This document shows, piece by piece, positions 1-64,000 of a stretch of 64,000 bases of DNA. The position numbers were made by a program, and so were the translations under genes. Positions within the stretch are counted from its first letter, which is position 1. The number at the start of each line of letters is the position of its first letter. This DNA is from Planktomarina temperata RCA23 (lineage in GTDB: Bacteria > Pseudomonadota > Alphaproteobacteria > Rhodobacterales > Rhodobacteraceae): positions 2,604,001 to 2,668,000 of the forward strand of contig NZ_CP003984.1 in NCBI RefSeq assembly GCF_000738435.1, read 5' to 3'. The notes beneath the pieces are model-generated. The model was not told where the DNA came from. It was given only the letters and a program-made list of their open reading frames with translations, and did no database searches.

Positions 1-556
1 TCGTTTGCAGGCGTTGATGCAGCTCTCGGATTTCTGCACGCATTTGCACACGCAGCTTAGCATCAAGGTTGGATAAGGGTTCGTCAAAAAGGAAAACCTT
101 TGGATTTCGTACAATAGCCCTACCCATCGCCACCCTTTGCCGCTGTCCCCCAGAAAGCGCGCGAGGATAGCGTGCAAGATAAGGTGTTAGGCCAAGTATT
201 TCAGCTGCATCCGCAACCTGGCGTTTCACCTCGGCCTTGTTCATCTTTCGCAATTTCAAAGAAAAGCCCATGTTGGCTTCGACCGTTTTGTGCGGGTAGA
301 GCGCGTAAGACTGAAACACCATCGCTATGTCACGTTGGCTTGGCGAAAGGTTGTTTACTCTTTGATTTCCTATATTTACATCGCCTGATGTGATTTCTTC
401 TAGCCCAGCAATCATTCGCAAAAGGGTGGATTTACCGCATCCTGACGGGCCCACAAGCACCACAAACTCTCCATCGGCAATATCCACGTCGATACCATGA
501 ATAACAGCTGTCTCACCGTACCTTTTGAATAATCTTCTTACCGAAACATCTGCCAT
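1..556 (-). CDS. Sugar ABC transporter ATP-binding protein (MsmK/UgpC type), 3' end cut by window edge
   Basis: This is the nucleotide-binding subunit that hydrolyses ATP to drive sugar import at the inner membrane. The first 185 codons are present. Visible motifs are Walker [10 protein letters not shown] (about residues 36-44), Q-loop FQSYALYP (81-88), signature LSGGQRQR (134-141) and Walker B FLFDEP followed by LSNLD (155-165). The C-terminal regulatory OB domain expected in this subfamily lies outside the window. The start is the ATG at 554-556. It diverges from the solute-binding-protein and permease genes at 805-4534 and is their obvious partner. The shared 248-bp intergenic region carries the CTAGCATGT motif found at the other promoters of this cluster. 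The family call is certain; the sugar is inferred from context. Confidence 0.93.
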
Positions 557-626
557 TGCCACCCCAAAATTTTGCTATCGCTTTATGATCTGCCTATCTT
601 AAGGTATGACTTATGTCCAGTTCTGA

Positions 627-645
627 CATGACTAGCATGTTAGTT
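627..645 (+). promoter_or_regulatory. Operator-like site 1 (CTAGCATGTTA) between the divergent ABC transporter units
   Basis: ACTAGCATGTTAGTT lies at 631-645, preceded by CATG. The core CTAGCATGTYA recurs at 10138-10148, 16076-16086 and, on the minus strand, 14525-14535. Those are all promoter regions of the same sugar cluster, which includes a GntR-family regulator. A -35-like TTGACA begins at 648, but I see no well-spaced -10 for it. Assignment of the site to the GntR regulator is inference. Confidence 0.65.
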
Positions 646-804
646 ACTTGACAGATGCCAATTTTAGAACGAACCTATTTTAGTATAGCAAAATCACGCG
701 ACTGCCATTGATGCACCTGGCGTTTCGTCACCGACCATACGAAACGCCTTTAACAATGGCCGATTCTAAGAAGGGCGACGTTTTACTGAAAGGGAGAAAC
801 TAAA

Positions 805-2439
805 ATGAAAGTCGAACACTATAACGCCATTATACACAAGCAAATGAGCCGGCGGAAAATGCTACAAGGCGCTGCAAGCGTTGGCGCAATTGCTGCGATG
901 GGAGGCCTGTTCCCCAAACAAGTTGCCGCCGGTGGTCACTCTGCAGTGCGCGCCGAAATTTTGAAAATTCCGGGTGTTGGCGCCGGTTCACCGACTGACG
1001 CAGACTGGCAAAAAGTAGGTGACCTTTGCCTTGGGCCAACGAAAGAACGTGTGGCTGAAGGTGAATTTGAGGGGGTTGAGCTGACCTTTATGGGATTAAA
1101 TAATCAAAACCTTCACAACTTCCTTTTCCGCGGGTTCTTAAAGCCTTGGGAGGCTTACACGGGCGCTAAGATCAATTGGGTAGATCTCGCACAAGCAGAC
1201 TACAATCCACGCCTGCAACAAGCGATTGCCACAGGCACAGTTGACTTCGATTTGATCGAAATGGGTGCCCCTTTTGAAGGTGACACAGCTGGAAAAGGCC
1301 TACTCGATGAAATGCCAGCCTGGGTCGAGGAGCAGATCGAGGCTGACGATCTTGTGAGCTACTTGCAGGCACCAGTTGGAACCTGGAATGGTAAGAAATA
1401 CCGTGTCACCATCGACGGCGATTGTCACACATTCTGCTATAGGACCGACTATTTTGGCGACGGCGCAATTGGTGGCGCATCTGTGCCCAAGACGTGGCAA
1501 GAGGTAAACGCTGCTTCCAAAGAGTTGATCGGCAAAGAAGACCCACTCACAGGGCTGCCTGCCCATGGTTATCTTGATCCGCTCAAAGGCTGGGGTGGTT
1601 TCGGCTTCTACTTCCTAGAAAACCGCGCGGCGGCTTATGCCAAACACCCATCAGATCCGGCATGGTTGTTTGACCCAGACACTATGAAGCCGCGGGTCAA
1701 CAACCCGGCTTGGGTGCAAGCGATTCAAGACGTTCTTGATCTCATCGAAGCGGGTGCTTATCCTGCTGACCAAATCAACGCTGATCCAGGCACAACGGGC
1801 TTCCAGCAGTTTCTTGCTGGTACTGGTTCTATGTTGATGTGGTGGGGCGACATCGGTTCAAACGCACGCACCTCAGACACATCTGTGGTCGGCGATGTCG
1901 TTGGCTTTGGGATCAACCCCGGTTCTGATCGCGTTTACAACAGCCAAAGCGGCGCTTGGGAAAACACCTACAATGAAGCACCTAACATGGCCTACCTCGG
2001 CTGGGGTGTTTACGTCACCAAAAACGTTCAAGGAGACGAGAAAAAACAAAAAGCGGCGTGGAGCGCAGCAGCGCATTTGGGCGGGAAAGACATTTCACTT
2101 TGGATGTCAGCCTATCCATCCGGTTTCCAACCTTACCGGAACTCGCACTTCCAGTACGATGAATGGGAGGCAGCAGGGTACGATCGTGCCTATATCGAAG
2201 ATTACCTCGGCTCAAATGCAGACAGCTACAACCACGAGAATGCTGCTATCGAACCGCGTATCCCGGGTATTTTTCAGTACTACTCAGTTGCCGAAGATGA
2301 ATTGGCGAAGGGTTATGCTGGTCAATACGGATCTGCTCAGGAAATCGGCGATGCCATCGCCGCCGCTTGGGAAAAGATCACAGATCAGATTGGCCGGGAC
2401 AGTCAGATCGCGCTTTACAAAGCTTCACTTGGGCTTTGA
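805..2439 (+). CDS. Extracellular sugar-binding protein of ABC importer, probably Tat-exported
   Basis: Periplasmic solute-binding protein (family 1 type, 544 aa) that captures the sugar and delivers it to the permeases encoded downstream. The N terminus has a twin-arginine-like motif SRRKML (residues 15-20), a hydrophobic stretch AASVGAIAAMGGL, and an alanine-rich likely cleavage zone near residue 42. This suggests export folded by the Tat pathway. A clear ribosome site AAAGGGAG (789-796) supports the ATG at 805; a second ATG at residue 14 would also keep the signal. A strong hairpin at 2449-2477 separates it from the permease genes, as is common where the binding protein is made in excess. 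Substrate is inferred from neighbours as L-fucose or a related sugar. Confidence 0.9.
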   Translation: MKVEHYNAIIHKQMSRRKMLQGAASVGAIAAMGGLFPKQVAAGGHSAVRAEILKIPGVGAGSPTDADWQKVGDLCLGPTKERVAEGEFEGVELTFMGLNNQNLHNFLFRGFLKPWEAYTGAKINWVDLAQADYNPRLQQAIATGTVDFDLIEMGAPFEGDTAGKGLLDEMPAWVEEQIEADDLVSYLQAPVGTWNGKKYRVTIDGDCHTFCYRTDYFGDGAIGGASVPKTWQEVNAASKELIGKEDPLTGLPAHGYLDPLKGWGGFGFYFLENRAAAYAKHPSDPAWLFDPDTMKPRVNNPAWVQAIQDVLDLIEAGAYPADQINADPGTTGFQQFLAGTGSMLMWWGDIGSNARTSDTSVVGDVVGFGINPGSDRVYNSQSGAWENTYNEAPNMAYLGWGVYVTKNVQGDEKKQKAAWSAAAHLGGKDISLWMSAYPSGFQPYRNSHFQYDEWEAAGYDRAYIEDYLGSNADSYNHENAAIEPRIPGIFQYYSVAEDELAKGYAGQYGSAQEIGDAIAAAWEKITDQIGRDSQIALYKASLGL

Positions 2440-2448
2440 CCAAAACGT

Positions 2449-2477
2449 TCAGACCGCTGGGACATCCGGCGGTCTGA
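2449..2477 (+). terminator. Hairpin after the binding-protein gene (mRNA 3'-end stabiliser or partial terminator)
   Basis: TCAGACCGC at 2449-2457 pairs with GCGGTCTGA at 2469-2477 around an 11-nt loop, just after the stop codon at 2439 and before the permease gene at 2509. There is no long T-run, so partial read-through is expected. Such hairpins commonly raise binding-protein mRNA relative to permease mRNA. Confidence 0.55.
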
Positions 2478-2508
2478 CACTTTCTTCCTAACCTGAGGTC
2501 ACATCCCC

Positions 2509-3615
2509 ATGAATACCGCAGGCGATCTGCTTCACGTCGTAACCGCAGACAATATCTCTTACCAGCGAAGACGTTTTGGCAAGCTGATAGTTTGGGGATC
2601 TGCTGCGCTAATGTTCTTTGTCGCAGGCTTACAAACTGCCGATCAAAACGGCTGGATCGACCTTGAGTTCGAGACATGGCGGCCAACCCTTTATGCCTAT
2701 ATTTTTTGGGGAATTTGCCTTTGCACAGGTCAGGTAATTGCGCGAGGCGAACATGGGAAACGTACCCTTTTTGTATTGCCTGCCGCGCTTTTTGTTGTGT
2801 CTATGGTGGTTTTTCCACTGCTATTTGGGTTGATTATAGCGTTTTCAGATTGGAACCTCGCGTCGCCTGATGGCAGGCAATTCAACGGCTGGAATAATAT
2901 TCGACAAATGTGGGCTGACCCATTCTATTGGAACGCAATGCGCAACATGGTCTGGTATTCGCTCGCCATCATCGTAGAATATGCCTTCGCCTTTGTTCTT
3001 GCGCTGTTACTGAATGCCCAGATTAAAGGACGTAAATTCTTTCGAGTGGCGTTTTTGTTACCGCTGATGCTCTCGCCAGTTGCTGTTTCATGGATGATTG
3101 GCAAGTCTATGTTGGAAAATCGATTTGGCCCAATCGCACGTATGCTACGCGAAATGGGCGTGGACAATCCATCTTTCTTTTCTTCACCCGAAATTGCTCG
3201 TCTCATGATCATGCTTATGGATGCGTGGACATACATTCCATTTATGATGATCATGATCCTTGCTGGGCTCCAGGCCATTCCTAAAGAGTTGCATGAAGCC
3301 GCCGAGGTGGATGGCGCCAGCGCTTGGACACGGTTCTGGGAAGTGACATTCCCGTTGATGCTGCCAGTCTCGATCACTGCAATCCTGATCCGCATTATTT
3401 TCAAATTAAAGCTTGCGGATATTATTATCAATGTCACCTCCGGCGGACCGGGCGGCGCCACCGATAGCGTCACATCCTTCATTTTCCGCGAATACCGAGA
3501 CCGGTCAAATGTCGGATACGGAACAATGCTCGCAATGTTTTATTTGGTGGTTATAGTTATTGCGATGACTATCCTGATCAAGGGGGCGGACCGCTGGATG
3601 CGACCGAGATACTAA
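2509..3615 (+). CDS. Sugar ABC transporter permease (MalF-like)
   Basis: Inner-membrane permease subunit, 368 aa, of the binding-protein-dependent type. The N terminus has extra hydrophobic segments (about residues 27-42, 60-78 and 87-112) before the conserved transmembrane core. The EAA loop that docks to the ATPase is visible as EAAEVDG (263-269), ending in FPLMLP (281-286). The length and extended N terminus match MalF/UgpA-type partners. It lies 69 bp after the binding-protein gene and 1 bp before the second permease, so it is co-transcribed with that gene. Family assignment is firm; sugar specificity is contextual. Confidence 0.93.
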   Translation: MNTAGDLLHVVTADNISYQRRRFGKLIVWGSAALMFFVAGLQTADQNGWIDLEFETWRPTLYAYIFWGICLCTGQVIARGEHGKRTLFVLPAALFVVSMVVFPLLFGLIIAFSDWNLASPDGRQFNGWNNIRQMWADPFYWNAMRNMVWYSLAIIVEYAFAFVLALLLNAQIKGRKFFRVAFLLPLMLSPVAVSWMIGKSMLENRFGPIARMLREMGVDNPSFFSSPEIARLMIMLMDAWTYIPFMMIMILAGLQAIPKELHEAAEVDGASAWTRFWEVTFPLMLPVSITAILIRIIFKLKLADIIINVTSGGPGGATDSVTSFIFREYRDRSNVGYGTMLAMFYLVVIVIAMTILIKGADRWMRPRY

Positions 3616-3616
3616 G

Positions 3617-4534
3617 ATGTCAGATCAGATTTTCCACGATAGCAATGCAGATCGCGCCTTTAAGGCCAAGCGCTTTACGGGGCGGGCAGTAATCTATGGA
3701 ATCCTAATCCTGTGGGCATTCATTGCTCTGTTCCCAATCTACTGGACCATCACGACCAGCTTCAAGATGGCCCCCGACGTGATGAAAGGAAATATCGTTC
3801 CCTACTGGGACTATAACCCGAGATGGTTGGGTTGGCGGTCGCTTGGGCTTTCGCCTGATACCATCGGCAATGAGAGCACCGTTCGGGCCGAGTTCCTGAA
3901 ACGGTTTTGGAATTCTGTGGTTATTGCTGTATCGGCTTCGGTGATCGCCGTTGGTTTGGGCAGTTGCGCCGCTTATGGGCTATCGCGTTTCAATTATAAA
4001 TTTGGGTTCATGCGAAATTCAGACATCTCTTTTTTCTTTCTCAGCCAATTAATACTGCCCCCGGTGGTTTTGGCCTTGCCCTTTCTCGTTCTCTACAAAG
4101 CTCTTGCCATGTTGGACACGCGGATTGGTTTGATTCTTCTATATACTTTAACAGTCTTGCCCATTGTCATCTGGATCATGCGCGATCAATTCAGTTCAAT
4201 ACCTTCTGAGTTGGAAGAAGCCGCTCTCGTCGATGGTTTGTCGATTTGGGGCGCATTCTTGACGATCATCTTGCCAATTGCGCTTCCTGGCATGGTCGCA
4301 GCTTTTATTCTATCTTTGGTTCTGACCTGGAACGAATACTTCTTTGCAGCTCTGTTGACGTCAAGCGATGCCAAAACATTGCCAGTGATGGTGGCCAGCC
4401 AAACCGGCAGCCAGGGCATAAGTTGGTGGTCTATGGCTGCGCTAAGTTTCGCCGCGATATTACCGTTGATCGTCATTGGCATTGCATTAGAACGCTTTAT
4501 CATCAAAGGAATGGCCGCAGGTGCTGTAAAGTAA
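3617..4534 (+). CDS. Sugar ABC transporter permease (MalG-like)
   Basis: Second inner-membrane permease of the importer, 305 aa. It has an N-terminal membrane segment (about 24-45), a long periplasmic loop, and the core membrane segments. The EAA motif is seen as EEAALVDG (200-207), with ILPIALPG about ten residues later. The gene starts 1 bp after the MalF-like gene stops, indicating tight coupling. It ends 2 bp before the stop codon of the convergent fucose-isomerase-like gene, so there is no room for a separate terminator. Confidence 0.93.
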   Translation: MSDQIFHDSNADRAFKAKRFTGRAVIYGILILWAFIALFPIYWTITTSFKMAPDVMKGNIVPYWDYNPRWLGWRSLGLSPDTIGNESTVRAEFLKRFWNSVVIAVSASVIAVGLGSCAAYGLSRFNYKFGFMRNSDISFFFLSQLILPPVVLALPFLVLYKALAMLDTRIGLILLYTLTVLPIVIWIMRDQFSSIPSELEEAALVDGLSIWGAFLTIILPIALPGMVAAFILSLVLTWNEYFFAALLTSSDAKTLPVMVASQTGSQGISWWSMAALSFAAILPLIVIGIALERFIIKGMAAGAVK

Positions 4535-4536
4535 GC

Positions 4537-6120
4537 CTAAATCCCACAGAGATGTACCTTGATCCCCAGCGCCCGCGCGAGTGCTGCTCGGCAAAGAGCC
4601 GCATCAAGTGCGGATTTAGCATTGTTTGCATAGACTACATTCACATGATTGGCCTTATGGCGGGCCATAAATTTGTCCCTATCAATCCCGTCCAATTGCG
4701 CGTGCATGATTGGCCATTGCGGTGTCGTGGCATCAAGGCGGCGCTGCGTCTCACGCTTTGAAAGGGCTAACGCCTGACCGGTGCCAATGTCCATGTGCAG
4801 AGCGTCACCTTCTATGAAGATCCGCGACCAGACGATGGAGCCTGGCTTGGCAACGCCTGCAAGTGTGGATCCGCCCAACCGAAAATACATCGGTGGTTGG
4901 CGGTACCCTACTGAGCCTGCGAAACCATCGACATGATGCGCTGGCGGGGTCGCGCCAGAAATCTCGAAGACCCAAACAAAACCGGCATCGCCATCGCGGT
5001 CTTCGTCCCCCCACCTCACGTCATGCAGAGTTGTCTCTACCGGTAAGCCCAGGGCTGCCTGGACACGGTTGGTCAAAAGCGCATCCAGTCCTGAACATTC
5101 ATCCACTTCATTGAAGTGAATGATTGGTTGGCCCGGTTTGATTTCCCGCCCCTCTTTATCAAGAATCGGTGGGCGATCTGAATTATTTAAGAGCCCTTCG
5201 ACAAGGTCTGAAGCGGGTAGCAAATCTTTGAGGCCCTGTTGGTATTGGATACCGATAGCATCACAACAAAACTTATCCGCCATCCGCACAGCGGCTACAT
5301 ACATGCGCCCTTGCCATACCACCTGATTGCGAGTGAGTTCGGTAGCTTCATCCTCGCCAAATTCAAATTGCATACCACGCGCCTCCAACCACTCCAGCAC
5401 ATCTCTGCCCTCGTATTCAGATACTTGAGTCGTCTCGTAGTAAAGAGCCGATTGCGACAGGCGTTCTTTGAATACGCCCGTGGGATGAAGAAGATGATCT
5501 GGGATAATCGCATTGAACATCCCCATACAACCTTCATCGAATACGCCCAAGATCAACTTGTCGCGTCGGATTTTTTCGGCAAGAACCTGCGCGACATTTA
5601 CTAGATAGTTAGGGACTTCGAAATCGTCCCTTACATGGTTCACCTGATGTTGCAGCGCGTCAGTTTGGAGCCATGTGCGCAGCCCGTCCAGAAAAAAGTC
5701 ATCTGTAAAATCTTCACTCCAAAGCGTCGCGTATGGCACGCCTGCTTTGGTCAATGATCCATTGAGGTTCAACATTCCAACCAGTCCAGGCCATTGACCT
5801 GACCAGTTTGCCACAGTCAGGATCGGGCCATTGTGATGGATTAGCCCTGGGAGTACATGGTGCGAATATTGCCAGGCCGATTGCGCGACAATGATCGCGG
5901 CATCAGGTGACAGGTCACGGAAAACATCCATGCCTTCACGCTGTGATGCAATAAAGCCGTGACCCCGGTCAGGATTGAACGCATGGGCGCGGATACTTTC
6001 AGCCCCAGCGTTGCTTAATGCCATCCTCAGGGCGTCTTCCATAGCAGCCTGTGCCGGCCAACAAGTTTGATTTGCACTTTCTCGCAAATCGCCACTAGCC
6101 AGAAGATAAACTTGTTTCAT
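4537..6120 (-). CDS. L-fucose isomerase-like protein (FucI/AraA fold)
   Basis: A 527-aa protein whose N terminus ([16 protein letters not shown]), mid-region and C-terminal [13 protein letters not shown] segment resemble the L-fucose/L-arabinose isomerase superfamily. That family interconverts aldose and ketose with a divalent metal. It is the distal gene of a leftward operon with an SIS isomerase, an FGGY kinase, an M42 peptidase and an SgcQ-like gene. In that setting it would turn the imported sugar into a ketose for phosphorylation. Only a weak AAAGA precedes the ATG at 6120. I could not map all the metal ligands by eye, so catalytic activity is inferred. A non-catalytic or different-substrate member is possible. 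Confidence 0.75.
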
Positions 6121-6161
6121 TTTCTAGTCTTTCAATTTGAATTTCTCCAAACGTGAAATTC

Positions 6162-6701
6162 TTACTCCATGTTTGTATGCCGAGCCCGGATACTTCCCGG
6201 CGTTTGGTCTAAGTCCACAATAAGCTTCAGTATCATAGCCTCGAACAAGACAAATAGCGCCCCTTCGTAAAGCGACCCCATAGGCAACGTTGATGCATCT
6301 TTTTTCTTATCGTTAGCCATGGTTTGCGCAGTCACAAGGATTGTGTGATCGACAATTTTTGCAGTCTGTGACTGCGCTTGGGCGGTAAGAAACAAAACCG
6401 AGGCTCCGCCTGCCTTTGCCTGACCGATCAAGGCGGAGACAGTGGCCAGCGCCCCCGGGCCCGCCGAGACAATGAACAAGTCGCCTTGCATCATCGGGGG
6501 GGCCGCCATATCACCCTGCATAGACACTAGCTTGCCCAAATGATGGAGCCGCATGGCAAACCCCTGAATTTGTAGGCCCTCCCGCCCACAACCGTAAAGC
6601 ATGATGCGTCCTGCGTCGGCGATCATCTGACAAGCAGTTTCGACTTGCAAAGGGTCGATCCCCTCGGCAACTGTGCGAAGCTCTGCTAGTACTGTCTGCA
6701 T
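6162..6701 (-). CDS. SIS-domain sugar isomerase, 6-phospho-3-hexuloisomerase-like
   Basis: A 179-aa single-SIS-domain protein. Features include MLYGCGREGLQIQGFAMRL (sugar-phosphate loop with a G-x-G-x-E-like turn), GDLFIVSAGPG (second sugar-phosphate loop), and a C-terminal RARHTNME resembling the end of 6-phospho-3-hexuloisomerases. Members isomerise phosphosugars in the cytoplasm. It sits 14 bp downstream of the FGGY kinase gene and 41 bp upstream of the isomerase-like gene, consistent with acting on the kinase product. Substrate is unknown; HxlB in the formaldehyde pathway is the nearest named family, but no partner HxlA is present. Confidence 0.75.
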   Translation of the reverse strand: MQTVLAELRTVAEGIDPLQVETACQMIADAGRIMLYGCGREGLQIQGFAMRLHHLGKLVSMQGDMAAPPMMQGDLFIVSAGPGALATVSALIGQAKAGGASVLFLTAQAQSQTAKIVDHTILVTAQTMANDKKKDASTLPMGSLYEGALFVLFEAMILKLIVDLDQTPGSIRARHTNME

Positions 6702-6715
6702 ATCGTTTTGTAACT

Positions 6716-8206
6716 TTAAGATGAAAGCTCCTTTGCAATATCCTTTGTTTGTTCATAGAGCCTGCGGAACAACGCATAGTTTTTCTCGTAGGCAGGGTCT
6801 TCTGCTGCGGTAATCTGTGTGGCAATCGGATTCCAGTGTCCGATGTCCGCAAGTTCTGCCTCGCCCAAGGCCACCCGAGCTAAAAACGCATCGCCATAAC
6901 TTGCACCAACAGTTTTTTCGCAGACAAACTGATCAACCTGCGACGTATCAGATATTGCCTGCATCCAAAGTAGATTTTTTGTGCCCCCGCCCACAGCAAG
7001 AATACGGTCCAGCCCAACTCCAGCTTCGCGATAAGTTTCCACTACATGGGCGGTCCCAAACGCAATGCCCTCGATCAAAGCCCGGTACATAGTTCCCCTT
7101 GTGTGTGTAAGGTTTAATCCAAAGAACGCGCCCTTGGCTTGTGGATCATGGATAGGTGTGCGCTCGCCAGAGAAGTAAGGCAGGAACAGCAACCCTTCAG
7201 AACCTTGCGGAACTTTGTCTGCCTCTGACGCGAGCGTAGTAAAGGCCGTGTCAAGTGGCAAATCGCGAGCGAACTGGTCGCGAAACCAGTGTGTCAGCGT
7301 TCCAGAGGTTGCCGACCCCGCCATCGAAGCATGTTGCCCAGGAAAGAGCCAAGGCGCATACCAAAGCCGACCATCACGAACCCGATCCTGCGTAAGGGTA
7401 ATGATAAAGATAGTTGAACCATACATCATCATCATATCGCCGGGTGATTCCACACCAACACTCAGGGCCTCTGCAGCGGCGTCAATGGTGCCTGCTGTTA
7501 CGGGCGTGCCTATAGCCAACCCAGTCGCCTCTGCGGCTTCTTTGGTGACGTACCCCGCGATTTCCGACGACCACAAAAGACGTGGTAGCATTTCTGGCGT
7601 TGCGATCTCAGGCCCTAGATCAAAGCACCAATCCTGCGTACCTACGTCGTATATAGGTGAAAAATTTGCCGCCGTGTAATGGTCGATTACGTATTCACCG
7701 GTCAAGCGCTGTACCAGAAAGCTGGTGGAAGTGAGGATTTTAGCTGTCTTGGCATAAAGGTCCGGCCGTTTTTCCTTTAGCCATAGGATTTTTGGTCCAA
7801 CGGACTGAGAGGTCAGCGCATTGCCGCAACGCTCCAGGATGAGATCTTCCCCGATGCGTGCTGTCAGAGCCTCAACCTGAGCAATCGCGCGGGTGTCGAC
7901 GCCGTAAAGTACCCCGTTCATCAATGGGGCGTCGTTTGCGTCCACGGGCAACATGCAAGGGCCAATGGCTGAGCAAGCAATTGCCTTGATCTGTTCCGAT
8001 GCGCAGCCAGCATTGGCAATCAGTTCTTTCGTGACTTTAACAAAATCGCCCCACCAATCTTCTAGAGGCCTGTGTTCAGCCCAGCCAGGCTGCGGAACAA
8101 TCATCTCATGCCGGTGGCGCGCTGTTGCAATTACAACGCCTGCGGCATCAACCAAAACGCCTTTAGTCTCAAACGTACCGATGTCGATTCCAAGAGTGTA
8201 GCTCAT
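6716..8206 (-). CDS. FGGY-family carbohydrate kinase (xylulokinase/fuculokinase-like)
   Basis: ATP-dependent sugar kinase of about 496 aa with the N-terminal phosphate-binding signature LGIDIGTFETKGVLVD and a C-terminal ATP-site glycine patch AVGGGTKNLLW. It probably phosphorylates the ketose made by the isomerase-like protein at 4537-6120. The chosen ATG at 8204-8206 overlaps the TGA of the upstream M42 gene in an ATGA arrangement, implying translational coupling; a TTG two codons earlier is the alternative. Length is typical of the family. Which sugar is phosphorylated is not readable from sequence. Confidence 0.88.
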   Translation of the reverse strand: MSYTLGIDIGTFETKGVLVDAAGVVIATARHRHEMIVPQPGWAEHRPLEDWWGDFVKVTKELIANAGCASEQIKAIACSAIGPCMLPVDANDAPLMNGVLYGVDTRAIAQVEALTARIGEDLILERCGNALTSQSVGPKILWLKEKRPDLYAKTAKILTSTSFLVQRLTGEYVIDHYTAANFSPIYDVGTQDWCFDLGPEIATPEMLPRLLWSSEIAGYVTKEAAEATGLAIGTPVTAGTIDAAAEALSVGVESPGDMMMMYGSTIFIITLTQDRVRDGRLWYAPWLFPGQHASMAGSATSGTLTHWFRDQFARDLPLDTAFTTLASEADKVPQGSEGLLFLPYFSGERTPIHDPQAKGAFFGLNLTHTRGTMYRALIEGIAFGTAHVVETYREAGVGLDRILAVGGGTKNLLWMQAISDTSQVDQFVCEKTVGASYGDAFLARVALGEAELADIGHWNPIATQITAAEDPAYEKNYALFRRLYEQTKDIAKELSS

Positions 8207-9273
8207 ACCCAACGCTTTAATAAAAAGTCTGGACCGATGCGCGCAAGCCCTGCAACAAGCAAAGCGGCCAGGTCTTCCAGATCACTTAACTGGCAGACCT
8301 CCAGCGAAGAATGACTATAACGCATTGGAAATCCCAAATCGATGGCGGCAACACCTTTTCCGACATGCTGAACATAACTAAGGTCTGTCAAAACGCCAAC
8401 CTGTGCAGATTTTTGCAATCCTACGCCTGCGTCCTTTGCCGCGTGTTCAAACAGTGATACCAACGCAGGATGTGGCAGTACGCCATTCAAGGTTCCGCGT
8501 CCGTGAAAACTGTACATACTCATGCCTGGACCACAGCCGAGATACATCTCTCCCAAGTCAACCGCATCCGGTGTATCGCTTGCTAACATCAGGTCTATTT
8601 GGATGGCTATATCAGGTTTTAAAGCCTGCGCGGCGCTCAAAGCACCGCGAAGATTGAACTCTTCTTGCGTGGAAAAGACGATATGAACGGTCGGTCCACC
8701 GTCCCGCCTTGTAAGACAGTTTGCTACGTCAAGAAGGACGGCACATCCGGCGCGATCATCCACAGAAGTGCCTGCTATCCGCCCCTCAGCGAGCTCGACA
8801 ACATTGGGCACATAAGTAACGGGTGTTCCAATTGAAATACCCGCTTTCTCAACCGCTGCCTTGGTGCTGTGGCCTGTGTCTATGTAGAGGTCAGCAGCAC
8901 GCACAACTTTGTATTTCTCATCCATTTGCGTTGCATGATGGCTTTTGTTGGCGATTACACCAGGAATATCGCGCCCGTCGGCTGTACTGAGAACAACTGA
9001 CTGGGACGCAAGCGCGCGTTCCGGCACTCCTCCCATCCGGTGTATGCGGATCAATCCATCATCTTCAATCTTGCGGACAATAAAACCAAGCTGATCCATG
9101 TGCGTAAACAACATCACAGACGGATTGCTGCCGGGGAATGTTGCTATCAGATTGCCTAGTGTGTCTGTTTCACAGGTGATTGGCATTCTTTTGGATATCG
9201 CGGCGGCAACCCGGTGCTCGTGGCCAGAGAGGCCTGGAATCTGCATCAATGCCTTTAAATTATCCGCAATCAT
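8203..9273 (-). CDS. M42-family metallopeptidase/glucanase homologue (SgcX/FrvX-like)
   Basis: A 356-aa M42-type protein with a complete set of likely di-metal ligands: THMDQLG, VDDRAGC, QEEF, IQIDLM and RYSHSS in the expected order. M42 proteins are aminopeptidases, but homologues SgcX and FrvX occur in enteric sugar operons where the role is obscure. Here the gene is translationally coupled (ATGA overlaps) both to the upstream BtpA/SgcQ-like gene and to the downstream kinase gene. This reproduces the SgcX-SgcQ pairing known from the E. coli sgc cluster. A role in processing a glycoconjugate or sugar derivative is inference. Confidence 0.87.
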   Translation of the reverse strand: MIADNLKALMQIPGLSGHEHRVAAAISKRMPITCETDTLGNLIATFPGSNPSVMLFTHMDQLGFIVRKIEDDGLIRIHRMGGVPERALASQSVVLSTADGRDIPGVIANKSHHATQMDEKYKVVRAADLYIDTGHSTKAAVEKAGISIGTPVTYVPNVVELAEGRIAGTSVDDRAGCAVLLDVANCLTRRDGGPTVHIVFSTQEEFNLRGALSAAQALKPDIAIQIDLMLASDTPDAVDLGEMYLGCGPGMSMYSFHGRGTLNGVLPHPALVSLFEHAAKDAGVGLQKSAQVGVLTDLSYVQHVGKGVAAIDLGFPMRYSHSSLEVCQLSDLEDLAALLVAGLARIGPDFLLKRWV

Positions 9274-10073
9274 CGGGCAGCCTTTGCGCGGTCCATAAAG
9301 TCTCGAGCGCGGTCCGGATCGACCGCGTTCCAGGTATCGCCATCAACTTTAAGTGACGACCCAACGATACATCCATTCGCCACTCGCATAACCTCGGCCA
9401 CGGTGTCGTGTTTGACACCGGTATTTGCCAAAACTGGTATATCTGGCAGCACCACCTTAACGGCTTCGAGATCTTCCATCCTTGCAGCCTCACCGGTGAT
9501 TTGGCCCGAGACAAGAACAGCATCAGGAACGGAGGAAAAAACAGCTGAGCGAGCTCTATCTGGTAAGGGACGCCGATCAAGACTATCAGCAAACTCTGCG
9601 CTTACATTGTAAAGCATGAAAAGATCATCGCGTCCCAACTGCTTGCGATATCTCATTGCACTGCCTGCATCCGGTGCCCAATATCCCATGTCACTTGCGT
9701 AGGTCCCCGTAAATATCTCCCGGCAAAAGGCAGCACCGGTTGCTGCGGCCAGCGCAATAGTGCTGCGTGGATCCCAAAGGACATTTACGCCAAATGGCAC
9801 GGTAATCTGATCGCGAAGTTGCCCAATCACATAGGCCATTGTGGCAGTACTGGCGGTGTCGACAGAAAATTCATAAGGGCGGTCATTTTCATTACCAAAC
9901 ATGATAGCATCCACTCCAGCTGACTGAAGTGCAGCGAGGTCAGCTCTTGCGGCTTCGACCAACCCTACCAGACCAAGTTCTTTGTCGTGCAACGGTGTCC
10001 CTGGAAGTGCGCCTAGATGCACCATCGCAATCACTGGTTTTTGTGTTCCAAATACGGTCTCAAAACGCTGCAT
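9270..10073 (-). CDS. BtpA/SgcQ-family TIM-barrel protein
   Basis: A 267-aa member of the BtpA family, named from a cyanobacterial photosystem I biogenesis factor. The family also includes SgcQ of the E. coli sgc sugar cluster. Features are the N-terminal AMVHLGALPGTP, GVDAIMFGNENDRPY, VPFGVNVLWDP, and C-terminal VLANTGVKHDT and GCIVGSSLKVDG, the last resembling a phosphate-binding turn of a TIM barrel. A ribosome site AGGGGG precedes the ATG at 10071-10073. It is the first gene of the five-gene leftward operon and diverges from the aldo/keto reductase gene; operator-like site 2 lies between. A role in sugar metabolism rather than photosynthesis is likely from context. Confidence 0.85.
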   Translation of the reverse strand: MQRFETVFGTQKPVIAMVHLGALPGTPLHDKELGLVGLVEAARADLAALQSAGVDAIMFGNENDRPYEFSVDTASTATMAYVIGQLRDQITVPFGVNVLWDPRSTIALAAATGAAFCREIFTGTYASDMGYWAPDAGSAMRYRKQLGRDDLFMLYNVSAEFADSLDRRPLPDRARSAVFSSVPDAVLVSGQITGEAARMEDLEAVKVVLPDIPVLANTGVKHDTVAEVMRVANGCIVGSSLKVDGDTWNAVDPDRARDFMDRAKAAR

Positions 10074-10133
10074 GTATGCCCCCTAAAATTTCTGCCATAA
10101 TGCAAAATTTTGTAGGTGCAGTCCAGTATTATT

Positions 10134-10151
10134 CATACTAGCATGTCAGTT
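10134..10151 (+). promoter_or_regulatory. Operator-like site 2 between sgcQ-like and aldo/keto reductase operons
   Basis: CATACTAGCATGTCAGTT covers 10134-10151 and shares the 11-base core CTAGCATGTYA with three other sites in the cluster. It lies immediately before the GGAGG ribosome site of the gene at 10166, so it is well placed to block transcription in one or both directions of the 92-bp divergent gap. Confidence 0.7.
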
Positions 10152-10165
10152 GGAGGAACACGCAA

Positions 10166-11188
10166 ATGACATTGCAAACTAAACACTGGGACCGATTAGG
10201 AAATGGAGGCCTGAAATTCACAAAGCTCGGCATGGGCATGGCTCCGCTAGGCAATTTGTATCGCGCCATCAGCGATGAAGAGGCGCATGCAGTTCTGACC
10301 CGTGCCTGGGATGCCGGCGTGCGTTATTACGACACTGCACCACTATACGGACTCGGTCTGTCAGAAACGCGGCTAAATCCTTTGCTGCACGGCAAGGACC
10401 GGGACAGCTACGTCCTTTCAACCAAAGTCGGACGTTTGCTGAAGGCCACTACCCAGGACAAACGCGATGGACTTGATAAGTGGTTTGATGTCCCTGCAAG
10501 GAACGAAGTTTATGATTATACCTACGATGGGGTGATGCGGTCGGTTGAGTTCAGTCTTGAACGGATAGGCGTTGACCGAATTGATATTCTCTTTGCCCAT
10601 GACATAGATCTGGCAAACCATGGTTCTCAGGAGGTGCTTAACACAAAGTTGGCCGAACTGATGGATGGTGGCTATCATGCGCTAATGTCCCTTCGGGATC
10701 AGGGCGTGATCAAGGCCTTCGGCGCAGGTGTAAACGAATGGCAACCATGCCAATGGTTGGCGGAGCGTGGGGATTTCGACCTGTTCCTGCTCGCCGGGCG
10801 CTATACTCTTTTGGAGCAAGAAGCGTTGCAGAGTTTCCTACCGTTGTGTCAAAAACGCGGGATCGGCGTCGTCATAGGTGGGCCATATAATTCTGGTGTT
10901 TTGGCTACGGGTCCAAAACCCGGTGCCTATTATAATTACGAGCGCGCGCCAAACGAAATCCTACAACGTGTCGGTGAGATTGAGAGTATCTGTACGCGCC
11001 ATGGTGTGCGTCTGGTCGATGCCGCCTTTCAGTTTCCGTTGCACCATCCCTCGATTGTATCTGTGATTCCTGGCGGGCAAGGACTAGCAGAAATGAATAG
11101 CAACATTGCCGCAGAAAGCGCAAATATTCCTACTGTGTTGTGGGCTGATCTGAAAGCAGCCGGTTTGCTTCGTAGTGACACGCCATGA
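10166..11188 (+). CDS. Aldo/keto reductase, L-fucose (D-threo-aldose) 1-dehydrogenase-like
   Basis: A 340-aa NAD(P)-dependent oxidoreductase of the aldo/keto reductase superfamily. The catalytic tetrad is visible as D and Y in RYYDTAPLYGLG, K in LSTKVGRL, and H in LFAHDID. The long insert and the genes beside it match D-threo-aldose/L-fucose 1-dehydrogenases, which oxidise the sugar to its lactone in the cytoplasm. A strong TTGGAGGA ribosome site precedes the ATG. The next gene, a lactonase, overlaps it by an ATGA, as expected for successive pathway steps. Alternative name: pyridoxal 4-dehydrogenase-like. Confidence 0.85.
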   Translation: MTLQTKHWDRLGNGGLKFTKLGMGMAPLGNLYRAISDEEAHAVLTRAWDAGVRYYDTAPLYGLGLSETRLNPLLHGKDRDSYVLSTKVGRLLKATTQDKRDGLDKWFDVPARNEVYDYTYDGVMRSVEFSLERIGVDRIDILFAHDIDLANHGSQEVLNTKLAELMDGGYHALMSLRDQGVIKAFGAGVNEWQPCQWLAERGDFDLFLLAGRYTLLEQEALQSFLPLCQKRGIGVVIGGPYNSGVLATGPKPGAYYNYERAPNEILQRVGEIESICTRHGVRLVDAAFQFPLHHPSIVSVIPGGQGLAEMNSNIAAESANIPTVLWADLKAAGLLRSDTP

Positions 11189-12021
11189 ACGTGAAAATTG
11201 ACAGCCATCAACACTTTTGGAATCCAAAACGTGGGGACTACGATTGGATGCCAATGGACAATGAAATCCTCGCTAGGGTGTACGGCCCACGAGATTTAGA
11301 GCCTCACCTGTTGGCGGCTGGGATTGATCAAACTGTTCTTGTTCAGGCCGCGGCGACGGTGGAAGAAACTGAGTATATGTTGGGCATTGCAGATGCATCG
11401 CCTCGAATCGCCGGGGTTGTCGGCTGGATCGATTTCGAAAATCAACAGCATGCATATCATTTGCGCAGGTTGGCCAAACACCCAAAATTTTTGGGCGTCC
11501 GCCCGATGATCCAGGACATACCGGATACGGACTGGATGCTACGAGACGACATTCAATGGGCTTATGAATTGATCATCGAGTGCGATTTAACATTCGATGC
11601 TTTGGGTTTCCCTCAACATCTTGAGAACTTTTTGACGCTTTTCACGCGATATTCCGACATGCGGTTCGTCATTGACCATTGTATGAAACCCCAGATCCGC
11701 AACCATTCCGTGGACGGCTTTACCCATTGGGCCGATGGAATGAGCCGTCTAGCCGACCAGACCACCGCGTACTGCAAATATTCCGGACTAGTCACGGAGT
11801 CCGATGGTTGGTCACTTGAGAAAATGCAACCCTACGTTGAGCACCTACTGAAGGTCTTTGGGTCTGAGCGATTAATGTGGGGGTCCGACTGGCCAGTCTG
11901 TCGCCTTGAGGCCAGCTACGACGCTTGGCATTCGGCTGCGCGCGCGTTAACAGCGGATCTGCCCAAGGCCGCGCAAGATAGGGTTTTTGGTGGTACAGCC
12001 AAGAAGTTCTATCGACTTTGA
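11185..12021 (+). CDS. Amidohydrolase-family sugar lactonase, L-fucono-1,5-lactonase-like
   Basis: A 278-aa amidohydrolase-2 protein with N-terminal metal-site motif DSHQHFWNP, internal DHCMKP and GSDWPVC near the end. This motif set is typical of L-fuconolactonase and related lactonases such as L-rhamnonolactonase. It would open the lactone made by the aldo/keto reductase gene, with which it overlaps (ATGA at 11185-11188). Its 3' end overlaps the convergent ribokinase-like gene by 13 bp. Confidence is high for the family and moderate for the substrate. Confidence 0.85.
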   Translation: MNVKIDSHQHFWNPKRGDYDWMPMDNEILARVYGPRDLEPHLLAAGIDQTVLVQAAATVEETEYMLGIADASPRIAGVVGWIDFENQQHAYHLRRLAKHPKFLGVRPMIQDIPDTDWMLRDDIQWAYELIIECDLTFDALGFPQHLENFLTLFTRYSDMRFVIDHCMKPQIRNHSVDGFTHWADGMSRLADQTTAYCKYSGLVTESDGWSLEKMQPYVEHLLKVFGSERLMWGSDWPVCRLEASYDAWHSAARALTADLPKAAQDRVFGGTAKKFYRL

Positions 12022-12857
12022 CTGACGTGGTTGGAAGCAGCCTTTTGTCCTGCGGACACCGCTTCAGATAAGGATAGCCCGCGTAATCTGCTAGCAGCGT
12101 AGGTGCCAACAAAAACATCTCCGGCTCCATGCGTTGATATCACGTCGACCGAATACGCTTTTTGCACTTCACAAGGCTTCCCTGATGCAGAAAAAGCCGC
12201 GCCATCGCCCCCCATCGTGAGGATGATTTCCGCGTCTGGCGCCAGTTCAGCAAGTTTTGCCAGCGTGGCCGCGGGACTTAACCCATTGTGCTCGTGGCCT
12301 ATGAGGTCCGCAGCTTCAAGCCGGTTCACTATAAGCGTATCGACCAAAGCAAAATCAGCGGTTGGAATCTCTTTGGCCGGCGCGGCGTTCCAAAGTACCT
12401 GAGCGCCCTTTGCACGGGCCGCATTGGCAAAGGCAGCGAAAGCACCTCGAGCCATTTCATTCTGCAACAACACCATCGAGCAATTCGATGGAATTTTAAA
12501 TTCAGACATATCAAACGCATGATTTTCAGCCGATACAATCACCGCGCCGTAGTCTCCGCCTTCGGTAGCAATCGCAACACTCATACCTGATGACCCTAGC
12601 CCCCGCTGAAGCTGGCTGACATCGACACCTGCCGTTTCCAATTTCTTGAGCATGGACTCACCAGCTGCGTCGGCGCCAATGCGCCCAGCAAAATTCACGG
12701 GCGCGCCTGCCTTGGCTGCCGCAATGGCCTGATTGCCGCCTTTGCCGCCAAATTGATAGGCAACCTCTTGCCCACGAAGAGTTTCATCCAATTCAGGCAG
12801 TCGAGGAGCCCTCACTACGACATCCCAGTGCAATGCGCCTACAACCAAAAGACTCAT
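12009..12857 (-). CDS. PfkB-family sugar kinase, ribokinase-like
   Basis: A 282-aa PfkB-fold kinase. The N-terminal signature FGGKGGNQAIAAAKAG and C-terminal THGAGDVFVGTYA with the catalytic GAGD are both present. It is slightly shorter than classical ribokinases (about 300 aa). It is the last gene of a leftward gntR-isomerase-kinase unit, overlapping the preceding gene by 4 bp. It would phosphorylate a sugar or sugar derivative in the cytoplasm; its substrate may be the product of the adjacent TIM-barrel isomerase. Confidence 0.85.
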   Translation of the reverse strand: MSLLVVGALHWDVVVRAPRLPELDETLRGQEVAYQFGGKGGNQAIAAAKAGAPVNFAGRIGADAAGESMLKKLETAGVDVSQLQRGLGSSGMSVAIATEGGDYGAVIVSAENHAFDMSEFKIPSNCSMVLLQNEMARGAFAAFANAARAKGAQVLWNAAPAKEIPTADFALVDTLIVNRLEAADLIGHEHNGLSPAATLAKLAELAPDAEIILTMGGDGAAFSASGKPCEVQKAYSVDVISTHGAGDVFVGTYAASRLRGLSLSEAVSAGQKAASNHVSQSR

Positions 12858-13825
12858 GAGCCATACAGCGCTTTTGCGACTATGCGATGCGATTGGGCAG
12901 CGTCTTGTTTATCGATTGCATCCGCAAGCATTGCATCATCAGCAAGCACCTCTGCAATATCCATCAAACGGTCAGTCAATGCTACGTTGGTACGCGCCTC
13001 TTCTATTGGATTTAAGCCACCCATATCAGGGAAGGTGTCAAAGTAGATCACGTCGGTCTGGTTCATCCGTAACATGGCTACCAAAAGCTCAACTGTTTGG
13101 ATTGCGTGAACCGATCCAACCATCAGTCCATCGTCGCGTTTGCCATAGCCGTCATTCAAATGTAGCCCGATCATTCGTGAATGTCGACCGATCAGCGCGG
13201 CCGAATGAGCAGGCATTTCATCAGCGTAGAGTACATGGGCGAAATCAAGAGTGACCCCAAGATTGGGTGCACTGACTTCCTTACAGGCCAGCAATGTCGT
13301 ACCTATATCGGGCATGAGTGCGTAGGCACGCGGTTCATTTGGTTTGTACTCTATCGCAATATCTATGGCGAGATTATGGGCGCATAAATCTGAAATAGTT
13401 TCAATTGTTCGATCCCATGCGGCGGCGTAATCCATCTGAAAGGCATAGTCGAAACCGTCTTGTCCCATCCAAAGTGTGACCGTCTTGCCACCCATCGCGG
13501 CACAAACATCGATGCCTTGTTTGGTAATATCGAGAGCCGCTTTGCGAACGGCCAGATCGGGGTGCGTAAAAGCACCTAGCTTGAATCCCGGGTCAGTATA
13601 GTACCGCATCGCAACGCCGTTCAGCGTAAGCTCAGCATCGCTCAAAAAATTTGCCATCTGGGTAGCGTCATGCGCGGCGAAATGATCAGGAAAGTTCAGG
13701 TCCGCCGCACCTAAACCCCCAACTTGGCCAGCAGCCACGATCCAGTCTTTCACATCTGATCCAGGTGAAAGCTGCTTGAATGCATTTAGGCGAGCCGCGT
13801 AGCGAGGGCGATTGGCGCGAGTCAT
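12854..13825 (-). CDS. Sugar isomerase/epimerase of xylose-isomerase-like TIM-barrel family
   Basis: A 323-aa AP-endonuclease-2/xylose-isomerase-like TIM barrel. Likely metal ligands appear as IAIEYKPNEP, LGVTLDFAHVL, IGLHLNDGYGKRDDG and VIYFDTFPD, in the order seen in sugar isomerases of this fold. It is coupled by 4-bp overlaps to the regulator gene upstream and the kinase gene downstream. It probably interconverts an aldose and ketose feeding the kinase. The exact sugar is unknown; L-rhamnose-isomerase-like proteins are a plausible subgroup. Confidence 0.82.
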   Translation of the reverse strand: MTRANRPRYAARLNAFKQLSPGSDVKDWIVAAGQVGGLGAADLNFPDHFAAHDATQMANFLSDAELTLNGVAMRYYTDPGFKLGAFTHPDLAVRKAALDITKQGIDVCAAMGGKTVTLWMGQDGFDYAFQMDYAAAWDRTIETISDLCAHNLAIDIAIEYKPNEPRAYALMPDIGTTLLACKEVSAPNLGVTLDFAHVLYADEMPAHSAALIGRHSRMIGLHLNDGYGKRDDGLMVGSVHAIQTVELLVAMLRMNQTDVIYFDTFPDMGGLNPIEEARTNVALTDRLMDIAEVLADDAMLADAIDKQDAAQSHRIVAKALYGS

Positions 13826-14529
13826 TTCTTGTCAAACAATTCTGGACGATCAAGCTCAATAGCTTCTAAGTGAAAAAGCAATTGGCCCAAATGCTTCTTT
13901 GTCGCCTGTCGCGCCGCTGCTGGGTCACGCGCTTGCAGCGCTGAAACGATGGCTTTATGCTCGGCAAGCGTTTCAGCCACCCGATCTTGGTTTGGCAGAA
14001 TTAATTGCCGCGCTCTATTGACTTGAAGCCAACTTGTTTGGGCCATCACAGCCAGGCGCCGGTAATTGGTAAAGCCTAAGATCAAATTGTGCATTTCGCT
14101 GTCTAATTGGTAGAAACCTTGGACGTCTAGGTCATCCACAAAGGCTTGTTGAACCCGAAGATTTCTTTGGAGCAGTTTGACTTGATCATCATTAATAGTT
14201 TTTGCAACACGCTCTACGGCGGCGATTTCCAACGCTTCGCGTAAGAATGCTCCTTCTCGAATTTCAGCCATCGAAAATCGAGCAACAAAGGTGCCTGCCT
14301 GCGGAATAACATCAACCAGACCTTCAGCAGCTAACCGCGTCACCGCTTCAGATACCGGACTACGAGAAATATCTAATTGTTCGCAGATATCCTGTTTGCG
14401 CATGATTTGCCCAGGCTCATAAGCCAGTGATAAAATCGCGTCCTTCAGGCTATGATAGACGCGGCTCGACAAGGTGCCGTTGTAGCAAGATAAAGGCGAC
14501 AAAGGGACTGAAATCTCAAGTGTTGACAT
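13822..14529 (-). CDS. GntR-family (FadR/VanR subfamily) transcriptional regulator of the sugar cluster
   Basis: A 235-aa regulator with an N-terminal winged helix (about residues 18-85; KQDICEQLDISRSPVSEAV is the helix-turn-helix and LVDVIPQAGTFVA the wing). The C-terminal all-helical FCD-type effector domain has metal-ligand-like residues in LDSEMHN and AEHKAIV. It is first in an operon with an isomerase and a kinase. The start codon lies inside a CTAGCATGT operator-like site (minus-strand copy 14522-14536), and no clear ribosome site precedes it. Translation may be leaderless, with autorepression by occupancy of the start region. It is the obvious candidate to bind all four sites. Confidence 0.88.
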   Translation of the reverse strand: MSTLEISVPLSPLSCYNGTLSSRVYHSLKDAILSLAYEPGQIMRKQDICEQLDISRSPVSEAVTRLAAEGLVDVIPQAGTFVARFSMAEIREGAFLREALEIAAVERVAKTINDDQVKLLQRNLRVQQAFVDDLDVQGFYQLDSEMHNLILGFTNYRRLAVMAQTSWLQVNRARQLILPNQDRVAETLAEHKAIVSALQARDPAAARQATKKHLGQLLFHLEAIELDRPELFDKK

Positions 14530-14540
14530 GCTAGAATGTT
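14522..14540 (-). promoter_or_regulatory. Operator-like site 4 overlapping the gntR start codon
   Basis: Read on the minus strand, AACATTCTAGCATGTCAAC contains the shared core CTAGCATGTCA and a CAT-N6-ATG dyad. The ATG of that dyad is the proposed start codon of the regulator (14527-14529). This position suggests autoregulation. Confidence 0.65.
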
Positions 14541-14738
14541 AGCTCGATTTTTTGGCTATGACAAGTGGCTAACAACATCAAAAGAAGAGCCATGAGCCTG
14601 CAGCTCGGCGACATTATTTCATCAGGAAACCAGCCAGGCTCTAGATTAGGCTATCTGCCTACAGTATCGATGGTAGAAGGTCAAAAAATGGAGAAGGGCA
14701 TCCAAGGACTAGGTTGTCAGCACCAATACATCTCCGAC

Positions 14739-16034
14739 TTAGCTCGCCCATACATTCCCTGTCGGAAATGTATAACTTTCGATGCTATCAGCCTTCATTT
14801 CGACGGAGAAGCCCGGCTTTTGCGGCGTGAGGTAATACCCGTTTTTTGTGCGCACGGGATCGAGGAAATGATCATGCAGGTGGTCAACATATTCGAGCAC
14901 CCGGTTTTCCAGATTTCCTGATACTGCGATGTAATCCACAAAGCTCATGTGCTGAATTAGCTCGCAAAGCCCGACCCCGCCTGCATGTGGACAAACCGGG
15001 ATGTCAAATTTGTCAGCCATCAGCATGACGCCCAGGATCTCGTTGGGCCCGGCCAGTCGGCAACTGTCTACCTGACATACGTCGATAGCGTTAGCCTGCA
15101 TCAACTGTTTGAACATCACGGCATTGTGGCAATGCTCTCCAGTTGCTACTTTGATCGGTGCAACTGCACGTGCAATTCGCGCGTGGCCCAAAATATCATC
15201 GGGGCTAGTCGGCTCTTCAATCCACCATGGGTCAAACTCAGCCAATCTGTCCATGTTAGTGATCGCTTCTTGCACACCCCAGACCTGGTTAGCATCCATC
15301 ATAAGAAACCGGTCTGGCCCAATTTCGCTCCGAATAATCGCTGCGCGCCTAGAATCGTCTTCAAGGTTTCCGCCAACCTTCATCTTAAAATGGGTCCAAC
15401 CATCGGCTAATGCCGCTCGCATCAAAGACCTGATCTTGTCGTCAGAATAGCCAAGCCAACCAGCGGATGTCGTGTACGCAGGATAGCCTGTGGTTTCCAT
15501 TTCGAGCATCCGAGCTTCTTTGCCAGAAGCGCGATCTTGTAGTCGCTCTATAGCTTCCGATGGTGACAAAGCATCAGAAAGATAACGCCAGTCAACGAGT
15601 GAAACCATCTCATCAGGCGCCATCCCGGCGATCAATCGCCAAACAGGTTGGCCCAAGTGCTTGCCGTACATGTCCCAGACCGCATTAATGACCGCCGCCG
15701 CTGCGAGATGGATCACACCTTTTTCAGGGCCGGTCCAACGCAACTGACTATCACCTGTGATAAGCTTCCACGTGGCGCCCATGTCAGCAAACAACCCTTC
15801 GATCTCTCTTCCGACCAGAAGATCTGCAACGGCCGCAATTGCGGCACAGCAAATCTCATTGCCTCGGCCAATTGTGAAGGTCATGCCGTGGCCATTGGCC
15901 CCACCATCGACATGCAGCACCACATACGCCGCTGAATAGTCAGGGGCCTTGTTCATCGCATCTGATCCATCCAGAGAGTGGCTGGTTGGAAAACGAACAT
16001 CATGGACTGAATAACGGGCTATATGCGCGGGCAT
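14739..16034 (-). CDS. L-fuconate dehydratase-like enolase-superfamily protein
   Basis: Mandelate-racemase/enolase-superfamily dehydratase, about 431 aa. The acid/base KMKVGG, metal ligands in LMMDANQVW, WWIEEP and TGEHCHN, and the catalytic histidine in CPHAGGVG are all present and match L-fuconate dehydratases. It would convert L-fuconate to 2-keto-3-deoxy-L-fuconate. The start is set at the ATG at 16032-16034 because GAGGA lies five bases upstream; an ATG 16 codons earlier has no ribosome site. Operator-like site 3 lies about 40 bp upstream. It is separated from gntR by a 209-bp gap in which I see no gene. Confidence 0.9.
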   Translation of the reverse strand: MPAHIARYSVHDVRFPTSHSLDGSDAMNKAPDYSAAYVVLHVDGGANGHGMTFTIGRGNEICCAAIAAVADLLVGREIEGLFADMGATWKLITGDSQLRWTGPEKGVIHLAAAAVINAVWDMYGKHLGQPVWRLIAGMAPDEMVSLVDWRYLSDALSPSEAIERLQDRASGKEARMLEMETTGYPAYTTSAGWLGYSDDKIRSLMRAALADGWTHFKMKVGGNLEDDSRRAAIIRSEIGPDRFLMMDANQVWGVQEAITNMDRLAEFDPWWIEEPTSPDDILGHARIARAVAPIKVATGEHCHNAVMFKQLMQANAIDVCQVDSCRLAGPNEILGVMLMADKFDIPVCPHAGGVGLCELIQHMSFVDYIAVSGNLENRVLEYVDHLHDHFLDPVRTKNGYYLTPQKPGFSVEMKADSIESYTFPTGNVWAS

Positions 16035-16071
16035 TTTGTCCTCAATTTTAGCGTGGCTGTCCACTACTAAC

Positions 16072-16089
16072 CATACTAGCATGTTAATT
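16072..16089 (+). promoter_or_regulatory. Operator-like site 3 upstream of the fuconate dehydratase gene
   Basis: CATACTAGCATGTTAATT shares the CTAGCATGTYA core and the CAT-N6-ATG dyad with sites 1, 2 and 4. It lies 38-55 bp upstream of the leftward dehydratase start, a normal operator distance. No gene starts on its right side until the desaturase gene at 16722, so it should serve the dehydratase gene only. Confidence 0.7.
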
Positions 16090-16228
16090 TAACTTGAGCG
16101 CATAATCAAGTAAATCATAGGGCAAGTTTTCGCCAGCTACTGGCCGATAAGCGGATGGAGCCAATAATAAGCGCGACTGACCTCTTCAAAATTGGAACTG
16201 AGACTTCACTAGAAATTTCAGCTTTAGA

Positions 16229-16370
16229 GGCTGCTGTCAGGCGAAGGAGAACTCGCGTCAGATTGCTAGTGCCCCTTGAATATATGCACTCAACAATTGG
16301 CGCCACTCATCAAGAGGAGGGGCTCGGTTCAGCTTGAATTTGGTGCTTGAGCAGAGGCGGCGTTACCAGA
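16229..16370. repeat. Degenerate IS6-type element end (remnant 1)
   Basis: The segment starts GGCTGCTGTCAGGCG and follows the right end of the intact element at 18317 through its terminal sequence and transposase 3' codons. The reverse strand still reads pieces such as FKLNR and EWRQLLSAY, interrupted by stops. It is a diverged relic, not an active copy. Confidence 0.7.
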
Positions 16371-16690
16371 CAAAATTACCGACGAATGAATTTACAAGGC
16401 TAATAATAAAGCACCAAGGTCTAAGACGCGTGGCCCATGGATCGAGGGCCCGAGCCCGCATTGCTGTGGCTTAGCGGTAGCGATTGGGCGCAGCAACCCT
16501 GCGGTTGATCCACCGACCAAGGTTCGAGCAAAACCGTCTTGCTCCAACTTAGCCTAGGCAAGGTTGAAAATAGGTCGAAGGTGCGTGGTTCAATGCCCAC
16601 GGCCCTTGGCTTCGTTTCTCAGCTTCAGATCTTGGACTAAACAGTCGTTTATTCAAATTGCAGCGAAGCGCTGCTTTGAGCCCATATTGA
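16371..16690. repeat. GGCC-rich interspersed repeat, copy A, upstream of the desaturase gene
   Basis: About 320 bp alignable by eye to 22541-22860. Shared blocks are GAATGAATTTACAA, AGCGATTGGGCGCAGCAACCCT (AGCGATCAGGCACAGTAACCCC in the other copy), GGTGCGTGGTTC, ACGGCCCTTGGCT, and TTCAAATTGCAGCGAAG near the right end. It is noncoding in all frames as far as I can see. It directly follows an IS6-end remnant and ends just before the gene at 16722, as copy D ends just before the SDR gene. Confidence 0.65.
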
Positions 16691-16721
16691 CGACGCCAGA
16701 TCGTGTCGCTACGCTTTTCTT

Positions 16722-17792
16722 ATGAACACTAATTATCAACTTTCCGTCGATACGGGGCGTTTGGCGGTCGAGAATGGAACGGCCAATCCAAAGTGGTTCC
16801 GTCCCGATGTTGATCCACACAACATTCGGAACCTGATGCAAAAATCTGATGCGATTGCGATACGCGACACAGCAATATGGCTCGGTATGATGATTGTAAG
16901 TGCTGGATGTGCGGTCGCATTTTGGCCATCGGTTTGGTCCGTGCCTTTCTGGTTGGTTTATGGTGTTCTTTATGGGTCTGCAGCAGACTCGCGTTGGCAT
17001 GAATGTGGTCATAAGACCGCATTCAAAACTACTTGGATGAACAATGCAGTCTATCAACTCGCTAGTTTTATGATAATGCGCAACCCCGCAATCTGGCAGG
17101 CCAGCCACGTGCGCCATCACACAGATACAATCATAGTGGGGCGTGATCCCGAAATCGTTGCAATGCGTCCACCAGATTTGGCACGCATCGCTTTGGCATT
17201 TGTCGGGGTCGTTGATGTCTACATCGCTTTCAAGCGCATGATCCTGCACGCCAGTGGTCGAATTGATCCTGAAGAAGCCACGTATGTTGCCGCAAAGGAT
17301 CACGCCAAGGTCTTCCGTGTCGCTCGCATTTGGCTTTTTATTTATGGCTGCACCATTGCGGCGGCAGTTTTGATGACTTCTCTTTTGCCGCTTATGCTGA
17401 TAGGTTTTCCGCGACTTTACGGTGCATGGCACCATGTATTGACGGGTTTATTGCAGCATGTCGGTCTAGCCGAAAACGTTTCCGATCACCGCCTGAACAC
17501 GCGCACCGTGTTGATGAACCCTGTTAGCCGATTCATCTACTTAAATATGAATTATCATTTAGAACACCACATGTTCACAATGGTCCCCTATTATAACTTG
17601 CCAAAACTACATGAATTGATCAAACATGATGTCCCGCGACCAGAACCGTCAATCCTTGCAGCGTATAAGCGACTGCTTCCAGTGCTCATAAAGCAGCTGC
17701 ATTATCAAGACGCTGTCATTGTGCCAGATCTACCTGCTGGAGCTACCCCATATCGGACAGAGGTAGAAAAGTTGCGGCCTCATGCAGTCTAA
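16722..17792 (+). CDS. Fatty-acid desaturase/hydroxylase-fold membrane di-iron enzyme (MocD-like)
   Basis: A 356-aa integral membrane non-haem di-iron oxygenase. Three histidine boxes are visible: HECGH (about residue 91), HVRHH (about 128) and HLEHH (about 278), with hydrophobic segments between. These proteins desaturate or hydroxylate with electrons from a ferredoxin. Annotated relatives include fatty-acid desaturases and the rhizopine-catabolism hydrocarbon oxygenase MocD; MocD is the better contextual guess because a ribitol-dehydrogenase-like SDR lies 5 kb away. No ferredoxin gene is seen beside it. No obvious ribosome site precedes the ATG, and the upstream region is a repeat. Substrate is unknown. 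Confidence 0.75.
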   Translation: MNTNYQLSVDTGRLAVENGTANPKWFRPDVDPHNIRNLMQKSDAIAIRDTAIWLGMMIVSAGCAVAFWPSVWSVPFWLVYGVLYGSAADSRWHECGHKTAFKTTWMNNAVYQLASFMIMRNPAIWQASHVRHHTDTIIVGRDPEIVAMRPPDLARIALAFVGVVDVYIAFKRMILHASGRIDPEEATYVAAKDHAKVFRVARIWLFIYGCTIAAAVLMTSLLPLMLIGFPRLYGAWHHVLTGLLQHVGLAENVSDHRLNTRTVLMNPVSRFIYLNMNYHLEHHMFTMVPYYNLPKLHELIKHDVPRPEPSILAAYKRLLPVLIKQLHYQDAVIVPDLPAGATPYRTEVEKLRPHAV

Positions 17793-17839
17793 TGTTCACG
17801 GAGATCCAAGGTTCGCTTTGCCTGCATAGCTGCAATCAG

Positions 17840-17890
17840 GGTGCTAGGAGACGATTTAAAACTCGCATCGGGTTGCTAGCGCAGCTTAAT
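17840..17890. repeat. Short IS6-end remnant (remnant 2) left of the DUF2924 fragment
   Basis: GGTGCTAGGAG then ACTCGCATCGGGTTGCTAGCGCAGC parallels the right end of the intact IS (GGTGCTGTCAG, then ACTCGCATCAGATTGCAGGCGCAGC) with many substitutions. About 50 bp are recognisable. Confidence 0.5.
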
Positions 17891-18069
17891 TTTAGGCCTC
17901 CAATTTCTGGCGCCAAGGTACTCGCAGACGCATCCATTTCAGCATCGGCAACCTAACCTCTGACAGCTCCTCTTCGGACTGGACTTTTGTTTTGCCGTAA
18001 GCCTGTGTGTTGATGTGCCCGAATGCCCTCGGGCTTTGCTCAGTGAGCGAAGTCAAAGGGAGTAAGGAC

Positions 18070-18316
18070 ATGGGAATTGATATAGCTGCATTGGACACAG
18101 CGGGCCGCGATGAACTTTTGGAGCACTGGCGGTCTTTGATTGGAAGGCCGCCGCCCAAGCATATCAGCCGCAGCCTGCTGATCCAGATAATAGCTTTTGA
18201 ACTGCAATCAAAGCAACACAGGGGCTTTTCCAAAAGGCTGAGCCAGCGCCTCAAACGCGCAGCGATGCGCGATGTTATGCGCCCCGCCTTTAAGCCCGGT
18301 AGCAGCTTTGTGCGCG
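18070..18316 (+). pseudogene. DUF2924-domain protein, 3' end removed by the IS6 element
   Basis: The N-terminal part of a DUF2924 protein, small proteins usually found beside site-specific recombinase genes in phage-like regions. It reads MGIDIAALDTAGRDELLEHW and then the family-typical PPPKHISRSLLIQI and KPGSSFVR, but runs into the IS6 end at 18317, after which the frame encodes only IS terminal sequence. The ATG at 18070 follows a GGGAGTAAGGA ribosome site. About 80 codons of the original gene remain. The stretch to its left (17891-18069) holds no recognisable gene. Confidence 0.7.
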
Positions 18317-19133
18317 GGTGCTGTCAGACGAATGAGAACTCGCATCAGATTGCAGGCGCAGCCTGAACCTATGCGCTCAATAGTTGGCGCCACTCAGTAA
18401 GAGCGGCGGATCGATTGAGCTTGAAATTGTCTCGTGAGTAGAAGTGGCGCTCTTGATTGAAATGGTTGTGGACTGAAGAGTGGACGGCAGCGAACTTTTG
18501 CAGACAGCGCATCTGTCGGAAGCGGAGCATAGCGCGTTCTCTTCGTCGAAACGGCAAGTGGGAATTCTCAGCCCTATTGTTTACCCAGCGACCCGTTTCC
18601 TGCCGATCCGCGTTGCCAACAACTTTCATTGCAGCGCCGTAGGAACGTAGTTTATCCGTCACAACTACTTCTGGCCCGCCGTAGCGCTTCATTGCTTTTC
18701 TGAGAAATTGCAATGCCGCTTTGCGGTCTCGGCGCTTGGTAACATAACTTTCCAGCACCTCACCTTCGTGATCAACGGCCCGCCAGAGGTAATGCATCTC
18801 TCCGTTGATCTTTACGAAAACCTCGTCCAAGTGCCATTGCCAGTTCGAATAAGATCGCATCCGACTGACCCGGTTTCTTCGGATCTCAGCAGCAAACATC
18901 GGACCAAATCTATTCCACCAAAACCGAACTGTTTCGTGGCTGATCTCAATGCCTCGTTCGTGCAGAAGATCTTCCACGTTACGGAGTGAGAGCGGAAAAC
19001 GAACATAAAGCATCACAGCCAAGCGGATGATCTCAGGGCTCGTTTTAAAGTACCTGAATGGGGAATATTTTGTCATACGGAGAGGATATAAAGCCTCCCT
19101 GCACAGCTCAAGCTCGTTTTGTCTGACAGTGCC
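18317..19133 (-). mobile_element. Complete IS6-family insertion sequence
   Basis: An 817-bp element with imperfect terminal inverted repeats: GGTGCTGTCAGACGAATGAG at 18317 and, read inward on the minus strand from 19133, GGCACTGTCAGACAAAACGA. It contains one transposase gene, the standard IS6 layout. The 8 bp on each side (18309-18316 and 19134-19141) do not match, so no target duplication is visible; this suggests an old insertion or a recombination event between copies. It interrupts a DUF2924 gene on its left side. Confidence 0.85.
18369..19076 (-). CDS. IS6-family transposase
   Basis: DDE transposase of about 235 aa, the normal IS6 size. It begins MTKYSPFRYFKTSPEIIRLA, and the catalytic acids appear in HLDEVFVKI, VVTDKLRSY and RAENSHLP. 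The frame is open to 19154, but the extra 26 codons run past the terminal inverted repeat at 19133, so the ATG at 19074-19076 is the real start. It catalyses replicative transposition by cointegrate formation. The reading frame looks intact, so the element may still be active. Confidence 0.92.
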   Translation of the reverse strand: MTKYSPFRYFKTSPEIIRLAVMLYVRFPLSLRNVEDLLHERGIEISHETVRFWWNRFGPMFAAEIRRNRVSRMRSYSNWQWHLDEVFVKINGEMHYLWRAVDHEGEVLESYVTKRRDRKAALQFLRKAMKRYGGPEVVVTDKLRSYGAAMKVVGNADRQETGRWVNNRAENSHLPFRRRERAMLRFRQMRCLQKFAAVHSSVHNHFNQERHFYSRDNFKLNRSAALTEWRQLLSA

Positions 19134-19199
19134 ATTAGCTTTCATTGTGCTCAACTATCATCGGTTTATGGGGTTTTATTATACCCCATGTTGGATCAC

Positions 19200-19335
19200 T
19201 TTGCTAGGCATGCGTGACTTGGTCCAAGGACCGCGGACCGAGCAAAACTAACCAATCCCAACTGTGTCGCGGCAACGCTATAAGCAAGACGTGGGTGCGT
19301 GATCCAATGCCCACGGTCCTCGGCTCTTGGCTCCA
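19200..19335. repeat. GGCC-rich interspersed repeat, partial copy F
   Basis: Between the IS6 element and the lysE-like gene, the stretch CCAATCCCAACTG...CGGCAACGC...GACGTGGGTGCGTG...CAATGCCCACGGTCCTCGGCT parallels the middle of copies A and D. The whole 19134-19557 gap is otherwise without a gene. It also contains a small hairpin ATGGGGT/ACCCCAT near 19168-19189. Confidence 0.5.
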
Positions 19336-19557
19336 GGTCCATGGGCCTAGGCGAGATGGTCCAGGAACCCCGGGCCAGGTTTCGTTCAGCAAAATGGGGA
19401 GCATTTTGTCATTGGGCGAGGTTGCAAAGTAGCCCTACCCGCTACGAGCAAGTTCAACCTGACAGTGCCTGTCCTTCCCCCTAAATTGCTTCTGTATTGG
19501 CCCTGTCTAACCCGAGGTCACCAAATCCTTCATCATGCACTGATCCGATGTCGCGTT

Positions 19558-20160
19558 TTAGGCAAATATCAGAATGACTGTGCTGGCCATCAATGCGGCC
19601 ATCAAAGTCATAAAAGCGCGCCAAACATTCTCGGAATGCAAGAAATTTGAAAGCAAATGGCCGAATGTTGTCCAAAACAGGCACACACCCAAATTGATGC
19701 CAGCAAAAACAACGAACAAGCGCAGTGCCTCTTGATGGGGGGCAAGCCCAATTCCAAATCCTGCTGAGGCCGCGAGCGTGATCGCCCAGACCTTGGGATT
19801 TACAGCCTGAAACAGGATTGCCTGACGAAAAGTAAATGGGCCCCCACGGTCTTGTGTTTTTTCGGTGCGCCCTGCCAGGGCTGTCTGCCATGCCAGCCAC
19901 AAAATCCAAAGAGCGGCTCCTATTTGAAACAACAATTTTAGTGCCGGTAAGGTCAGCAGAAGTGTACTCAGCCCCAGTGCGCTTCCGGCGGCCAAAATTC
20001 CAGTCCCAAACGGAACGCCCAGCAAGTGTGGAACCGTGGCCCTAAACCCAAACCTTGCACCCGATGCAGTCAGCATGACAACATTCGGGCCGGGCGAAAA
20101 CAACCCAGCCAGTACAAACAAAAACAATGGAAGAGTTTCGGCTATCAATAGCTTTCTCAC
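19558..20160 (-). CDS. LysE/RhtB-family amino-acid exporter
   Basis: A 200-aa inner-membrane exporter with about six hydrophobic segments and the family's N-terminal SPGPNVVMLTASGARFG loop. The conserved FRQAILFQAVNPKVWAI segment is also present. Members export lysine, homoserine, threonine or related metabolites. The start is a GTG at 20158-20160 without a strong ribosome site. It stands alone among repeats, with an IS6-end remnant on its upstream side. Confidence 0.87.
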   Translation of the reverse strand: MRKLLIAETLPLFLFVLAGLFSPGPNVVMLTASGARFGFRATVPHLLGVPFGTGILAAGSALGLSTLLLTLPALKLLFQIGAALWILWLAWQTALAGRTEKTQDRGGPFTFRQAILFQAVNPKVWAITLAASAGFGIGLAPHQEALRLFVVFAGINLGVCLFWTTFGHLLSNFLHSENVWRAFMTLMAALMASTVILIFA

Positions 20161-20241
20161 ACACTACAAGGCAGGTGCCGCAAAAGTGCCGCACCTGCCA
20201 AATATAATCAATCATATGTTTAGTTGAACAACACTCTGGGA

Positions 20242-20375
20242 GGTGCTGTCAGCAGAATGAGAACACGCATCAGATTGCTGGCACAGCCTAAATCTATGTG
20301 CTCAATAATTGACGCCACTTAGCGACAGCAGCGGCACGGTTCAGCTTGAAATTGATGCGTGAATAGAGATGGCGT
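20242..20375. repeat. Degenerate IS6-type element end (remnant 3)
   Basis: GGTGCTGTCAGCAGAATGAG at 20242 matches the intact IS6 right end at 18317, followed by TCAGATTGCTGGC, TTGACGCCACTTAGCG and TTCAGCTTGAAATTGATGCG, equivalent to the transposase 3' codons. The similarity stops near 20375. Confidence 0.7.
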
Positions 20376-20512
20376 TCCTATGCCCCACACACTCAATCTA
20401 ACCCCACACCCAGCCCCTGTTGCGCCTTTAGCGAGCCAGAGTGGCGGAGAATGGTGATTTGTTATCATTTATAACTTACCAAATTCAATCCATATGTGTT
20501 ATAATATACCAT

Positions 20513-20851
20513 ATGATAAACGGTCGAAATATGGATGGTAAGTTCACAGATGGGAACGGCGGGCGCCCCAAGGGTTCTCGCAATAAAGCCACCATTGCAA
20601 TTGACAGCCTTCTGGAGGGCCAAGCTGAAGCATTAACCCAAACAGCCATATCGAAAGCACTTGATGGTGACAGCATTGCCCTGAGGCTTTGTATGGACCG
20701 TATAGCACCTCCAATAAAGGATAAGCCAGTTGTCTTTCCCCTAGCCCAGATGCGCGACGCCATGGACGCCTCACAGGCCGCAGGAAGCGTTTTAAGCGCA
20801 GTAAGCGATGGGACCCTTACCTTCAACCAGCCTGTTGCGCTGGCAAATTGA
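20513..20851 (+). CDS. DUF5681-like small protein of mobile-element origin
   Basis: About 112 aa from the ATG at 20513 (20531 is possible). The core GGRPKGSRNKATIAIDSLLE, followed by ALRLCMDRIAPPIKDKPV, is the DUF5681 signature found in phage and plasmid proteins of unknown function. It ends soon after VLSAVSDGTLT, where many relatives continue, so it may be shortened. It lies directly after IS debris with no partner genes. Function unknown. Confidence 0.6.
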   Translation: MINGRNMDGKFTDGNGGRPKGSRNKATIAIDSLLEGQAEALTQTAISKALDGDSIALRLCMDRIAPPIKDKPVVFPLAQMRDAMDASQAAGSVLSAVSDGTLTFNQPVALAN

Positions 20852-20924
20852 GTCCGCGAACTCCATTATTACTCAGCAGCCACTTTGGAGAAGATAGCGT
20901 CTCGTTTTCGACACTATTTAAAAG

Positions 20925-21998
20925 CTAATCCTGTGTCTTTTTTGAGAAGGTTCTAAGTAAATATCCTCCCCAATTAAAATAATTGAGCACCTGATTAAAA
21001 GCAATACTAATCGTTATCAGAAAAACCAGAATAACTGAATATTTGTTAAGCAAACTTGATAACCAGAAAGGTAACGCTCTAGATGACCAAGGAAGACCGT
21101 TTTCGTAAAAGTTCTTGACTGTATCATCTTCTATCAGGAGTTGCTGAGCTGGTTTTGGAAAGTCAAACGCTTTTGTAACCATTGTGGCTGCAGCATGACT
21201 TTCTTTCATAATTTGTAATAGAGCGTATATTATTTCGGGGTCTAAGTCACTTCGAAAAATTACTGTGTTTGGCACTCCAATTAGTCGGATATTTTTTTTC
21301 GGAAGCTGATTAATTGAGTCAAAAGCCCCGATTGGTATGATAACTTCTTCAGTATTTTCAACCTTTGTACTGATTGCTCGGCTATCCGGAAAATCCAAAA
21401 TTGATAAGTCAGAATTCGTCGTTAAATCTTTTATTATTTGGCTATCTGTCGCTAAAATAATTATTCCAGCATCACAGCTACCAGATTTCAACGATTTCAG
21501 TAAATCTTGCAAACCAAAGTAATTTATTTTCGAGTTATCGTCTGAAATGCCGTAGGCTGTTAAAACTTCAAGGGCCATTAAAGTAGTTATACTTTGCGCT
21601 GGAGGTAGGCAAACCTGTTTCCCATTCAAATCAGATAAACGACCGTCAGCAAACTCACTTTTAACAAAAACAAACATTGGCATTATTGTTGTAACACCAG
21701 CGGCACGGATGTTAGGTAGATCCGCAGAGGTTAATGCGGTTCCAGAAAAACCGATGGTAGGCTCGCCATTCGCTTGTCCTACATGACTTTTTATATTTGC
21801 TATATCGGATCTTTTTTGGATGTTTAAGGTCAAACCTCGTGCTGCAAATTTTGGCTTGTAGATTTCAGCTGTGTCTAAATGGGTTCCTCCCGGAGCCACG
21901 TAGATTGTAATCTCCCTTGGAGGCATTGAGAGATAAAAAAAGATTAGTATTAATATTGCAATTGAAATGCCTACAAAAAATTTTCTTGTTAATATCAT
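20925..21998 (-). CDS. TAXI-family TRAP-type solute-binding protein, membrane anchored, AT-rich gene
   Basis: A 357-aa protein with an N-terminal hydrophobic anchor (about residues 8-24), then a periplasmic TAXI-like binding domain (ITIYVAPGGTHLDTA, GFSGTALTSADLP, KQVCLPPAQS, GSCDAGIIILATD). A second hydrophobic helix lies near the C terminus (about 317-335). That layout is seen in TAXI-type proteins that act without their own TRAP membrane subunit genes. No TRAP permease gene is nearby. The gene is clearly more AT-rich than its neighbours, and its isoleucine/lysine/asparagine-rich codon use suggests acquisition. The ATG follows AGAAGAGAG. Ligand unknown. Confidence 0.75.
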   Translation of the reverse strand: MILTRKFFVGISIAILILIFFYLSMPPREITIYVAPGGTHLDTAEIYKPKFAARGLTLNIQKRSDIANIKSHVGQANGEPTIGFSGTALTSADLPNIRAAGVTTIMPMFVFVKSEFADGRLSDLNGKQVCLPPAQSITTLMALEVLTAYGISDDNSKINYFGLQDLLKSLKSGSCDAGIIILATDSQIIKDLTTNSDLSILDFPDSRAISTKVENTEEVIIPIGAFDSINQLPKKNIRLIGVPNTVIFRSDLDPEIIYALLQIMKESHAAATMVTKAFDFPKPAQQLLIEDDTVKNFYENGLPWSSRALPFWLSSLLNKYSVILVFLITISIAFNQVLNYFNWGGYLLRTFSKKTQD

Positions 21999-22151
21999 TG
22001 CTCTCTTCTTTTATTTTTGCTTGACCATATGTTCTATGATCAAGTGATAATTTACAAAATATTTGTATCTTTATCAACACTAAATCATACTTAATTAATT
22101 TTGTTAAGCAAATATTGTGGTGCCCTCTAGTTATGAGTCACGTGTTAGCGT

Positions 22152-22390
22152 TTATGCTGCCATTGCGCGATTGTCGATATTATCCATTCTAAACGTCGCC
22201 TGAGTTTTGTTCTGGTGTCTCTGCATGATCCATTTTTCGTTGTATGTTCGGCTAAACTCGAGCAGCGCCAACCGCAGTTCTTCTATGGTTTTAAAATGTC
22301 TTACCCAGAGCAAGTTTTTTTCAGGGTTCGGATGAACAATTGAACACAGCCATTACATTCTGGCATGCGTACAAAGACAGGCGAAGGTTT
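22152..22390 (-). pseudogene. C-terminal remnant of an IS3/IS481-type integrase-core transposase
   Basis: The minus strand reads MPECNGCVQLFIRTLK and then, after a frameshift, LLWVRHFKTIEELRLALLEF and RTYNEKWIMQRH. This is the conserved end of integrase-core transposases. It has lost its 5' part and cannot be functional. It abuts an IS6-end remnant at 22406. The gap 21999-22151 holds no gene. Confidence 0.75.
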
Positions 22391-22405
22391 TATCCCAAGC
22401 CATTT

Positions 22406-22540
22406 GGTGCAGCAGTCAAACCAACGCGAACACGCATCACATTGCTGGCACAGCCTAAATCTATGCGCCCAATAATTGACGCCACTCAGCGAGAGCAGCG
22501 GCTTGAGTTAGCTTGAAATTGATGCGTGAATAGAGATGCA
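22406..22540. repeat. Degenerate IS6-type element end (remnant 4)
   Basis: From about 22406 the sequence runs CGAACACGCATCACATTGCTGGCACAGCC, AATAATTGACGCCACTCAGCG and TAGCTTGAAATTGATGCG. It is close to remnant 3 (20242) and more distantly related to the intact IS at 18317. Confidence 0.65.
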
Positions 22541-22860
22541 GTTGCCGAACAAAATCCCGCTCCAATGAATTTACAACGCTAACACTTAAGGCCCTTGGTC
22601 CGAGACGCGGGACCTTATGATGGGGGGCCCCGGTCCATGGTCCTGCGGATCAACTGTAGCGATCAGGCACAGTAACCCCTGCTACCAGTCCATTGACTTA
22701 GACAAACCATCCAACCCCAACTGAGCTCAGGCAACGCCAGTAATAGGTCGACGGTGCGTGGTTCTATGCCAACGGCCCTTGGCTCCATGTCTGTACGTTA
22801 GATATTGGGCTAGAGCAGTCATTCATTCAAATTGCAGCGAAGGGCTTCTTTGAGCCCAGT
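22541..22860. repeat. GGCC-rich interspersed repeat, copy D, upstream of the SDR gene
   Basis: Partner of copy A at 16371-16690, with the same order of blocks: AATGAATTTACAACGCTAA, GGTCCGAGACGCGGGACC, AGCGATCAGGCACAGTAACCCC, GGTGCGTGGTTC, ACGGCCCTTGGCT and TTCAAATTGCAGCGAAG. It follows an IS6-end remnant and ends about 90 bp before the SDR start codon. It is noncoding. Confidence 0.65.
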
Positions 22861-22947
22861 TCGACTGATTCTGCGCATTGTATGAATGTCTGGAATGCGT
22901 GATACTGGGACTGAAAGAGTGCAACGACCGAAAATGGAGATTGGCCC

Positions 22948-23676
22948 ATGGCTGGTGAATTGAATGGAAAAATTGCTGCGGTCACTGGCGGAGCGTCAGG
23001 AATAGGGCTCGCAAGTGTCGAGTCGATGCTCTCTGCAGGGGCACAGGTGGTTATCGTTGACCGTGATGCCATTGCGCTGAAGGCAATTTGTGACAGGTAT
23101 GGCGACGCCGCCATTCCGCTTGTTATCGACCTGTTGGATCCAGTGGATTGCGCGACATTGATTCCTAAAATTCTGGAGCTGTGCGGCCAGCTCGACATTC
23201 TACATTGTAACGCGGGCTCATACGTCGGTGGCGATTTGATTGAAAATGACACCAGTGCCATTGATCGCATGATGAATCTGAACGTCAACGTTGTGATGAA
23301 GAATGTACACGATGTATTGCCACACATGATCGAACGAGGATCGGGCGACATAATCGTCACCAGCTCTCTGGCTGCTCACTTTCCCACCCCATGGGAGCCC
23401 GTATATGCATCGTCCAAATGGGCTATTAACTGCTTCGTCCAGACTGTTCGTCGACAAGTTTTCAAGCATGGCATCCGCGTAGGCTCCATATCACCGGGGC
23501 CAGTTATCACGGCCTTGCTGTCAGATTGGCCACCGGAGAAACTACAAGAGGCGCGAGACTCTGGAAGCCTGTTGGAAACGAGTGAAGTCGCTGAAGTTGT
23601 TATGTTCATGTTGACGCGACCTCGCGGAATGACAATTCGGGACGTTGTGATGATGCCTACAAACTTCGATCTCTAA
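22948..23676 (+). CDS. Short-chain dehydrogenase, ribitol 2-dehydrogenase-like
   Basis: A classical SDR of 242 aa. It has the nucleotide-binding AVTGGASGIGLAS (residues about 11-23), LHCNAGSYVGG, the catalytic serine in VTSSLAAH, and YASSKWAI carrying the YxxxK pair. The sequence around VYASSKWAINCFVQTVRRQV and the C-terminal RPRGMTIRDVVM is close to proteins annotated as ribitol 2-dehydrogenases in rhizobia. It would oxidise a polyol such as ribitol to a ketose with NAD+. It stands alone between repeat copies D and E. It could alternatively supply the 2-keto-3-deoxyfuconate dehydrogenase step missing from the cluster at 4.5-16 kb, but I see no direct support for that. Confidence 0.82.
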   Translation: MAGELNGKIAAVTGGASGIGLASVESMLSAGAQVVIVDRDAIALKAICDRYGDAAIPLVIDLLDPVDCATLIPKILELCGQLDILHCNAGSYVGGDLIENDTSAIDRMMNLNVNVVMKNVHDVLPHMIERGSGDIIVTSSLAAHFPTPWEPVYASSKWAINCFVQTVRRQVFKHGIRVGSISPGPVITALLSDWPPEKLQEARDSGSLLETSEVAEVVMFMLTRPRGMTIRDVVMMPTNFDL

Positions 23677-23811
23677 ACGACCGGCCCTCTAAAAATTTAC
23701 TCAGTCGACGGAAAGTAGACTTTGGCACAATCTCAGCCGAGGTCCGGAAAGTCCGCATAGCAGTCGTTGGCGCTTAGCCAAAGTAACGTCTGCTTCATCA
23801 GTTAGTGGTGG

Positions 23812-23960
23812 CAAACAAGATTACCCCCGAATGAATTTACAACGCTAATACTAAAGGGCTGATGTCCGAGACGCGGGGCCCTGGGATAGGGGGGGCCACT
23901 GGCGCCACTTGCAGCTGAACCGTAACGATTGGGTACAGTAACCCTTATTTAAAGGCAGCC
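23812..23960. repeat. GGCC-rich interspersed repeat, partial copy E
   Basis: CGAATGAATTTACAACGCTAATA, GAGACGCGGGGCCC and AACGATTGGGTACAGTAACCCTTA match copies A and D. The rest of 23677-24064 holds no gene that I can recognise; its last 100 bp are AT-rich and lead into the island's left attachment site. Confidence 0.55.
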
Positions 23961-24024
23961 TATCGTATGTGACTAAGAAAGTTTTTTGTTAGGGGACAAA
24001 ATAAGGGACAGAATTATTTATTTT

Positions 24025-24291
24025 TTAATTTACCAAACTTAAACAACCACTTAAATCTGGCGAATGGCGGAGGAACAGGGTGTTCATCTCCTGTAGCATC
24101 CACCAGTAATCAGCTAACTCTATGTAATCACTGGATACAGCATACCTCAGTTCACTGCAATAAGGCGCATATTGGTCAGTAATCTGGTCAGTAATGCAGA
24201 CCCCCCCTGCATGTGCCACTCCGCCCCCTAGGTGATACCGTACATAGCCCTGACCTGCGATTGGGGTTTGAGTGTCGTCAACCAACAGCAT
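24025..24291 (-). CDS. Small hypothetical ORF of the island end, copy 1, crossing the att core
   Basis: An 88-aa frame (MLLVDDTQTPIAGQGYVRYH at its start, then WWMLQEMNTLFLRH). Its first 76 codons are identical to the ORF at 31012 in the inverted arm. The frame is open for a further 28 codons upstream of the ATG, which suggests the true start was lost or is non-standard. The frame crosses the 16-bp attachment core, so its last residues are contributed by chromosomal DNA. No family is recognised. It may be a relic rather than an expressed gene. Confidence 0.35.
   Translation of the reverse strand: MLLVDDTQTPIAGQGYVRYHLGGGVAHAGGVCITDQITDQYAPYCSELRYAVSSDYIELADYWWMLQEMNTLFLRHSPDLSGCLSLVN
24065..24080 (+). 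other. Left attachment core (att copy of tRNA-Ser 3' end)
   Basis: TGGCGGAGGAACAGGG is identical to the last 16 bases of the tRNA-Ser gene including CCA (32612-32627), in the same orientation. Recombination between the two would excise the island and leave the tRNA intact. Confidence 0.85.
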
Positions 24292-24546
24292 CAGCCTGTT
24301 TAGGTCAGACTTGACGGTTTCATCTGTGAGGCAGGGTGCGGGCTGTATGTATGCCTCTGCTACTTCGTAGCGTGCTTATGCATGATGCCTGCTGTTGCTA
24401 CCCTGTATCCTAGGAAATCGTTACAGTAGCATCAGAGGGCCTCTGCATGGGCCACAGGGGGTGTGCGGGGTAAGTATACATGGCCTCTGCCAGTGATCAG
24501 CCCTGTAGTGATGTAAACCACTATTGGTTCTGTTTCGGGTTAGATG

Positions 24547-24614
24547 ACCGTTAAGGTGATCCTTATTGTGACAGGTTCCTATATAGCTCTATAGCACTTT
24601 GTCACATTAACGGT
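24547..24614. other. Nested palindrome next to the primase-helicase gene (possible origin or terminator)
   Basis: Outer arms ACCGTTAA (24547-24554) and TTAACGGT (24607-24614), middle arms TGTGACA (24567-24573) and TGTCACA (24600-24606), and an inner TATAG-CT-CTATA centre share one axis. A second copy lies at 30689-30756 in the inverted arm. It starts 17 bp after the stop codon of the primase-helicase gene. It has no T-run, so it may be a replication or protein-binding site rather than a simple terminator. Confidence 0.5.
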
Positions 24615-24630
24615 ATCACTCACTCGAAAC

Positions 24631-27600
24631 TTAAGGCTCTGGCCCGTAGAGATACTCCAGCTTTAACTCACTGATAGCACCTTCACCCCAGCCTGTTGCT
24701 AGATGCGCCAGTACTTCTGCTTCAGTCCACGGGGTGTAGAGGCTGGCGGTGGGACTGCCTGAGTAATCCTTCGGGAGGTAGAGGTGACGGTGGGTGGTCT
24801 TGCGTTCATTACCAGCTTTGAAGGTGGCTATCTGAACGGTGGTTCTGACGAGTGTGGGCAGTTGTGTTAAGAGCCGCTTTGGGTCTGAAGCTTTTGAACG
24901 ATCCGATTGGAAAAGCTTTCTGGCACTGGCCCCAGCATAGCCCAAGTCAGGCCGCATCTTTTCCAAACCCGGTGGTGTTAGAGGTAGGTCACCTGTTCTG
25001 ATCAGTTCCATTTCCAGCCTGTCAGGCATCAAGTCGTTGAACTCAATCAGATGATCTACTGGCATCTCGACAGGCAGGTTCGATAGCAAGAATACTCGTT
25101 TTTGATAATCAGCCCAAACCAACCTCAACCGGGCTATAGCTTGTACAGTCTCAGCCTCCCTGATTTGCTTTTGAACTGCTTCAATGCGGGGATCACTAAA
25201 TGATAGAACTGTCATAGCTGCTGGGGAATGAGGGCTTCGTGCAGACAGACAATACTCAACCTGATCTAAAGGTAGGTTCTCTTTATCATCATAGCTTAGT
25301 GGGTTGCCTGAGTTACCAAAGACAGCCCTCGCTTGTTGTTCTATTTCATCGATTGGTGGCTGGTTGCGGCCCGTAATAAATACAACTGATCTGTCCTCGT
25401 AAGCATTAGAACCACGCAGGGACATAAAGTGCGCTACAGCTACACCCGTATCAAGCCTAGGGTGATCTCGCAGGAACTCACATAAATCTTTGTTGCCTAC
25501 GACTAGAGGGCTTTCGCCTGCCTTCACCCATGCGTTTAGGATTGTGATCAAACTGGCTAAGTCATTGTGGCGAGGATCATAGGTTGGTTCTGACAGGTTC
25601 TCTTGTTCTGGCCCGATCTTGCTGTTCCAGAAGTTTTTACTACCAGTGCGATCATGTACCTGACTGACCATAGCTAGTTGGTGAACATCAATCCGATGAT
25701 ATTGCAGGGCTGGTAAGTAGGCGTCTGTGATTATGGGGTCAGCCGTAGCATCCAAGTAAAGCACTGGCGCAGACCGTGTCACTCGAATGGGCCTATGCTC
25801 ACAGATTACAATATCGTTCTTACGGTTGTTGTTGGGAGTTTTTCTGTTGTCGTGAACCAACTGCCCGAAGCTGTCTCTAACCTGATCCTCAATCTCCCGT
25901 GCTGCGATCTCAAGCAGTTTGGTCAGGGCCTTATATTGCTTGGCGGATCTCACATTGCGGCTTTGCGTAGTATCAGCACTGAAGGGAGTAGCTGGATTTA
26001 GCCCTTCAACCGACACGGCGTTGAACTCAAAGGCTCCAATGTCTTTGTCCCGTAGGTAGGATAGATCACCTTGATGTTTGGTTAGGCACTCCACCAGGTC
26101 AAAGCCTAAACTTGGAATACCATCCATACGAATATGCTGAGTTACATCACCCACTGGCATGGATGGCATATTGCTAACGGCAGAGGACATAAACGCCTCA
26201 TCTATTATTACCAGATCAGGCTCTGCTTGGCGTTCAAATTCATTCCTGCTCAGAAACAAGGACGCATGAGTGTAAATACGGATCGTATTCTCAACGCCCA
26301 GATCATTGCCCGATTGCCTGAACTGATCCAAATAGCTACAATTGCCAAAGAAGCTGCATTGCTCTCCTGAGGTACGGCTTAGACAGGCATTGCCATAGAT
26401 GCTGTGACCCTTTTGCTCCAAGTCCCTGACATAATCAGCCCTCTGACACATGATCGGGTTGGGGTATGAGTTCTGTTCTTCGTCCCATTTGCCGCCTGTA
26501 CGAGGATAAACGTGAATGACCGTGGCATTGATGCCTTCTAGGCTTTGTTCCCATTCGTCAGCTAGATCATGCCTTGGCACATAGACTTCTATGGTATGCT
26601 GGAACTTATCTGTCAGATACCTTTTTAGTTCGGCTATGGTTTGTTTGGTTTTACCTGTTCCCATTGTGAGGCGAACAGCGGCTCTTGGATTAGCGCCCTC
26701 AGCCAAGTTCTCGAAGAAGCCTCTTAGAATGGCATCAAGTTTTGATTGTGCTTCCACGGCTCCGACAAGCTTTGGGCGTTTCACCTTGCCTGCACCTGCT
26801 ACAAGTATCGTTCTATCTGAGCGAGATACAAAGTCATACGTACCGCTATCAAGTTCGTGCAATCTTGCTCTGGCCTTTGTTGCGGCATCAACAACTGTCC
26901 AAGGGCCACGGTCAGATACCACGCTTATATCTGCTTCCTCACAGAAACGGTTCCAAAGGGCAGCGGTCACCTCTTCTTCGCTTGGAGTGTGTTCTAGGGT
27001 GACCAACTCCTGCATGACCTGGGTGGACAGTAAGAACATCAATTGCTCCCTGTCATCAATGGCAAGACCAGTATCTGGATCACGGATAATATCGGCAGGA
27101 TCAAGCAGTCCTGATGTGCCTCGTGTTCGTTGCTTTGACGACCTTGAAGCGACAGCACTCCTGAAGGCTAAATCAGATGGCACTGTTACGGTTGATATTC
27201 CAGTGCCAGCTTTAAACAAGCCAGACCTGTTTGGATAAGGATCAACAGCACCATCGCTAAATAGAGGGTTAGCCGTCAGGTGGATTTGGATTGGATTGAA
27301 CATCCGCATGTCGACAGGACCGCCAGACAGCCACGCCTTCAGTTCATTGTCAGAACACGTGCGTTCCAACCAGAACCACAGATGCACATTAATCCCAGCT
27401 TTGATGCCCATGCTGGATGAAAAATGATACCAGCAGTCAGCAGCTTGGAACTCAACAGGAAGCTGCTGGATTGCATAAGACACCATTTCTTGTTGATCAG
27501 AAACATCACCATCCCAAGCAAGGCTATCGATGTCGATCATGCACCACTGGCGAGGTATTGCTGTGAAGTATTCCATTTTGCGAGGCACTGGGCTGTTTTT

Positions 27601-27816
27601 ACCGTCCGTCAGTGACCCTCTGATGACCGTATGCTTGGGATCATTCTCAAGTCTTTGCAGCAATGCAGACAGGCTTTGAAGATCGGACACTGGTTCTTCA
27701 GATACGTTGAACAGTTTGCCAGTGGAAAAGGGCTGTGGAGTTATATCTGTGCCATTGAAGCTTTTAACGAGGGCATGACCAGTAGCAGACTTCAGGAGTG
27801 TCATTACTTCGCTCAT
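24631..27816 (-). CDS. Putative primase (AEP-like) fused to SF2 helicase; element replication protein
   Basis: A protein of about 1061 aa with no close named match that I recognise. In the N-terminal part, CMIDIDSLAWDG gives a DxD pair (about residues 95-97) and SSSMGIKAGINVHLWF a later histidine, the pattern of archaeo-eukaryotic primase catalytic sites. From about residue 380 there is a helicase: TMGTGKTKQT (Walker A), PDLVIIDEAFMSS (Walker B) and YLDATADP (motif III-like). Between motif Ia and Walker B lie four cysteines (about 457, 478, 487 and 493), the location of the Fe-S domain in XPD/DinG-type helicases. The ATG at 27814-27816 is preferred because GGAAAGGG precedes it; the frame extends to an ATG at 27855. 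It probably replicates the element. Confidence 0.7.
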   Translation of the reverse strand: MSEVMTLLKSATGHALVKSFNGTDITPQPFSTGKLFNVSEEPVSDLQSLSALLQRLENDPKHTVIRGSLTDGKNSPVPRKMEYFTAIPRQWCMIDIDSLAWDGDVSDQQEMVSYAIQQLPVEFQAADCWYHFSSSMGIKAGINVHLWFWLERTCSDNELKAWLSGGPVDMRMFNPIQIHLTANPLFSDGAVDPYPNRSGLFKAGTGISTVTVPSDLAFRSAVASRSSKQRTRGTSGLLDPADIIRDPDTGLAIDDREQLMFLLSTQVMQELVTLEHTPSEEEVTAALWNRFCEEADISVVSDRGPWTVVDAATKARARLHELDSGTYDFVSRSDRTILVAGAGKVKRPKLVGAVEAQSKLDAILRGFFENLAEGANPRAAVRLTMGTGKTKQTIAELKRYLTDKFQHTIEVYVPRHDLADEWEQSLEGINATVIHVYPRTGGKWDEEQNSYPNPIMCQRADYVRDLEQKGHSIYGNACLSRTSGEQCSFFGNCSYLDQFRQSGNDLGVENTIRIYTHASLFLSRNEFERQAEPDLVIIDEAFMSSAVSNMPSMPVGDVTQHIRMDGIPSLGFDLVECLTKHQGDLSYLRDKDIGAFEFNAVSVEGLNPATPFSADTTQSRNVRSAKQYKALTKLLEIAAREIEDQVRDSFGQLVHDNRKTPNNNRKNDIVICEHRPIRVTRSAPVLYLDATADPIITDAYLPALQYHRIDVHQLAMVSQVHDRTGSKNFWNSKIGPEQENLSEPTYDPRHNDLASLITILNAWVKAGESPLVVGNKDLCEFLRDHPRLDTGVAVAHFMSLRGSNAYEDRSVVFITGRNQPPIDEIEQQARAVFGNSGNPLSYDDKENLPLDQVEYCLSARSPHSPAAMTVLSFSDPRIEAVQKQIREAETVQAIARLRLVWADYQKRVFLLSNLPVEMPVDHLIEFNDLMPDRLEMELIRTGDLPLTPPGLEKMRPDLGYAGASARKLFQSDRSKASDPKRLLTQLPTLVRTTVQIATFKAGNERKTTHRHLYLPKDYSGSPTASLYTPWTEAEVLAHLATGWGEGAISELKLEYLYGPEP

Positions 27817-27919
27817 TTGCATCCCTTTCCAAACTTGGTCAGAGATCCTAAACATGGAAACTGAGAAGTACCAATAAGTGATGATCTCGAAATGAGATTA
27901 TAAAAACGGTGGAAGAGCA

Positions 27920-30466
27920 ATGACAGAACTTACAATTGATCAAGCTCTACAGCAAGGTGTTGAGGCTCATAAGGCAGGACAGGTGCAAGAGGCTGATCGC
28001 CTTTATACCGCCATTTTAAAAGCCCAGCCCAAGCATCCTGATGCGAACCACAATATGGGTGTACTGGCTGTAGGCGTTGGCAAGGTTCAAGAAGCTCTGC
28101 CGTTCTTCAAGACGGCACTGGAGGCTAATCCTGCTACAGCGCAGTTCTGGCTTAGTTACATTGATGCTCTGATTAAGTTGGAGAAATTGGCTGATGCCAA
28201 GGCAGTGCTGGATCAAGCCAAGAGCAAGGGCGCTAAGGGTGATGGCTTTGATAAGCTGGAGCAACGGCTAAAGGATGCTGGACAAGAGCCTATAAAGGGG
28301 AAGCAGGTAGCTTCTGAACCACAGCTTAAGCAGCCAAATATCTTAGATACTCTCAAACTGGATCAAGCGATCAGTCTTGCAAAGAAGAAAGCAAAAGACG
28401 GCTCTCCTGAAGAAGCTAAGCGTATCTATCAGGATATTTTGACTAAGTTCCCTAAGAACAAAAGAGCCAGTGATGGGCTGAAGGGGTTAGTGGGAAGGCC
28501 TGTTGGGAAAGCCTCTAAAGTTCAGGAGCCACCACAAGCTCAGACACAAGCACTGATTAATCTCTACAGCCAAGGGCAGCTTCAGCAAGCGTTACAGGAG
28601 GCTGGGACCTTAGTTCAGCAATTCCCACAGTCAGCCATCTTGTTCAACATCCAAGGGGCTGTACTTAAAGGCCTGGGACAACTTGATGCCTCCGTTGAGG
28701 CTTATAACAAAGCTCTAGCTATCAAGCCTGATAATGCTGATGCCTACAACAACATGGGCGTCACTCTCCAAGAGCAAGGTAAGCTGGAGGAGGCTATAGA
28801 GGCTTACAACAAAGCTCTAGCTATCAAGCCTAATTATGCTGAAGCCTACTACAACATGGGCAATGCTCTCAAAGATCAAGGTAAGCTGGAAGAGGCGATA
28901 GAGGCTTACAACAAAGCTCTAGATATCAAACCTGACCACGCTGAAGCCTACAAAAACATGGGCGTTACTCTCCAAGACCAAGGTAAGCTGGAAGAGGCCA
29001 TAGAGGCATACAACAAAGCTATAATCATAAAGCCTGATAACGCAGAAGCTTACTACAACATGGGCATTGTTCTCAAAGACCAAGGCAAGCTGGAAGAGGC
29101 GATAGAGGCTTACAACAAAGCTCTAGATATCAAGCCTGATTTTGCTGAAGCCTACGGCAACATGGGTACTGCCCTTGCAGACCAAGGTAAGCTGGAAGAG
29201 GCAATAGAGGCTTACAACAAAGCTTTAAACATCAAGCCTGATTTTGCTGAAGCCTACGGCAACATGGGCATTGTCCTCAAAGACCAAGGTAAGCCGGTAG
29301 AGGCTATAGAAGCTTACAACAAGTCCCTAGCCATCAAGCCTGATTACGCTGAAGCCTACAACAACATGGGCAATGCTCTCAAAGAACAAGGTAAGCTGGA
29401 AGAGGCTATAGAGGCTTACAACAAAGCTCTATCCATCAAGCCTGGTTATGCAGAAGCACACAGGAATTTGAGTCTTGTAACTAAGTATAACTCTGACACC
29501 GCTCAGATTAGTGAAGTTAAAGCGTTGTTGCAGCGGACTGGTTTAAACGACTCAGATCGATGCAAATTGCTCTACACACATGCTAAAATGCAGGAGGATC
29601 TGGGAGATTTGAGCGACGCATTTGATAGCTACGTGGCTGGGGGGGGTCTCAGGCAGACGTTACTAGGGTATGAGTTCACCCAAGATGAGCATTTGTTTGG
29701 TCGAATTAAACAAAAAGTACCACAGTTTAAAGATGTTGCCCTCAACGTAACTGGTAAACCAATCACGCATACCCCCATCTTTATTCTTGGGATGCCCAGA
29801 TCTGGAACGACATTAGTTGAACAAATAGTTTCCTCGCACACCGAAGTCACTGGCGCAGGCGAACTGGCTTACGTATCACAGTTTGGAACAAAGTTAGTTG
29901 CAGGTGCAACAAGTCCCACTTTAAAGGCAGTGTCAGTATTCCGAGAGCGTTACCTCACAGAACTTGCTAAAAGGGCTGAGGGGCAAGCCTTTGTAACTGA
30001 TAAGATGCCTCATAACTTCAGATACATCGCCTTGATTTGTGCAGCATTTCCTGAGGCAAAGATTGTTCATGTACAGAGAAACGCTGAGGCTACATGTTGG
30101 TCAAACTTCAAGCATTACTTCGTTTCAAAAGACCTTGGGTATTCATACGACCTTCGAGATACAGTCAAATACTACGGGCTATACAAAGATCTCATGCACT
30201 TCTGGTCTCAAAGCTACAGCGATCGCATTTACAATCTCGATTACGATAAACTGACAGAAGACCAAGAGTCAGAAACACGGGGTTTGATAGAATACTTGGA
30301 GCTTAACTGGGAAGATGCATGTCTAGCTCCACAGAACAACAAGAGGTCTGTAAAGACGGCTTCTCAGCAGCAAGTTCGGCAGAAGGTTTATAAGGGCAGT
30401 TCACAAGCGTGGAGAAAGTATGAGCCATTTTTGGGTGGTGTGTTCGATGGACTTGAAGCTTATTAG
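27920..30466 (+). CDS. TPR-repeat sulfotransferase
   Basis: An 848-aa protein. Three N-terminal TPR-like units (about residues 8-105) and a linker rich in K, E and Q are followed by about nine or ten canonical 34-residue TPRs (about 205-530). A C-terminal sulfotransferase domain follows. The PAPS 5'-phosphosulfate loop is FILGMPRSGTTLVEQ (about 621-635), and KIVHVQRNAEATCWSNF supplies the 3'-phosphate-binding R and S. Such proteins transfer sulfate to cell-surface carbohydrate or protein. No signal peptide is visible. GGAAGAG precedes the ATG. It diverges from the primase-helicase gene with a 103-bp gap and is the island's only clear cargo gene. Confidence 0.88.
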   Translation: MTELTIDQALQQGVEAHKAGQVQEADRLYTAILKAQPKHPDANHNMGVLAVGVGKVQEALPFFKTALEANPATAQFWLSYIDALIKLEKLADAKAVLDQAKSKGAKGDGFDKLEQRLKDAGQEPIKGKQVASEPQLKQPNILDTLKLDQAISLAKKKAKDGSPEEAKRIYQDILTKFPKNKRASDGLKGLVGRPVGKASKVQEPPQAQTQALINLYSQGQLQQALQEAGTLVQQFPQSAILFNIQGAVLKGLGQLDASVEAYNKALAIKPDNADAYNNMGVTLQEQGKLEEAIEAYNKALAIKPNYAEAYYNMGNALKDQGKLEEAIEAYNKALDIKPDHAEAYKNMGVTLQDQGKLEEAIEAYNKAIIIKPDNAEAYYNMGIVLKDQGKLEEAIEAYNKALDIKPDFAEAYGNMGTALADQGKLEEAIEAYNKALNIKPDFAEAYGNMGIVLKDQGKPVEAIEAYNKSLAIKPDYAEAYNNMGNALKEQGKLEEAIEAYNKALSIKPGYAEAHRNLSLVTKYNSDTAQISEVKALLQRTGLNDSDRCKLLYTHAKMQEDLGDLSDAFDSYVAGGGLRQTLLGYEFTQDEHLFGRIKQKVPQFKDVALNVTGKPITHTPIFILGMPRSGTTLVEQIVSSHTEVTGAGELAYVSQFGTKLVAGATSPTLKAVSVFRERYLTELAKRAEGQAFVTDKMPHNFRYIALICAAFPEAKIVHVQRNAEATCWSNFKHYFVSKDLGYSYDLRDTVKYYGLYKDLMHFWSQSYSDRIYNLDYDKLTEDQESETRGLIEYLELNWEDACLAPQNNKRSVKTASQQQVRQKVYKGSSQAWRKYEPFLGGVFDGLEAY
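28690..29460 (+). repeat. Near-identical 102-bp tandem repeats encoding TPR units
   Basis: The unit contains AAGCTGGAAGAGGC, GAGGCTTACAACAAAGCTCT and ATCAAGCCTGA and recurs about seven and a half times. The high DNA-level identity, including third positions, indicates recent unit duplication or gene conversion, so copy number may vary between strains. Confidence 0.85.
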
Positions 30467-30471
30467 CTCGA

Positions 30472-30672
30472 ATAGCCACCTTCAAAGCTGGTAATGAACG
30501 CAAGACCACCCACCATCACCTATTCCTCCCCAAGGATTACTCAGGCAGTCCCACTACCAGCCTCTACACCCCGTGGACTGAAGCAGAAGTACTGGCGCAT
30601 CTAGCAACAGGCTGGGGTGAAGGTGCTATCAGTGAGTTAAAGCTGGAGTATCTCTACGGGCCAGAGCCTTAA
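30472..30672 (+). pseudogene. 3' fragment of a second primase-helicase gene
   Basis: An open frame of 66 codons plus stop (IATFKAGNERKTTH, then LYTPWTEAEVLAHLATGWGE, ending YLYGPEP) matches the end of the gene at 24631-27816 but differs at several mostly synonymous sites and about three residues. There is no start codon context. It comes from a related, not identical, element. Confidence 0.85.
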
Positions 30673-31011
30673 GTTTCGAGTGAGTGATACCGTTAATGTG
30701 ACAAAGTGCTATAGAGCTATATAGGAACCTGTCACAATAAGGATCACCTTAACGGTCATCTAACCCGAAACAGAACCAATAGTGGTTTACATCACCACAG
30801 CCCTTATCACTGGCAGAGGCCATATATACTTATCCCGCACACCCACTGTGGCCCATGCAGAGGCCCTCTGATGCTACTGTAACGATTTCCTAGGATACAG
30901 GGTAGCAACAGCAGGCATCATGCATAAGCACGCTACGAAGTAGCAGAGGCATACATACAGCCCGCACCCTGCCTCACAGATGAAACCGTCAAGTCTGACC
31001 TAAACAGGCTG

Positions 31012-31314
31012 ATGCTGTTGGTTGACGACACTCAAACCCCAATCGCAGGTCAGGGCTATGTACGGTATCACCTAGGGGGCGGAGTGGCACATGCAGGGGG
31101 GGTCTGCATTACTGACCAGATTACTGACCAATATGCGCCTTATTGCAGTGAACTGAGGTATGCTGTATCCAGTGATTACATAGAGTTAGCTGATTACTGG
31201 TGGATGCTACAGGAGATGAACACCCTGTTCCTCCGCCACCACTGCCCTACTAGCAGTGGCATATCCCCGATAAGCATCAGTTATAACTCATATCTTCTGG
31301 CCCGGCGCTTGTAA
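31012..31314 (+). CDS. Small hypothetical ORF of the island end, copy 2
   Basis: A 100-aa frame whose first 76 codons are identical to the ORF at 24025-24291; the tail differs because it continues across the internal att core into arm B. The perfect protein identity inside an arm that is otherwise slightly diverged may hint at selection, but no family is recognised and no ribosome site stands out. Confidence 0.35.
   Translation: MLLVDDTQTPIAGQGYVRYHLGGGVAHAGGVCITDQITDQYAPYCSELRYAVSSDYIELADYWWMLQEMNTLFLRHHCPTSSGISPISISYNSYLLARRL
31223..31238 (-). other. Internal att core in inverted orientation (complete attP-like junction)
   Basis: CCCTGTTCCTCCGCCA is the reverse complement of the cores at 24065 and 32612. 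On its left is arm A' and on its right arm B. Since arm A flanks attL and arm B flanks attR on the inside, this junction has the structure expected of the circular element's attP, embedded backwards inside the island. Confidence 0.8.
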
Positions 31315-31343
31315 TGCCGCACGTGAGTACTGACCAAATTGCT
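31223..31343 (+). repeat. 121-bp inverted repeat flanking the integrase gene, arm B (internal copy)
   Basis: Appears identical by eye to the reverse complement of 32507-32627. It includes the att core, a CCACTGC/GCAGTGG hairpin, and the region upstream of the integrase start codon. It ends within the last codon of the integrase gene, so it is the upstream region of a second, lost integrase copy. Confidence 0.88.
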
Positions 31344-32511
31344 ATTTGGCCTTCTCTAACCATTCCCGAAGCACACTCAGTGGATAGCCTGAGCCATACC
31401 CCTGCCCAACACCATCAGTCATCCATCCACCTATTTGGTCTGTCATATCAGCAGGGCATTGAACCGCTCTCAACCTGTCTCGCATAGAGTGTCTAAAGCT
31501 GTGCATCGTGCATCCTGCTGGGACATACTGTTTAAGCCATTTGTTTAAAGCAGCACTGGCAGAGTTAGCTGCTGTGGGTGATGTCATATTGTACCTTGGG
31601 AAAGCAAAGTCTGATCCATTGTCTGCCTCTACGATGCGTTTGGCAGCCCAAAGTGCTTCACCAATAAGTGGAATGTGTCGTTCACTGCTTGATGTCTTCA
31701 GGTTACGCCAAGGATGTTTGGTTACACGGACACATGGCAGATCCGTATCAAGCCCTACCAAATCCTCCTTAAGCAGCCCTGCCCCTTCAGCCAAACGCAT
31801 TCCCGTGTCAGAGATCAAAGCTATCAGCCATCTCATATCATCATCGATTGCATGACACTCAGATTGTACGTTTCTAATAGCCTCAATAGGTATTGGCTTA
31901 CGAACTAAAACCCCAGCACTGCGATCGTGATAGACTCCAACAAAAGGATTACGAATATCCAAGGCATACTCAGACAGAGCAAAGTTTATGACAGCCTTCA
32001 GATACGAAAAATTGCGGGTGATGCTGGAGCCTGTAAGTCCACGAGCAACAAGCCAATCCCTAAACTGCAGAGCATCTTGGCGGGTATAATGCGACAATGG
32101 CTTATTCCCACTAAGACCAATCAAATAGTTACACGACCGCTCAGCAGCTACACGGAAGGTCTTAGGTCGACCTTTGCCCTTATGCAAAAGATATACTTCC
32201 AAGGCATCTAAGAGGGACGGACAGTTAGTTTGAGGCTGGTTCGAGGCTACTTCTTGGCCGCTGCTCGAAGAGTCCCTAACCAACGACAAACCAATCACAT
32301 CAGACTTAGCCAATCGCATCTGGCTCCAGTACGCCTCTAGCTTGGCAGCCGTAATACTGGCTTGCACCTTAGCTTTCTGAGGGGATGTCGTACGAAGCCC
32401 TTGGACAATACGATGGTAAGAATAATGGCCTTGCAGGTCGACAGGAACACGCCTGGAGAAGTAATAATAGCCGTTACGGATGAAAGTATGGGGGATAGAT
32501 TTGGTCAGCAA
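31342..32511 (-). CDS. Tyrosine recombinase/integrase of the island
   Basis: A 389-aa phage-type integrase with an N-terminal arm-binding region (YYYFSRRVPVDLQGHY), a core-binding SAM-like domain (about 120-190), and a C-terminal catalytic domain. The catalytic residues are visible: R in LISDTGMRLAEGAGLL, K in RVTKHPWRNLKT, HSFRHS for H-x-x-R, and the nucleophile tyrosine probably in GQGYGSGYP near the end. The proposed start is a TTG at 32509-32511 inside arm B'. It is transcribed away from the adjacent tRNA-Ser gene, typical for tRNA-targeting elements. Both its flanks are inverted copies of the same 121-bp sequence. Confidence 0.92.
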   Translation of the reverse strand: MLTKSIPHTFIRNGYYYFSRRVPVDLQGHYSYHRIVQGLRTTSPQKAKVQASITAAKLEAYWSQMRLAKSDVIGLSLVRDSSSSGQEVASNQPQTNCPSLLDALEVYLLHKGKGRPKTFRVAAERSCNYLIGLSGNKPLSHYTRQDALQFRDWLVARGLTGSSITRNFSYLKAVINFALSEYALDIRNPFVGVYHDRSAGVLVRKPIPIEAIRNVQSECHAIDDDMRWLIALISDTGMRLAEGAGLLKEDLVGLDTDLPCVRVTKHPWRNLKTSSSERHIPLIGEALWAAKRIVEADNGSDFAFPRYNMTSPTAANSASAALNKWLKQYVPAGCTMHSFRHSMRDRLRAVQCPADMTDQIGGWMTDGVGQGYGSGYPLSVLREWLEKAK

Positions 32512-32627
32512 TTTGGTCAGTACTCACGTGCGGCATTACAAGCGCCGGGCCAGAAGATATGAGTTATAACTGATGCTTATCGGGGATATGCCACTGCTAG
32601 TAGGGCAGTGGTGGCGGAGGAACAGGG
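32507..32627 (-). repeat. 121-bp inverted repeat flanking the integrase gene, arm B' (tRNA side)
   Basis: Inverted partner of 31223-31343. It contains the right attachment core (32612-32627), which is also the tRNA-Ser 3' end, and the sequence upstream of the integrase start. The CCACTGC/GCAGTGG hairpin lies just downstream of the tRNA and could end its transcript. Confidence 0.88.
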
Positions 32628-32701
32628 ATTCGAACCCTGGGAGGACTTTCACCCTCGTCGGTTTTCAAGACCGGTGCATTCGACCACTCTGCCACTCCTC
32701 C
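32612..32701 (-). tRNA. tRNA-Ser (anticodon TGA)
   Basis: Ninety bases on the minus strand, beginning GGAGGAGTGGCAGAGTGG and ending in TTCCTCCG plus encoded CCA. The anticodon loop CTTGAAA gives TGA, reading UCA serine codons. The T arm is GGGTTCGAATCCC, and the long variable arm has the sequence ACGAGGGTGAAAGTCCTCCC, as in serine tRNAs. Its last 16 bases are the island attachment core, so the gene was rebuilt by the integration. Confidence 0.96.
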
Positions 32702-32711
32702 GACAAAAGCT

Positions 32712-32740
32712 TACATAATCGCGAGAAATTGATTCAGCAA
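32712..32740 (-). promoter_or_regulatory. Probable promoter of tRNA-Ser
   Basis: On the minus strand, TTGCTG (32735-32740) and TATGTA (32712-32717) are separated by 17 bases. The -10 box ends 10 bp before the mature tRNA 5' end. Confidence 0.45.
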
Positions 32741-32964
32741 GAGCAAGAATGCTCAAGAGACGCAAGAAATCGCCTTTGTGCGATGACCCGCAACACTGGG
32801 CTTTCCACTTGTGCCGCGATTGGGTTAGGTTGACCCGTGACATGGCAGGCCTTTCGATCAAACCGGGCGCGGGTTTTGGGCGACTGGTCTTGACGGTTCG
32901 GCCAAAGATTTTTCGGCAGCTTGGGCCCATCAGTGCCACGCGCGAACATAGCAAGGAGGGGATC

Positions 32965-34131
32965 ATGCCCATACGTTCCGGACCAATCTTGATTTTGGCC
33001 TTTTTTTGCACCTGGATCAGTGGGGCGGCCTTGGCGTTTGAAACCAAAGCGCAAGCGGCCTATGTGCTGGATCATGAGAGCGGCACCGTACTGCTGGCCA
33101 AGCAGGCGGACGTGGCCCTTCCTCCCGCCTCAATGTCAAAATTGATGACTCTCTTTTTAGCCTTCGAAGCGCTCCGTGATGGACGCCTGCGTTGGGATGA
33201 GCGTTTGCCGGTCTCCACCCATGCCATGAGCTATGGCGGATCCACCATGTTTTTGGACACGACCGATCGGGTCACCGTCGAGGATCTCATTCGCGGCATT
33301 ATCGTATTATCGGGCAATGATGCCTGCGTTGTCATTGCCGAAGCCCTGTCTTTGGATGGCACCGAAGCGGGCTTTGCCGCAATGATGACCGATCGCGCCA
33401 AGGATCTCGGAATGGAAAATTCAGTCTTTGACAATTCCAACGGCTGGCCCGACATCAACCACCGAATGTCGATGAAGGATCTGGCCATTCTGGCGCAGCA
33501 TTTGATCACCGAATTTCCCGAGCAATATACGATGTTCTCAGAAACGGAATTTGGATTCGATGGCCGCGCGCCCAGCAACACGCGCAACCGCAATCCTTTG
33601 TTGACTCTGGGCATCGGCGCAGATGGGCTAAAGACCGGGCACACGGCGGAGGCCGGTTATGGTTTGGTTGGATCGGCGCAACAGGGCGAGCGGCGAGTCA
33701 TTTTCGTTTTAACCGGTTTGCAAAGCCAGCAGGAGCGGGCCGAAGAGGCCGAGCGCATCGTCACCTGGGCCTTTCGGCAGTTCACCTCAAAAACCCTAAG
33801 CCAGCCGGGCGAGGCTTTGGCCCAAGCGGCAGTTTGGATGGGCAGCAGCCGGAACGTCGGCCTATCGCTTGATGGGGCACCGAAGATCCTGATCCCTGTC
33901 ACGGGCGGGCAGGAAATCACCTCGAAAGTTGTTTATGACGGGCCGCTACAGGCCCCTATTGCCAAGGGGGATCAGGTCGCCGAACTTGTCATTTCTGTGC
34001 CAGGCCTGCCCGAGACCCGCCTGCCACTGGTCGCAGCACAGAGCGTCACGCGTGGCGGGTTTTTACCGCGCTTGCGCACAGCGGCACTCGTGCTATTGCG
34101 TAAAGTAAATGGGGGCCTGTCCGGCACATAG
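32965..34131 (+). CDS. D-alanyl-D-alanine carboxypeptidase (DacA/PBP5 type)
   Basis: A periplasmic low-molecular-weight penicillin-binding protein of 388 aa that trims the terminal D-alanine of peptidoglycan pentapeptides. The signal peptide covers about residues 1-24. S11-family motifs are SMSK (56-59), SGN (116-118) and KTG in GLKTGHTAEAG, followed by a C-terminal PBP5-type beta domain. The ATG at 32965 follows a strong AAGGAGGGG; the open frame extends further upstream but without such a site. It opens a tight run dac-tmk-holB-tatD-MBL. The gap from the tRNA (32702-32964) must hold its promoter; I see no gene there. Confidence 0.93.
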   Translation: MPIRSGPILILAFFCTWISGAALAFETKAQAAYVLDHESGTVLLAKQADVALPPASMSKLMTLFLAFEALRDGRLRWDERLPVSTHAMSYGGSTMFLDTTDRVTVEDLIRGIIVLSGNDACVVIAEALSLDGTEAGFAAMMTDRAKDLGMENSVFDNSNGWPDINHRMSMKDLAILAQHLITEFPEQYTMFSETEFGFDGRAPSNTRNRNPLLTLGIGADGLKTGHTAEAGYGLVGSAQQGERRVIFVLTGLQSQQERAEEAERIVTWAFRQFTSKTLSQPGEALAQAAVWMGSSRNVGLSLDGAPKILIPVTGGQEITSKVVYDGPLQAPIAKGDQVAELVISVPGLPETRLPLVAAQSVTRGGFLPRLRTAALVLLRKVNGGLSGT

Positions 34132-34746
34132 ATGACTGACGCAAAATTTTTATCCTTTGAGGGCATAGACGGCTGTGGGAAATCCACCCAAGCCAAGCGT
34201 CTGGCTGCCCATCTCACCACTGCGGGCCAAGAGGTTGTGCTCACCCGTGAACCGGGGGGCAGCCCGGGGGCGGAAGCCATACGCCAGCTCTTGTTGACCG
34301 GTGCCACCGACAAATGGAGTGCTGAGACAGAGCTTCTATTGTTCACCGCTGCAAGGCGCGATCACCTTGAGCGCACCATCACCCCAGCCCTATCCGCGGG
34401 CAAGATGGTCATCTGTGATCGCTTTGCCGACAGCACCCGTGTCTATCAGGGCGCAACCCGCGGCGATCTGCGCGGCAAGGTCGATCAACTGCACAGCGCG
34501 ATGATTGGCCGTGAGCCAGATCTGACACTCATCATTGATGTCGACCCTGAAATTGCCCTCACCCGCGGATTGGCGCGCAACTCAGGCGAGGATCGCTTTG
34601 AGGATTTCGGACTGCCGTTCCAACAACACCTGCGGGCGGGTTTTCTGGCACTTGCGGCGCAATATCCGCAACGGTGTCGCATTATAGATGGAAATCGCAG
34701 CCCGGAGGCGATTTTCACTGATGTATTGGCACTGGCGACGTCATGA
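34132..34746 (+). CDS. tmk: Thymidylate kinase
   Basis: A 204-aa cytoplasmic kinase converting dTMP to dTDP for DNA synthesis. The P-loop FEGIDGCGKSTQAKRL is near the N terminus, followed by REPGGSPGAE and the DRF motif in CDRFADSTRVYQGATRG; a lid-like RNSGEDRFE lies later. The start codon follows the dac stop codon directly (TAGATG), and the end overlaps holB by 4 bp. The tmk-holB-tatD order is common in bacteria. Confidence 0.96.
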   Translation: MTDAKFLSFEGIDGCGKSTQAKRLAAHLTTAGQEVVLTREPGGSPGAEAIRQLLLTGATDKWSAETELLLFTAARRDHLERTITPALSAGKMVICDRFADSTRVYQGATRGDLRGKVDQLHSAMIGREPDLTLIIDVDPEIALTRGLARNSGEDRFEDFGLPFQQHLRAGFLALAAQYPQRCRIIDGNRSPEAIFTDVLALATS

Positions 34747-35867
34747 GTGATCTGCCACAAGCCGATCGCATTGCCGGCCTGCCTCACCCCTGTGAAACCG
34801 AACTTTTATTCGGCCATGATGCCGCTTGCGCACAGGTCTTGGAGGCCTTCAACGGTGACCGGATGCATCATGCTTGGATGCTGACCGGCCCCAAAGGGAT
34901 TGGCAAAGCCAGCTTTGCCTATCATATCGCACGTTTTTTGCTTACCGCCGAGCCCGCCGGAGACAGCCTCTTTGGCGCGTCGCCACCAGCGACAAGCCTA
35001 TTCGTGCCCGCAGATCTTCCGGTGGCGCGCCGTATCCGGGCGGGATCGGAGCCAGGCCTATGTGTCTTGCGCCGGCCCGTGGATGAAAAAACCGGCAAGC
35101 TGAAGACCGTGATCCCCGTCGATACCGTGCGCGAATTGCGGCGGTTCTTCAGCCTCTCGGCCGGGGGCAATGGTCGGCGGGTTGTGATTGTCGACTGCAT
35201 TGATGAGATGAATGCCAATGCGGCCAATGCGTTGCTCAAAGTTCTGGAAGAGCCGCCGCAAGATGCGGTTTTGTTGCTGGTGACACATCAACCAAGCCGG
35301 ATTTTGCCCACCATTCGTTCGCGCTGCCGCACCCTGGCCTGCGCGCCTCTGTCGCCAGAGGATTTGCAGCGCGCCTTTGCGCAAGCCTTGCCAGAACAGG
35401 CGTTTGATCCGGGCCTAACTGCCCTGGCGGCAGGCTCTGTGGGACAGGCTGCAGAGCTGTCACTCACCCATGGCACTGACACCTATGGCGCGATTGTGAG
35501 CCTCTGCCACGGCTTGCCGCAGCTCGATCGCAACGCTCTGCTGAAATTAGCCAATTCTACAGGCCGCGCCACTGATGGAAAACTGGAACAACTTCTCGAT
35601 CTGCTGGATCTATTCCTTGCCCGGCTGGCCCGCGCTGGGGTAAGCGCGCCCGGTCAAGAAGCGGCGCGCGGTGAGGCGGAGGTCTTCGCGCGTCTCTGCC
35701 CCGGACCCGCGGCCGCCCGAATTTGGGCAGATGCCCAGCTTGAGCTCGGCCAAAGAGCCAGGCAAGGCAAAACAGCGAACCTTGACCCCAGTTCGCTGAT
35801 CTTAGATATGGGATTAAAGATAGAGGAAACCGCGTCTAAAATTTTGCGCGAGAAAGGTCTTTCGTGA
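34743..35867 (+). CDS. holB: DNA polymerase III subunit delta'
   Basis: A 374-aa clamp-loader subunit of the AAA+ family. It has a P-loop-like GPKGIGKASFAYHIA (about residues 44-58) and the sensor/SRC motif ILPTIRSRCRTLACAPL. Subunit delta' helps open and load the sliding clamp on DNA. It overlaps tmk (ATGA) and tatD (4 bp), so the three are translationally coupled. I did not see the four zinc cysteines of E. coli delta', which varies in alphaproteobacteria. Confidence 0.92.
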   Translation: MSDLPQADRIAGLPHPCETELLFGHDAACAQVLEAFNGDRMHHAWMLTGPKGIGKASFAYHIARFLLTAEPAGDSLFGASPPATSLFVPADLPVARRIRAGSEPGLCVLRRPVDEKTGKLKTVIPVDTVRELRRFFSLSAGGNGRRVVIVDCIDEMNANAANALLKVLEEPPQDAVLLLVTHQPSRILPTIRSRCRTLACAPLSPEDLQRAFAQALPEQAFDPGLTALAAGSVGQAAELSLTHGTDTYGAIVSLCHGLPQLDRNALLKLANSTGRATDGKLEQLLDLLDLFLARLARAGVSAPGQEAARGEAEVFARLCPGPAAARIWADAQLELGQRARQGKTANLDPSSLILDMGLKIEETASKILREKGLS

Positions 35868-36652
35868 TCGAGGCGCCAAAACTGACCGACAGCCATTGCC
35901 ATCTTGATTTTCCAGATTTTGAGGGCGAGCTGGACCAGATCATCGCACGGGCGGCCGAGGCCGGCGTGCACCGTATGGTAACCATTTGCACACGCCTGCG
36001 CCAAGAGCCCCAAGTGCGCGCCATTGCTGAAACTCATGCGCCGGTCTTCTATGCGGCCGGCACCCACCCGATGAATGCCGACAAAGAGCCATTGGCAAAG
36101 GTCGAAGAGTTGCTCGCTCTGGCGACGCATCCGAAGTTTATCGCCATCGGCGAAACCGGGTTGGATTACCACTACACCGCCGAGAGTGCCGAAATCCAAA
36201 AGCAATCCCTGCGCGTTCATATTGAGGCCGCTCAAAAAAGTAACCTGCCTCTGATTATCCATGCGCGCGCCGCTGATGAGGATATGGCTGAAATTTTGAG
36301 CTCCGAATATCGCAACGCACCCTTTAACTGCGTCATGCATTGTTTCAGCTCATCACCCGAGCTTGGGCGCGCGGCTTTGGATTTGGGGTTTTATCTGTCC
36401 ATGTCCGGCATCGCCACATTCCCGAAATCACAAGAGGTGCGCGACATCTTCGCATCGGCGCCTTTGGACAGGATTTTGGTGGAAACCGACGCCCCCTATC
36501 TCGCCCCGCCGCCCTTTCGCGGCAAGCGCAATGAGCCGGCCTATACCGCCTTTACCGCGCAGGTTGGTGCGGATGTCTTTGGTCTCTCTTTGTCGGAATT
36601 TGCCGCCCAAACAGAGGCCAATTTCGAGCGCCTCTTTTGGAAAGCTGCATGA
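35864..36652 (+). CDS. TatD-family metal-dependent hydrolase
   Basis: A 262-aa TIM-barrel hydrolase of the TatD/YcfH type, a likely metal-dependent DNase. Metal-site motifs are LTDSHCHLDF, IAIGETGLDY, LIIHARAADED, VMHCFSSS and LVETDAPYLAPPPFRG. The start is a GTG overlapping the holB stop; the end overlaps the next gene as ATGA. The conserved coupling to holB is a long-known gene order with unknown functional meaning. Confidence 0.93.
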   Translation: MIEAPKLTDSHCHLDFPDFEGELDQIIARAAEAGVHRMVTICTRLRQEPQVRAIAETHAPVFYAAGTHPMNADKEPLAKVEELLALATHPKFIAIGETGLDYHYTAESAEIQKQSLRVHIEAAQKSNLPLIIHARAADEDMAEILSSEYRNAPFNCVMHCFSSSPELGRAALDLGFYLSMSGIATFPKSQEVRDIFASAPLDRILVETDAPYLAPPPFRGKRNEPAYTAFTAQVGADVFGLSLSEFAAQTEANFERLFWKAA

Positions 36653-37437
36653 CGCGCCGGGTCACTATATTGGGCTGCGGTTCCTCCGGCGGCGTGCCGC
36701 GTTTGGGGGGCAATTGGGGGGCTTGTGATCCAAACAATCCCAAAAATCGCCGGCAACGCTGCTCCATATTGGTTGAGCAATCCGGACCAGAAGGCACAAC
36801 GCGCGTTCTGATCGACAGCTCGCCCGATTTGCGGACGCAATTGTTAACCGCGCAGGTGGGCACATTGGACGCCGTGGTTTACACCCATGCCCATGCAGAT
36901 CACGTGCACGGGCTGGACGATCTGCGGATGATCGTCATCAACATGCGCCGCCGCCTGCCGGTTTGGGCGGATGGGCCGACCCGATCCGATCTCTTGTCGC
37001 GGTTCTCTTATGCCTTTGAAACGCCCGAAGGCTCAAGCTATCCGCCCATCTTGGAAATGAATAACATAAGCGGGCCCTTCACCATCACCGGTGCCGGTGG
37101 CGCGCTAGACTTCACCCCCTTTGAAGTGGCCCATGGCACGATCACAGCTTTGGGATTTCGCATCGGCGATATGGTGTATTTGCCCGATGTCTCCGACATC
37201 CCCGAAAATGCCTGGTCACATTTGCAAGGTCTCGACCTTTGGATTGTCGATGCGCTGCGCTATGATCCCCACCCCTCTCACACCCATTTGGAAAAAACCC
37301 TGCAGTGGATTGCGCATGCGCAGCCAAAACGCGCGATATTAACCAACATGCATGTGGATTTAGACTACGCGACATTGCAAACCGAATTGCCCGATGGCGT
37401 GGTGCCGGCCTTCGATATGATGACAGAAGTCCTCTGA
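36649..37437 (+). CDS. MBL-fold metallo-hydrolase (PhnP-like)
   Basis: A 262-aa metallo-beta-lactamase-fold protein. It has the N-terminal TILGCGSSGGVPRLGGNWG, typical of the PhnP/phosphoribosyl-cyclic-phosphodiesterase group, and the metal motif YTHAHADHVHGLDDLR. Later ligands are in EVAHGTITALGF, LPDVSDIPE and ILTNMHVDLDY. The ATG overlaps the tatD stop codon (ATGA), which fixes the start at 36649. It is usually found after tatD in rhodobacters. Substrate is not known; phosphodiesterase activity is inferred. Confidence 0.9.
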   Translation: MTRRVTILGCGSSGGVPRLGGNWGACDPNNPKNRRQRCSILVEQSGPEGTTRVLIDSSPDLRTQLLTAQVGTLDAVVYTHAHADHVHGLDDLRMIVINMRRRLPVWADGPTRSDLLSRFSYAFETPEGSSYPPILEMNNISGPFTITGAGGALDFTPFEVAHGTITALGFRIGDMVYLPDVSDIPENAWSHLQGLDLWIVDALRYDPHPSHTHLEKTLQWIAHAQPKRAILTNMHVDLDYATLQTELPDGVVPAFDMMTEVL

Positions 37438-37438
37438 T

Positions 37439-38368
37439 ATGAGCATCCTGCTCCAAGTGATCCTGCCGGTGTTTTTCGTTGTTGGCTTTGGATATCTGGC
37501 CGTCTGGCGCAAGTGGTTCTCCGACGAAGGGGTTGGGGCTCTGATGGCCTTTACCCAAAATTTTGCCATCCCTTGCCTGCTGTTTCGCGCCATTTCAACT
37601 TTGGACCTGGGGCAAACCTTCCAGCCGGGGCTTCTCGGCAGTTTTTACATTGGCGCGATAGCCGGATTTGGCTTGGGCCTGTTTGGCGCGCGCATCTTGT
37701 TTAAACGCAGTTGGGAAGACAGTGTCGCCATTGGCTTTTGCTGTCTGTTCTCAAACACAGTGCTCTTGGGTCTGCCCATCACAGAGCGTGCCTATGGGAC
37801 GGACGCCCTGACGGCCAATTTTGCCATCATCGCGGTCCATGCACCGATCGGCTATGCGCTCGGCATAACAGTGATGGAGCTGGTGCGCGGACGCGGCCTG
37901 AGCGGCATGGCGCTTCTGCGTAAGATAATAAAATCAGTATTTAAAAATGCGTTGGTGATTGCCTTAAGCCTTGGGTTTGCGATCAACTTATCAGGCTTTA
38001 CTTTACCAGAAATCGTCACCGATGGCGTTGATCTTTTGGCCCGAGGGGCTTTGCCGGCGGCCCTGTTTGGCTTGGGCGGTGTTTTGGTGCGCTACCGGCC
38101 AGAGGGCGATATCCGAGTGATCTTATATATCTGCGCGATTTCGCTTGTGGTTCATCCTGCCTTGGTTTGGATCACGGGAAGCTATGTCGATCTCTCCACC
38201 AGTGATTTTCGCAGTGCGGTGCTGACAGCGGCCATGGCGCCGGGGGTCAATGCCTATATTTTCGCGCAAATGTACGGGCGCGCGCAGCGGGTCGCAGCTT
38301 CCGCCGTCTTGATCAGCACCGGTCTCACAATTTTCACCGCAAGCCTCTGGCTCTACGCGCTGGGGTAG
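37439..38368 (+). CDS. AEC-family (auxin efflux carrier-like) transporter
   Basis: A 309-aa inner-membrane carrier with about ten hydrophobic segments. The family's central SNTVLLGLPITERAYG motif and a C-terminal AMAPGVNAYIFAQMYG segment are present. AEC members move malonate, malate or other carboxylates; the substrate is unknown here. It starts 1 bp after the MBL gene ends, so it is probably co-transcribed. It is convergent with the next gene, with 3 bp between stops. Confidence 0.9.
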   Translation: MSILLQVILPVFFVVGFGYLAVWRKWFSDEGVGALMAFTQNFAIPCLLFRAISTLDLGQTFQPGLLGSFYIGAIAGFGLGLFGARILFKRSWEDSVAIGFCCLFSNTVLLGLPITERAYGTDALTANFAIIAVHAPIGYALGITVMELVRGRGLSGMALLRKIIKSVFKNALVIALSLGFAINLSGFTLPEIVTDGVDLLARGALPAALFGLGGVLVRYRPEGDIRVILYICAISLVVHPALVWITGSYVDLSTSDFRSAVLTAAMAPGVNAYIFAQMYGRAQRVAASAVLISTGLTIFTASLWLYALG

Positions 38369-38371
38369 TGC

Positions 38372-39457
38372 TCAAGCTTGGGCAAATCTCGAGGCGCGAA
38401 AACTCGACAGCAAGGGGCTCGGGCTGCCTTGCAATATTTCCTGCGCCAGCAACTGACCTATCAAAGGACCAAGGGTCACGCCGCTGTGCATAACAGCCAG
38501 AAAAACCCCCGGGGCGCCGGGGACCGAGCCCACAACAGGCAGGCCATCCAAGGGCACGGGGCGCTCCCCCAGCTTCACTTCTGCCAGCTGCACATCCGGC
38601 TGCCCACGCAATTTTTGGCAAATTCGCGCGATCACAGTGTCCGCAAGTGCGGACGCATCCTCAGATGGATCCAAGTCACCGCTGAATATTTCTCCTGCCA
38701 CAAGACTGCCATCGGGATTTTGTCTAAAATGCACATCAGGCGTCATAAGAATATGATGAATGCGCGTCTGCACCGGCCGGGTTTGCAAAATCATGCCGCG
38801 TTTATTGGCCATGGGCAAAGCCCATTCGACACCCGCCAGACCGCGGCAGGCCGCAGCGCCCGTGGCCAAAATCACAAAATCACAGGGCAAATCGCCGGCA
38901 TTGGTTTGAACAATATGGCCGGCACCGGGACTGGATCGCACCGCCGTCACTTCCCGTTCGGGGCAAAGCTGCCCACCCCGCCGCGCCACATGCGCCAGAA
39001 GGGACTGCGCCACAGATTGAGCCTGTGCGGCCCCTTCCATGGGCGTGAACAGCGCATGGGCTGGACACGCGCGCAGATTGGGCTCAAGCGCCGCGATCTC
39101 ATCGTGATCAAGTCGCCGGGCCCCATAGCCCCGCGCGGTCAGACTGGCAAATTGCGCCTCAAAATCTTGCCCCGCATCTTCCCACCACAGCGTGCCTGGC
39201 CAGCTGACATGGGCCTGTAATTCTAACCTCTGCCCCAGGGTTCGGAAGCTCTCTAAGGCCGCGTTGCGCAGATCGAAATAGGCTTGGGTTTCGGCAAAAC
39301 TGGCATTGATCCAGCCAAAAGAATTGGCACTGGCCACGCCGCCCAAAGGCCCCTGGTCCACAACAATGACCTCAGCACCGAGATCTTGGCAGGCCAAAGC
39401 CGTGCTGGCGCCGATGATTCCAGATCCCACGATCACAACTTTTGCAGCTGCCGTCAT
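38372..39457 (-). CDS. FAD-dependent amino-acid oxidoreductase (DadA/glycine oxidase-like)
   Basis: A 361-aa flavoprotein of the D-amino-acid oxidase family. The N-terminal dinucleotide fold is KVVIVGSGIIGASTALACQD with the acidic VVDQGP strand end. The substrate-barrel and C-terminal FAD motif is LDGLPVVGSVPGAPGVFLAV. It would oxidise an amino or imino acid in the cytoplasm or at the inner membrane. Length is typical of glycine/sarcosine-oxidase-like proteins. It has no co-directional partner. Confidence 0.87.
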   Translation of the reverse strand: MTAAAKVVIVGSGIIGASTALACQDLGAEVIVVDQGPLGGVASANSFGWINASFAETQAYFDLRNAALESFRTLGQRLELQAHVSWPGTLWWEDAGQDFEAQFASLTARGYGARRLDHDEIAALEPNLRACPAHALFTPMEGAAQAQSVAQSLLAHVARRGGQLCPEREVTAVRSSPGAGHIVQTNAGDLPCDFVILATGAAACRGLAGVEWALPMANKRGMILQTRPVQTRIHHILMTPDVHFRQNPDGSLVAGEIFSGDLDPSEDASALADTVIARICQKLRGQPDVQLAEVKLGERPVPLDGLPVVGSVPGAPGVFLAVMHSGVTLGPLIGQLLAQEILQGSPSPLLSSFRASRFAQA

Positions 39458-39644
39458 ATCCTGCCCTTCCCTGCGCTGGCGCCTTCTTGACCAGTCATGA
39501 CACGTTCGCGGCGCGCGACGGAAGCAATTTTCATCCCCAGCGGGGAAAAATGATCACAGCGAGGGATTGAATCGGACTTTGCCGCCCCGCCCCCTTGTTT
39601 CTGCCCCCCAGAAGGCCAAATCTAGGAGGCACAAGGAATCAAAT

Positions 39645-41834
39645 ATGCACAATAATTCGCCCGAACAAATGCCCGTCTTGCAAAACCCCGCTCCGAATGT
39701 GCGCGACCGGGAAAAGATGGAAGGGGGCAAGGCCTTTCGACTTGAAACCGAGTTCACCGCCGCAGGCGACCAACCCACCGCCATCAAAGAGCTGGTGGAG
39801 GGGATCACCGCGGGAGAGGCCAATCAAGTTTTGCTCGGGGCCACGGGCACGGGCAAGACCTTCACCATGGCGCGGATCATACAAGACACCCAGAGCCCGG
39901 CGATTATTCTTGCGCCAAACAAAACCCTCGCGGCCCAGCTTTATGGCGAATTCAAAGGGTTTTTCCCCGATAATGCCGTGGAATATTTCGTCAGCTATTA
40001 CGACTATTACCAACCAGAAGCCTATGTGGCCCGCTCGGACACCTATATTGAGAAGGAAAGCCAGATCAACGAGCAGATTGACCGGATGCGTCACTCGGCA
40101 ACCCGCGCTTTGCTGGAGCGTGATGACGTCATTATCGTGGCGTCTGTCTCCTGCATCTATGGCATAGGATCAGTTGAAACCTATGGGGCGATGACTCAAG
40201 ATTTGCACAGCGGCAATTGCTATGACCAGCGCCAAGTCATTGCCGATCTCATCGCCCAACAATATCGCCGCAACGACCAAGCCTTCCAACGCGGCACTTT
40301 TCGGGTGCGTGGAGACAGTTTGGAGGTTTGGCCGGCGCATTTGGACGACCGGGCTTGGCGTTTGAGCTTTTTTGGCGAAGAGCTGGAGACCATTGTTGAG
40401 TTTGACCCGCTGACAGGGGCGCGCACTGATACGTTTGAACGGGTGCGGATCTATGCCAACAGCCACTATGTGACCCCGCGCCCGACCATGCAGCAGGCTG
40501 TGATTGGGATCAAAAAAGAGCTGCGTATGCGGCTTGATCAATTGGTGAGTGAGGGCAAATTGCTCGAAGCGCAACGGCTGGAACAGCGCACAAATTTCGA
40601 TTTGGAAATGCTTGAAGCGACGGGCGTGTGCAGCGGGATTGAAAATTATTCGCGCTATCTCACGGGCCGCGCGCCGGGTGAACCACCCCCCACACTGTTT
40701 GAATTCATACCAGACAATGCGATTGTCTTCGCCGATGAAAGCCATGTCAGCGTGCCGCAGATTGGCGCGATGTATAAGGGCGACTACCGCCGTAAATTCA
40801 CCCTGGCCGAACACGGGTTCCGATTGCCGTCTTGTATGGACAACCGACCACTCAAATTCGAAGAATGGGATGCGATGCGGCCGCAGTCTGTTTTTGTCTC
40901 CGCCACCCCATCCAAATGGGAACTGGACCAAGCCGGCGGCGTGTTCACAGAGCAGGTGATCCGCCCCACGGGCCTGCTGGATCCGCCGGTGGAAATTCGC
41001 CCCGTGGAAACGCAGGTTGATGATCTTCTGGATGAAATTCGCAAAGTCACCGCCATGGGGCAAAGGGTTCTGGCCACAACATTGACCAAACGCATGGCCG
41101 AAGATCTCACGGAATATTTGCATGAGCAGGGCATTCGGGTGCGTTACATGCACAGCGATATCGATACGATTGAGCGTATTGAGATTCTGCGCGATTTGCG
41201 GTTGGGCGCCTTTGATGTGCTGCTGGGCATCAACCTTCTGCGCGAGGGGCTCGATATCCCTGAGTGCGGTTTGGTTGCGATCCTTGACGCAGATAAGGAG
41301 GGCTTTTTACGGTCCGAAACCTCTTTGGTGCAGACCATTGGCCGGGCCGCGCGCAACGCCGATGGGCGGGTCATCATGTATGCAGATCGCATGACCGGTT
41401 CAATGGAACGCGCGATTGGCGAAACCAACCGTCGGCGCGAAAAGCAACATGCCTATAATGTCGCCCATGGAATTACCCCTCTGACGGTTAAAAAGAATGT
41501 CGAGGATGTGCTGGCCGGTCTTTACAAAGGCGATACCGATATGGCGCGGGTCACCGCGAAGATTGATCCGACCTTGCAAGGCGGCAATATCCAAACCGTG
41601 CTCGAAGGTCTGCGGCTCGATATGCGCAAGGCGGCAGAAAATTTGGAGTTTGAAGAAGCCGCCCGGCTGCGCGACGAGGTCAAACGCCTCGAGACAGTTG
41701 AGCTGACGATCTCAGATGATCCCCTGGCCCGGCAATATGCGGTCGAAAAAGCAGTTGAAGACGCCCATAACGCCTCCGGCCGGTCAAAAGGTGGGCGCGC
41801 AGGTCAAAGGGGCGGCGCCCGGCGGCGCAAATAG
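39645..41834 (+). CDS. uvrB: UvrABC system protein B
   Basis: A 729-aa excision-repair helicase that verifies damage with UvrA and recruits UvrC. Visible features are Walker [15 protein letters not shown], the damage-probing beta-hairpin [17 protein letters not shown] (motif II), QTIGRAARN (motif VI), and a C-terminal UVR motif ([18 protein letters not shown]). The start is the ATG at 39645, preceded by AAGGA; the frame is open 26 codons further upstream with no ribosome site. It is divergent from the FAD oxidoreductase gene. Confidence 0.97.
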
Positions 41835-41848
41835 ACATGACCCCGCGC

Positions 41849-41885
41849 AAAAAAAGGGGCAATAGGGTCTGCGCCCTAATGCCCC
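41849..41885 (-). terminator. Rho-independent terminator of the beta-helix gene (possibly bidirectional)
   Basis: GGGGCAATAGGG (41856-41867) pairs with CCCTAATGCCCC (41874-41885) around TCTGCG. On the minus strand it is followed by seven T residues. It sits between the convergent uvrB and beta-helix genes and may also slow uvrB transcripts. Confidence 0.8.
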
Positions 41886-41908
41886 CTGACTTGCGAAAAG
41901 CGTCGGAT

Positions 41909-44196
41909 TTAAGTGGGGTTGTCCATGCGCGCGGTGAGGTTGACGCTCCCGCGACAGGGCCGCGACCAGTTCAATTTCACCTGGCTGCCGCTGCCCCCTT
42001 GCTCGGCCTGAGAATGCGGCAATTCATAGATATTCGCACTGCCTGATTGAATGGCTCCAACCGTAACCACCGCCTCAACTGTCCGCGCGCGGCCATTGAA
42101 CGGTAGAGATGGCGCAAAATCAACCGTCCAGGTTTGAGTATCTGAGGCTTGGCTATGCTCCAAAATGCACGGATTGTAGATTGGCTCACTGATGGCATTG
42201 AACGTATTGCCTTGCACCACGACATTGCGCGCCTTGCTGTGGTTGAGCGTGGCGAAGGTGCTGTCCACGGACTCGACCCGGTCAATTGGCCCGTTGATTG
42301 AACGAAAGACATTGCCGGTCATCGTCAGCCCATGCACGAAATGGCCGGGTCCATAAGGTTTAATCACCAAAAAGCTAAACCAAGAGGCCACATCATTGGC
42401 AGTGAAAATATTGCCGGTGATGGTCAGTCCCCCGAATGAATATTGGTTGGCGAAGGATGGATCCGCCTCATATTCATTGGTCCATTCAATGAAGTTATTG
42501 TCGACATAGTTGCCCGTGATTAGAGTTTTGAGATTTGTTGTGGTAAAAACGATCCCACCCTTGCGCACCCCATTGGTTTCGTTGTCGCCATGAAACCAGT
42601 GATTGCCGGTAATCACTGACCCCGATCCGCCCATAATGCCGAAATGCTTGAAATGCATTGCCCGGCAATCGCGGATTTTAACGTCGTTTTTATTGGCGTT
42701 AAAGGCAATGGATACCCGGTCTTGCACCTTTAGCGGGCTTTCGTTTGAGATGAATTGACAGCGATCAAAAATCATCCCCTGGCAGGCCGTCCCCGGGGAG
42801 GTGATGCCGCGATCTTTGGGCTTCACGATCAAGCAATCCCGGAAGTGGAAGGTCTCGCCATCGGGCGGAAGCAACACCGCCGAGGCATTGCCGGTACATT
42901 GAAAATCAATCCCATCAAAATGAGCCCCGCTGACCTTTTGAAATCCAGAAAAATCGAGCAGATATTTAAAACGTGTGAAGGTAAATTGATGTGTGCCCGC
43001 GGCGCCATAAAGCGGTTGGGATAAGGTTAAGGACTGACTCCCGACATTGACCTCTTTGACATAGATTTCCCGTCCAACGCCTGTGCCTTCAACCAAAGAT
43101 CCAACGGCAATATTGGCGATATTGGCCACAGAGGTCAGCGATTTCGGATCAGAGGTTGAATAGGTCGCCTGAGCCACCACTTGATCTGGGGTCCAAGCGG
43201 CATTGGCGTTGGCTTGGATCTGACCAGTTTGAACCACTCGACGGCTATTGAACACAGTTTTATTGTCGACCGCCGCTTGCATATCGAGAGGCCCATCCAA
43301 CTCAATCCGGCGCCCGCCCATATCAAGGATGTAATGATCGTTGAAATTCAACAAGGATTGATAGGCTTTTTTGAACGCCACGACCTCATCGCCAAAAGCG
43401 TCAATATAGCTGGGCAGATTAAAGTCTTTGAGTAGGGTCAGACGGGCCGAGTCCGGCATGGTGATATTGCCCACAAAGCGCACGCGGTTTTGGAATGTGA
43501 TAGACCCATTGATGCGGAAGTTCCCCCGTGGCACCAGAACTTCACGACCCGCGGCGGCCTTATCTGCCGCTTCAAACGCGTCATGATCATCTGCGAATCC
43601 ATCGCCAATAGCCCCATAGTCGCGCACATCGACCGCGCCAATCAGCTGATCGACAAAAGCGCCGCTGATATCTTCGATAATAATATCCTCAATCCGCACA
43701 ACACCGCCGCTTGGGCCGGTGAGGTCGAGGCCAAAATGCCCATAAATCGCATTTTCCCCCAATGCAGATCGACGCCCGTGCGATTGCCGGACCCAACAAT
43801 GGCCGAGAGCTCGACCACCTCACCATAGGTGTTGAGGCTGGTGACCGGCCCCGCTTCATTGACCCCGGTCAAATGCACATTGCCCGCAGCCCCAGGCCAA
43901 CCGGCGATGCTCACCGTGGGAAATGCGCCCGATACCAATTTCACACGCGTGCGAATGCGCAGATAGCAGCCCGGAGAGAGCGGTGTTTGATAGAAGGCGC
44001 GCAGCTTTTGCACGGCTTGCGTCTTGGTCAGCTCCAAGCAGCCGGAAAAATCTTGATCCGCCGGCACGAAGGCGGCGTTGGGCTCATTGTCATAGTCATC
44101 TTGCCCGGGCGTGCCGTCCTGGCTCGACCAATGATGCAATCCAAAAGCAAATTTGGGTGGTGTAAAGACGATCCCATCGGTGATTGTTTTGTTCAT
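41909..44196 (-). pseudogene. Right-handed beta-helix (GH28/pectate-lyase-like) protein gene with a frameshift
   Basis: One gene split into two frames. The 5' part (44196 to about 43757; start MNKTITDG after AAAGGGG) encodes an N-terminal carbohydrate-binding-like domain and reads up to VDLHWG. The 3' part continues in another frame from ENAIYGHFGLDLTG through a pectate-lyase-type VDVRDYGAIGDGFADDHDAF and many N-rich beta-helix coils (ITGNHWF, ITGNYVD, MTGNVFR, VVQGNTF). One extra G in the G5 run (C-run 43756-43760 on the plus strand) would restore a continuous protein of about 760 aa. No signal peptide is clear. It is a polysaccharide lyase/hydrolase-like or surface protein, broken unless the base is a sequencing error or the slip is translational. 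Confidence 0.78.
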
Positions 44197-44330
44197 AAAA
44201 GCCCCTTTCCAAACGCCGCTCCATGCGTTTGTGTGATTGATCCGCAACCGCAGCCCCTGAGGTAGGTGCTGCTCTGCGAAACAGGGGTAAAAGCTCGATG
44301 TTAAGAAGGCCTAGCTGTAGCGTACGGTGC

Positions 44331-44732
44331 TCACACGCCGGTCTCTTGCGATGGCAAAAGCTGGACACCATTAATGCGCCATACCCCGTCCAATTGGATC
44401 ATCTGATAGGCCATGATGTGATATCGACCCTGGCCGTCGCGAATTTGCACTTTCTGCCAGTAATATCCCTCAACCGTGGCGAGTTCCAAAAATGCAATCT
44501 CAGACGGGCGGTACACCATAGGATAGCCTTGCCTGACCATGCGCCCAAACACCTCTGGCGCGCGAAATATCTGCTGAATCGTCGGGCTGGCGTAGGTAAA
44601 GGCACGTTCGAAATCATCCGCCTGAAAAGCGGTAATTTGCGCACGAATTGTTGTTTCAATCTCTTGGCTCTCGGCCCAGGCCGGCAGTGCCGTCGCAACC
44701 CAAAAAGCAATCGCTAGAATGAACTTTCTCAT
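44331..44732 (-). CDS. DUF4864 exported protein
   Basis: A 133-aa protein. A signal peptide (MRKFILAIAFWVATALPAWA) is followed by a compact domain containing QITAFQADDFERAF and a C-terminal LDGVWRINGVQLLP, the DUF4864 pattern of the NTF2-like fold. The ATG at 44732 follows AGGAGG; the frame continues upstream without another good site. Function is unknown; periplasmic location is expected. Confidence 0.82.
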   Translation of the reverse strand: MRKFILAIAFWVATALPAWAESQEIETTIRAQITAFQADDFERAFTYASPTIQQIFRAPEVFGRMVRQGYPMVYRPSEIAFLELATVEGYYWQKVQIRDGQGRYHIMAYQMIQLDGVWRINGVQLLPSQETGV

Positions 44733-44795
44733 AACACCCTCCTGTTGACTGCCATAAAATAGGACGCAACAGGAGGGAGTCAAATTCGTCGGGGC

Positions 44796-46370
44796 TTAGG
44801 TAAACTCGCCGGCAAGGCCTTTGTCGATCAGGGCTATGCTCTCTTCGATGCCCAAAAGCGCAATAAATCCGCCAAACCGCGGCCCCTGTGATGCGCCCAA
44901 AAGCACCTCATAGAGTGCTTTGAACCAATCGCGCATCGGGTCAAACCGCTCGCGGCCACAGGCGAAAACCAAAGATTGCAGCGCATCCCCATCCAAACCT
45001 TGATCCCAAGCCTTCAGCCCGTCGCGCAGCGCAATCAAAGCCTCGCGTTCGAGATCCGTGGGCGCGCGGTAGACTTTGGCAGGTTTGACAAAATCATTGT
45101 AATACCGGACCGCAAACCCCGCCGCCGCGTCTAAGTCCGCATGGGTTTCGGCGGAAGCCTCGGGGGCATAACGTTTGATGAATCCCCAAAGTTGATCTTT
45201 ATCCTCCGCCCCAGACACAGACGCCAGATTGAGCAGCATTGAGAAAGGCACGACCATTTTGCTGACCGGTACATCGCCGCCATGAATATGCCACACCGGA
45301 TTGTTCAGACGTGCTTTGTCGTCTTGCCCCTCATAGGCGCGCAATTGCTGGTGATACTCATCTACCGCCTTGGGGATGACATCAAAATGCATCCGCTTGG
45401 CAGTTTTGGGTTTTAGATACATGAAGTAAGACAGGCTTTCCGTGCTGGCATAGGTCAACCACTCATCAATCGACACGCCATTGCCGGAGGTCTTGGAAAT
45501 TTTTTGCCCATTCTCGTCGAGGAACAATTCATAGCTGAAATGTTCCGGTGCCGGTTGCCCCAGAATACGGCAAATTTTGTCATAAATCGGGGTATTGGTG
45601 GAGTGATCCTTGCCATACATCTCAAAATCTACCCCAAGGGCCGCCCAGCGGGCACCAAAATCGGGTTTCCACTGCAGCTTCACATTACCGCCGGTCACCG
45701 GAAGGGTCATCTCTTCACCCTCTTCTGTGTCAAAGGTGATGGTGCCATTTTTCGCATCCACAGATTTCATCGGCACATAAAGCACCCGACCGGTCTCAGG
45801 GTGAATGGGCAGGAAGATCGAGTAGGTCTTCTGCCGCTCCTCACGAAGCGAGGCCAGCATCACCTTCATGATGTCATCATATTTTTCCACAGCGCGCAGC
45901 AAAATCTGATCAAATTGACCAGATTGATAAAACTCTGTGGCGCTGATGAAGTCATATTCAAAGCCAAATGTGTCCAAAAACCGGCGCAACATGGCGTTGT
46001 TGTGATGACCGAAGCTCTCATAGTCCTCAAACGGATCTGGAACAGAGGTCAAGGGCCGCTGCAAATGCGCGGTCAGCCTCTCCGGATTTGGCACATTGCC
46101 CGGCACTTTGCGCATGCCGTCGAGATCATCAGAAAAACAAACAAGCCGGGTTGGGATGTCGCTCAATTCTTGAAAGGCGCGCATGATCATTGTGGTGCGC
46201 GCCACTTCGCCAAAGGTGCCAATATGCGGCAGCCCGCTGGGACCATAGCCGGTCTCAAACAAGACATAGCCTTTTTCCGGCAGCTTCTTTTCAAAGCGTT
46301 TCAAAATCCGCCGCGCCTCTTCAAAGGGCCAGGCTTTCGATTGAGTAGCAGCGTCACGCATTTTGGACAT
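44796..46370 (-). CDS. lysS: Lysyl-tRNA synthetase, class I
   Basis: A 524-aa class I lysyl-tRNA synthetase, the archaeal-type enzyme used by many alphaproteobacteria. The HIGH-like signature is [16 protein letters not shown] and the KMSKS-like loop is [11 protein letters not shown]. The C-terminal helical domain binds the anticodon. The enzyme charges tRNA-Lys in the cytoplasm. It is divergent from the TerB-like gene with a short shared upstream region. Confidence 0.95.
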
Positions 46371-46458
46371 GTTTAACTCCAGTTTCCTGACGCTTCCCTA
46401 TTGCCGCACGCGCCTCGGGTCAATAAGTTGTCATCACAGCTGTAAAGGACGTCTCTTC

Positions 46459-46884
46459 GTGAATACCCATCCCCCTTCCCTCTCATCTCAAGATTGTCTG
46501 GTTGCGGTCATGATTGCCGTGTCTGCAAGTGACGAAAACATTCGCACAGCAGAGCTGATGAGCATTCAAGCGATCGTAAACCACCTGCCGATCTTTGGAG
46601 AGTATGATGTGGACCGCATCAAATCTGTGGCCGCCATGGTCTTGGATCTTTTGTCCGAAGAAGACGGGCTTGATGCACTGTTTGGCTTGATCCGGGACGG
46701 TCTGCCCGATGGTTTGAACGAAACCGCCTATGCTATGGCCTGCGATGTGGCCGCGGCGGATGGAAAACTCGGGCAAATCGAGCTGCGCATGCTGCAGGAG
46801 ATACGCCATGAGCTAGAGGTTGACCGCCTGCATGGCGCGGCCATTGAAGCGGGTGCACGCGCGAGGTTTCGCACCCTAACGTAA
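46459..46884 (+). CDS. TerB-like (tellurite resistance TerB family) protein
   Basis: A 141-aa all-helical protein with two acidic TerB-like half-sites: VAVMIAVSASDENIRTAEL and ACDVAAADGKLGQIELRML, with D/E residues spaced for metal binding. The GTG at 46459 follows AAAGGAC; the frame is open upstream to 46363, overlapping lysS. It ends 9 bp inside the convergent dacB-like gene. TerB-like proteins are often associated with membrane stress, but no ter operon is near, so no role is assigned. Confidence 0.8.
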   Translation: MNTHPPSLSSQDCLVAVMIAVSASDENIRTAELMSIQAIVNHLPIFGEYDVDRIKSVAAMVLDLLSEEDGLDALFGLIRDGLPDGLNETAYAMACDVAAADGKLGQIELRMLQEIRHELEVDRLHGAAIEAGARARFRTLT

Positions 46885-48333
46885 ATGCCCCGGCCAATCG
46901 CGCAAAAGCGCATATTGCAAGCTACGCGATCGCGCCTCCCATCCCTTGGCCCCGCGTGGATTTTCAGTGCCTTTCACTTTTTCACGCCGCGCCATATCAG
47001 CGGTCAAAATAGCAAATCCAAGGCTTTTGCCTTCATATGTGAGATATCCCGACAGCGTGCTTACAAAATTCAACGTGCCTGTTTTAACCCGCAGATCCAC
47101 ACCCGCCATAGGCTTTCCTTTGTGGCGCAAGATCTTGGGCTTGAGCAAATCGGCTAGCCCGTTGCGATGGTGCCAGGCCATGAACATGGCCAGCCCACCG
47201 GCGGTGAGCCGCGATTGATCCGACAGACCCGAGTGGTCGACAACCGCACCACGCATCCCATGGGCCTGCGCAAATTGGCTCAGAGCCGCTGCCGATTGGC
47301 GCAGGTTTGGCGCGCCTGAGGCTGTGAGGCCGATCACCTCAGCCGTCAAATTCGTCGACAATTTCAACATCGATTTGGCGATTTCATGATAGGGGCGCGA
47401 GTTCTTTTGCGCGATATCCACCGCCATCACCGCATCCGGGTGCTGCCCCTCGACGATAGTGGGAGGTGGCAGTTCAATGCCCATCTCTGCGCATATCACC
47501 CGAAAAGCCTCCCCGGCATAGCGTCTTGGATTGCGCGCGGGCAACCACCGCCCCCCATCCTTGCCCAAGGCAGAGCGCTGCACGGACCATTCCTCGCGTT
47601 CGGTTGCGTATTGATAGGCATAGCTCGGCGCGTCCCGCTCCTCAACACGCATCCCAATCGAGGGGATCTGCGGCCGATAAATTCGCCCCGGCGCGCTCAT
47701 GGACAGATCATAGCCGCCGCTGGCCTGGCGGGCCCATTCAAATTGCACCCGGTTGAGGTTGAGATTCACCCCGGCAATCGCCGGGTTGTAATTGGCTTGC
47801 GGCAATTGGCTGCTGTCGATTTCACGCAGGTAGGGAAAACCATTGTCCACAATCAAAAGCCGGCCTTTAACCCGCTGAATTCCTGTTTTCTGCAGGGCCT
47901 TGGCAAACTTGACCAAATCATCTGTGTGTAAAGTTGGATCCGCAGATCCAGTCAAAATGACATCCCCGACAAACGCCCCATGTCTCACCCGTCCTTGCAG
48001 ACTTAAACGCGTGACGAATTGAAAATCACGCCCAAGTTTTTGCAAACCATAGGCGGCGGTCAGTGCTTTGGTCACACTGGCCGGAGGCAATTCAGCCTCC
48101 GGTGAATAGGCGTCGAGAAGCACCCCCGTTTCCGGATCCATAAGCGCGCAGCTGACCTGACCTGTGAGCGAAAACGAGCGAATAACGGCCGCCGCGCCAC
48201 CCAAGAGCATGGGCGATGCATCCGGCCTTGCGATGGGCCGCAAAGACTTCAAGGGCGCCCCAGCAAAGGCTGAAGTGCCAAGCGCCGCAAGGGCCGTGCT
48301 AAGCGCTGCTCTGCGTGTGAGAGTTTTTTTCAT
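46876..48333 (-). CDS. dacB: D-alanyl-D-alanine carboxypeptidase/endopeptidase (PBP4 type)
   Basis: Periplasmic PBP4-family peptidoglycan hydrolase of about 485 aa, which cleaves cross-links or terminal D-alanine. A Tat-like leader (KKTLTRRAALSTALAALG) is followed by SxxK in LPPASVTKALTAAYG, the SxN-region DHSGLSDQSRL, and KTG in RVKTGTLNFV. The large insert between the first two motifs is typical of PBP4. The ATG at 48331-48333 is preferred; a TTG two codons earlier also opens the frame. It diverges from the DMT transporter gene. Confidence 0.92.
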   Translation of the reverse strand: MKKTLTRRAALSTALAALGTSAFAGAPLKSLRPIARPDASPMLLGGAAAVIRSFSLTGQVSCALMDPETGVLLDAYSPEAELPPASVTKALTAAYGLQKLGRDFQFVTRLSLQGRVRHGAFVGDVILTGSADPTLHTDDLVKFAKALQKTGIQRVKGRLLIVDNGFPYLREIDSSQLPQANYNPAIAGVNLNLNRVQFEWARQASGGYDLSMSAPGRIYRPQIPSIGMRVEERDAPSYAYQYATEREEWSVQRSALGKDGGRWLPARNPRRYAGEAFRVICAEMGIELPPPTIVEGQHPDAVMAVDIAQKNSRPYHEIAKSMLKLSTNLTAEVIGLTASGAPNLRQSAAALSQFAQAHGMRGAVVDHSGLSDQSRLTAGGLAMFMAWHHRNGLADLLKPKILRHKGKPMAGVDLRVKTGTLNFVSTLSGYLTYEGKSLGFAILTADMARREKVKGTENPRGAKGWEARSRSLQYALLRDWPGHLR

Positions 48334-48381
48334 CCCCAATGGCTAGCGGGGCACATGGGTCTTTGGCAAGACCATTTTCAA

Positions 48382-48492
48382 AAGACCTCTGCATAGCCCA
48401 ACCGCCAAGCCAAAACACTGTGCCCGGTGGCAACACCGGGCTGCGCCTGCCTGCCTCCCTTTCGTGTTGAAATGGCGTTATGCAGAGGTCTT
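48382..48492. repeat. Small element with 14-bp terminal inverted repeats (MITE-like)
   Basis: AAGACCTCTGCATA (48382-48395) and its exact reverse complement TATGCAGAGGTCTT (48479-48492) bracket 83 bp that contain a strong CCCGGTG/CACCGGG hairpin. The termini look like IS5-type ends, but no target duplication is clear. It lies in the divergent promoter gap between dacB and the DMT transporter gene. Confidence 0.45.
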
Positions 48493-48540
48493 GCTTCAAT
48501 GGGGCTGGTGCCTAAAACCGGTGGCTGCTAACCCGGCAGA

Positions 48541-49368
48541 ATGTGGCGCGCGATACTCTTTATGTTGATCGGGATGATGCTCATCCCAACCGGCGATGCC
48601 GCCAGCAAACTGCTGTCAAATACCCATGGGTATCATCCTTTTTTCATCACTTGGGCCCGGTTCACGGTCGGATCACTTTTGGTCCTGCCTTTCATGCCGC
48701 GCCGCTGCTTCACAGTTTTTCGCAACCCAGTGGCCTGGGGCCGAGGGCTGCTGCTGGCGATGGGCATCAGCGTCATCACCTTTGCAGTCGCATTGGAAGA
48801 CTTGGCCGATGTTTTTGCGGTCTTTTTCATTGGGCCGATTATCAGCTATATTCTGGCGGCAATCTTCCTGAAAGAAGCCGTGACCCTCCCCCGCAGCGCC
48901 TTGCTTTTCCTCGGCTTCACCGGAATTTTGCTCATTGCCAGACCCGGCTTTGGCTTTTCCATTGGACTGGCCTGTGCCCTTTTCGCCGGCTGCAGCTATG
49001 GCGTATTTCTGACCCTGTCGCGTCTGGCCGCGGGCCAAGAAGAGCCCAAAGCTCTTTTGTTCTCGCAATTGCTCATCGCCGCCGTCCTCTGCACGCCTAT
49101 GGCGCTGATATATTGGCCGGAGCAGCTCTTCGCCAGCCCATCCATGCTCGCCGTCTCTGGCGGTGCCTCCATGCTCGGCAATATGTTTTTGATCCTCGCC
49201 TATGGGCGCGCACCTGCCACCCGCATGGCACCCTTTGTCTATTTTCAACTGGTGGGCGCATTATTATTGGGATGGGGTGTTTTTGGTACGCTGCCCGACA
49301 TCTGGGGGCTTGCCGGTTTGGCCTTGCTGATGATCTCAGGCTTTGGCTCCGCTTTCTTGCGCCGCTAA
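48541..49368 (+). CDS. DMT-superfamily (EamA) transporter
   Basis: A 275-aa inner-membrane permease with about ten hydrophobic segments in two EamA halves. The first half contains PTGDAASKLLSNTHGY and ITWARFTVGSLLVLPF; the second ends in YFQLVGALLLGWGVFG. Family members export metabolites or amino acids; the substrate is unknown. Its 3' end overlaps the convergent nadD gene by 4 bp. Confidence 0.88.
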   Translation: MWRAILFMLIGMMLIPTGDAASKLLSNTHGYHPFFITWARFTVGSLLVLPFMPRRCFTVFRNPVAWGRGLLLAMGISVITFAVALEDLADVFAVFFIGPIISYILAAIFLKEAVTLPRSALLFLGFTGILLIARPGFGFSIGLACALFAGCSYGVFLTLSRLAAGQEEPKALLFSQLLIAAVLCTPMALIYWPEQLFASPSMLAVSGGASMLGNMFLILAYGRAPATRMAPFVYFQLVGALLLGWGVFGTLPDIWGLAGLALLMISGFGSAFLRR

Positions 49369-49967
49369 CCCCAGCCCCCACGGTTGCGAATAGCCGAAGA
49401 GCTCGCCGGATTCTGCGGCATATCCACGAAACACCAGGCGGGCGCCGTGCAATGGCTCAAAAGCCTTGAATCGCGCGCGGCAAGCCTGGCAGAGGCAAAG
49501 CGCCGCGCCGCAGGTGCGCATTGCGCCGCCAGCCCCTGCCCCGGTCGAGCCAAAACGCCAACGGGCATAAGCTGGAATATATCCTGCCAATCTCGCCACT
49601 GATGGATCTGCGCCAGATTATCTGCCCCCATAAGCCAGGTGAACCGCGTGGTGGAATAGATATCCCGCAGCGCGCGCAAGCTGTCGAAGGTGAACCTTGT
49701 GTCCAGCTGGGTTTCCACATCGGTGATGACAATACGCGGATGGTCAATAAGGCGTTTCGCATGGGCCACCCGCTTATCAAGCGGCGCAGGTCCCTGCGGT
49801 TTCAATGGATTGGCCGGGCTGACCAGCCACCAAACTTGATCAAGGTCAAAGCGCTTCAGCGCCTGCTCAGAAATCCGCACATGCCCTTCATGGGCCGGAT
49901 CAAACGACCCGCCCAAAAGGCCGACACGCCGCCCGGCGTTAGATTTTGGCAAGTTAAACCGCAGCAT
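49365..49967 (-). CDS. nadD: Nicotinate-nucleotide adenylyltransferase
   Basis: A 200-aa nucleotidyltransferase making nicotinate adenine dinucleotide in NAD biosynthesis. The family signature is VGLLGGSFDPAHEGHVRIS and the C-terminal loop is SSSAIRNRG; WWLVSPANPLKP is the nucleotide-side strand. It is convergent with the DMT gene and followed upstream by the divergent ettA gene. The final step of NAD synthesis is encoded at 53714-55375 (nadE). Confidence 0.94.
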   Translation of the reverse strand: MLRFNLPKSNAGRRVGLLGGSFDPAHEGHVRISEQALKRFDLDQVWWLVSPANPLKPQGPAPLDKRVAHAKRLIDHPRIVITDVETQLDTRFTFDSLRALRDIYSTTRFTWLMGADNLAQIHQWRDWQDIFQLMPVGVLARPGQGLAAQCAPAARRFASARLAARDSRLLSHCTAPAWCFVDMPQNPASSSAIRNRGGWG

Positions 49968-50100
49968 TCCTCACCTTTAGCGCAGATAGCCCCCTGCGCA
50001 AGCCATGGCCGTGCCAGTTTTCGCAATTTCACATTTGCGCCCGCCCGCGCGCCACTGTAACAGAGGTTTGAATTTTTCAGTCTAACACCCGGGGGCACTC

Positions 50101-51756
50101 ATGGCCGCATATCAATACGTATACCACATGGATGGCGTTTCAAAAACTTATCCCGGTGGCAAAAAATGTTTCGAAAACATCCGCCTGTCGTTCCTTCCTG
50201 GCGTGAAAATCGGTGTGGTTGGGGTGAATGGCGCCGGGAAATCAACCCTGCTCAAGATTATGGCCGGCTTGGATACAGATTTTTCCGGCGAAGCCTGGGC
50301 GGCAGAGGGCGCGAAAGTTGGCTACCTGCCTCAGGAGCCGAAACTGGAAGAAGGCCTGACCGTCCGCGAGAATGTTATGCTGGGTGTGAAGGCCAAAAAA
50401 GACATCCTGGATCGTTACAATGATCTGGCGATGAATTACTCCGATGAAACCGCCGATGAAATGGCGCAGCTGCAAGATGAAATTGACGCCAATAACCTTT
50501 GGGATTTGGATGCTCAAATTGATGTGAGCATGGAGGCTCTGCGCTGCCCACCCGACGATGCGATGCCTGAAAATCTTTCAGGCGGTGAAGCGCGCCGCGT
50601 GGCCCTGTGCCGGCTTTTGCTCGAGCAACCGGATATGTTGCTGCTTGATGAGCCGACCAACCACTTGGACGCTGAAACCATTGCTTGGCTGCAAAAACAC
50701 TTGATTGACTATACCGGGACAATCCTCGTTGTGACTCACGACCGCTATTTTCTCGATGATATTACCGGCTGGATCCTCGAAATTGATCGGGGGCAAGGCG
50801 TGCCCTATGAAGGCAATTATTCCGCTTGGCTTGAGCAAAAGGCAAAGCGTTTGGCGCAAGAATCCCGTGAGGATAAATCCAAACAAAAAACGCTGGAGCG
50901 CGAATTGGAATGGATGCGGCAGGGCCAAAAGGCCCGGCAGGCCAAATCCAAAGCCCGGATTGCCGCCTATAATGATATGGCCAATCAATCCGAGCGTGAA
51001 AAACTGGGACATGCGCAAATCATCATCCCAAATGGGCCAAGATTGGGGTCCAAGGTCATTGAAGTCTCTGGGCTCAAAAAAGCCATGGGCGACAAGTTGT
51101 TGGTCGAAGATCTCTCCTTCTCACTGCCCCCCGGCGGCATTGTCGGGGTGATCGGACCCAATGGGGCGGGCAAGACCACCCTGTTCAAAATGCTCACCGG
51201 GCAAGAACAGCCCGATGAAGGCACCGTTGACTATGGCGATACGGTGCAATTGTCCTATGTCGATCAATCTCGCGATGATTTGGATCCCAATGCCAATGTT
51301 TGGGAGGCGATTGCGGATGGTCTAGACGTGGTGCAACTGGGGGATGTGGAAGTCAACGGGCGGGCCTATTGCTCAGCTTTTAACTTCAAAGGCGCGACCC
51401 AGCAGAAAAAAGTCAGCCTGCTCTCGGGCGGGGAACGCAACCGGGTGCATATGGCGCGATTGCTGCGCGCGGGGGGCAATGTCTTGCTGCTCGATGAGCC
51501 GACCAACGATTTGGACGTGGAGACCCTACGGGCCCTCGAAGATGCTTTGGTTGATTTTGCCGGCTGCGCTGTGGTCATCTCCCACGACCGCTTTTTCCTT
51601 GACCGGATCTGCACCCATATCCTGGCATTTGAGGGCGATGCGCATGTGGAATGGTTTGAGGGCAATTTCGAAGACTATGAGGAGGACAAGAAACGCCGCC
51701 TCGGTGCCGATGCCCTGCAACCCACGCGGATCAAGCATAAGAAATTCGCACGGTAA
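50101..51756 (+). CDS. ettA: Energy-dependent translational throttle protein (ABC-F ATPase)
   Basis: A 551-aa soluble ABC-F protein that binds the ribosomal E site and gates elongation by ATP level. It has two nucleotide-binding domains: GVNGAGKSTLLK, LSGGEARRVALCRLLL and DEPTNHLD in the first; GPNGAGKTTLFK, LSGGERNRVHMARLLR and DEPTNDLD in the second. The EttA-type linker (rich in K, R, E and Q, about 245-310) lies between. The N-terminal AAYQYVYHMDGVSKTYPGGK is characteristic. It has its own promoter region. Confidence 0.95.
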   Translation: MAAYQYVYHMDGVSKTYPGGKKCFENIRLSFLPGVKIGVVGVNGAGKSTLLKIMAGLDTDFSGEAWAAEGAKVGYLPQEPKLEEGLTVRENVMLGVKAKKDILDRYNDLAMNYSDETADEMAQLQDEIDANNLWDLDAQIDVSMEALRCPPDDAMPENLSGGEARRVALCRLLLEQPDMLLLDEPTNHLDAETIAWLQKHLIDYTGTILVVTHDRYFLDDITGWILEIDRGQGVPYEGNYSAWLEQKAKRLAQESREDKSKQKTLERELEWMRQGQKARQAKSKARIAAYNDMANQSEREKLGHAQIIIPNGPRLGSKVIEVSGLKKAMGDKLLVEDLSFSLPPGGIVGVIGPNGAGKTTLFKMLTGQEQPDEGTVDYGDTVQLSYVDQSRDDLDPNANVWEAIADGLDVVQLGDVEVNGRAYCSAFNFKGATQQKKVSLLSGGERNRVHMARLLRAGGNVLLLDEPTNDLDVETLRALEDALVDFAGCAVVISHDRFFLDRICTHILAFEGDAHVEWFEGNFEDYEEDKKRRLGADALQPTRIKHKKFAR

Positions 51757-51799
51757 GCCCGCAGATTTTGCCAGCGCCCCCATGCTCCGTTGAGGCCTT

Positions 51800-51998
51800 C
51801 CCACGGACTTAATGGAGTTTTTACCGCTGGCACGTCTTCTGGCTTGCAAAAAAATTCCGAAACGGCCATATGGCCTCTGCGACCGTTACCGCATCTCGAC
51901 CAACTGTTTTGCTTACAAGGCCACAGTCCTCGACATGAATTGACTGACGCCGACCTGCCGCAATACCGTGGGCAGTACTGTAAAATGGAGTAAACGGG
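51800..51998 (+). promoter_or_regulatory. Long upstream region of the cold-shock gene (probable 5' leader)
   Basis: The 242-bp gap from ettA to the cold-shock gene has no gene in any frame. Cold-shock genes often carry a long structured 5' untranslated region that promotes translation in the cold. The motif AATGGAGTAAACGGG just before the ATG supplies the ribosome site. No specific cold-box sequence was verified. Confidence 0.3.
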
Positions 51999-52205
51999 AT
52001 GGCTACTGGCACCGTAAAATGGTTTAACGCAGACAAAGGCTATGGCTTTATTGCACCGGACAATGGCGGCGAAGATGTGTTTGTTCACATTACAGCTGTA
52101 CAACGCGCGGGTTTGGACGGTCTGAATGACAACCAAAAAGTAAGCTTTGAAGTTGAAACCGGCCGCAACGGCCGTGAAGCTGCGACTGACTTGCAAGCAC
52201 AATAA
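51999..52205 (+). CDS. CspA-family cold-shock protein
   Basis: A 68-aa single cold-shock domain. RNP1 is KGYGFIAP (residues about 14-21) and RNP2 VFVHIT (about 29-34), after the typical [14 protein letters not shown] start. It binds single-stranded RNA/DNA as a chaperone. It is monocistronic: a strong terminator follows at 52216. Confidence 0.96.
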
Positions 52206-52215
52206 TATGATTTAG

Positions 52216-52265
52216 GGCCAATCTAAGCTGAGGATTTAATCCGCATCCCTTAGATTGGCCTTTTT
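52216..52265 (+). terminator. Rho-independent terminator of the cold-shock gene
   Basis: GGCCAATCTAAG (52216-52227) pairs perfectly with CTTAGATTGGCC (52249-52260), followed by TTTTT at 52261-52265. Confidence 0.9.
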
Positions 52266-52326
52266 CATGGCGCCCCTCATGCAAAGGGCAGCCTAAGCAG
52301 GGGCAATCCTGCCCCTCTTTTGGACT

Positions 52327-53646
52327 CTAGTCCCGCGGAATTTTCTGCAAAAGCGGCAAAAGCGCGCCCATATCGGGGCCATGCGACAGGCCCGTCAAGG
52401 CTTTGCGCAGCGGCATAAATAGAGCTTTGCCCTTGCGCCCGGTGGCCTCTTTGACCGCAGAGGTCCAAGCGCCCCAAGTGTCGGAGTCAAACGGGCCGGC
52501 CGGCAGCATCAATAGGGCCTGCGCTACAAACTCCTGATCTTCTGCATCAATCACCGCGGTGGCGCCATTTTGGATTAAATCCCACCAGCCGGCGAGATCA
52601 TGGAGGGTGGATATATTGCCGCGCGTGACCTGCCAGAAAGCCTGGGCCATCTCTGCCGGCACGCCAATGGCCGCGACATCCGCGGCAACACCCTCGAGCT
52701 CAAGCCCTTGCAAATATTTCGCCGTCAGCGGCCCCAGATCCGCCTCGTCAAATTTCGTCGGAGCAGAGCCAAATTTCGTCAGCTCGAAACCCGCGACGAT
52801 TTCCTCCATAGAGCCACGCAGCTCAACCGGATCAGACGATCCCAGACGCGCCAAATGGCTCAGCAGCGCCATAGGTTGCACGCCTGCCGCCCGCATGTCC
52901 CGCAGCGCCAACGACCCCAAACGCTTAGACAGGCCTTCCCCTTTGGGCCCAGTCAACAAAGAATGGTGGGCAAAATTGGGCACTGAGCCGCCAATGGCGC
53001 GGATCATCTGGATCTGTGTCGCGGTATTGGTCACATGGTCTGACCCACGCACCACATGGGTCACGCCCATATCCGTGTCATCGCAGATGGAGGCCAAAGT
53101 ATAGAGCACCTGCCCATCACCGCGGATCAGCACCGGATCGCTCACCGAGGCGGCATCGATCGACAGATCGCCGAGAATTCCGTCATGCCATTCAATCCGC
53201 GATTGATCGAGTTTAAAACGCCAATGGCCCTTGCGTTCCGCACGCAGCGCCGTGCGCTCCGCCTCCGAAAGCGCCAGTCCCGAGCGGTCATACACCGGGG
53301 GCTTGCCCATATTCAGTTGCTTTTTACGCTTGAGATCCAATTCAACAGGCGTTTCAAAACATTCGTAAAAAAGTCCTTGGTCACGCAGTTGATCGGCCAC
53401 TTCTGCATAGCGGTCAAACCGGGCGGATTGATGCTCGATGCGATCCCAATGCAGGCCCAGCCAGTCCAAATCGCGCTTTATCGCCTCGACATATTCGGCC
53501 TTGGAGCGCTCTGGATCCGTGTCATCGATCCGCAGAATAAACTCTCCGCCCGCCTGACGCGCGATAAGATAGTTAAACAGCGCCGTGCGCAGGTTGCCGA
53601 TGTGAAGATAGCCCGTAGGCGAAGGGGCAAAACGTGTGGTTGTCAT
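52327..53646 (-). CDS. gltX: Glutamyl-tRNA synthetase (or GluX-type paralogue)
   Basis: A 439-aa class I synthetase with RFAPSPTGYLHIGNLRTALF (HIGH motif) and the KMSKS-equivalent GEGLSKRLGS. Alphaproteobacteria often carry two GltX proteins; at about 440 aa this is the shorter type and may be discriminating for tRNA-Glu or tRNA-Gln. A clear AGGAG precedes the ATG. The 67-bp gap to the nadE-like gene upstream suggests separate or shared leftward transcription. Confidence 0.93.
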   Translation of the reverse strand: MTTTRFAPSPTGYLHIGNLRTALFNYLIARQAGGEFILRIDDTDPERSKAEYVEAIKRDLDWLGLHWDRIEHQSARFDRYAEVADQLRDQGLFYECFETPVELDLKRKKQLNMGKPPVYDRSGLALSEAERTALRAERKGHWRFKLDQSRIEWHDGILGDLSIDAASVSDPVLIRGDGQVLYTLASICDDTDMGVTHVVRGSDHVTNTATQIQMIRAIGGSVPNFAHHSLLTGPKGEGLSKRLGSLALRDMRAAGVQPMALLSHLARLGSSDPVELRGSMEEIVAGFELTKFGSAPTKFDEADLGPLTAKYLQGLELEGVAADVAAIGVPAEMAQAFWQVTRGNISTLHDLAGWWDLIQNGATAVIDAEDQEFVAQALLMLPAGPFDSDTWGAWTSAVKEATGRKGKALFMPLRKALTGLSHGPDMGALLPLLQKIPRD

Positions 53647-53713
53647 AGGGTTCTCCTGTTGCGCAGTCTTTACACATAGGGCGCGGGAGATGTCCAGATA
53701 TGGCCGCGCGCCA

Positions 53714-55375
53714 CTATGTGCTGTGATCGCGCCAGCGGTTGGCTATGGGATAGCGCCGATCCAACCAAAATGCCCGCGGCGATAGGCGCGTTCCTGGCGC
53801 AGATTGGAAGCGCTTATACTCGCTAATATAGATCAAATGCTCAATTTTCTTGACTGTTTCACGCTCAAAACCGGCCGCTATGCAATCGGCGACAGAGGCC
53901 TCATCGTCCACCAACATCTGCAAGATGCCATCGAGCACCGGATAGGGCGGCAGGCTGTCTTCGTCCTTTTGATCCGCGCGCAGCTCGGCGCTGGGGGCTT
54001 TGTCGATGATGCGCGGATCAATAACCACCCCCTCCGGTCCCATCATCCAATCACGATGATGCGCATTGCGCCAGCGGCAGATGTCAAACACCCGCGTCTT
54101 GTACAAATCCTTAATCGGATTATATCCGCCTGCCATATCGCCGTAGATCGTCGCATAGCCGACCGCGACTTCCGATTTATTGCCTGTGGTCAGCAGCATA
54201 TGGCCGAATTTATTGGACAGGGACATGAGCAACAGGCCGCGCAGACGAGATTGGATATTCTCCTCCGTTAAATCCGCAGGCCGGCCGGCAAAAATCGGCG
54301 CCAAACTGTCGGTGATCGCCGCTTGTGGGCCGGTAATGGGCAGGGTTTGCAAAGGCGCGCCCAGCGCTTGCGCCACAGAGGCGGCATCCTGAAGCGATGC
54401 TTGGCTGGTAAACTCCGAGGGCAACATGACGCAATGCACATTTTGCGGCCCCAGCGCATCGGCGGCAATCGTGGCAACAATGGCCGAGTCAATTCCACCC
54501 GAAAGACCCAAGAGCGCTGATGAAAACCCTGTTTTGCGCATATAATCGCGCAGGGACAACACCATTGCACGGTAGTCTTGCTCAAAAGCATCCGGCCAAT
54601 GGGCCAAGGTGCCTGCCGCGGCCTGCCAGCCTTGATCGGTCAGCTCAAAATCCACATGCGCAAGGCAATTTTCAAACATTGGCAAAGACAGGGCCAAAGC
54701 ACCACCGGGATTGAGTACGAATGATCCGCCATCAAAAACCTGATCATCCTGGCCACCAACCATATTCACATAGACCAATGGCAGCCCCGTTTCGACCACC
54801 CGCGCAACCATATGGGCCATGCGCACGTCCATTTTGCCGCGCGCATAGGGCGAGCCATTGGGGACAAAAAGCACTTCCGCGCCAGACTCGGCCAAAGCCT
54901 CCGGCACATCTGCATGCCACGCATCTTCGCAAATCGGCGTGCCAATCCGCAGGGTACCCACAAGATACGGCCCTGAAATATCAGCCGATTGATAGAGGCG
55001 TTTTTCGTCGAACACGTCATCATTCGGCAAAATATGCTTTTTGATCACAGTTTGGATCTGCCCACCGGCCAGAACATAATAGGCATTATAAAGACCGCTC
55101 TCATCGCGAAACGGCCCACCAATCCCCATGGCTGGCCCCTCAGCACAGGATTGGGCCAGGGTCTGAATTTGCGCCATCGCATCACGGGTGAACGCAGGTT
55201 TGAGCACCAAATCTTGCACCTGATAGCCCGTGACAAACATCTCTGGCAACATAACCATATCAGCGCCCGCGACTTTGGCCGCTGTCCAAGCCTCAAGCGC
55301 TTGCGCCGCATTGCCAGCAAGATCACCCACAGTTGCGTTGAGCTGCGCCATGGTTAACCGAAATTTCTGTGTCAT
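53714..55375 (-). CDS. nadE: NAD+ synthase, glutamine-hydrolysing
   Basis: A bifunctional enzyme of about 553 aa for the last step of NAD synthesis. The N-terminal nitrilase-type glutaminase has its triad: E in MLPEMFVTGYQV, K in IKKHILPNDD, and C in TPICEDAWHAD. The C-terminal ATP-pyrophosphatase carries LGLSGGIDSAIVAT and TTGNKSEVAVGY. The start is placed at the ATG at 55373-55375 (MTQKFRLTMAQLNATVGD); the frame is open seven codons further. Neither start has a strong ribosome site. Confidence 0.94.
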   Translation of the reverse strand: MTQKFRLTMAQLNATVGDLAGNAAQALEAWTAAKVAGADMVMLPEMFVTGYQVQDLVLKPAFTRDAMAQIQTLAQSCAEGPAMGIGGPFRDESGLYNAYYVLAGGQIQTVIKKHILPNDDVFDEKRLYQSADISGPYLVGTLRIGTPICEDAWHADVPEALAESGAEVLFVPNGSPYARGKMDVRMAHMVARVVETGLPLVYVNMVGGQDDQVFDGGSFVLNPGGALALSLPMFENCLAHVDFELTDQGWQAAAGTLAHWPDAFEQDYRAMVLSLRDYMRKTGFSSALLGLSGGIDSAIVATIAADALGPQNVHCVMLPSEFTSQASLQDAASVAQALGAPLQTLPITGPQAAITDSLAPIFAGRPADLTEENIQSRLRGLLLMSLSNKFGHMLLTTGNKSEVAVGYATIYGDMAGGYNPIKDLYKTRVFDICRWRNAHHRDWMMGPEGVVIDPRIIDKAPSAELRADQKDEDSLPPYPVLDGILQMLVDDEASVADCIAAGFERETVKKIEHLIYISEYKRFQSAPGTRLSPRAFWLDRRYPIANRWRDHST

Positions 55376-55554
55376 CTGCTTGCTCAATCCTGTCAAACCC
55401 CCGCCTTATCTATCAGACATCCGCCGAAGCAAAAGCCCAATTGAATGGGAAATGTGGAAAGACATTGCCCTCACGGGTGAGGTTTACTAGTCTGCGATGG
55501 ATAAAAATAGAGTCACCCCGACGCCGAGCCATTGTCTAAGAGGTTAAAACTTCA

Positions 55555-56997
55555 ATGAATAAGAAGATCTCACATCTCCTATTGGTCACAACGGCCCTGC
55601 TATGGAGCAGCCTGGCCCAGGCGCAAACCGCCACGATCCAGTCGAAACAATATGAAGACGGTGGATATTATGAGGGCACCTTCAAAAACGGTCGCCAACA
55701 CGGGCAAGGCACCTACAGCCTACCGTCGGGCTATACATACACCGGCAATTGGGAAAATGGCGAAATTTCTGGTCAGGGTGAGGCAACCTTTCCTGATGGA
55801 TCGGTCTACACGGGAGCGTTTTCGAATGGGAAACCCCACGGAGAAGGCCGCATAAACTATGCCGATGGTGGCACTTATGAAGGCAGCTGGGTGGCTGGCA
55901 AAATCGACGGCCAAGGGGTGGCGGTTTATGCCAACGGGTTGCGTTATGAAGGGGAGTTTCGCGACACCAAACACCACGGCCAGGGCATTCTCACCTCTGA
56001 CAGCGGATATCGCTATGACGGCAATTGGGTTGACGGCGAAAAACAGGGAAACGGCACCATTATCTATTCGGATGGGGCGGTATACCAAGGCTCTATTGAG
56101 GCGGGCGAGCGCTCTGGGGCTGGCATTTTGACCATGCCCGATGGGGTGACCTATGAAGGCAATTGGACAAACGGTAAAATCAACGGCGAGAGTACCCTCA
56201 CCCATGCAAATGGCGATGTTTTTACTGGTATCTTGCAAGATGGTAAGCGCGAGGGGCGTGGTAAGGTCGTCTATGCCAATGGCGATCTTTACGAAGGTCA
56301 ATTTCACAAAGACCGCCGCCATGGCAATGGCACCTTTCTGGCCGCCGATGGCTATCGTTACTCTGGCAGTTGGCAGAATGGCAAAATTTCAGGACGCGGC
56401 GAGGTGCGCTACCCGGATGGGTCGATCTATCTTGGCGCCTTTGTGGATGATCTGCCTGAGGGTGTGGGCAAAATTACCTATCCTGATGGTTCGACCTATG
56501 AGGGCAATTGGAAAGCCGGAGTCATTGAAGGGGCCGGAAAAGCGACCTACCCCAATGGCCTCGTCTATGAAGGCAGTTTTAAAAATGCGCAAAATCACGG
56601 CTATGGCATTATGACCTTTGCCGACAGTTACCGCTACGAAGGCAACTGGAAAGATGGAAAGCGCCACGGCGCCGGGCAAGCGCGATACCGTGACGGTACA
56701 ACATATGTCGGCGGGTTTGTCGAAGGGCAGCGCTCGGGTGAAGGCTACATCAAAATGACCGATGGCTTTAGCTACACGGGCGAATGGCTCGACGGCGAAA
56801 TCCACGGCAAGGGGACAGCCACCTATGCCAATGGGGATGTCTACACAGGCAGCTTTGTAGACGGGCGCCGTCAGGGCAAGGGCACAATGCGCTATGCCAC
56901 CGGAGGGGTTGCCAGCGGCACTTGGGAAAACGGGGTTTTGCAACCGGCCGAGGATGCGGCACCTGCGCCCGAGGACGCGGCCAGCCCCTCCGAATGA
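55555..56997 (+). CDS. Exported MORN-repeat protein
   Basis: A 480-aa protein with an N-terminal signal peptide (about residues 1-23, ending LAQAQT), followed by 18 to 19 MORN repeats of about 23 residues (pattern YEGxWxxGxxxGxGxxxxxDG, about residues 32-455). A short acidic alanine/proline tail follows (AEDAAPAPEDAASPSE). MORN repeats form an elongated beta-solenoid; bacterial ones are mostly of unknown function and are periplasmic or surface-associated when exported. AGAGG precedes the ATG. No catalytic domain is attached. Confidence 0.87.
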   Translation: MNKKISHLLLVTTALLWSSLAQAQTATIQSKQYEDGGYYEGTFKNGRQHGQGTYSLPSGYTYTGNWENGEISGQGEATFPDGSVYTGAFSNGKPHGEGRINYADGGTYEGSWVAGKIDGQGVAVYANGLRYEGEFRDTKHHGQGILTSDSGYRYDGNWVDGEKQGNGTIIYSDGAVYQGSIEAGERSGAGILTMPDGVTYEGNWTNGKINGESTLTHANGDVFTGILQDGKREGRGKVVYANGDLYEGQFHKDRRHGNGTFLAADGYRYSGSWQNGKISGRGEVRYPDGSIYLGAFVDDLPEGVGKITYPDGSTYEGNWKAGVIEGAGKATYPNGLVYEGSFKNAQNHGYGIMTFADSYRYEGNWKDGKRHGAGQARYRDGTTYVGGFVEGQRSGEGYIKMTDGFSYTGEWLDGEIHGKGTATYANGDVYTGSFVDGRRQGKGTMRYATGGVASGTWENGVLQPAEDAAPAPEDAASPSE

Positions 56998-57010
56998 CGC
57001 CCAGAGCCCT

Positions 57011-57676
57011 TCACCACGGCACAACACGTCCGTTTTGATCGAAAAATTGTCCGGTCTCATGCGCCCCGCGCGCTTCAATCACCTCATGTAATCTAGCGGC
57101 CGCCTCTGGCGCAGGCCGCGCGTCATATTTTGCGGAAAAGGGCCGTGTTAAAGGCGTGTCGACGGTGCCAGGATGCAGCGCAAAACAGGACAGCTGCGGA
57201 TGACTGCGGGCCAATTCAATCGCAGAGGTGCGCACAATTTGATTAAGGGCAGCCTTGGCCGCCCGATAGGAAATCCAGCCCCCCAGCCGGTTGTCACCAA
57301 TCGATCCCACCCGCGCTGAGAGGACCGCAACCCTGGCTTGACGATCACGCGGCAGCAAAGGGCCAATCTGACCCAGAATGAGCGCTGGCCCAATGGCGTT
57401 AACCTGCATCTGTGCCGCCATAGTTTGCGCCGTCACAGCCTTAATGGTCTTTTCAGGCCCAACCCCGTCCAGCGTTAGTGCTCCGGTGGCCATGACAATC
57501 GTATCAAAGGGGCCTTTGAGCGTCGCTAAGGCGGGGGCGATACTGCGCTCTTGCGTTAAGTCCAATCCCTGCTCCGTGCGAGACAGGCCCGCGCACTGCC
57601 ACCCCTGGCTGCGGTAGGTCTCTGCCAGGGCCGTTCCAATAGCGCCCGAGGCACCGATGATCAAAATCCGTTTCAT
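57011..57676 (-). CDS. SDR-family oxidoreductase (CsgA-like short dehydrogenase)
   Basis: A 221-aa short-chain dehydrogenase. The N terminus RILIIGASGAIGTALAETYR has the Gly-rich coenzyme motif, and SYRAAKAALNQIVRT supplies YxxxK; the catalytic serine is probably in VLSARVGSIG. The ATG at 57674-57676 has GAGG upstream; the open frame extends 32 codons further without support. It is convergent with the MORN gene with a 13-bp gap. Substrate unknown. Confidence 0.85.
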   Translation of the reverse strand: MKRILIIGASGAIGTALAETYRSQGWQCAGLSRTEQGLDLTQERSIAPALATLKGPFDTIVMATGALTLDGVGPEKTIKAVTAQTMAAQMQVNAIGPALILGQIGPLLPRDRQARVAVLSARVGSIGDNRLGGWISYRAAKAALNQIVRTSAIELARSHPQLSCFALHPGTVDTPLTRPFSAKYDARPAPEAAARLHEVIEARGAHETGQFFDQNGRVVPW

Positions 57677-57807
57677 AGCCTCGAGGTAGGGCGCATCATC
57701 CGCATGGCCACCCAATCGCCAGTTTTTGCCACAAATTGCTTGCGCGCACCGGGTTTTGTCATATTTTTTCACTTCCCATTTGCAAAATCACAGGTATACC
57801 TAGACCC

Positions 57808-57858
57808 ATGGAACATTTGACTGAGCAACTTCTCCTTCTAACACTTAGCCTAGGCTGA
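57808..57858 (+). CDS. leuL: Leucine-rich leader peptide upstream of leuA
   Basis: A 16-codon frame, MEHLTEQLLLLTLSLG, with seven leucine codons (TTG, CTT, CTC, CTT, CTA, CTT, CTA), four of them consecutive, ending in TGA at 57856-57858. It lies 76 bp before leuA and is followed by overlapping hairpins. This is the classical design for ribosome-mediated attenuation: slow leucine decoding changes the downstream fold. It is too short for routine gene finders. Confidence 0.7.
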   Translation: MEHLTEQLLLLTLSLG

Positions 57859-57902
57859 GCGTGCTTTTCGGCGCGGGACGCTCACCTAAGCCCAGCGCCG
57901 AA
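57856..57902 (+). promoter_or_regulatory. Mutually exclusive hairpins of the leuA leader (attenuator)
   Basis: TGAGCGT (57856-57862) can pair with ACGCTCA (57878-57884), while TTCGGCGC (57867-57874) can pair with GCGCCGAA (57895-57902). Because the second left arm lies in the first loop, the two cannot form together. CTTAG (57844-57848) can also pair with CTAAG (57886-57890). There is no U-run after the second hairpin, so the output could be translational or a weak terminator. Confidence 0.5.
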
Positions 57903-57934
57903 CCCTTCCAAAATCCTAGCAGAAGAACAGTCCT

Positions 57935-59500
57935 ATGACCCAAGATCGTGTATATATTTTCGACACCACTTTGCGTGACGGTGAACAAAGCCCCGGCGCA
58001 ACCATGACCCATTCCGAAAAGCTTGAATTGGCCGAAATGCTTGACGATATGGGCGTTGATATCATTGAAGCTGGATTCCCAATCGCCTCGGAAGGCGATT
58101 TCAAGGCCGTCAGCGAGATTGCCAAACGCAGCACAAACGCCATGATCTGCGGCCTTGCCCGTGCCAATTTCAAGGATATTGATCGCTGTGCCGAAGCCGT
58201 GCGCCATGCGGCCCAACCCCGCATTCATACATTCATTGGCACATCGCCCTTGCACCGTGCCATTCCCAACCTGACCCAAGATGAAATGGCCGAGCGCATT
58301 CACGAAACGGTCACACATGCCCGCAACCTTTGCGACAATGTGCAGTGGTCGCCAATGGATGCCACCCGCACAGAATATGACTACCTCTGCCGCACCATTG
58401 AAATCGCCATCAAGGCCGGCGCAAGCACCATCAACATTCCCGACACGGTCGGCTATACGGCGCCGCGCGAAAGTGCCGAGCTGATCGGGCGTTTAATTAA
58501 AGACGTGCCCGGCGCTACAGAGGTGATTTTCGCCACGCATTGCCACAATGATCTTGGCATGGCCACCGCCAATTCCTTGGCCGCCGTCGATGCCGGCGCA
58601 CGTCAAATTGAGTGCACAATCAATGGCTTGGGAGAGCGCGCTGGCAACACGGCACTGGAAGAGGTCGTAATGGCGATGAAAGTGCGCAACGACATCATGC
58701 CCTACCGCACACAGATCGACAGCACAAAAATAATGGCCATTAGCCGCCGCGTGGCCACGGTGTCCGGCTTTGCGGTGCAGTTTAACAAAGCCATCGTCGG
58801 TAAAAATGCCTTTGCTCATGAAAGCGGAATTCACCAGGACGGAATGCTGAAAAATGCCGAGACCTTTGAGATTATGCGTCCCGAAGATGTAGGATTGAGC
58901 GAAACCAACCTGGTCATGGGCAAACACTCCGGCCGCGCCGCATTGCGCTCCAAGCTCAAAGATTTGGGCATTGATTTGGCAGACAATCAATTGAACGACG
59001 TCTTTGTGCGCTTCAAAGATCTGGCGGATCGCAAAAAGGAAGTGTTTGACGAAGATCTTCTTGCTTTGGTTCGGGCAGATACAGCCGACGAGCAATCCGA
59101 TCACCTCAACCTGAAATCTTTACGCGTGGTCTGCGGTACGCAAGGCCCACAGGAGGCCAGCTTGGAGTTGTCCATTGATGGGGTTGTGCGCAGCGTTACC
59201 GCCACAGGTGACGGTCCAGTGGATGCGACTTTTAACGCGGTCAAAGAGCTCTACCCACATGCGGCGCGCTTGCAGCTTTATCAAGTGAATGCGGTGACCG
59301 AAGGCACCGATGCCCAGGCCACCGTCAGCGTCCGGATGGAGGAAGACGGCAAGATCGCAACCGGACAATCGGCAGATACCGATACGGTGGTGGCCTCAGC
59401 CAAAGCCTATATCAACGCCTTAAACCGCTTGATCGTTCGGCGCGAAAAATCTGCGCCCGGGGAGGACTTAAAATCGGTTTCATACAAAGATGCCGGCTGA
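57935..59500 (+). CDS. leuA: 2-isopropylmalate synthase
   Basis: A 521-aa enzyme condensing acetyl-CoA with 2-ketoisovalerate, the first committed step of leucine synthesis. The N-terminal TIM barrel has IFDTTLRDGEQSPGATM and the metal site in FATHCHNDLGMATAN. The C-terminal regulatory domain (from about residue 390) binds leucine for feedback inhibition. A leucine-rich leader peptide lies upstream. The 140-bp gap to mreB contains a weak AGGGTG/CACCCT hairpin. Confidence 0.97.
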   Translation: MTQDRVYIFDTTLRDGEQSPGATMTHSEKLELAEMLDDMGVDIIEAGFPIASEGDFKAVSEIAKRSTNAMICGLARANFKDIDRCAEAVRHAAQPRIHTFIGTSPLHRAIPNLTQDEMAERIHETVTHARNLCDNVQWSPMDATRTEYDYLCRTIEIAIKAGASTINIPDTVGYTAPRESAELIGRLIKDVPGATEVIFATHCHNDLGMATANSLAAVDAGARQIECTINGLGERAGNTALEEVVMAMKVRNDIMPYRTQIDSTKIMAISRRVATVSGFAVQFNKAIVGKNAFAHESGIHQDGMLKNAETFEIMRPEDVGLSETNLVMGKHSGRAALRSKLKDLGIDLADNQLNDVFVRFKDLADRKKEVFDEDLLALVRADTADEQSDHLNLKSLRVVCGTQGPQEASLELSIDGVVRSVTATGDGPVDATFNAVKELYPHAARLQLYQVNAVTEGTDAQATVSVRMEEDGKIATGQSADTDTVVASAKAYINALNRLIVRREKSAPGEDLKSVSYKDAG

Positions 59501-59616
59501 TCCCCGCCCATTTCTCTAAATTGATGGCTTTTAGGGTGAAAACCACCCTACAAGGCCTTGGAAAGGCGATGCCTAAACCTTATAGATGGGGAACTTCTAG
59601 GCCTGAGTTGGCTTAG

Positions 59617-60678
<1,062 letters not shown>

Positions 60679-60708
60679 ACGTTAACCGCTCAACCCTTAG
60701 GGGAGCTT

Positions 60709-61593
60709 ATGGCACGGGATCGTAACACGCCAGATCGCTATTCAACGGCCATTGGTCGGCTGATGCTGGGCGCTTTGGTCGTTATGCTGCTTGGGCTCTT
60801 CTTGCTGTGGCGCATTGACAGCCCGCGGGTCGAGCGGCTGCGTATGGAAATTACCGATCGCGTTATTCCCAATTTTTCCGCCATCACGGCCCCGGTGACC
60901 GCCGCGGTCAACATCTTGCGCTCAGCCCGTAGTTACACGCGGATCTATCAGCAAAACCAAGAGCTGCGGCGCGAATTACAGCAGATGAAGGCCTGGAAAG
61001 AAGCGGCGCTCCAACGTGAACAGGAAAACGCACGGCTGCTTGATTTGAACAATGTGCGGCTCGATCCAAAATTCACAAAAATCACCGGTGTGGTTCTGGC
61101 AGACAGCGGCAGCCCCTTCCGCCAAACGGTGTTGCTCAATGTCGGGCGACGCGATGGGATCGTGGATGGATGGGCGGCCATTGATGGCATCGGCCTGGTG
61201 GGCCGTATCGCGGGCGTCGGGGAGCGCACCTCACGGGTGATCTTGCTCACAGACACTTCGAGCCGGATCGCGGTCTCAATCGAATCCAACGGGCAGCGCG
61301 CTATGATTGTTGGCGACAACACCAGCCGTCCGCCCTTGGAATTCTTGGAGGCCCCCGAAACCGTCCGCCCGGGGGATCGTGTCGTGACCTCTGGAGATGG
61401 CGGGGTGTTTCCATCAGGCCTCTTTGTCGGCCAGGTCACTCAAACCCAATCGGGACGGCTGCGCGTGCGATTGGCCGCCGATATGCAAAGGCTCGAATTT
61501 CTGCGCGTGGTGCGCCACCAACCACGTGAGCCCATCCCAACCGCCGGTGATCTGGTCGGGGTACCGCTCTCTGAGCCGCGGGGGGCGCCATGA
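60709..61593 (+). CDS. mreC: Rod-shape determining protein MreC
   Basis: A 294-aa bitopic protein with one N-terminal membrane segment (about residues 19-38), a periplasmic coiled coil (about 75-115, YQQNQELRRELQQMKAWK), and the MreC beta-domain. It links MreB with PBP2 and activates it. AGGGGAG precedes the ATG; it overlaps mreD by 4 bp. Confidence 0.95.
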   Translation: MARDRNTPDRYSTAIGRLMLGALVVMLLGLFLLWRIDSPRVERLRMEITDRVIPNFSAITAPVTAAVNILRSARSYTRIYQQNQELRRELQQMKAWKEAALQREQENARLLDLNNVRLDPKFTKITGVVLADSGSPFRQTVLLNVGRRDGIVDGWAAIDGIGLVGRIAGVGERTSRVILLTDTSSRIAVSIESNGQRAMIVGDNTSRPPLEFLEAPETVRPGDRVVTSGDGGVFPSGLFVGQVTQTQSGRLRVRLAADMQRLEFLRVVRHQPREPIPTAGDLVGVPLSEPRGAP

Positions 61594-62129
61594 CGCAAGA
61601 TCCCCCTCTGCGCGTCTTGCGCCTGCAACTGACCTATCTTGCGATAGTTGCGCTGGTGGTTTTGTTGCAAACCCTCCCGCTGCAAAGCCTGCCCTATCCC
61701 TTTGCCCCAGCAGATGTGCCGCTCGCCATCACCTTTGCCTGGATCATGCGGCGCCCCGATGTCATGAGCCCAATCCTCATCACACTGGCCTTTTTATTTG
61801 CAGACGCCATTCTTCAACGGCCGCCTGGCCTATGGACATTGATCGTGCTCTGCGCCTCCATTTTCTTGCGCATGCGGACCCGTGGTCGGAAGGAAATGCT
61901 GTTTCTTTATGAATGGTTCATTGTCTCCTGGGTGATTGGGGTGAGCTTTTTGGTGCATTATTTCGCCTTAATGTTCTCATTTCTGCCAGTTCCAGATGTG
62001 CAACAATATGTCGTCCAAGTGACGCTGAGCATCTTGATCTACCCGATCTGCAAATGGCTCTTCCGCGCCATGTTGAGCTTTGCCCTGACGCAAACATTGC
62101 ATCCCAGCGCGTCGAGGGCCGCAAAATGA
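61590..62129 (+). CDS. mreD: Rod-shape determining protein MreD
   Basis: A 179-aa integral membrane protein of the elongasome with about five hydrophobic segments and little soluble sequence, as usual for MreD. It starts within the last codons of mreC (ATGA) and its stop overlaps the start of mrdA, so the four genes are translationally linked. The identity rests on position plus hydrophobic profile. Confidence 0.9.
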   Translation: MTQDPPLRVLRLQLTYLAIVALVVLLQTLPLQSLPYPFAPADVPLAITFAWIMRRPDVMSPILITLAFLFADAILQRPPGLWTLIVLCASIFLRMRTRGRKEMLFLYEWFIVSWVIGVSFLVHYFALMFSFLPVPDVQQYVVQVTLSILIYPICKWLFRAMLSFALTQTLHPSASRAAK

Positions 62130-64000
62130 AATACAATCCCAATGACATCATCAACGCGGCCCAAAAACTCTCACGGCGCGCCCTTCTTGTCGGCGCCTTG
62201 CAGCTTGGCGTCGTGACCGCCCTGGGTGCCCGTATGCGGTTTCTACAGGTTAAAGAAGCCGAAAAATTCCGGCTTTTGGCAGAAGAAAATCGCATCAATA
62301 TGCGACTCTTGCCGCCGGCGCGCGGCATCATGTTTGACCGAGATGGGCGGCCGGTTGCCGCCAATGTACCAAACTATCGGATCTTGCTGGTCCGTGAAGA
62401 AACTGAAGATGTCGAACAGGTTTTAACACAATTGCAAAAGCTCATTGCAATCAACCCGAATGATCTGGAAAAAGCCCGCAGAGAATTATCCCGCCGCAGC
62501 GCCTTTGTACCGGTGACCGTAACCGAGAATCTCTCTTGGAGTGATTTCGCCCGCGTGGCGGCCAATGCCCCAGCACTCCCGGGGCTCTTAACTGATGTCG
62601 GCCTGTCCCGCATTTATCCCCAAAAAGAAAATTTGGCCCATGTGGTCGGCTATGTCGGCCCGGTGAGTGAGCATTATCTGTCCCGCACAAAGGACCCTGA
62701 TCCGCTCTTGCAAATCCCCAGGTTTCAGGTCGGCAAGACCGGAGTTGAGGCGCAGATGGAGCACGGCCTGCGCGGCTCTGCTGGACACCAACGAATTGAG
62801 GTCAATGCAGTCGGACGGGTGATGCGCGAATTGGAACGCACCGAAGGGCAGCCAGGCGCCACAGTTAAGCTCACCATCGACAGTAAAATCCAAAACTTTG
62901 CTTTGGCGCGGATGGATGGCTTGTCCGCCTCTGCGGTGGTGATTGATTGCGCAACCGGAGATCTCTTGGCCGTGGCGTCGAGTCCAAGCTTTGATCCAAA
63001 TCTCTTTGTTCGCGGCATATCAAGCAAAAATTATGATGCCCTGCGCGATGATATTTTTGGCCCGCTCAGGGCCAAAGCGGTGCAAGGCACCTATGCGCCC
63101 GCCTCAACCTTTAAAATGATCACAGCCCTCGCAGCGCTGGAAGATGGGGTGTTGAGTCCGGATGATACGGTTTTTTGCCCCGGGCATTTTGAGATTTCCA
63201 ACAATCGTTTTCATTGCTGGAAACGGCAAGGTCACGGCGCTTTGAACGTAGAAGACAGTATCGCGCAGAGCTGCGACGTGTTTTTCTATTCCATCAGCCA
63301 AAAAGTTGGTATCGACAAAATTTCCGCCATGGCGCGCCGGTTTGGCTTGGGTGAATATCACGATCTGCCGCTCAGTGCCATCAGCCGCGGCGTGGCGCCA
63401 ACGCGGGCTTGGAAACAAAAATCTTTCGATAAAGCCTGGCTGATCGGCGATACGGTCAATGCCTCAATCGGGCAAGGCTATGTATTGGCCTCGCCGCTGC
63501 AATTGGCAATCATGGCGGCACGATTGGGAACGGGGCGGGCCGTTCAACCCAGATTGCTGCAATCCATCGATGACACGGCAATGCCCTTGGGGACCGGCGC
63601 TCCTTTGGATGTGGATCCTGCGCATTTAAAAGTGGTGCAACGGGCAATGTTTGCGGTCACTAACACCAAAAAGGGCACAGCCTATAGCAAGCGCATTGTC
63701 AGCCCCGACCTCCAAATGGCTGGCAAGACCGGCACAGCCCAGGTGCGGCGCATCACGGCAGAGGAGCGGCTGACCGGGGTGATCAGCAATGAAGATCTGC
63801 CCTGGGAAAAACGCGATCATGCGCTCTTTGTCAACTATGCCCCCCATGACAATCCCAAAGTTGCCGTTGCGGTTGTGGTGGAACACGGAGGTGGCGGCAG
63901 CTCCACAGCCGCCCCAATCGCTCGGGACATCACACTGTTTGCCTTGACCGGACAAATGCCCGAGCTGAGCCACTACCCGTCGGGCGTCAAAGCGCAGATC
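62126..64000 (+). CDS. mrdA: Penicillin-binding protein 2, 3' end cut by window edge
   Basis: The elongation-specific transpeptidase; 625 codons are present without a stop. There is one N-terminal membrane segment (about 18-38), then the PBP dimerisation domain (LPPARGIMFDRDGRPVAANV) and the transpeptidase domain. The active-site serine is in APASTFKM (SxxK), with QSCDVFF (SxN-type) and AGKTGTAQV (KTG). It cross-links peptidoglycan during rod elongation with MreBCD and RodA. The ATG overlaps the mreD stop (ATGA at 62126). A rodA gene would be expected just outside the window. Confidence 0.96.
   Translation, partial: MKYNPNDIINAAQKLSRRALLVGALQLGVVTALGARMRFLQVKEAEKFRLLAEENRINMRLLPPARGIMFDRDGRPVAANVPNYRILLVREETEDVEQVLTQLQKLIAINPNDLEKARRELSRRSAFVPVTVTENLSWSDFARVAANAPALPGLLTDVGLSRIYPQKENLAHVVGYVGPVSEHYLSRTKDPDPLLQIPRFQVGKTGVEAQMEHGLRGSAGHQRIEVNAVGRVMRELERTEGQPGATVKLTIDSKIQNFALARMDGLSASAVVIDCATGDLLAVASSPSFDPNLFVRGISSKNYDALRDDIFGPLRAKAVQGTYAPASTFKMITALAALEDGVLSPDDTVFCPGHFEISNNRFHCWKRQGHGALNVEDSIAQSCDVFFYSISQKVGIDKISAMARRFGLGEYHDLPLSAISRGVAPTRAWKQKSFDKAWLIGDTVNASIGQGYVLASPLQLAIMAARLGTGRAVQPRLLQSIDDTAMPLGTGAPLDVDPAHLKVVQRAMFAVTNTKKGTAYSKRIVSPDLQMAGKTGTAQVRRITAEERLTGVISNEDLPWEKRDHALFVNYAPHDNPKVAVAVVVEHGGGGSSTAAPIARDITLFALTGQMPELSHYPSGVKAQI

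Follow-up and report, generated by a model that had tools for sequence, protein, structure and literature searches.

We identified, in a 64,000-nucleotide stretch of Planktomarina temperata RCA23 DNA (hereafter the window), a tRNA-targeting integrative element that carries, downstream of its tyrosine integrase gene, what looks like a second attP in inverted orientation, and the same anatomy recurs beside related integrases in Alphaproteobacteria of many genera and of several families. From the sequences, we consider it probable that in this family the integrase inverts the element at its twin inverted attP sites; that the inversion leads to an amplification like that of the yeast 2-micron plasmid is less sure.

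Results

The island at tRNA-Ser(TGA) is divided into two modules by inverted att sites

The features of the island are listed in Table 1. The core, which repeats the tRNA 3' end, occurs in direct orientation at 24065 and 32612 with identity at 16 of 16 positions, and a further copy lies in reverse at 31223, each of the three being TGGCGGAGGAACAGGG (16 bp). As the first-pass annotation had described, two pairs of arms align as inverted repeats that meet at these att cores, the A arms over 767 nt (98% identity, 13 mismatches) and the B arms over 121 nt (100% identity, no mismatch), and the segment 30472-31343, read in reverse, runs from B arm through core to A arm, which is the structure of an attP. 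We also judge its reading to be right that recombination at inverted sites would invert the modules and not excise them. Its statement that the duplicated primase codons differ mostly at synonymous sites did not hold, as the 67 codons of the duplicated primase 3' end contain three synonymous and three non-synonymous changes, with the remaining 7 of the 13 mismatches being non-coding. This primase 3' fragment forms the inner end of the internal A arm and begins 5 bp past the cargo stop codon.

Table 1. Features of the island at tRNA-Ser(TGA), in window coordinates
Feature	Position	Strand	Basis or remark
Distal core (attL)	24065..24080	+	
Distal A arm with core	24065..24831	-	contains primase 3' end
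P module (replication and cargo)	24081..31222		bounded by inverted att sites
Primase/helicase-like replication protein	24631..27855	-	
Cargo gene	27920..30466	+	TPR repeats and sulfotransferase domain
Internal A arm with core	30472..31238	+	
Putative arm-type site 1, internal A arm	31110..31118	+	shared-word analysis; position read off sequence
Putative arm-type site 2, internal A arm	31122..31130	+	12 bp from site 1
Internal inverted core (apparent second attP)	31223..31238	-	
Inverted B arm with core	31223..31343	+	extends to integrase stop codon
I module (integrase alone)	31239..32611		bounded by inverted att sites
Putative arm-type site, inverted B arm	31328..31336	+	shared-word analysis; position read off sequence
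Tyrosine integrase (DUF6538 and Phage_integrase)	31342..32511	-	start codon tRNA-proximal
B arm with core, tRNA side	32507..32627	-	contains integrase start codon
Putative arm-type integrase site TACTGACCA, B arm	32514..32522	-	shared-word analysis; position read off sequence
Core at tRNA end (attR)	32612..32627	+	tRNA-Ser(TGA) 3' end
tRNA-Ser(TGA), target gene	32612..32701	-	ARAGORN

The N-terminal part of the 24631-27855 protein matches phage DNA primase and replication-origin-binding families, and its helicase part was matched weakly. The integrase residues Arg-239, His-337, Arg-340, Trp-363, and Tyr-372, which we take to be the catalytic residues, are invariant in a 15-row alignment of related integrases. 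The TPR cargo gene (compared in the window, L031, L032, L036, and L042) is matched by its relatives mainly over the N-terminal repeat part, and its C-terminal part, which holds the sulfotransferase domain in the window copy, is unmatched or partly matched. Just outside the island, a sequence of ~130 bp at 23814-23944 recurs at 22548-22678 (73%) and resembles a stretch in L038 (80%); it is possibly a member of an intergenic repeat family.

The same genome holds three further complete elements of this anatomy, located at tRNA-Ser(GGA) (L032), tRNA-Thr(TGT) (L031, in which the integrase is 53% identical), and tRNA-Leu(CAA) (L092, in which the integrase is 41% identical and the contents differ). 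An integrase module with inverted arms is also found at tRNA-Leu(CAG) (L045). In the relative IMCC1909 (G004), the tRNA-Ser(TGA) element is present with matching flanks (L036). Separately, we noted a primase 3' fragment without a full primase at five loci (L038, L039, L041, L043, and L044), in all of them except L041 within ~1.5 kb of a TPR gene match; these lone fragments are probably remnants of such elements.

Inverted repeats follow one integrase clade

A profile built from 15 aligned related integrases gave matches at E ≤ 1e-90 in 23 of 390 genomes of the order and 10 of 385 genomes of the class (the own genome is counted in each) and, in a sample of the phylum, in 4 of 398 genomes (again with the own genome), all of which belong to the class of the window. 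We then applied a uniform test to 94 integrases, in which the region upstream of each integrase was compared with the opposite strand of the 3 kb that lie downstream and the presence of inverted repeats was the criterion. Among the 63 rows with a profile score of at least 400, inverted repeats were present in 50, absent in 9, and not judged in 4; these rows include the 15 profile-building integrases, some of which had been picked after repeats had been seen. By contrast, the 28 rows scoring below 375, 27 of which were judged, yielded inverted repeats in 0 of 27, and when the upstream region of one integrase was compared with the shuffled downstream region of another as a chance control, repeats were found in 0 of 299 comparisons. 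Three rows with scores of 375-400 were left out of the tally (L090, at a contig end; L182, with arms; and L188, truncated and without arms), and L085 was counted as arm-bearing from a separate comparison, its 344-bp arm lying beyond the 3-kb range of the test. With fewer than 250 bp of downstream sequence, rows with arms (7) were kept and rows without arms set aside; when those 7 are subtracted, the clade rows with at least 250 bp downstream show inverted repeats in 43 of 52 cases. Loci fetched later by integrase match alone (L166-L205 and L256-L258) had arms in 36 of the 41 judged (2 were not judged) and, when at least 250 bp of downstream sequence was available, in 29 of 34. The internal junction is hence not peculiar to this island but recurs clade-wide and in many genera. 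Because the structure is also found in several single-contig genomes (G000, G344, G452, G668, and G834), we rejected an assembly artefact of two collapsed elements as its general explanation.

Arms were not detected in nine judged members of the clade. The integrase matches of L082, L202_19980, and L163 are incomplete; L191 and L201, which were scored as armless, retain arms of 17-18 bp; L086 and L256 have less than 800 bp of downstream sequence; and L088 and L258 are plain exceptions. A quick tree placed every one of the 51 rows with arms in one group of 66 rows (51 with arms, 10 without, and 5 not judged) with an SH-aLRT value of 98, several long outgroup branches making finer placement unsafe. 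The absences are scattered in the tree, because arm presence needs at least 10 changes over it. In the outgroup elements L050, L100, L101, and L103, the repeats of the tRNA end are long and direct, and inverted ones are absent. The primase was also considered as the carrier of the trait and was ruled out by L047, which combines an 86% identical primase with an integrase of the outgroup and lacks inverted arms. We therefore conclude that the trait follows the integrase.

When the primase was used as a tblastn query, one scan of viral_contigs gave no relative, and no match in plasmids or phages reached 60% identity. The integrase had no match among phage records at an E-limit of 1e-30 and one match among plasmid records (E-limits of 1e-40 and 1e-60), namely the TM1040 megaplasmid. 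We also noted that the 3' end of the integrase gene is often no more than a few hundred bases away from the end of a draft contig (L187, L192, L205, L093, L180, L168, and others), as would be the case if short-read assemblies are broken by the inverted repeat.

The internal junction resembles a complete attP

As identified with ARAGORN, 14 tRNA types lie upstream of arm-bearing integrases of the clade, and the 3' end of the tRNA falls inside the inverted repeat in 35 of 37 cases (the exceptions being L172 and L200). These 35 arms measure 62-253 bp, and 28 of them are 100% identical to their inverted copies. A word that occurs twice in one arm and once in the other is what integrase arm-type sites would be expected to look like. 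Such a 9-mer, with two copies in the A arm and one in the B arm, was present in 25 of 34 elements compared with 14 of 680 shuffles, with one direction scanned, single-base shuffles as the control, and 12 named loci with no clear junction, as well as others with too little sequence, left out. In 23 of these 25 elements, the two A-arm copies have a spacing of 12 bp. The 9-mer of the window is TACTGACCA (at 31110, 31122, and 31328), and that of L031, L087, L170, and others is CGTAGACC(A). In the inverted B copy, the 9-mer is exact in 20 of the 25 elements and inexact in 5; this copy ends 4-9 bp past the 9-mer in 14, 2 bp past it in 1, and farther out in 5, and in the other 5 (L184, L191, L195, L198, and L199) it ends before the end of the 9-mer. 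Judged by these words, the internal junction has the appearance of a complete attP and carries a putative full set of integrase arm sites.

The P module lies between inverted A arms

All 11 elements in which a tRNA was identified and a distal core was found have P enclosed by inverted A arms. The A arms measure 751 bp in the window and 571 bp in L170 and, at 100% identity, 1131 bp in L174, 1231 bp in L184, and 2249 bp in L173, so that L173 has a near-whole helicase-like gene (residues 15-655 matched) at each end. In L174, which is the Ruegeria sp. TM1040 megaplasmid (NC_008043.1), the annotation has two copies of the BRO-family protein WP_011537156.1, one close to either end of the element and the two on opposite strands. 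A complete 157-amino acid gene is likewise duplicated in L184 (11258-11731 and 15857-16330), with one copy in each inverted arm; it has no Pfam, PHROG, or NCBIfam match, and no replication gene was recognized among the ORFs tested in L184. Primase/helicase-like genes are present in several P modules, that of L087 encoding PrimPol and a D5 helicase. The P modules of L170 and L173 contain a 640-amino acid family that is ATPase-like by weak matches alone, and that of L092 (14178-15584) encodes a 468-amino acid protein with no Pfam match and a weak likeness to phrog_4756 (function unknown). The cargo of L170, L173, and L174 includes type I restriction-modification genes.

A distal core was not found in 11 further rows, in seven of which (L045, L167, L182, L186, L189, L195, and L197) 31-49 kb was searched; such elements may be decayed, larger, or without P. 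A second, farther core without arms in L173 and L196 was treated as unrelated. The arms of L091 begin to match only at a distance of 106-108 bp from the core.

Arms, cores, and P orientation bear signs of recombination

In four elements with the P type of the window, the arms, measured beyond the core-proximal 150 columns, differ by 0-2.7% within an element compared with 11.7-15.6% between elements. The internal core also matches the tRNA of its own element, with no more than 2 of 16 mismatches in 33 of 36 rows (18 exact) compared with a mean of 6.9 for the tRNAs of other elements; the match is partly by construction, because rows (the above 35 and L182) were admitted only if the repeat covered at least 7 nt of the tRNA end. 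L176, L178, and L195, which between them show 4, 9, and 5 core mismatches, were counted as mismatches; we think that arm indels shifted the ungapped mapping. In genome G197, two integrases that are 96% identical (L171 and L177) occupy tRNA-Thr(TGT) and tRNA-Thr(CGT), the ends of which differ at 5 of 16 positions, and the internal core of each element equals its own tRNA end. Here, the core copies have changed jointly upon target switching, which is indicative of exchange of the internal with the terminal sites. Integrases with 94-96% identity at different tRNA genes were noted in L171/L177 (G197), L170/L182 (G487), and the window/L032, and from such pairs target switching seems to be frequent in the clade.

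Further, P lies in opposite orientations relative to the integrase gene in the window element and L032, with the breakpoints at att sites. The replication gene is directed at the internal site in seven elements (L031, L032, L170, and L084, L094, L166, and L203, the far end of the last four not being located in the available sequence), at the distal end in four (the window, L036, L087, and L174), and at both in L173. Each of three replication gene types occurs in both orientations, which were seen among relatives and not within one strain. As the A arms (mostly 0.35-2.2 kb) exceed short reads, the orientation of P in assemblies may be arbitrary or mixed. The integrase start codon was tRNA-proximal in 46 of the 47 clade rows with a tRNA on either side (16 rows had no tRNA), the exception being L083, where the start is tRNA-distal and the draft contig begins inside the repeat.

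Discussion

The usual description of an integrative element has a single attP and hence two states, in or out. A second, apparently complete inverted attP predicts a third reaction, inversion, by the same enzyme. The excised circle would carry two near-identical and apparently complete attP sites in inverted orientation, which would split it into an I arc, containing the integrase only, and a P arc, containing the cargo and usually a replication-type protein. The integrase, perhaps aided by homologous recombination, would recombine the twin sites and thereby invert P relative to I, and recombination between the two terminal cores would excise the whole element. With less confidence, we propose that inversion during replication of the circle could lead to double-rolling-circle copying, as with Flp and FRT, and that such copying would amplify the element and homogenize its arms.

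We favor inversion by the integrase as the function of the twin sites because of two precedents. In the yeast 2-micron plasmid, Flp acts on FRT sites located in 599-bp inverted repeats, which results in two isomers and can start double-rolling-circle replication (PMC3147054, PMC6594588). Like that plasmid, as it is described there, the elements have their own tyrosine recombinase, two head-to-head sites in long inverted repeats, and two unique arcs, and they may form structural isomers. The geometry of the inverted sites matches in the deduced circle only, the candidate isomers are the two orientations of P seen among relatives, and inversion and amplification are predictions from sequence. 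Unlike the 2-micron plasmid, the element is bacterial, integrates at tRNA genes, and has sites that resemble a full attP with arm sites. In the second precedent, Int-pTN3 of Thermococcus, which belongs to a tRNA-targeting element, was shown in vitro to invert DNA lying between inverted att sites (PMC5495485), a reaction that is discussed in that report as a cause of host chromosome inversions and not as the work of a built-in twin site. By analogy with the 2-micron plasmid, amplification is a likely but unproven use of inversion. The full bacterial counterpart of the 2-micron/Flp strategy, in which the integrase would invert the circle at the twin sites and double-rolling-circle copying would amplify it before re-integration, we put forward tentatively, as a possibility and not as our expectation. 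If it is true, the twin sites could also serve for the exchange of modules from one element to another.

The near-fixed polarity of the integrase gene is the main fact that inversion by the integrase leaves unexplained; free inversion of I would not predict it. This polarity, kept despite the near-identical attP sites, would be accounted for if the integrase, once the element is integrated, flips the I module until the integrase start codon adjoins the tRNA gene, and is then expressed from the tRNA promoter, such that the role of the twin attP would be to set integrase expression and to lock the integrated state. A related switch is described for ICEKp1, whose int uses a tRNA promoter when integrated and a 3'-end promoter when excised (PMC13023037). 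However, a sigma-70 consensus scan of 33 elements, a crude test, revealed no enrichment of A-arm promoters directed toward the integrase gene, and the long A arms and the two orientations of P would be left without an explanation. We regard such a latch as unlikely to be the role of the twin sites; it is compatible with integrase-driven inversion, and both can be true together.

RecA recombination alone, without the integrase, could also be the source of the isomers and of arm homogenization. The homogenized arms, as well as the remnants and losses within the clade, would suit a functionless relic, i.e. a second attP gained by accident in a founder and kept alike by gene conversion. We consider this improbable, as the structure is retained across a clade of many genera, the B copy in common cases stops shortly beyond the putative arm site, and the cores follow each tRNA.

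The twin sites might alternatively serve as a folded single-strand attP, in which the inverted copies would pair into a duplex attP and allow integration without second-strand synthesis. In the deduced circle, a single strand could base-pair with itself along the entire A-core-B repeat, and CTXphi, which also carries two inversely oriented attP copies (attP1 and attP2) on one element, is a precedent (PMC4246890). As described there, however, the CTXphi copies are 90 bp apart, are unsuitable as duplex sites, and depend on the host XerC/XerD, whereas the present elements have their own integrase and two sites that each already resemble a complete duplex attP with arm sites. In addition, no relaxase or phage morphogenesis gene was noticed, in an inspection that was not a systematic search, and folding is to our mind very improbable. 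Finally, the first-pass model of a head-to-head capture of the attP of a related element, unique to this island, is almost certainly wrong: the junction does read as the attP of the same element type, but inverted repeats flank the integrase gene in 50 of 59 judged clade members and three more complete elements lie in the same genome, which refutes a one-off event.

Inversion by the integrase at twin attP sites, the reading we prefer, sets these elements beside two further kinds of integrative element. Strand-biased integrative (SE) elements also have tyrosine recombinases and inverted terminal motifs, which are described as imperfect, 19 bp long, and terminal, with two integrases per element (PMC9345347); an internal attP does not figure in the account consulted. 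With tRNA-targeting islands, the family shares direct core repeats of the tRNA 3' end, an integrase gene beside the tRNA gene, and small cargo (e.g. type I restriction), and it differs by an extra inverted attP downstream of the integrase gene and by inverted att sites flanking both modules. Because it has two apparent attP sites instead of one, we class the element as a variant of the tRNA-targeting integrative elements. In open-access PMC full texts, our searches did not turn up any account of integrative elements that have a second, inverted attP built in. As the integrase, the tRNA target, and the cargo are ordinary, the novelty lies in the twin inverted attP.

Island finders that seek direct repeats only could misread twin-attP elements, and the twin sites may explain why draft contigs often end just past integrases of this clade. 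Through the type I restriction-modification cargo found in three of them, the elements bear on phage defence. Overall, the family would offer a natural bacterial case in which site-specific inversion coupled to replication could be tested.
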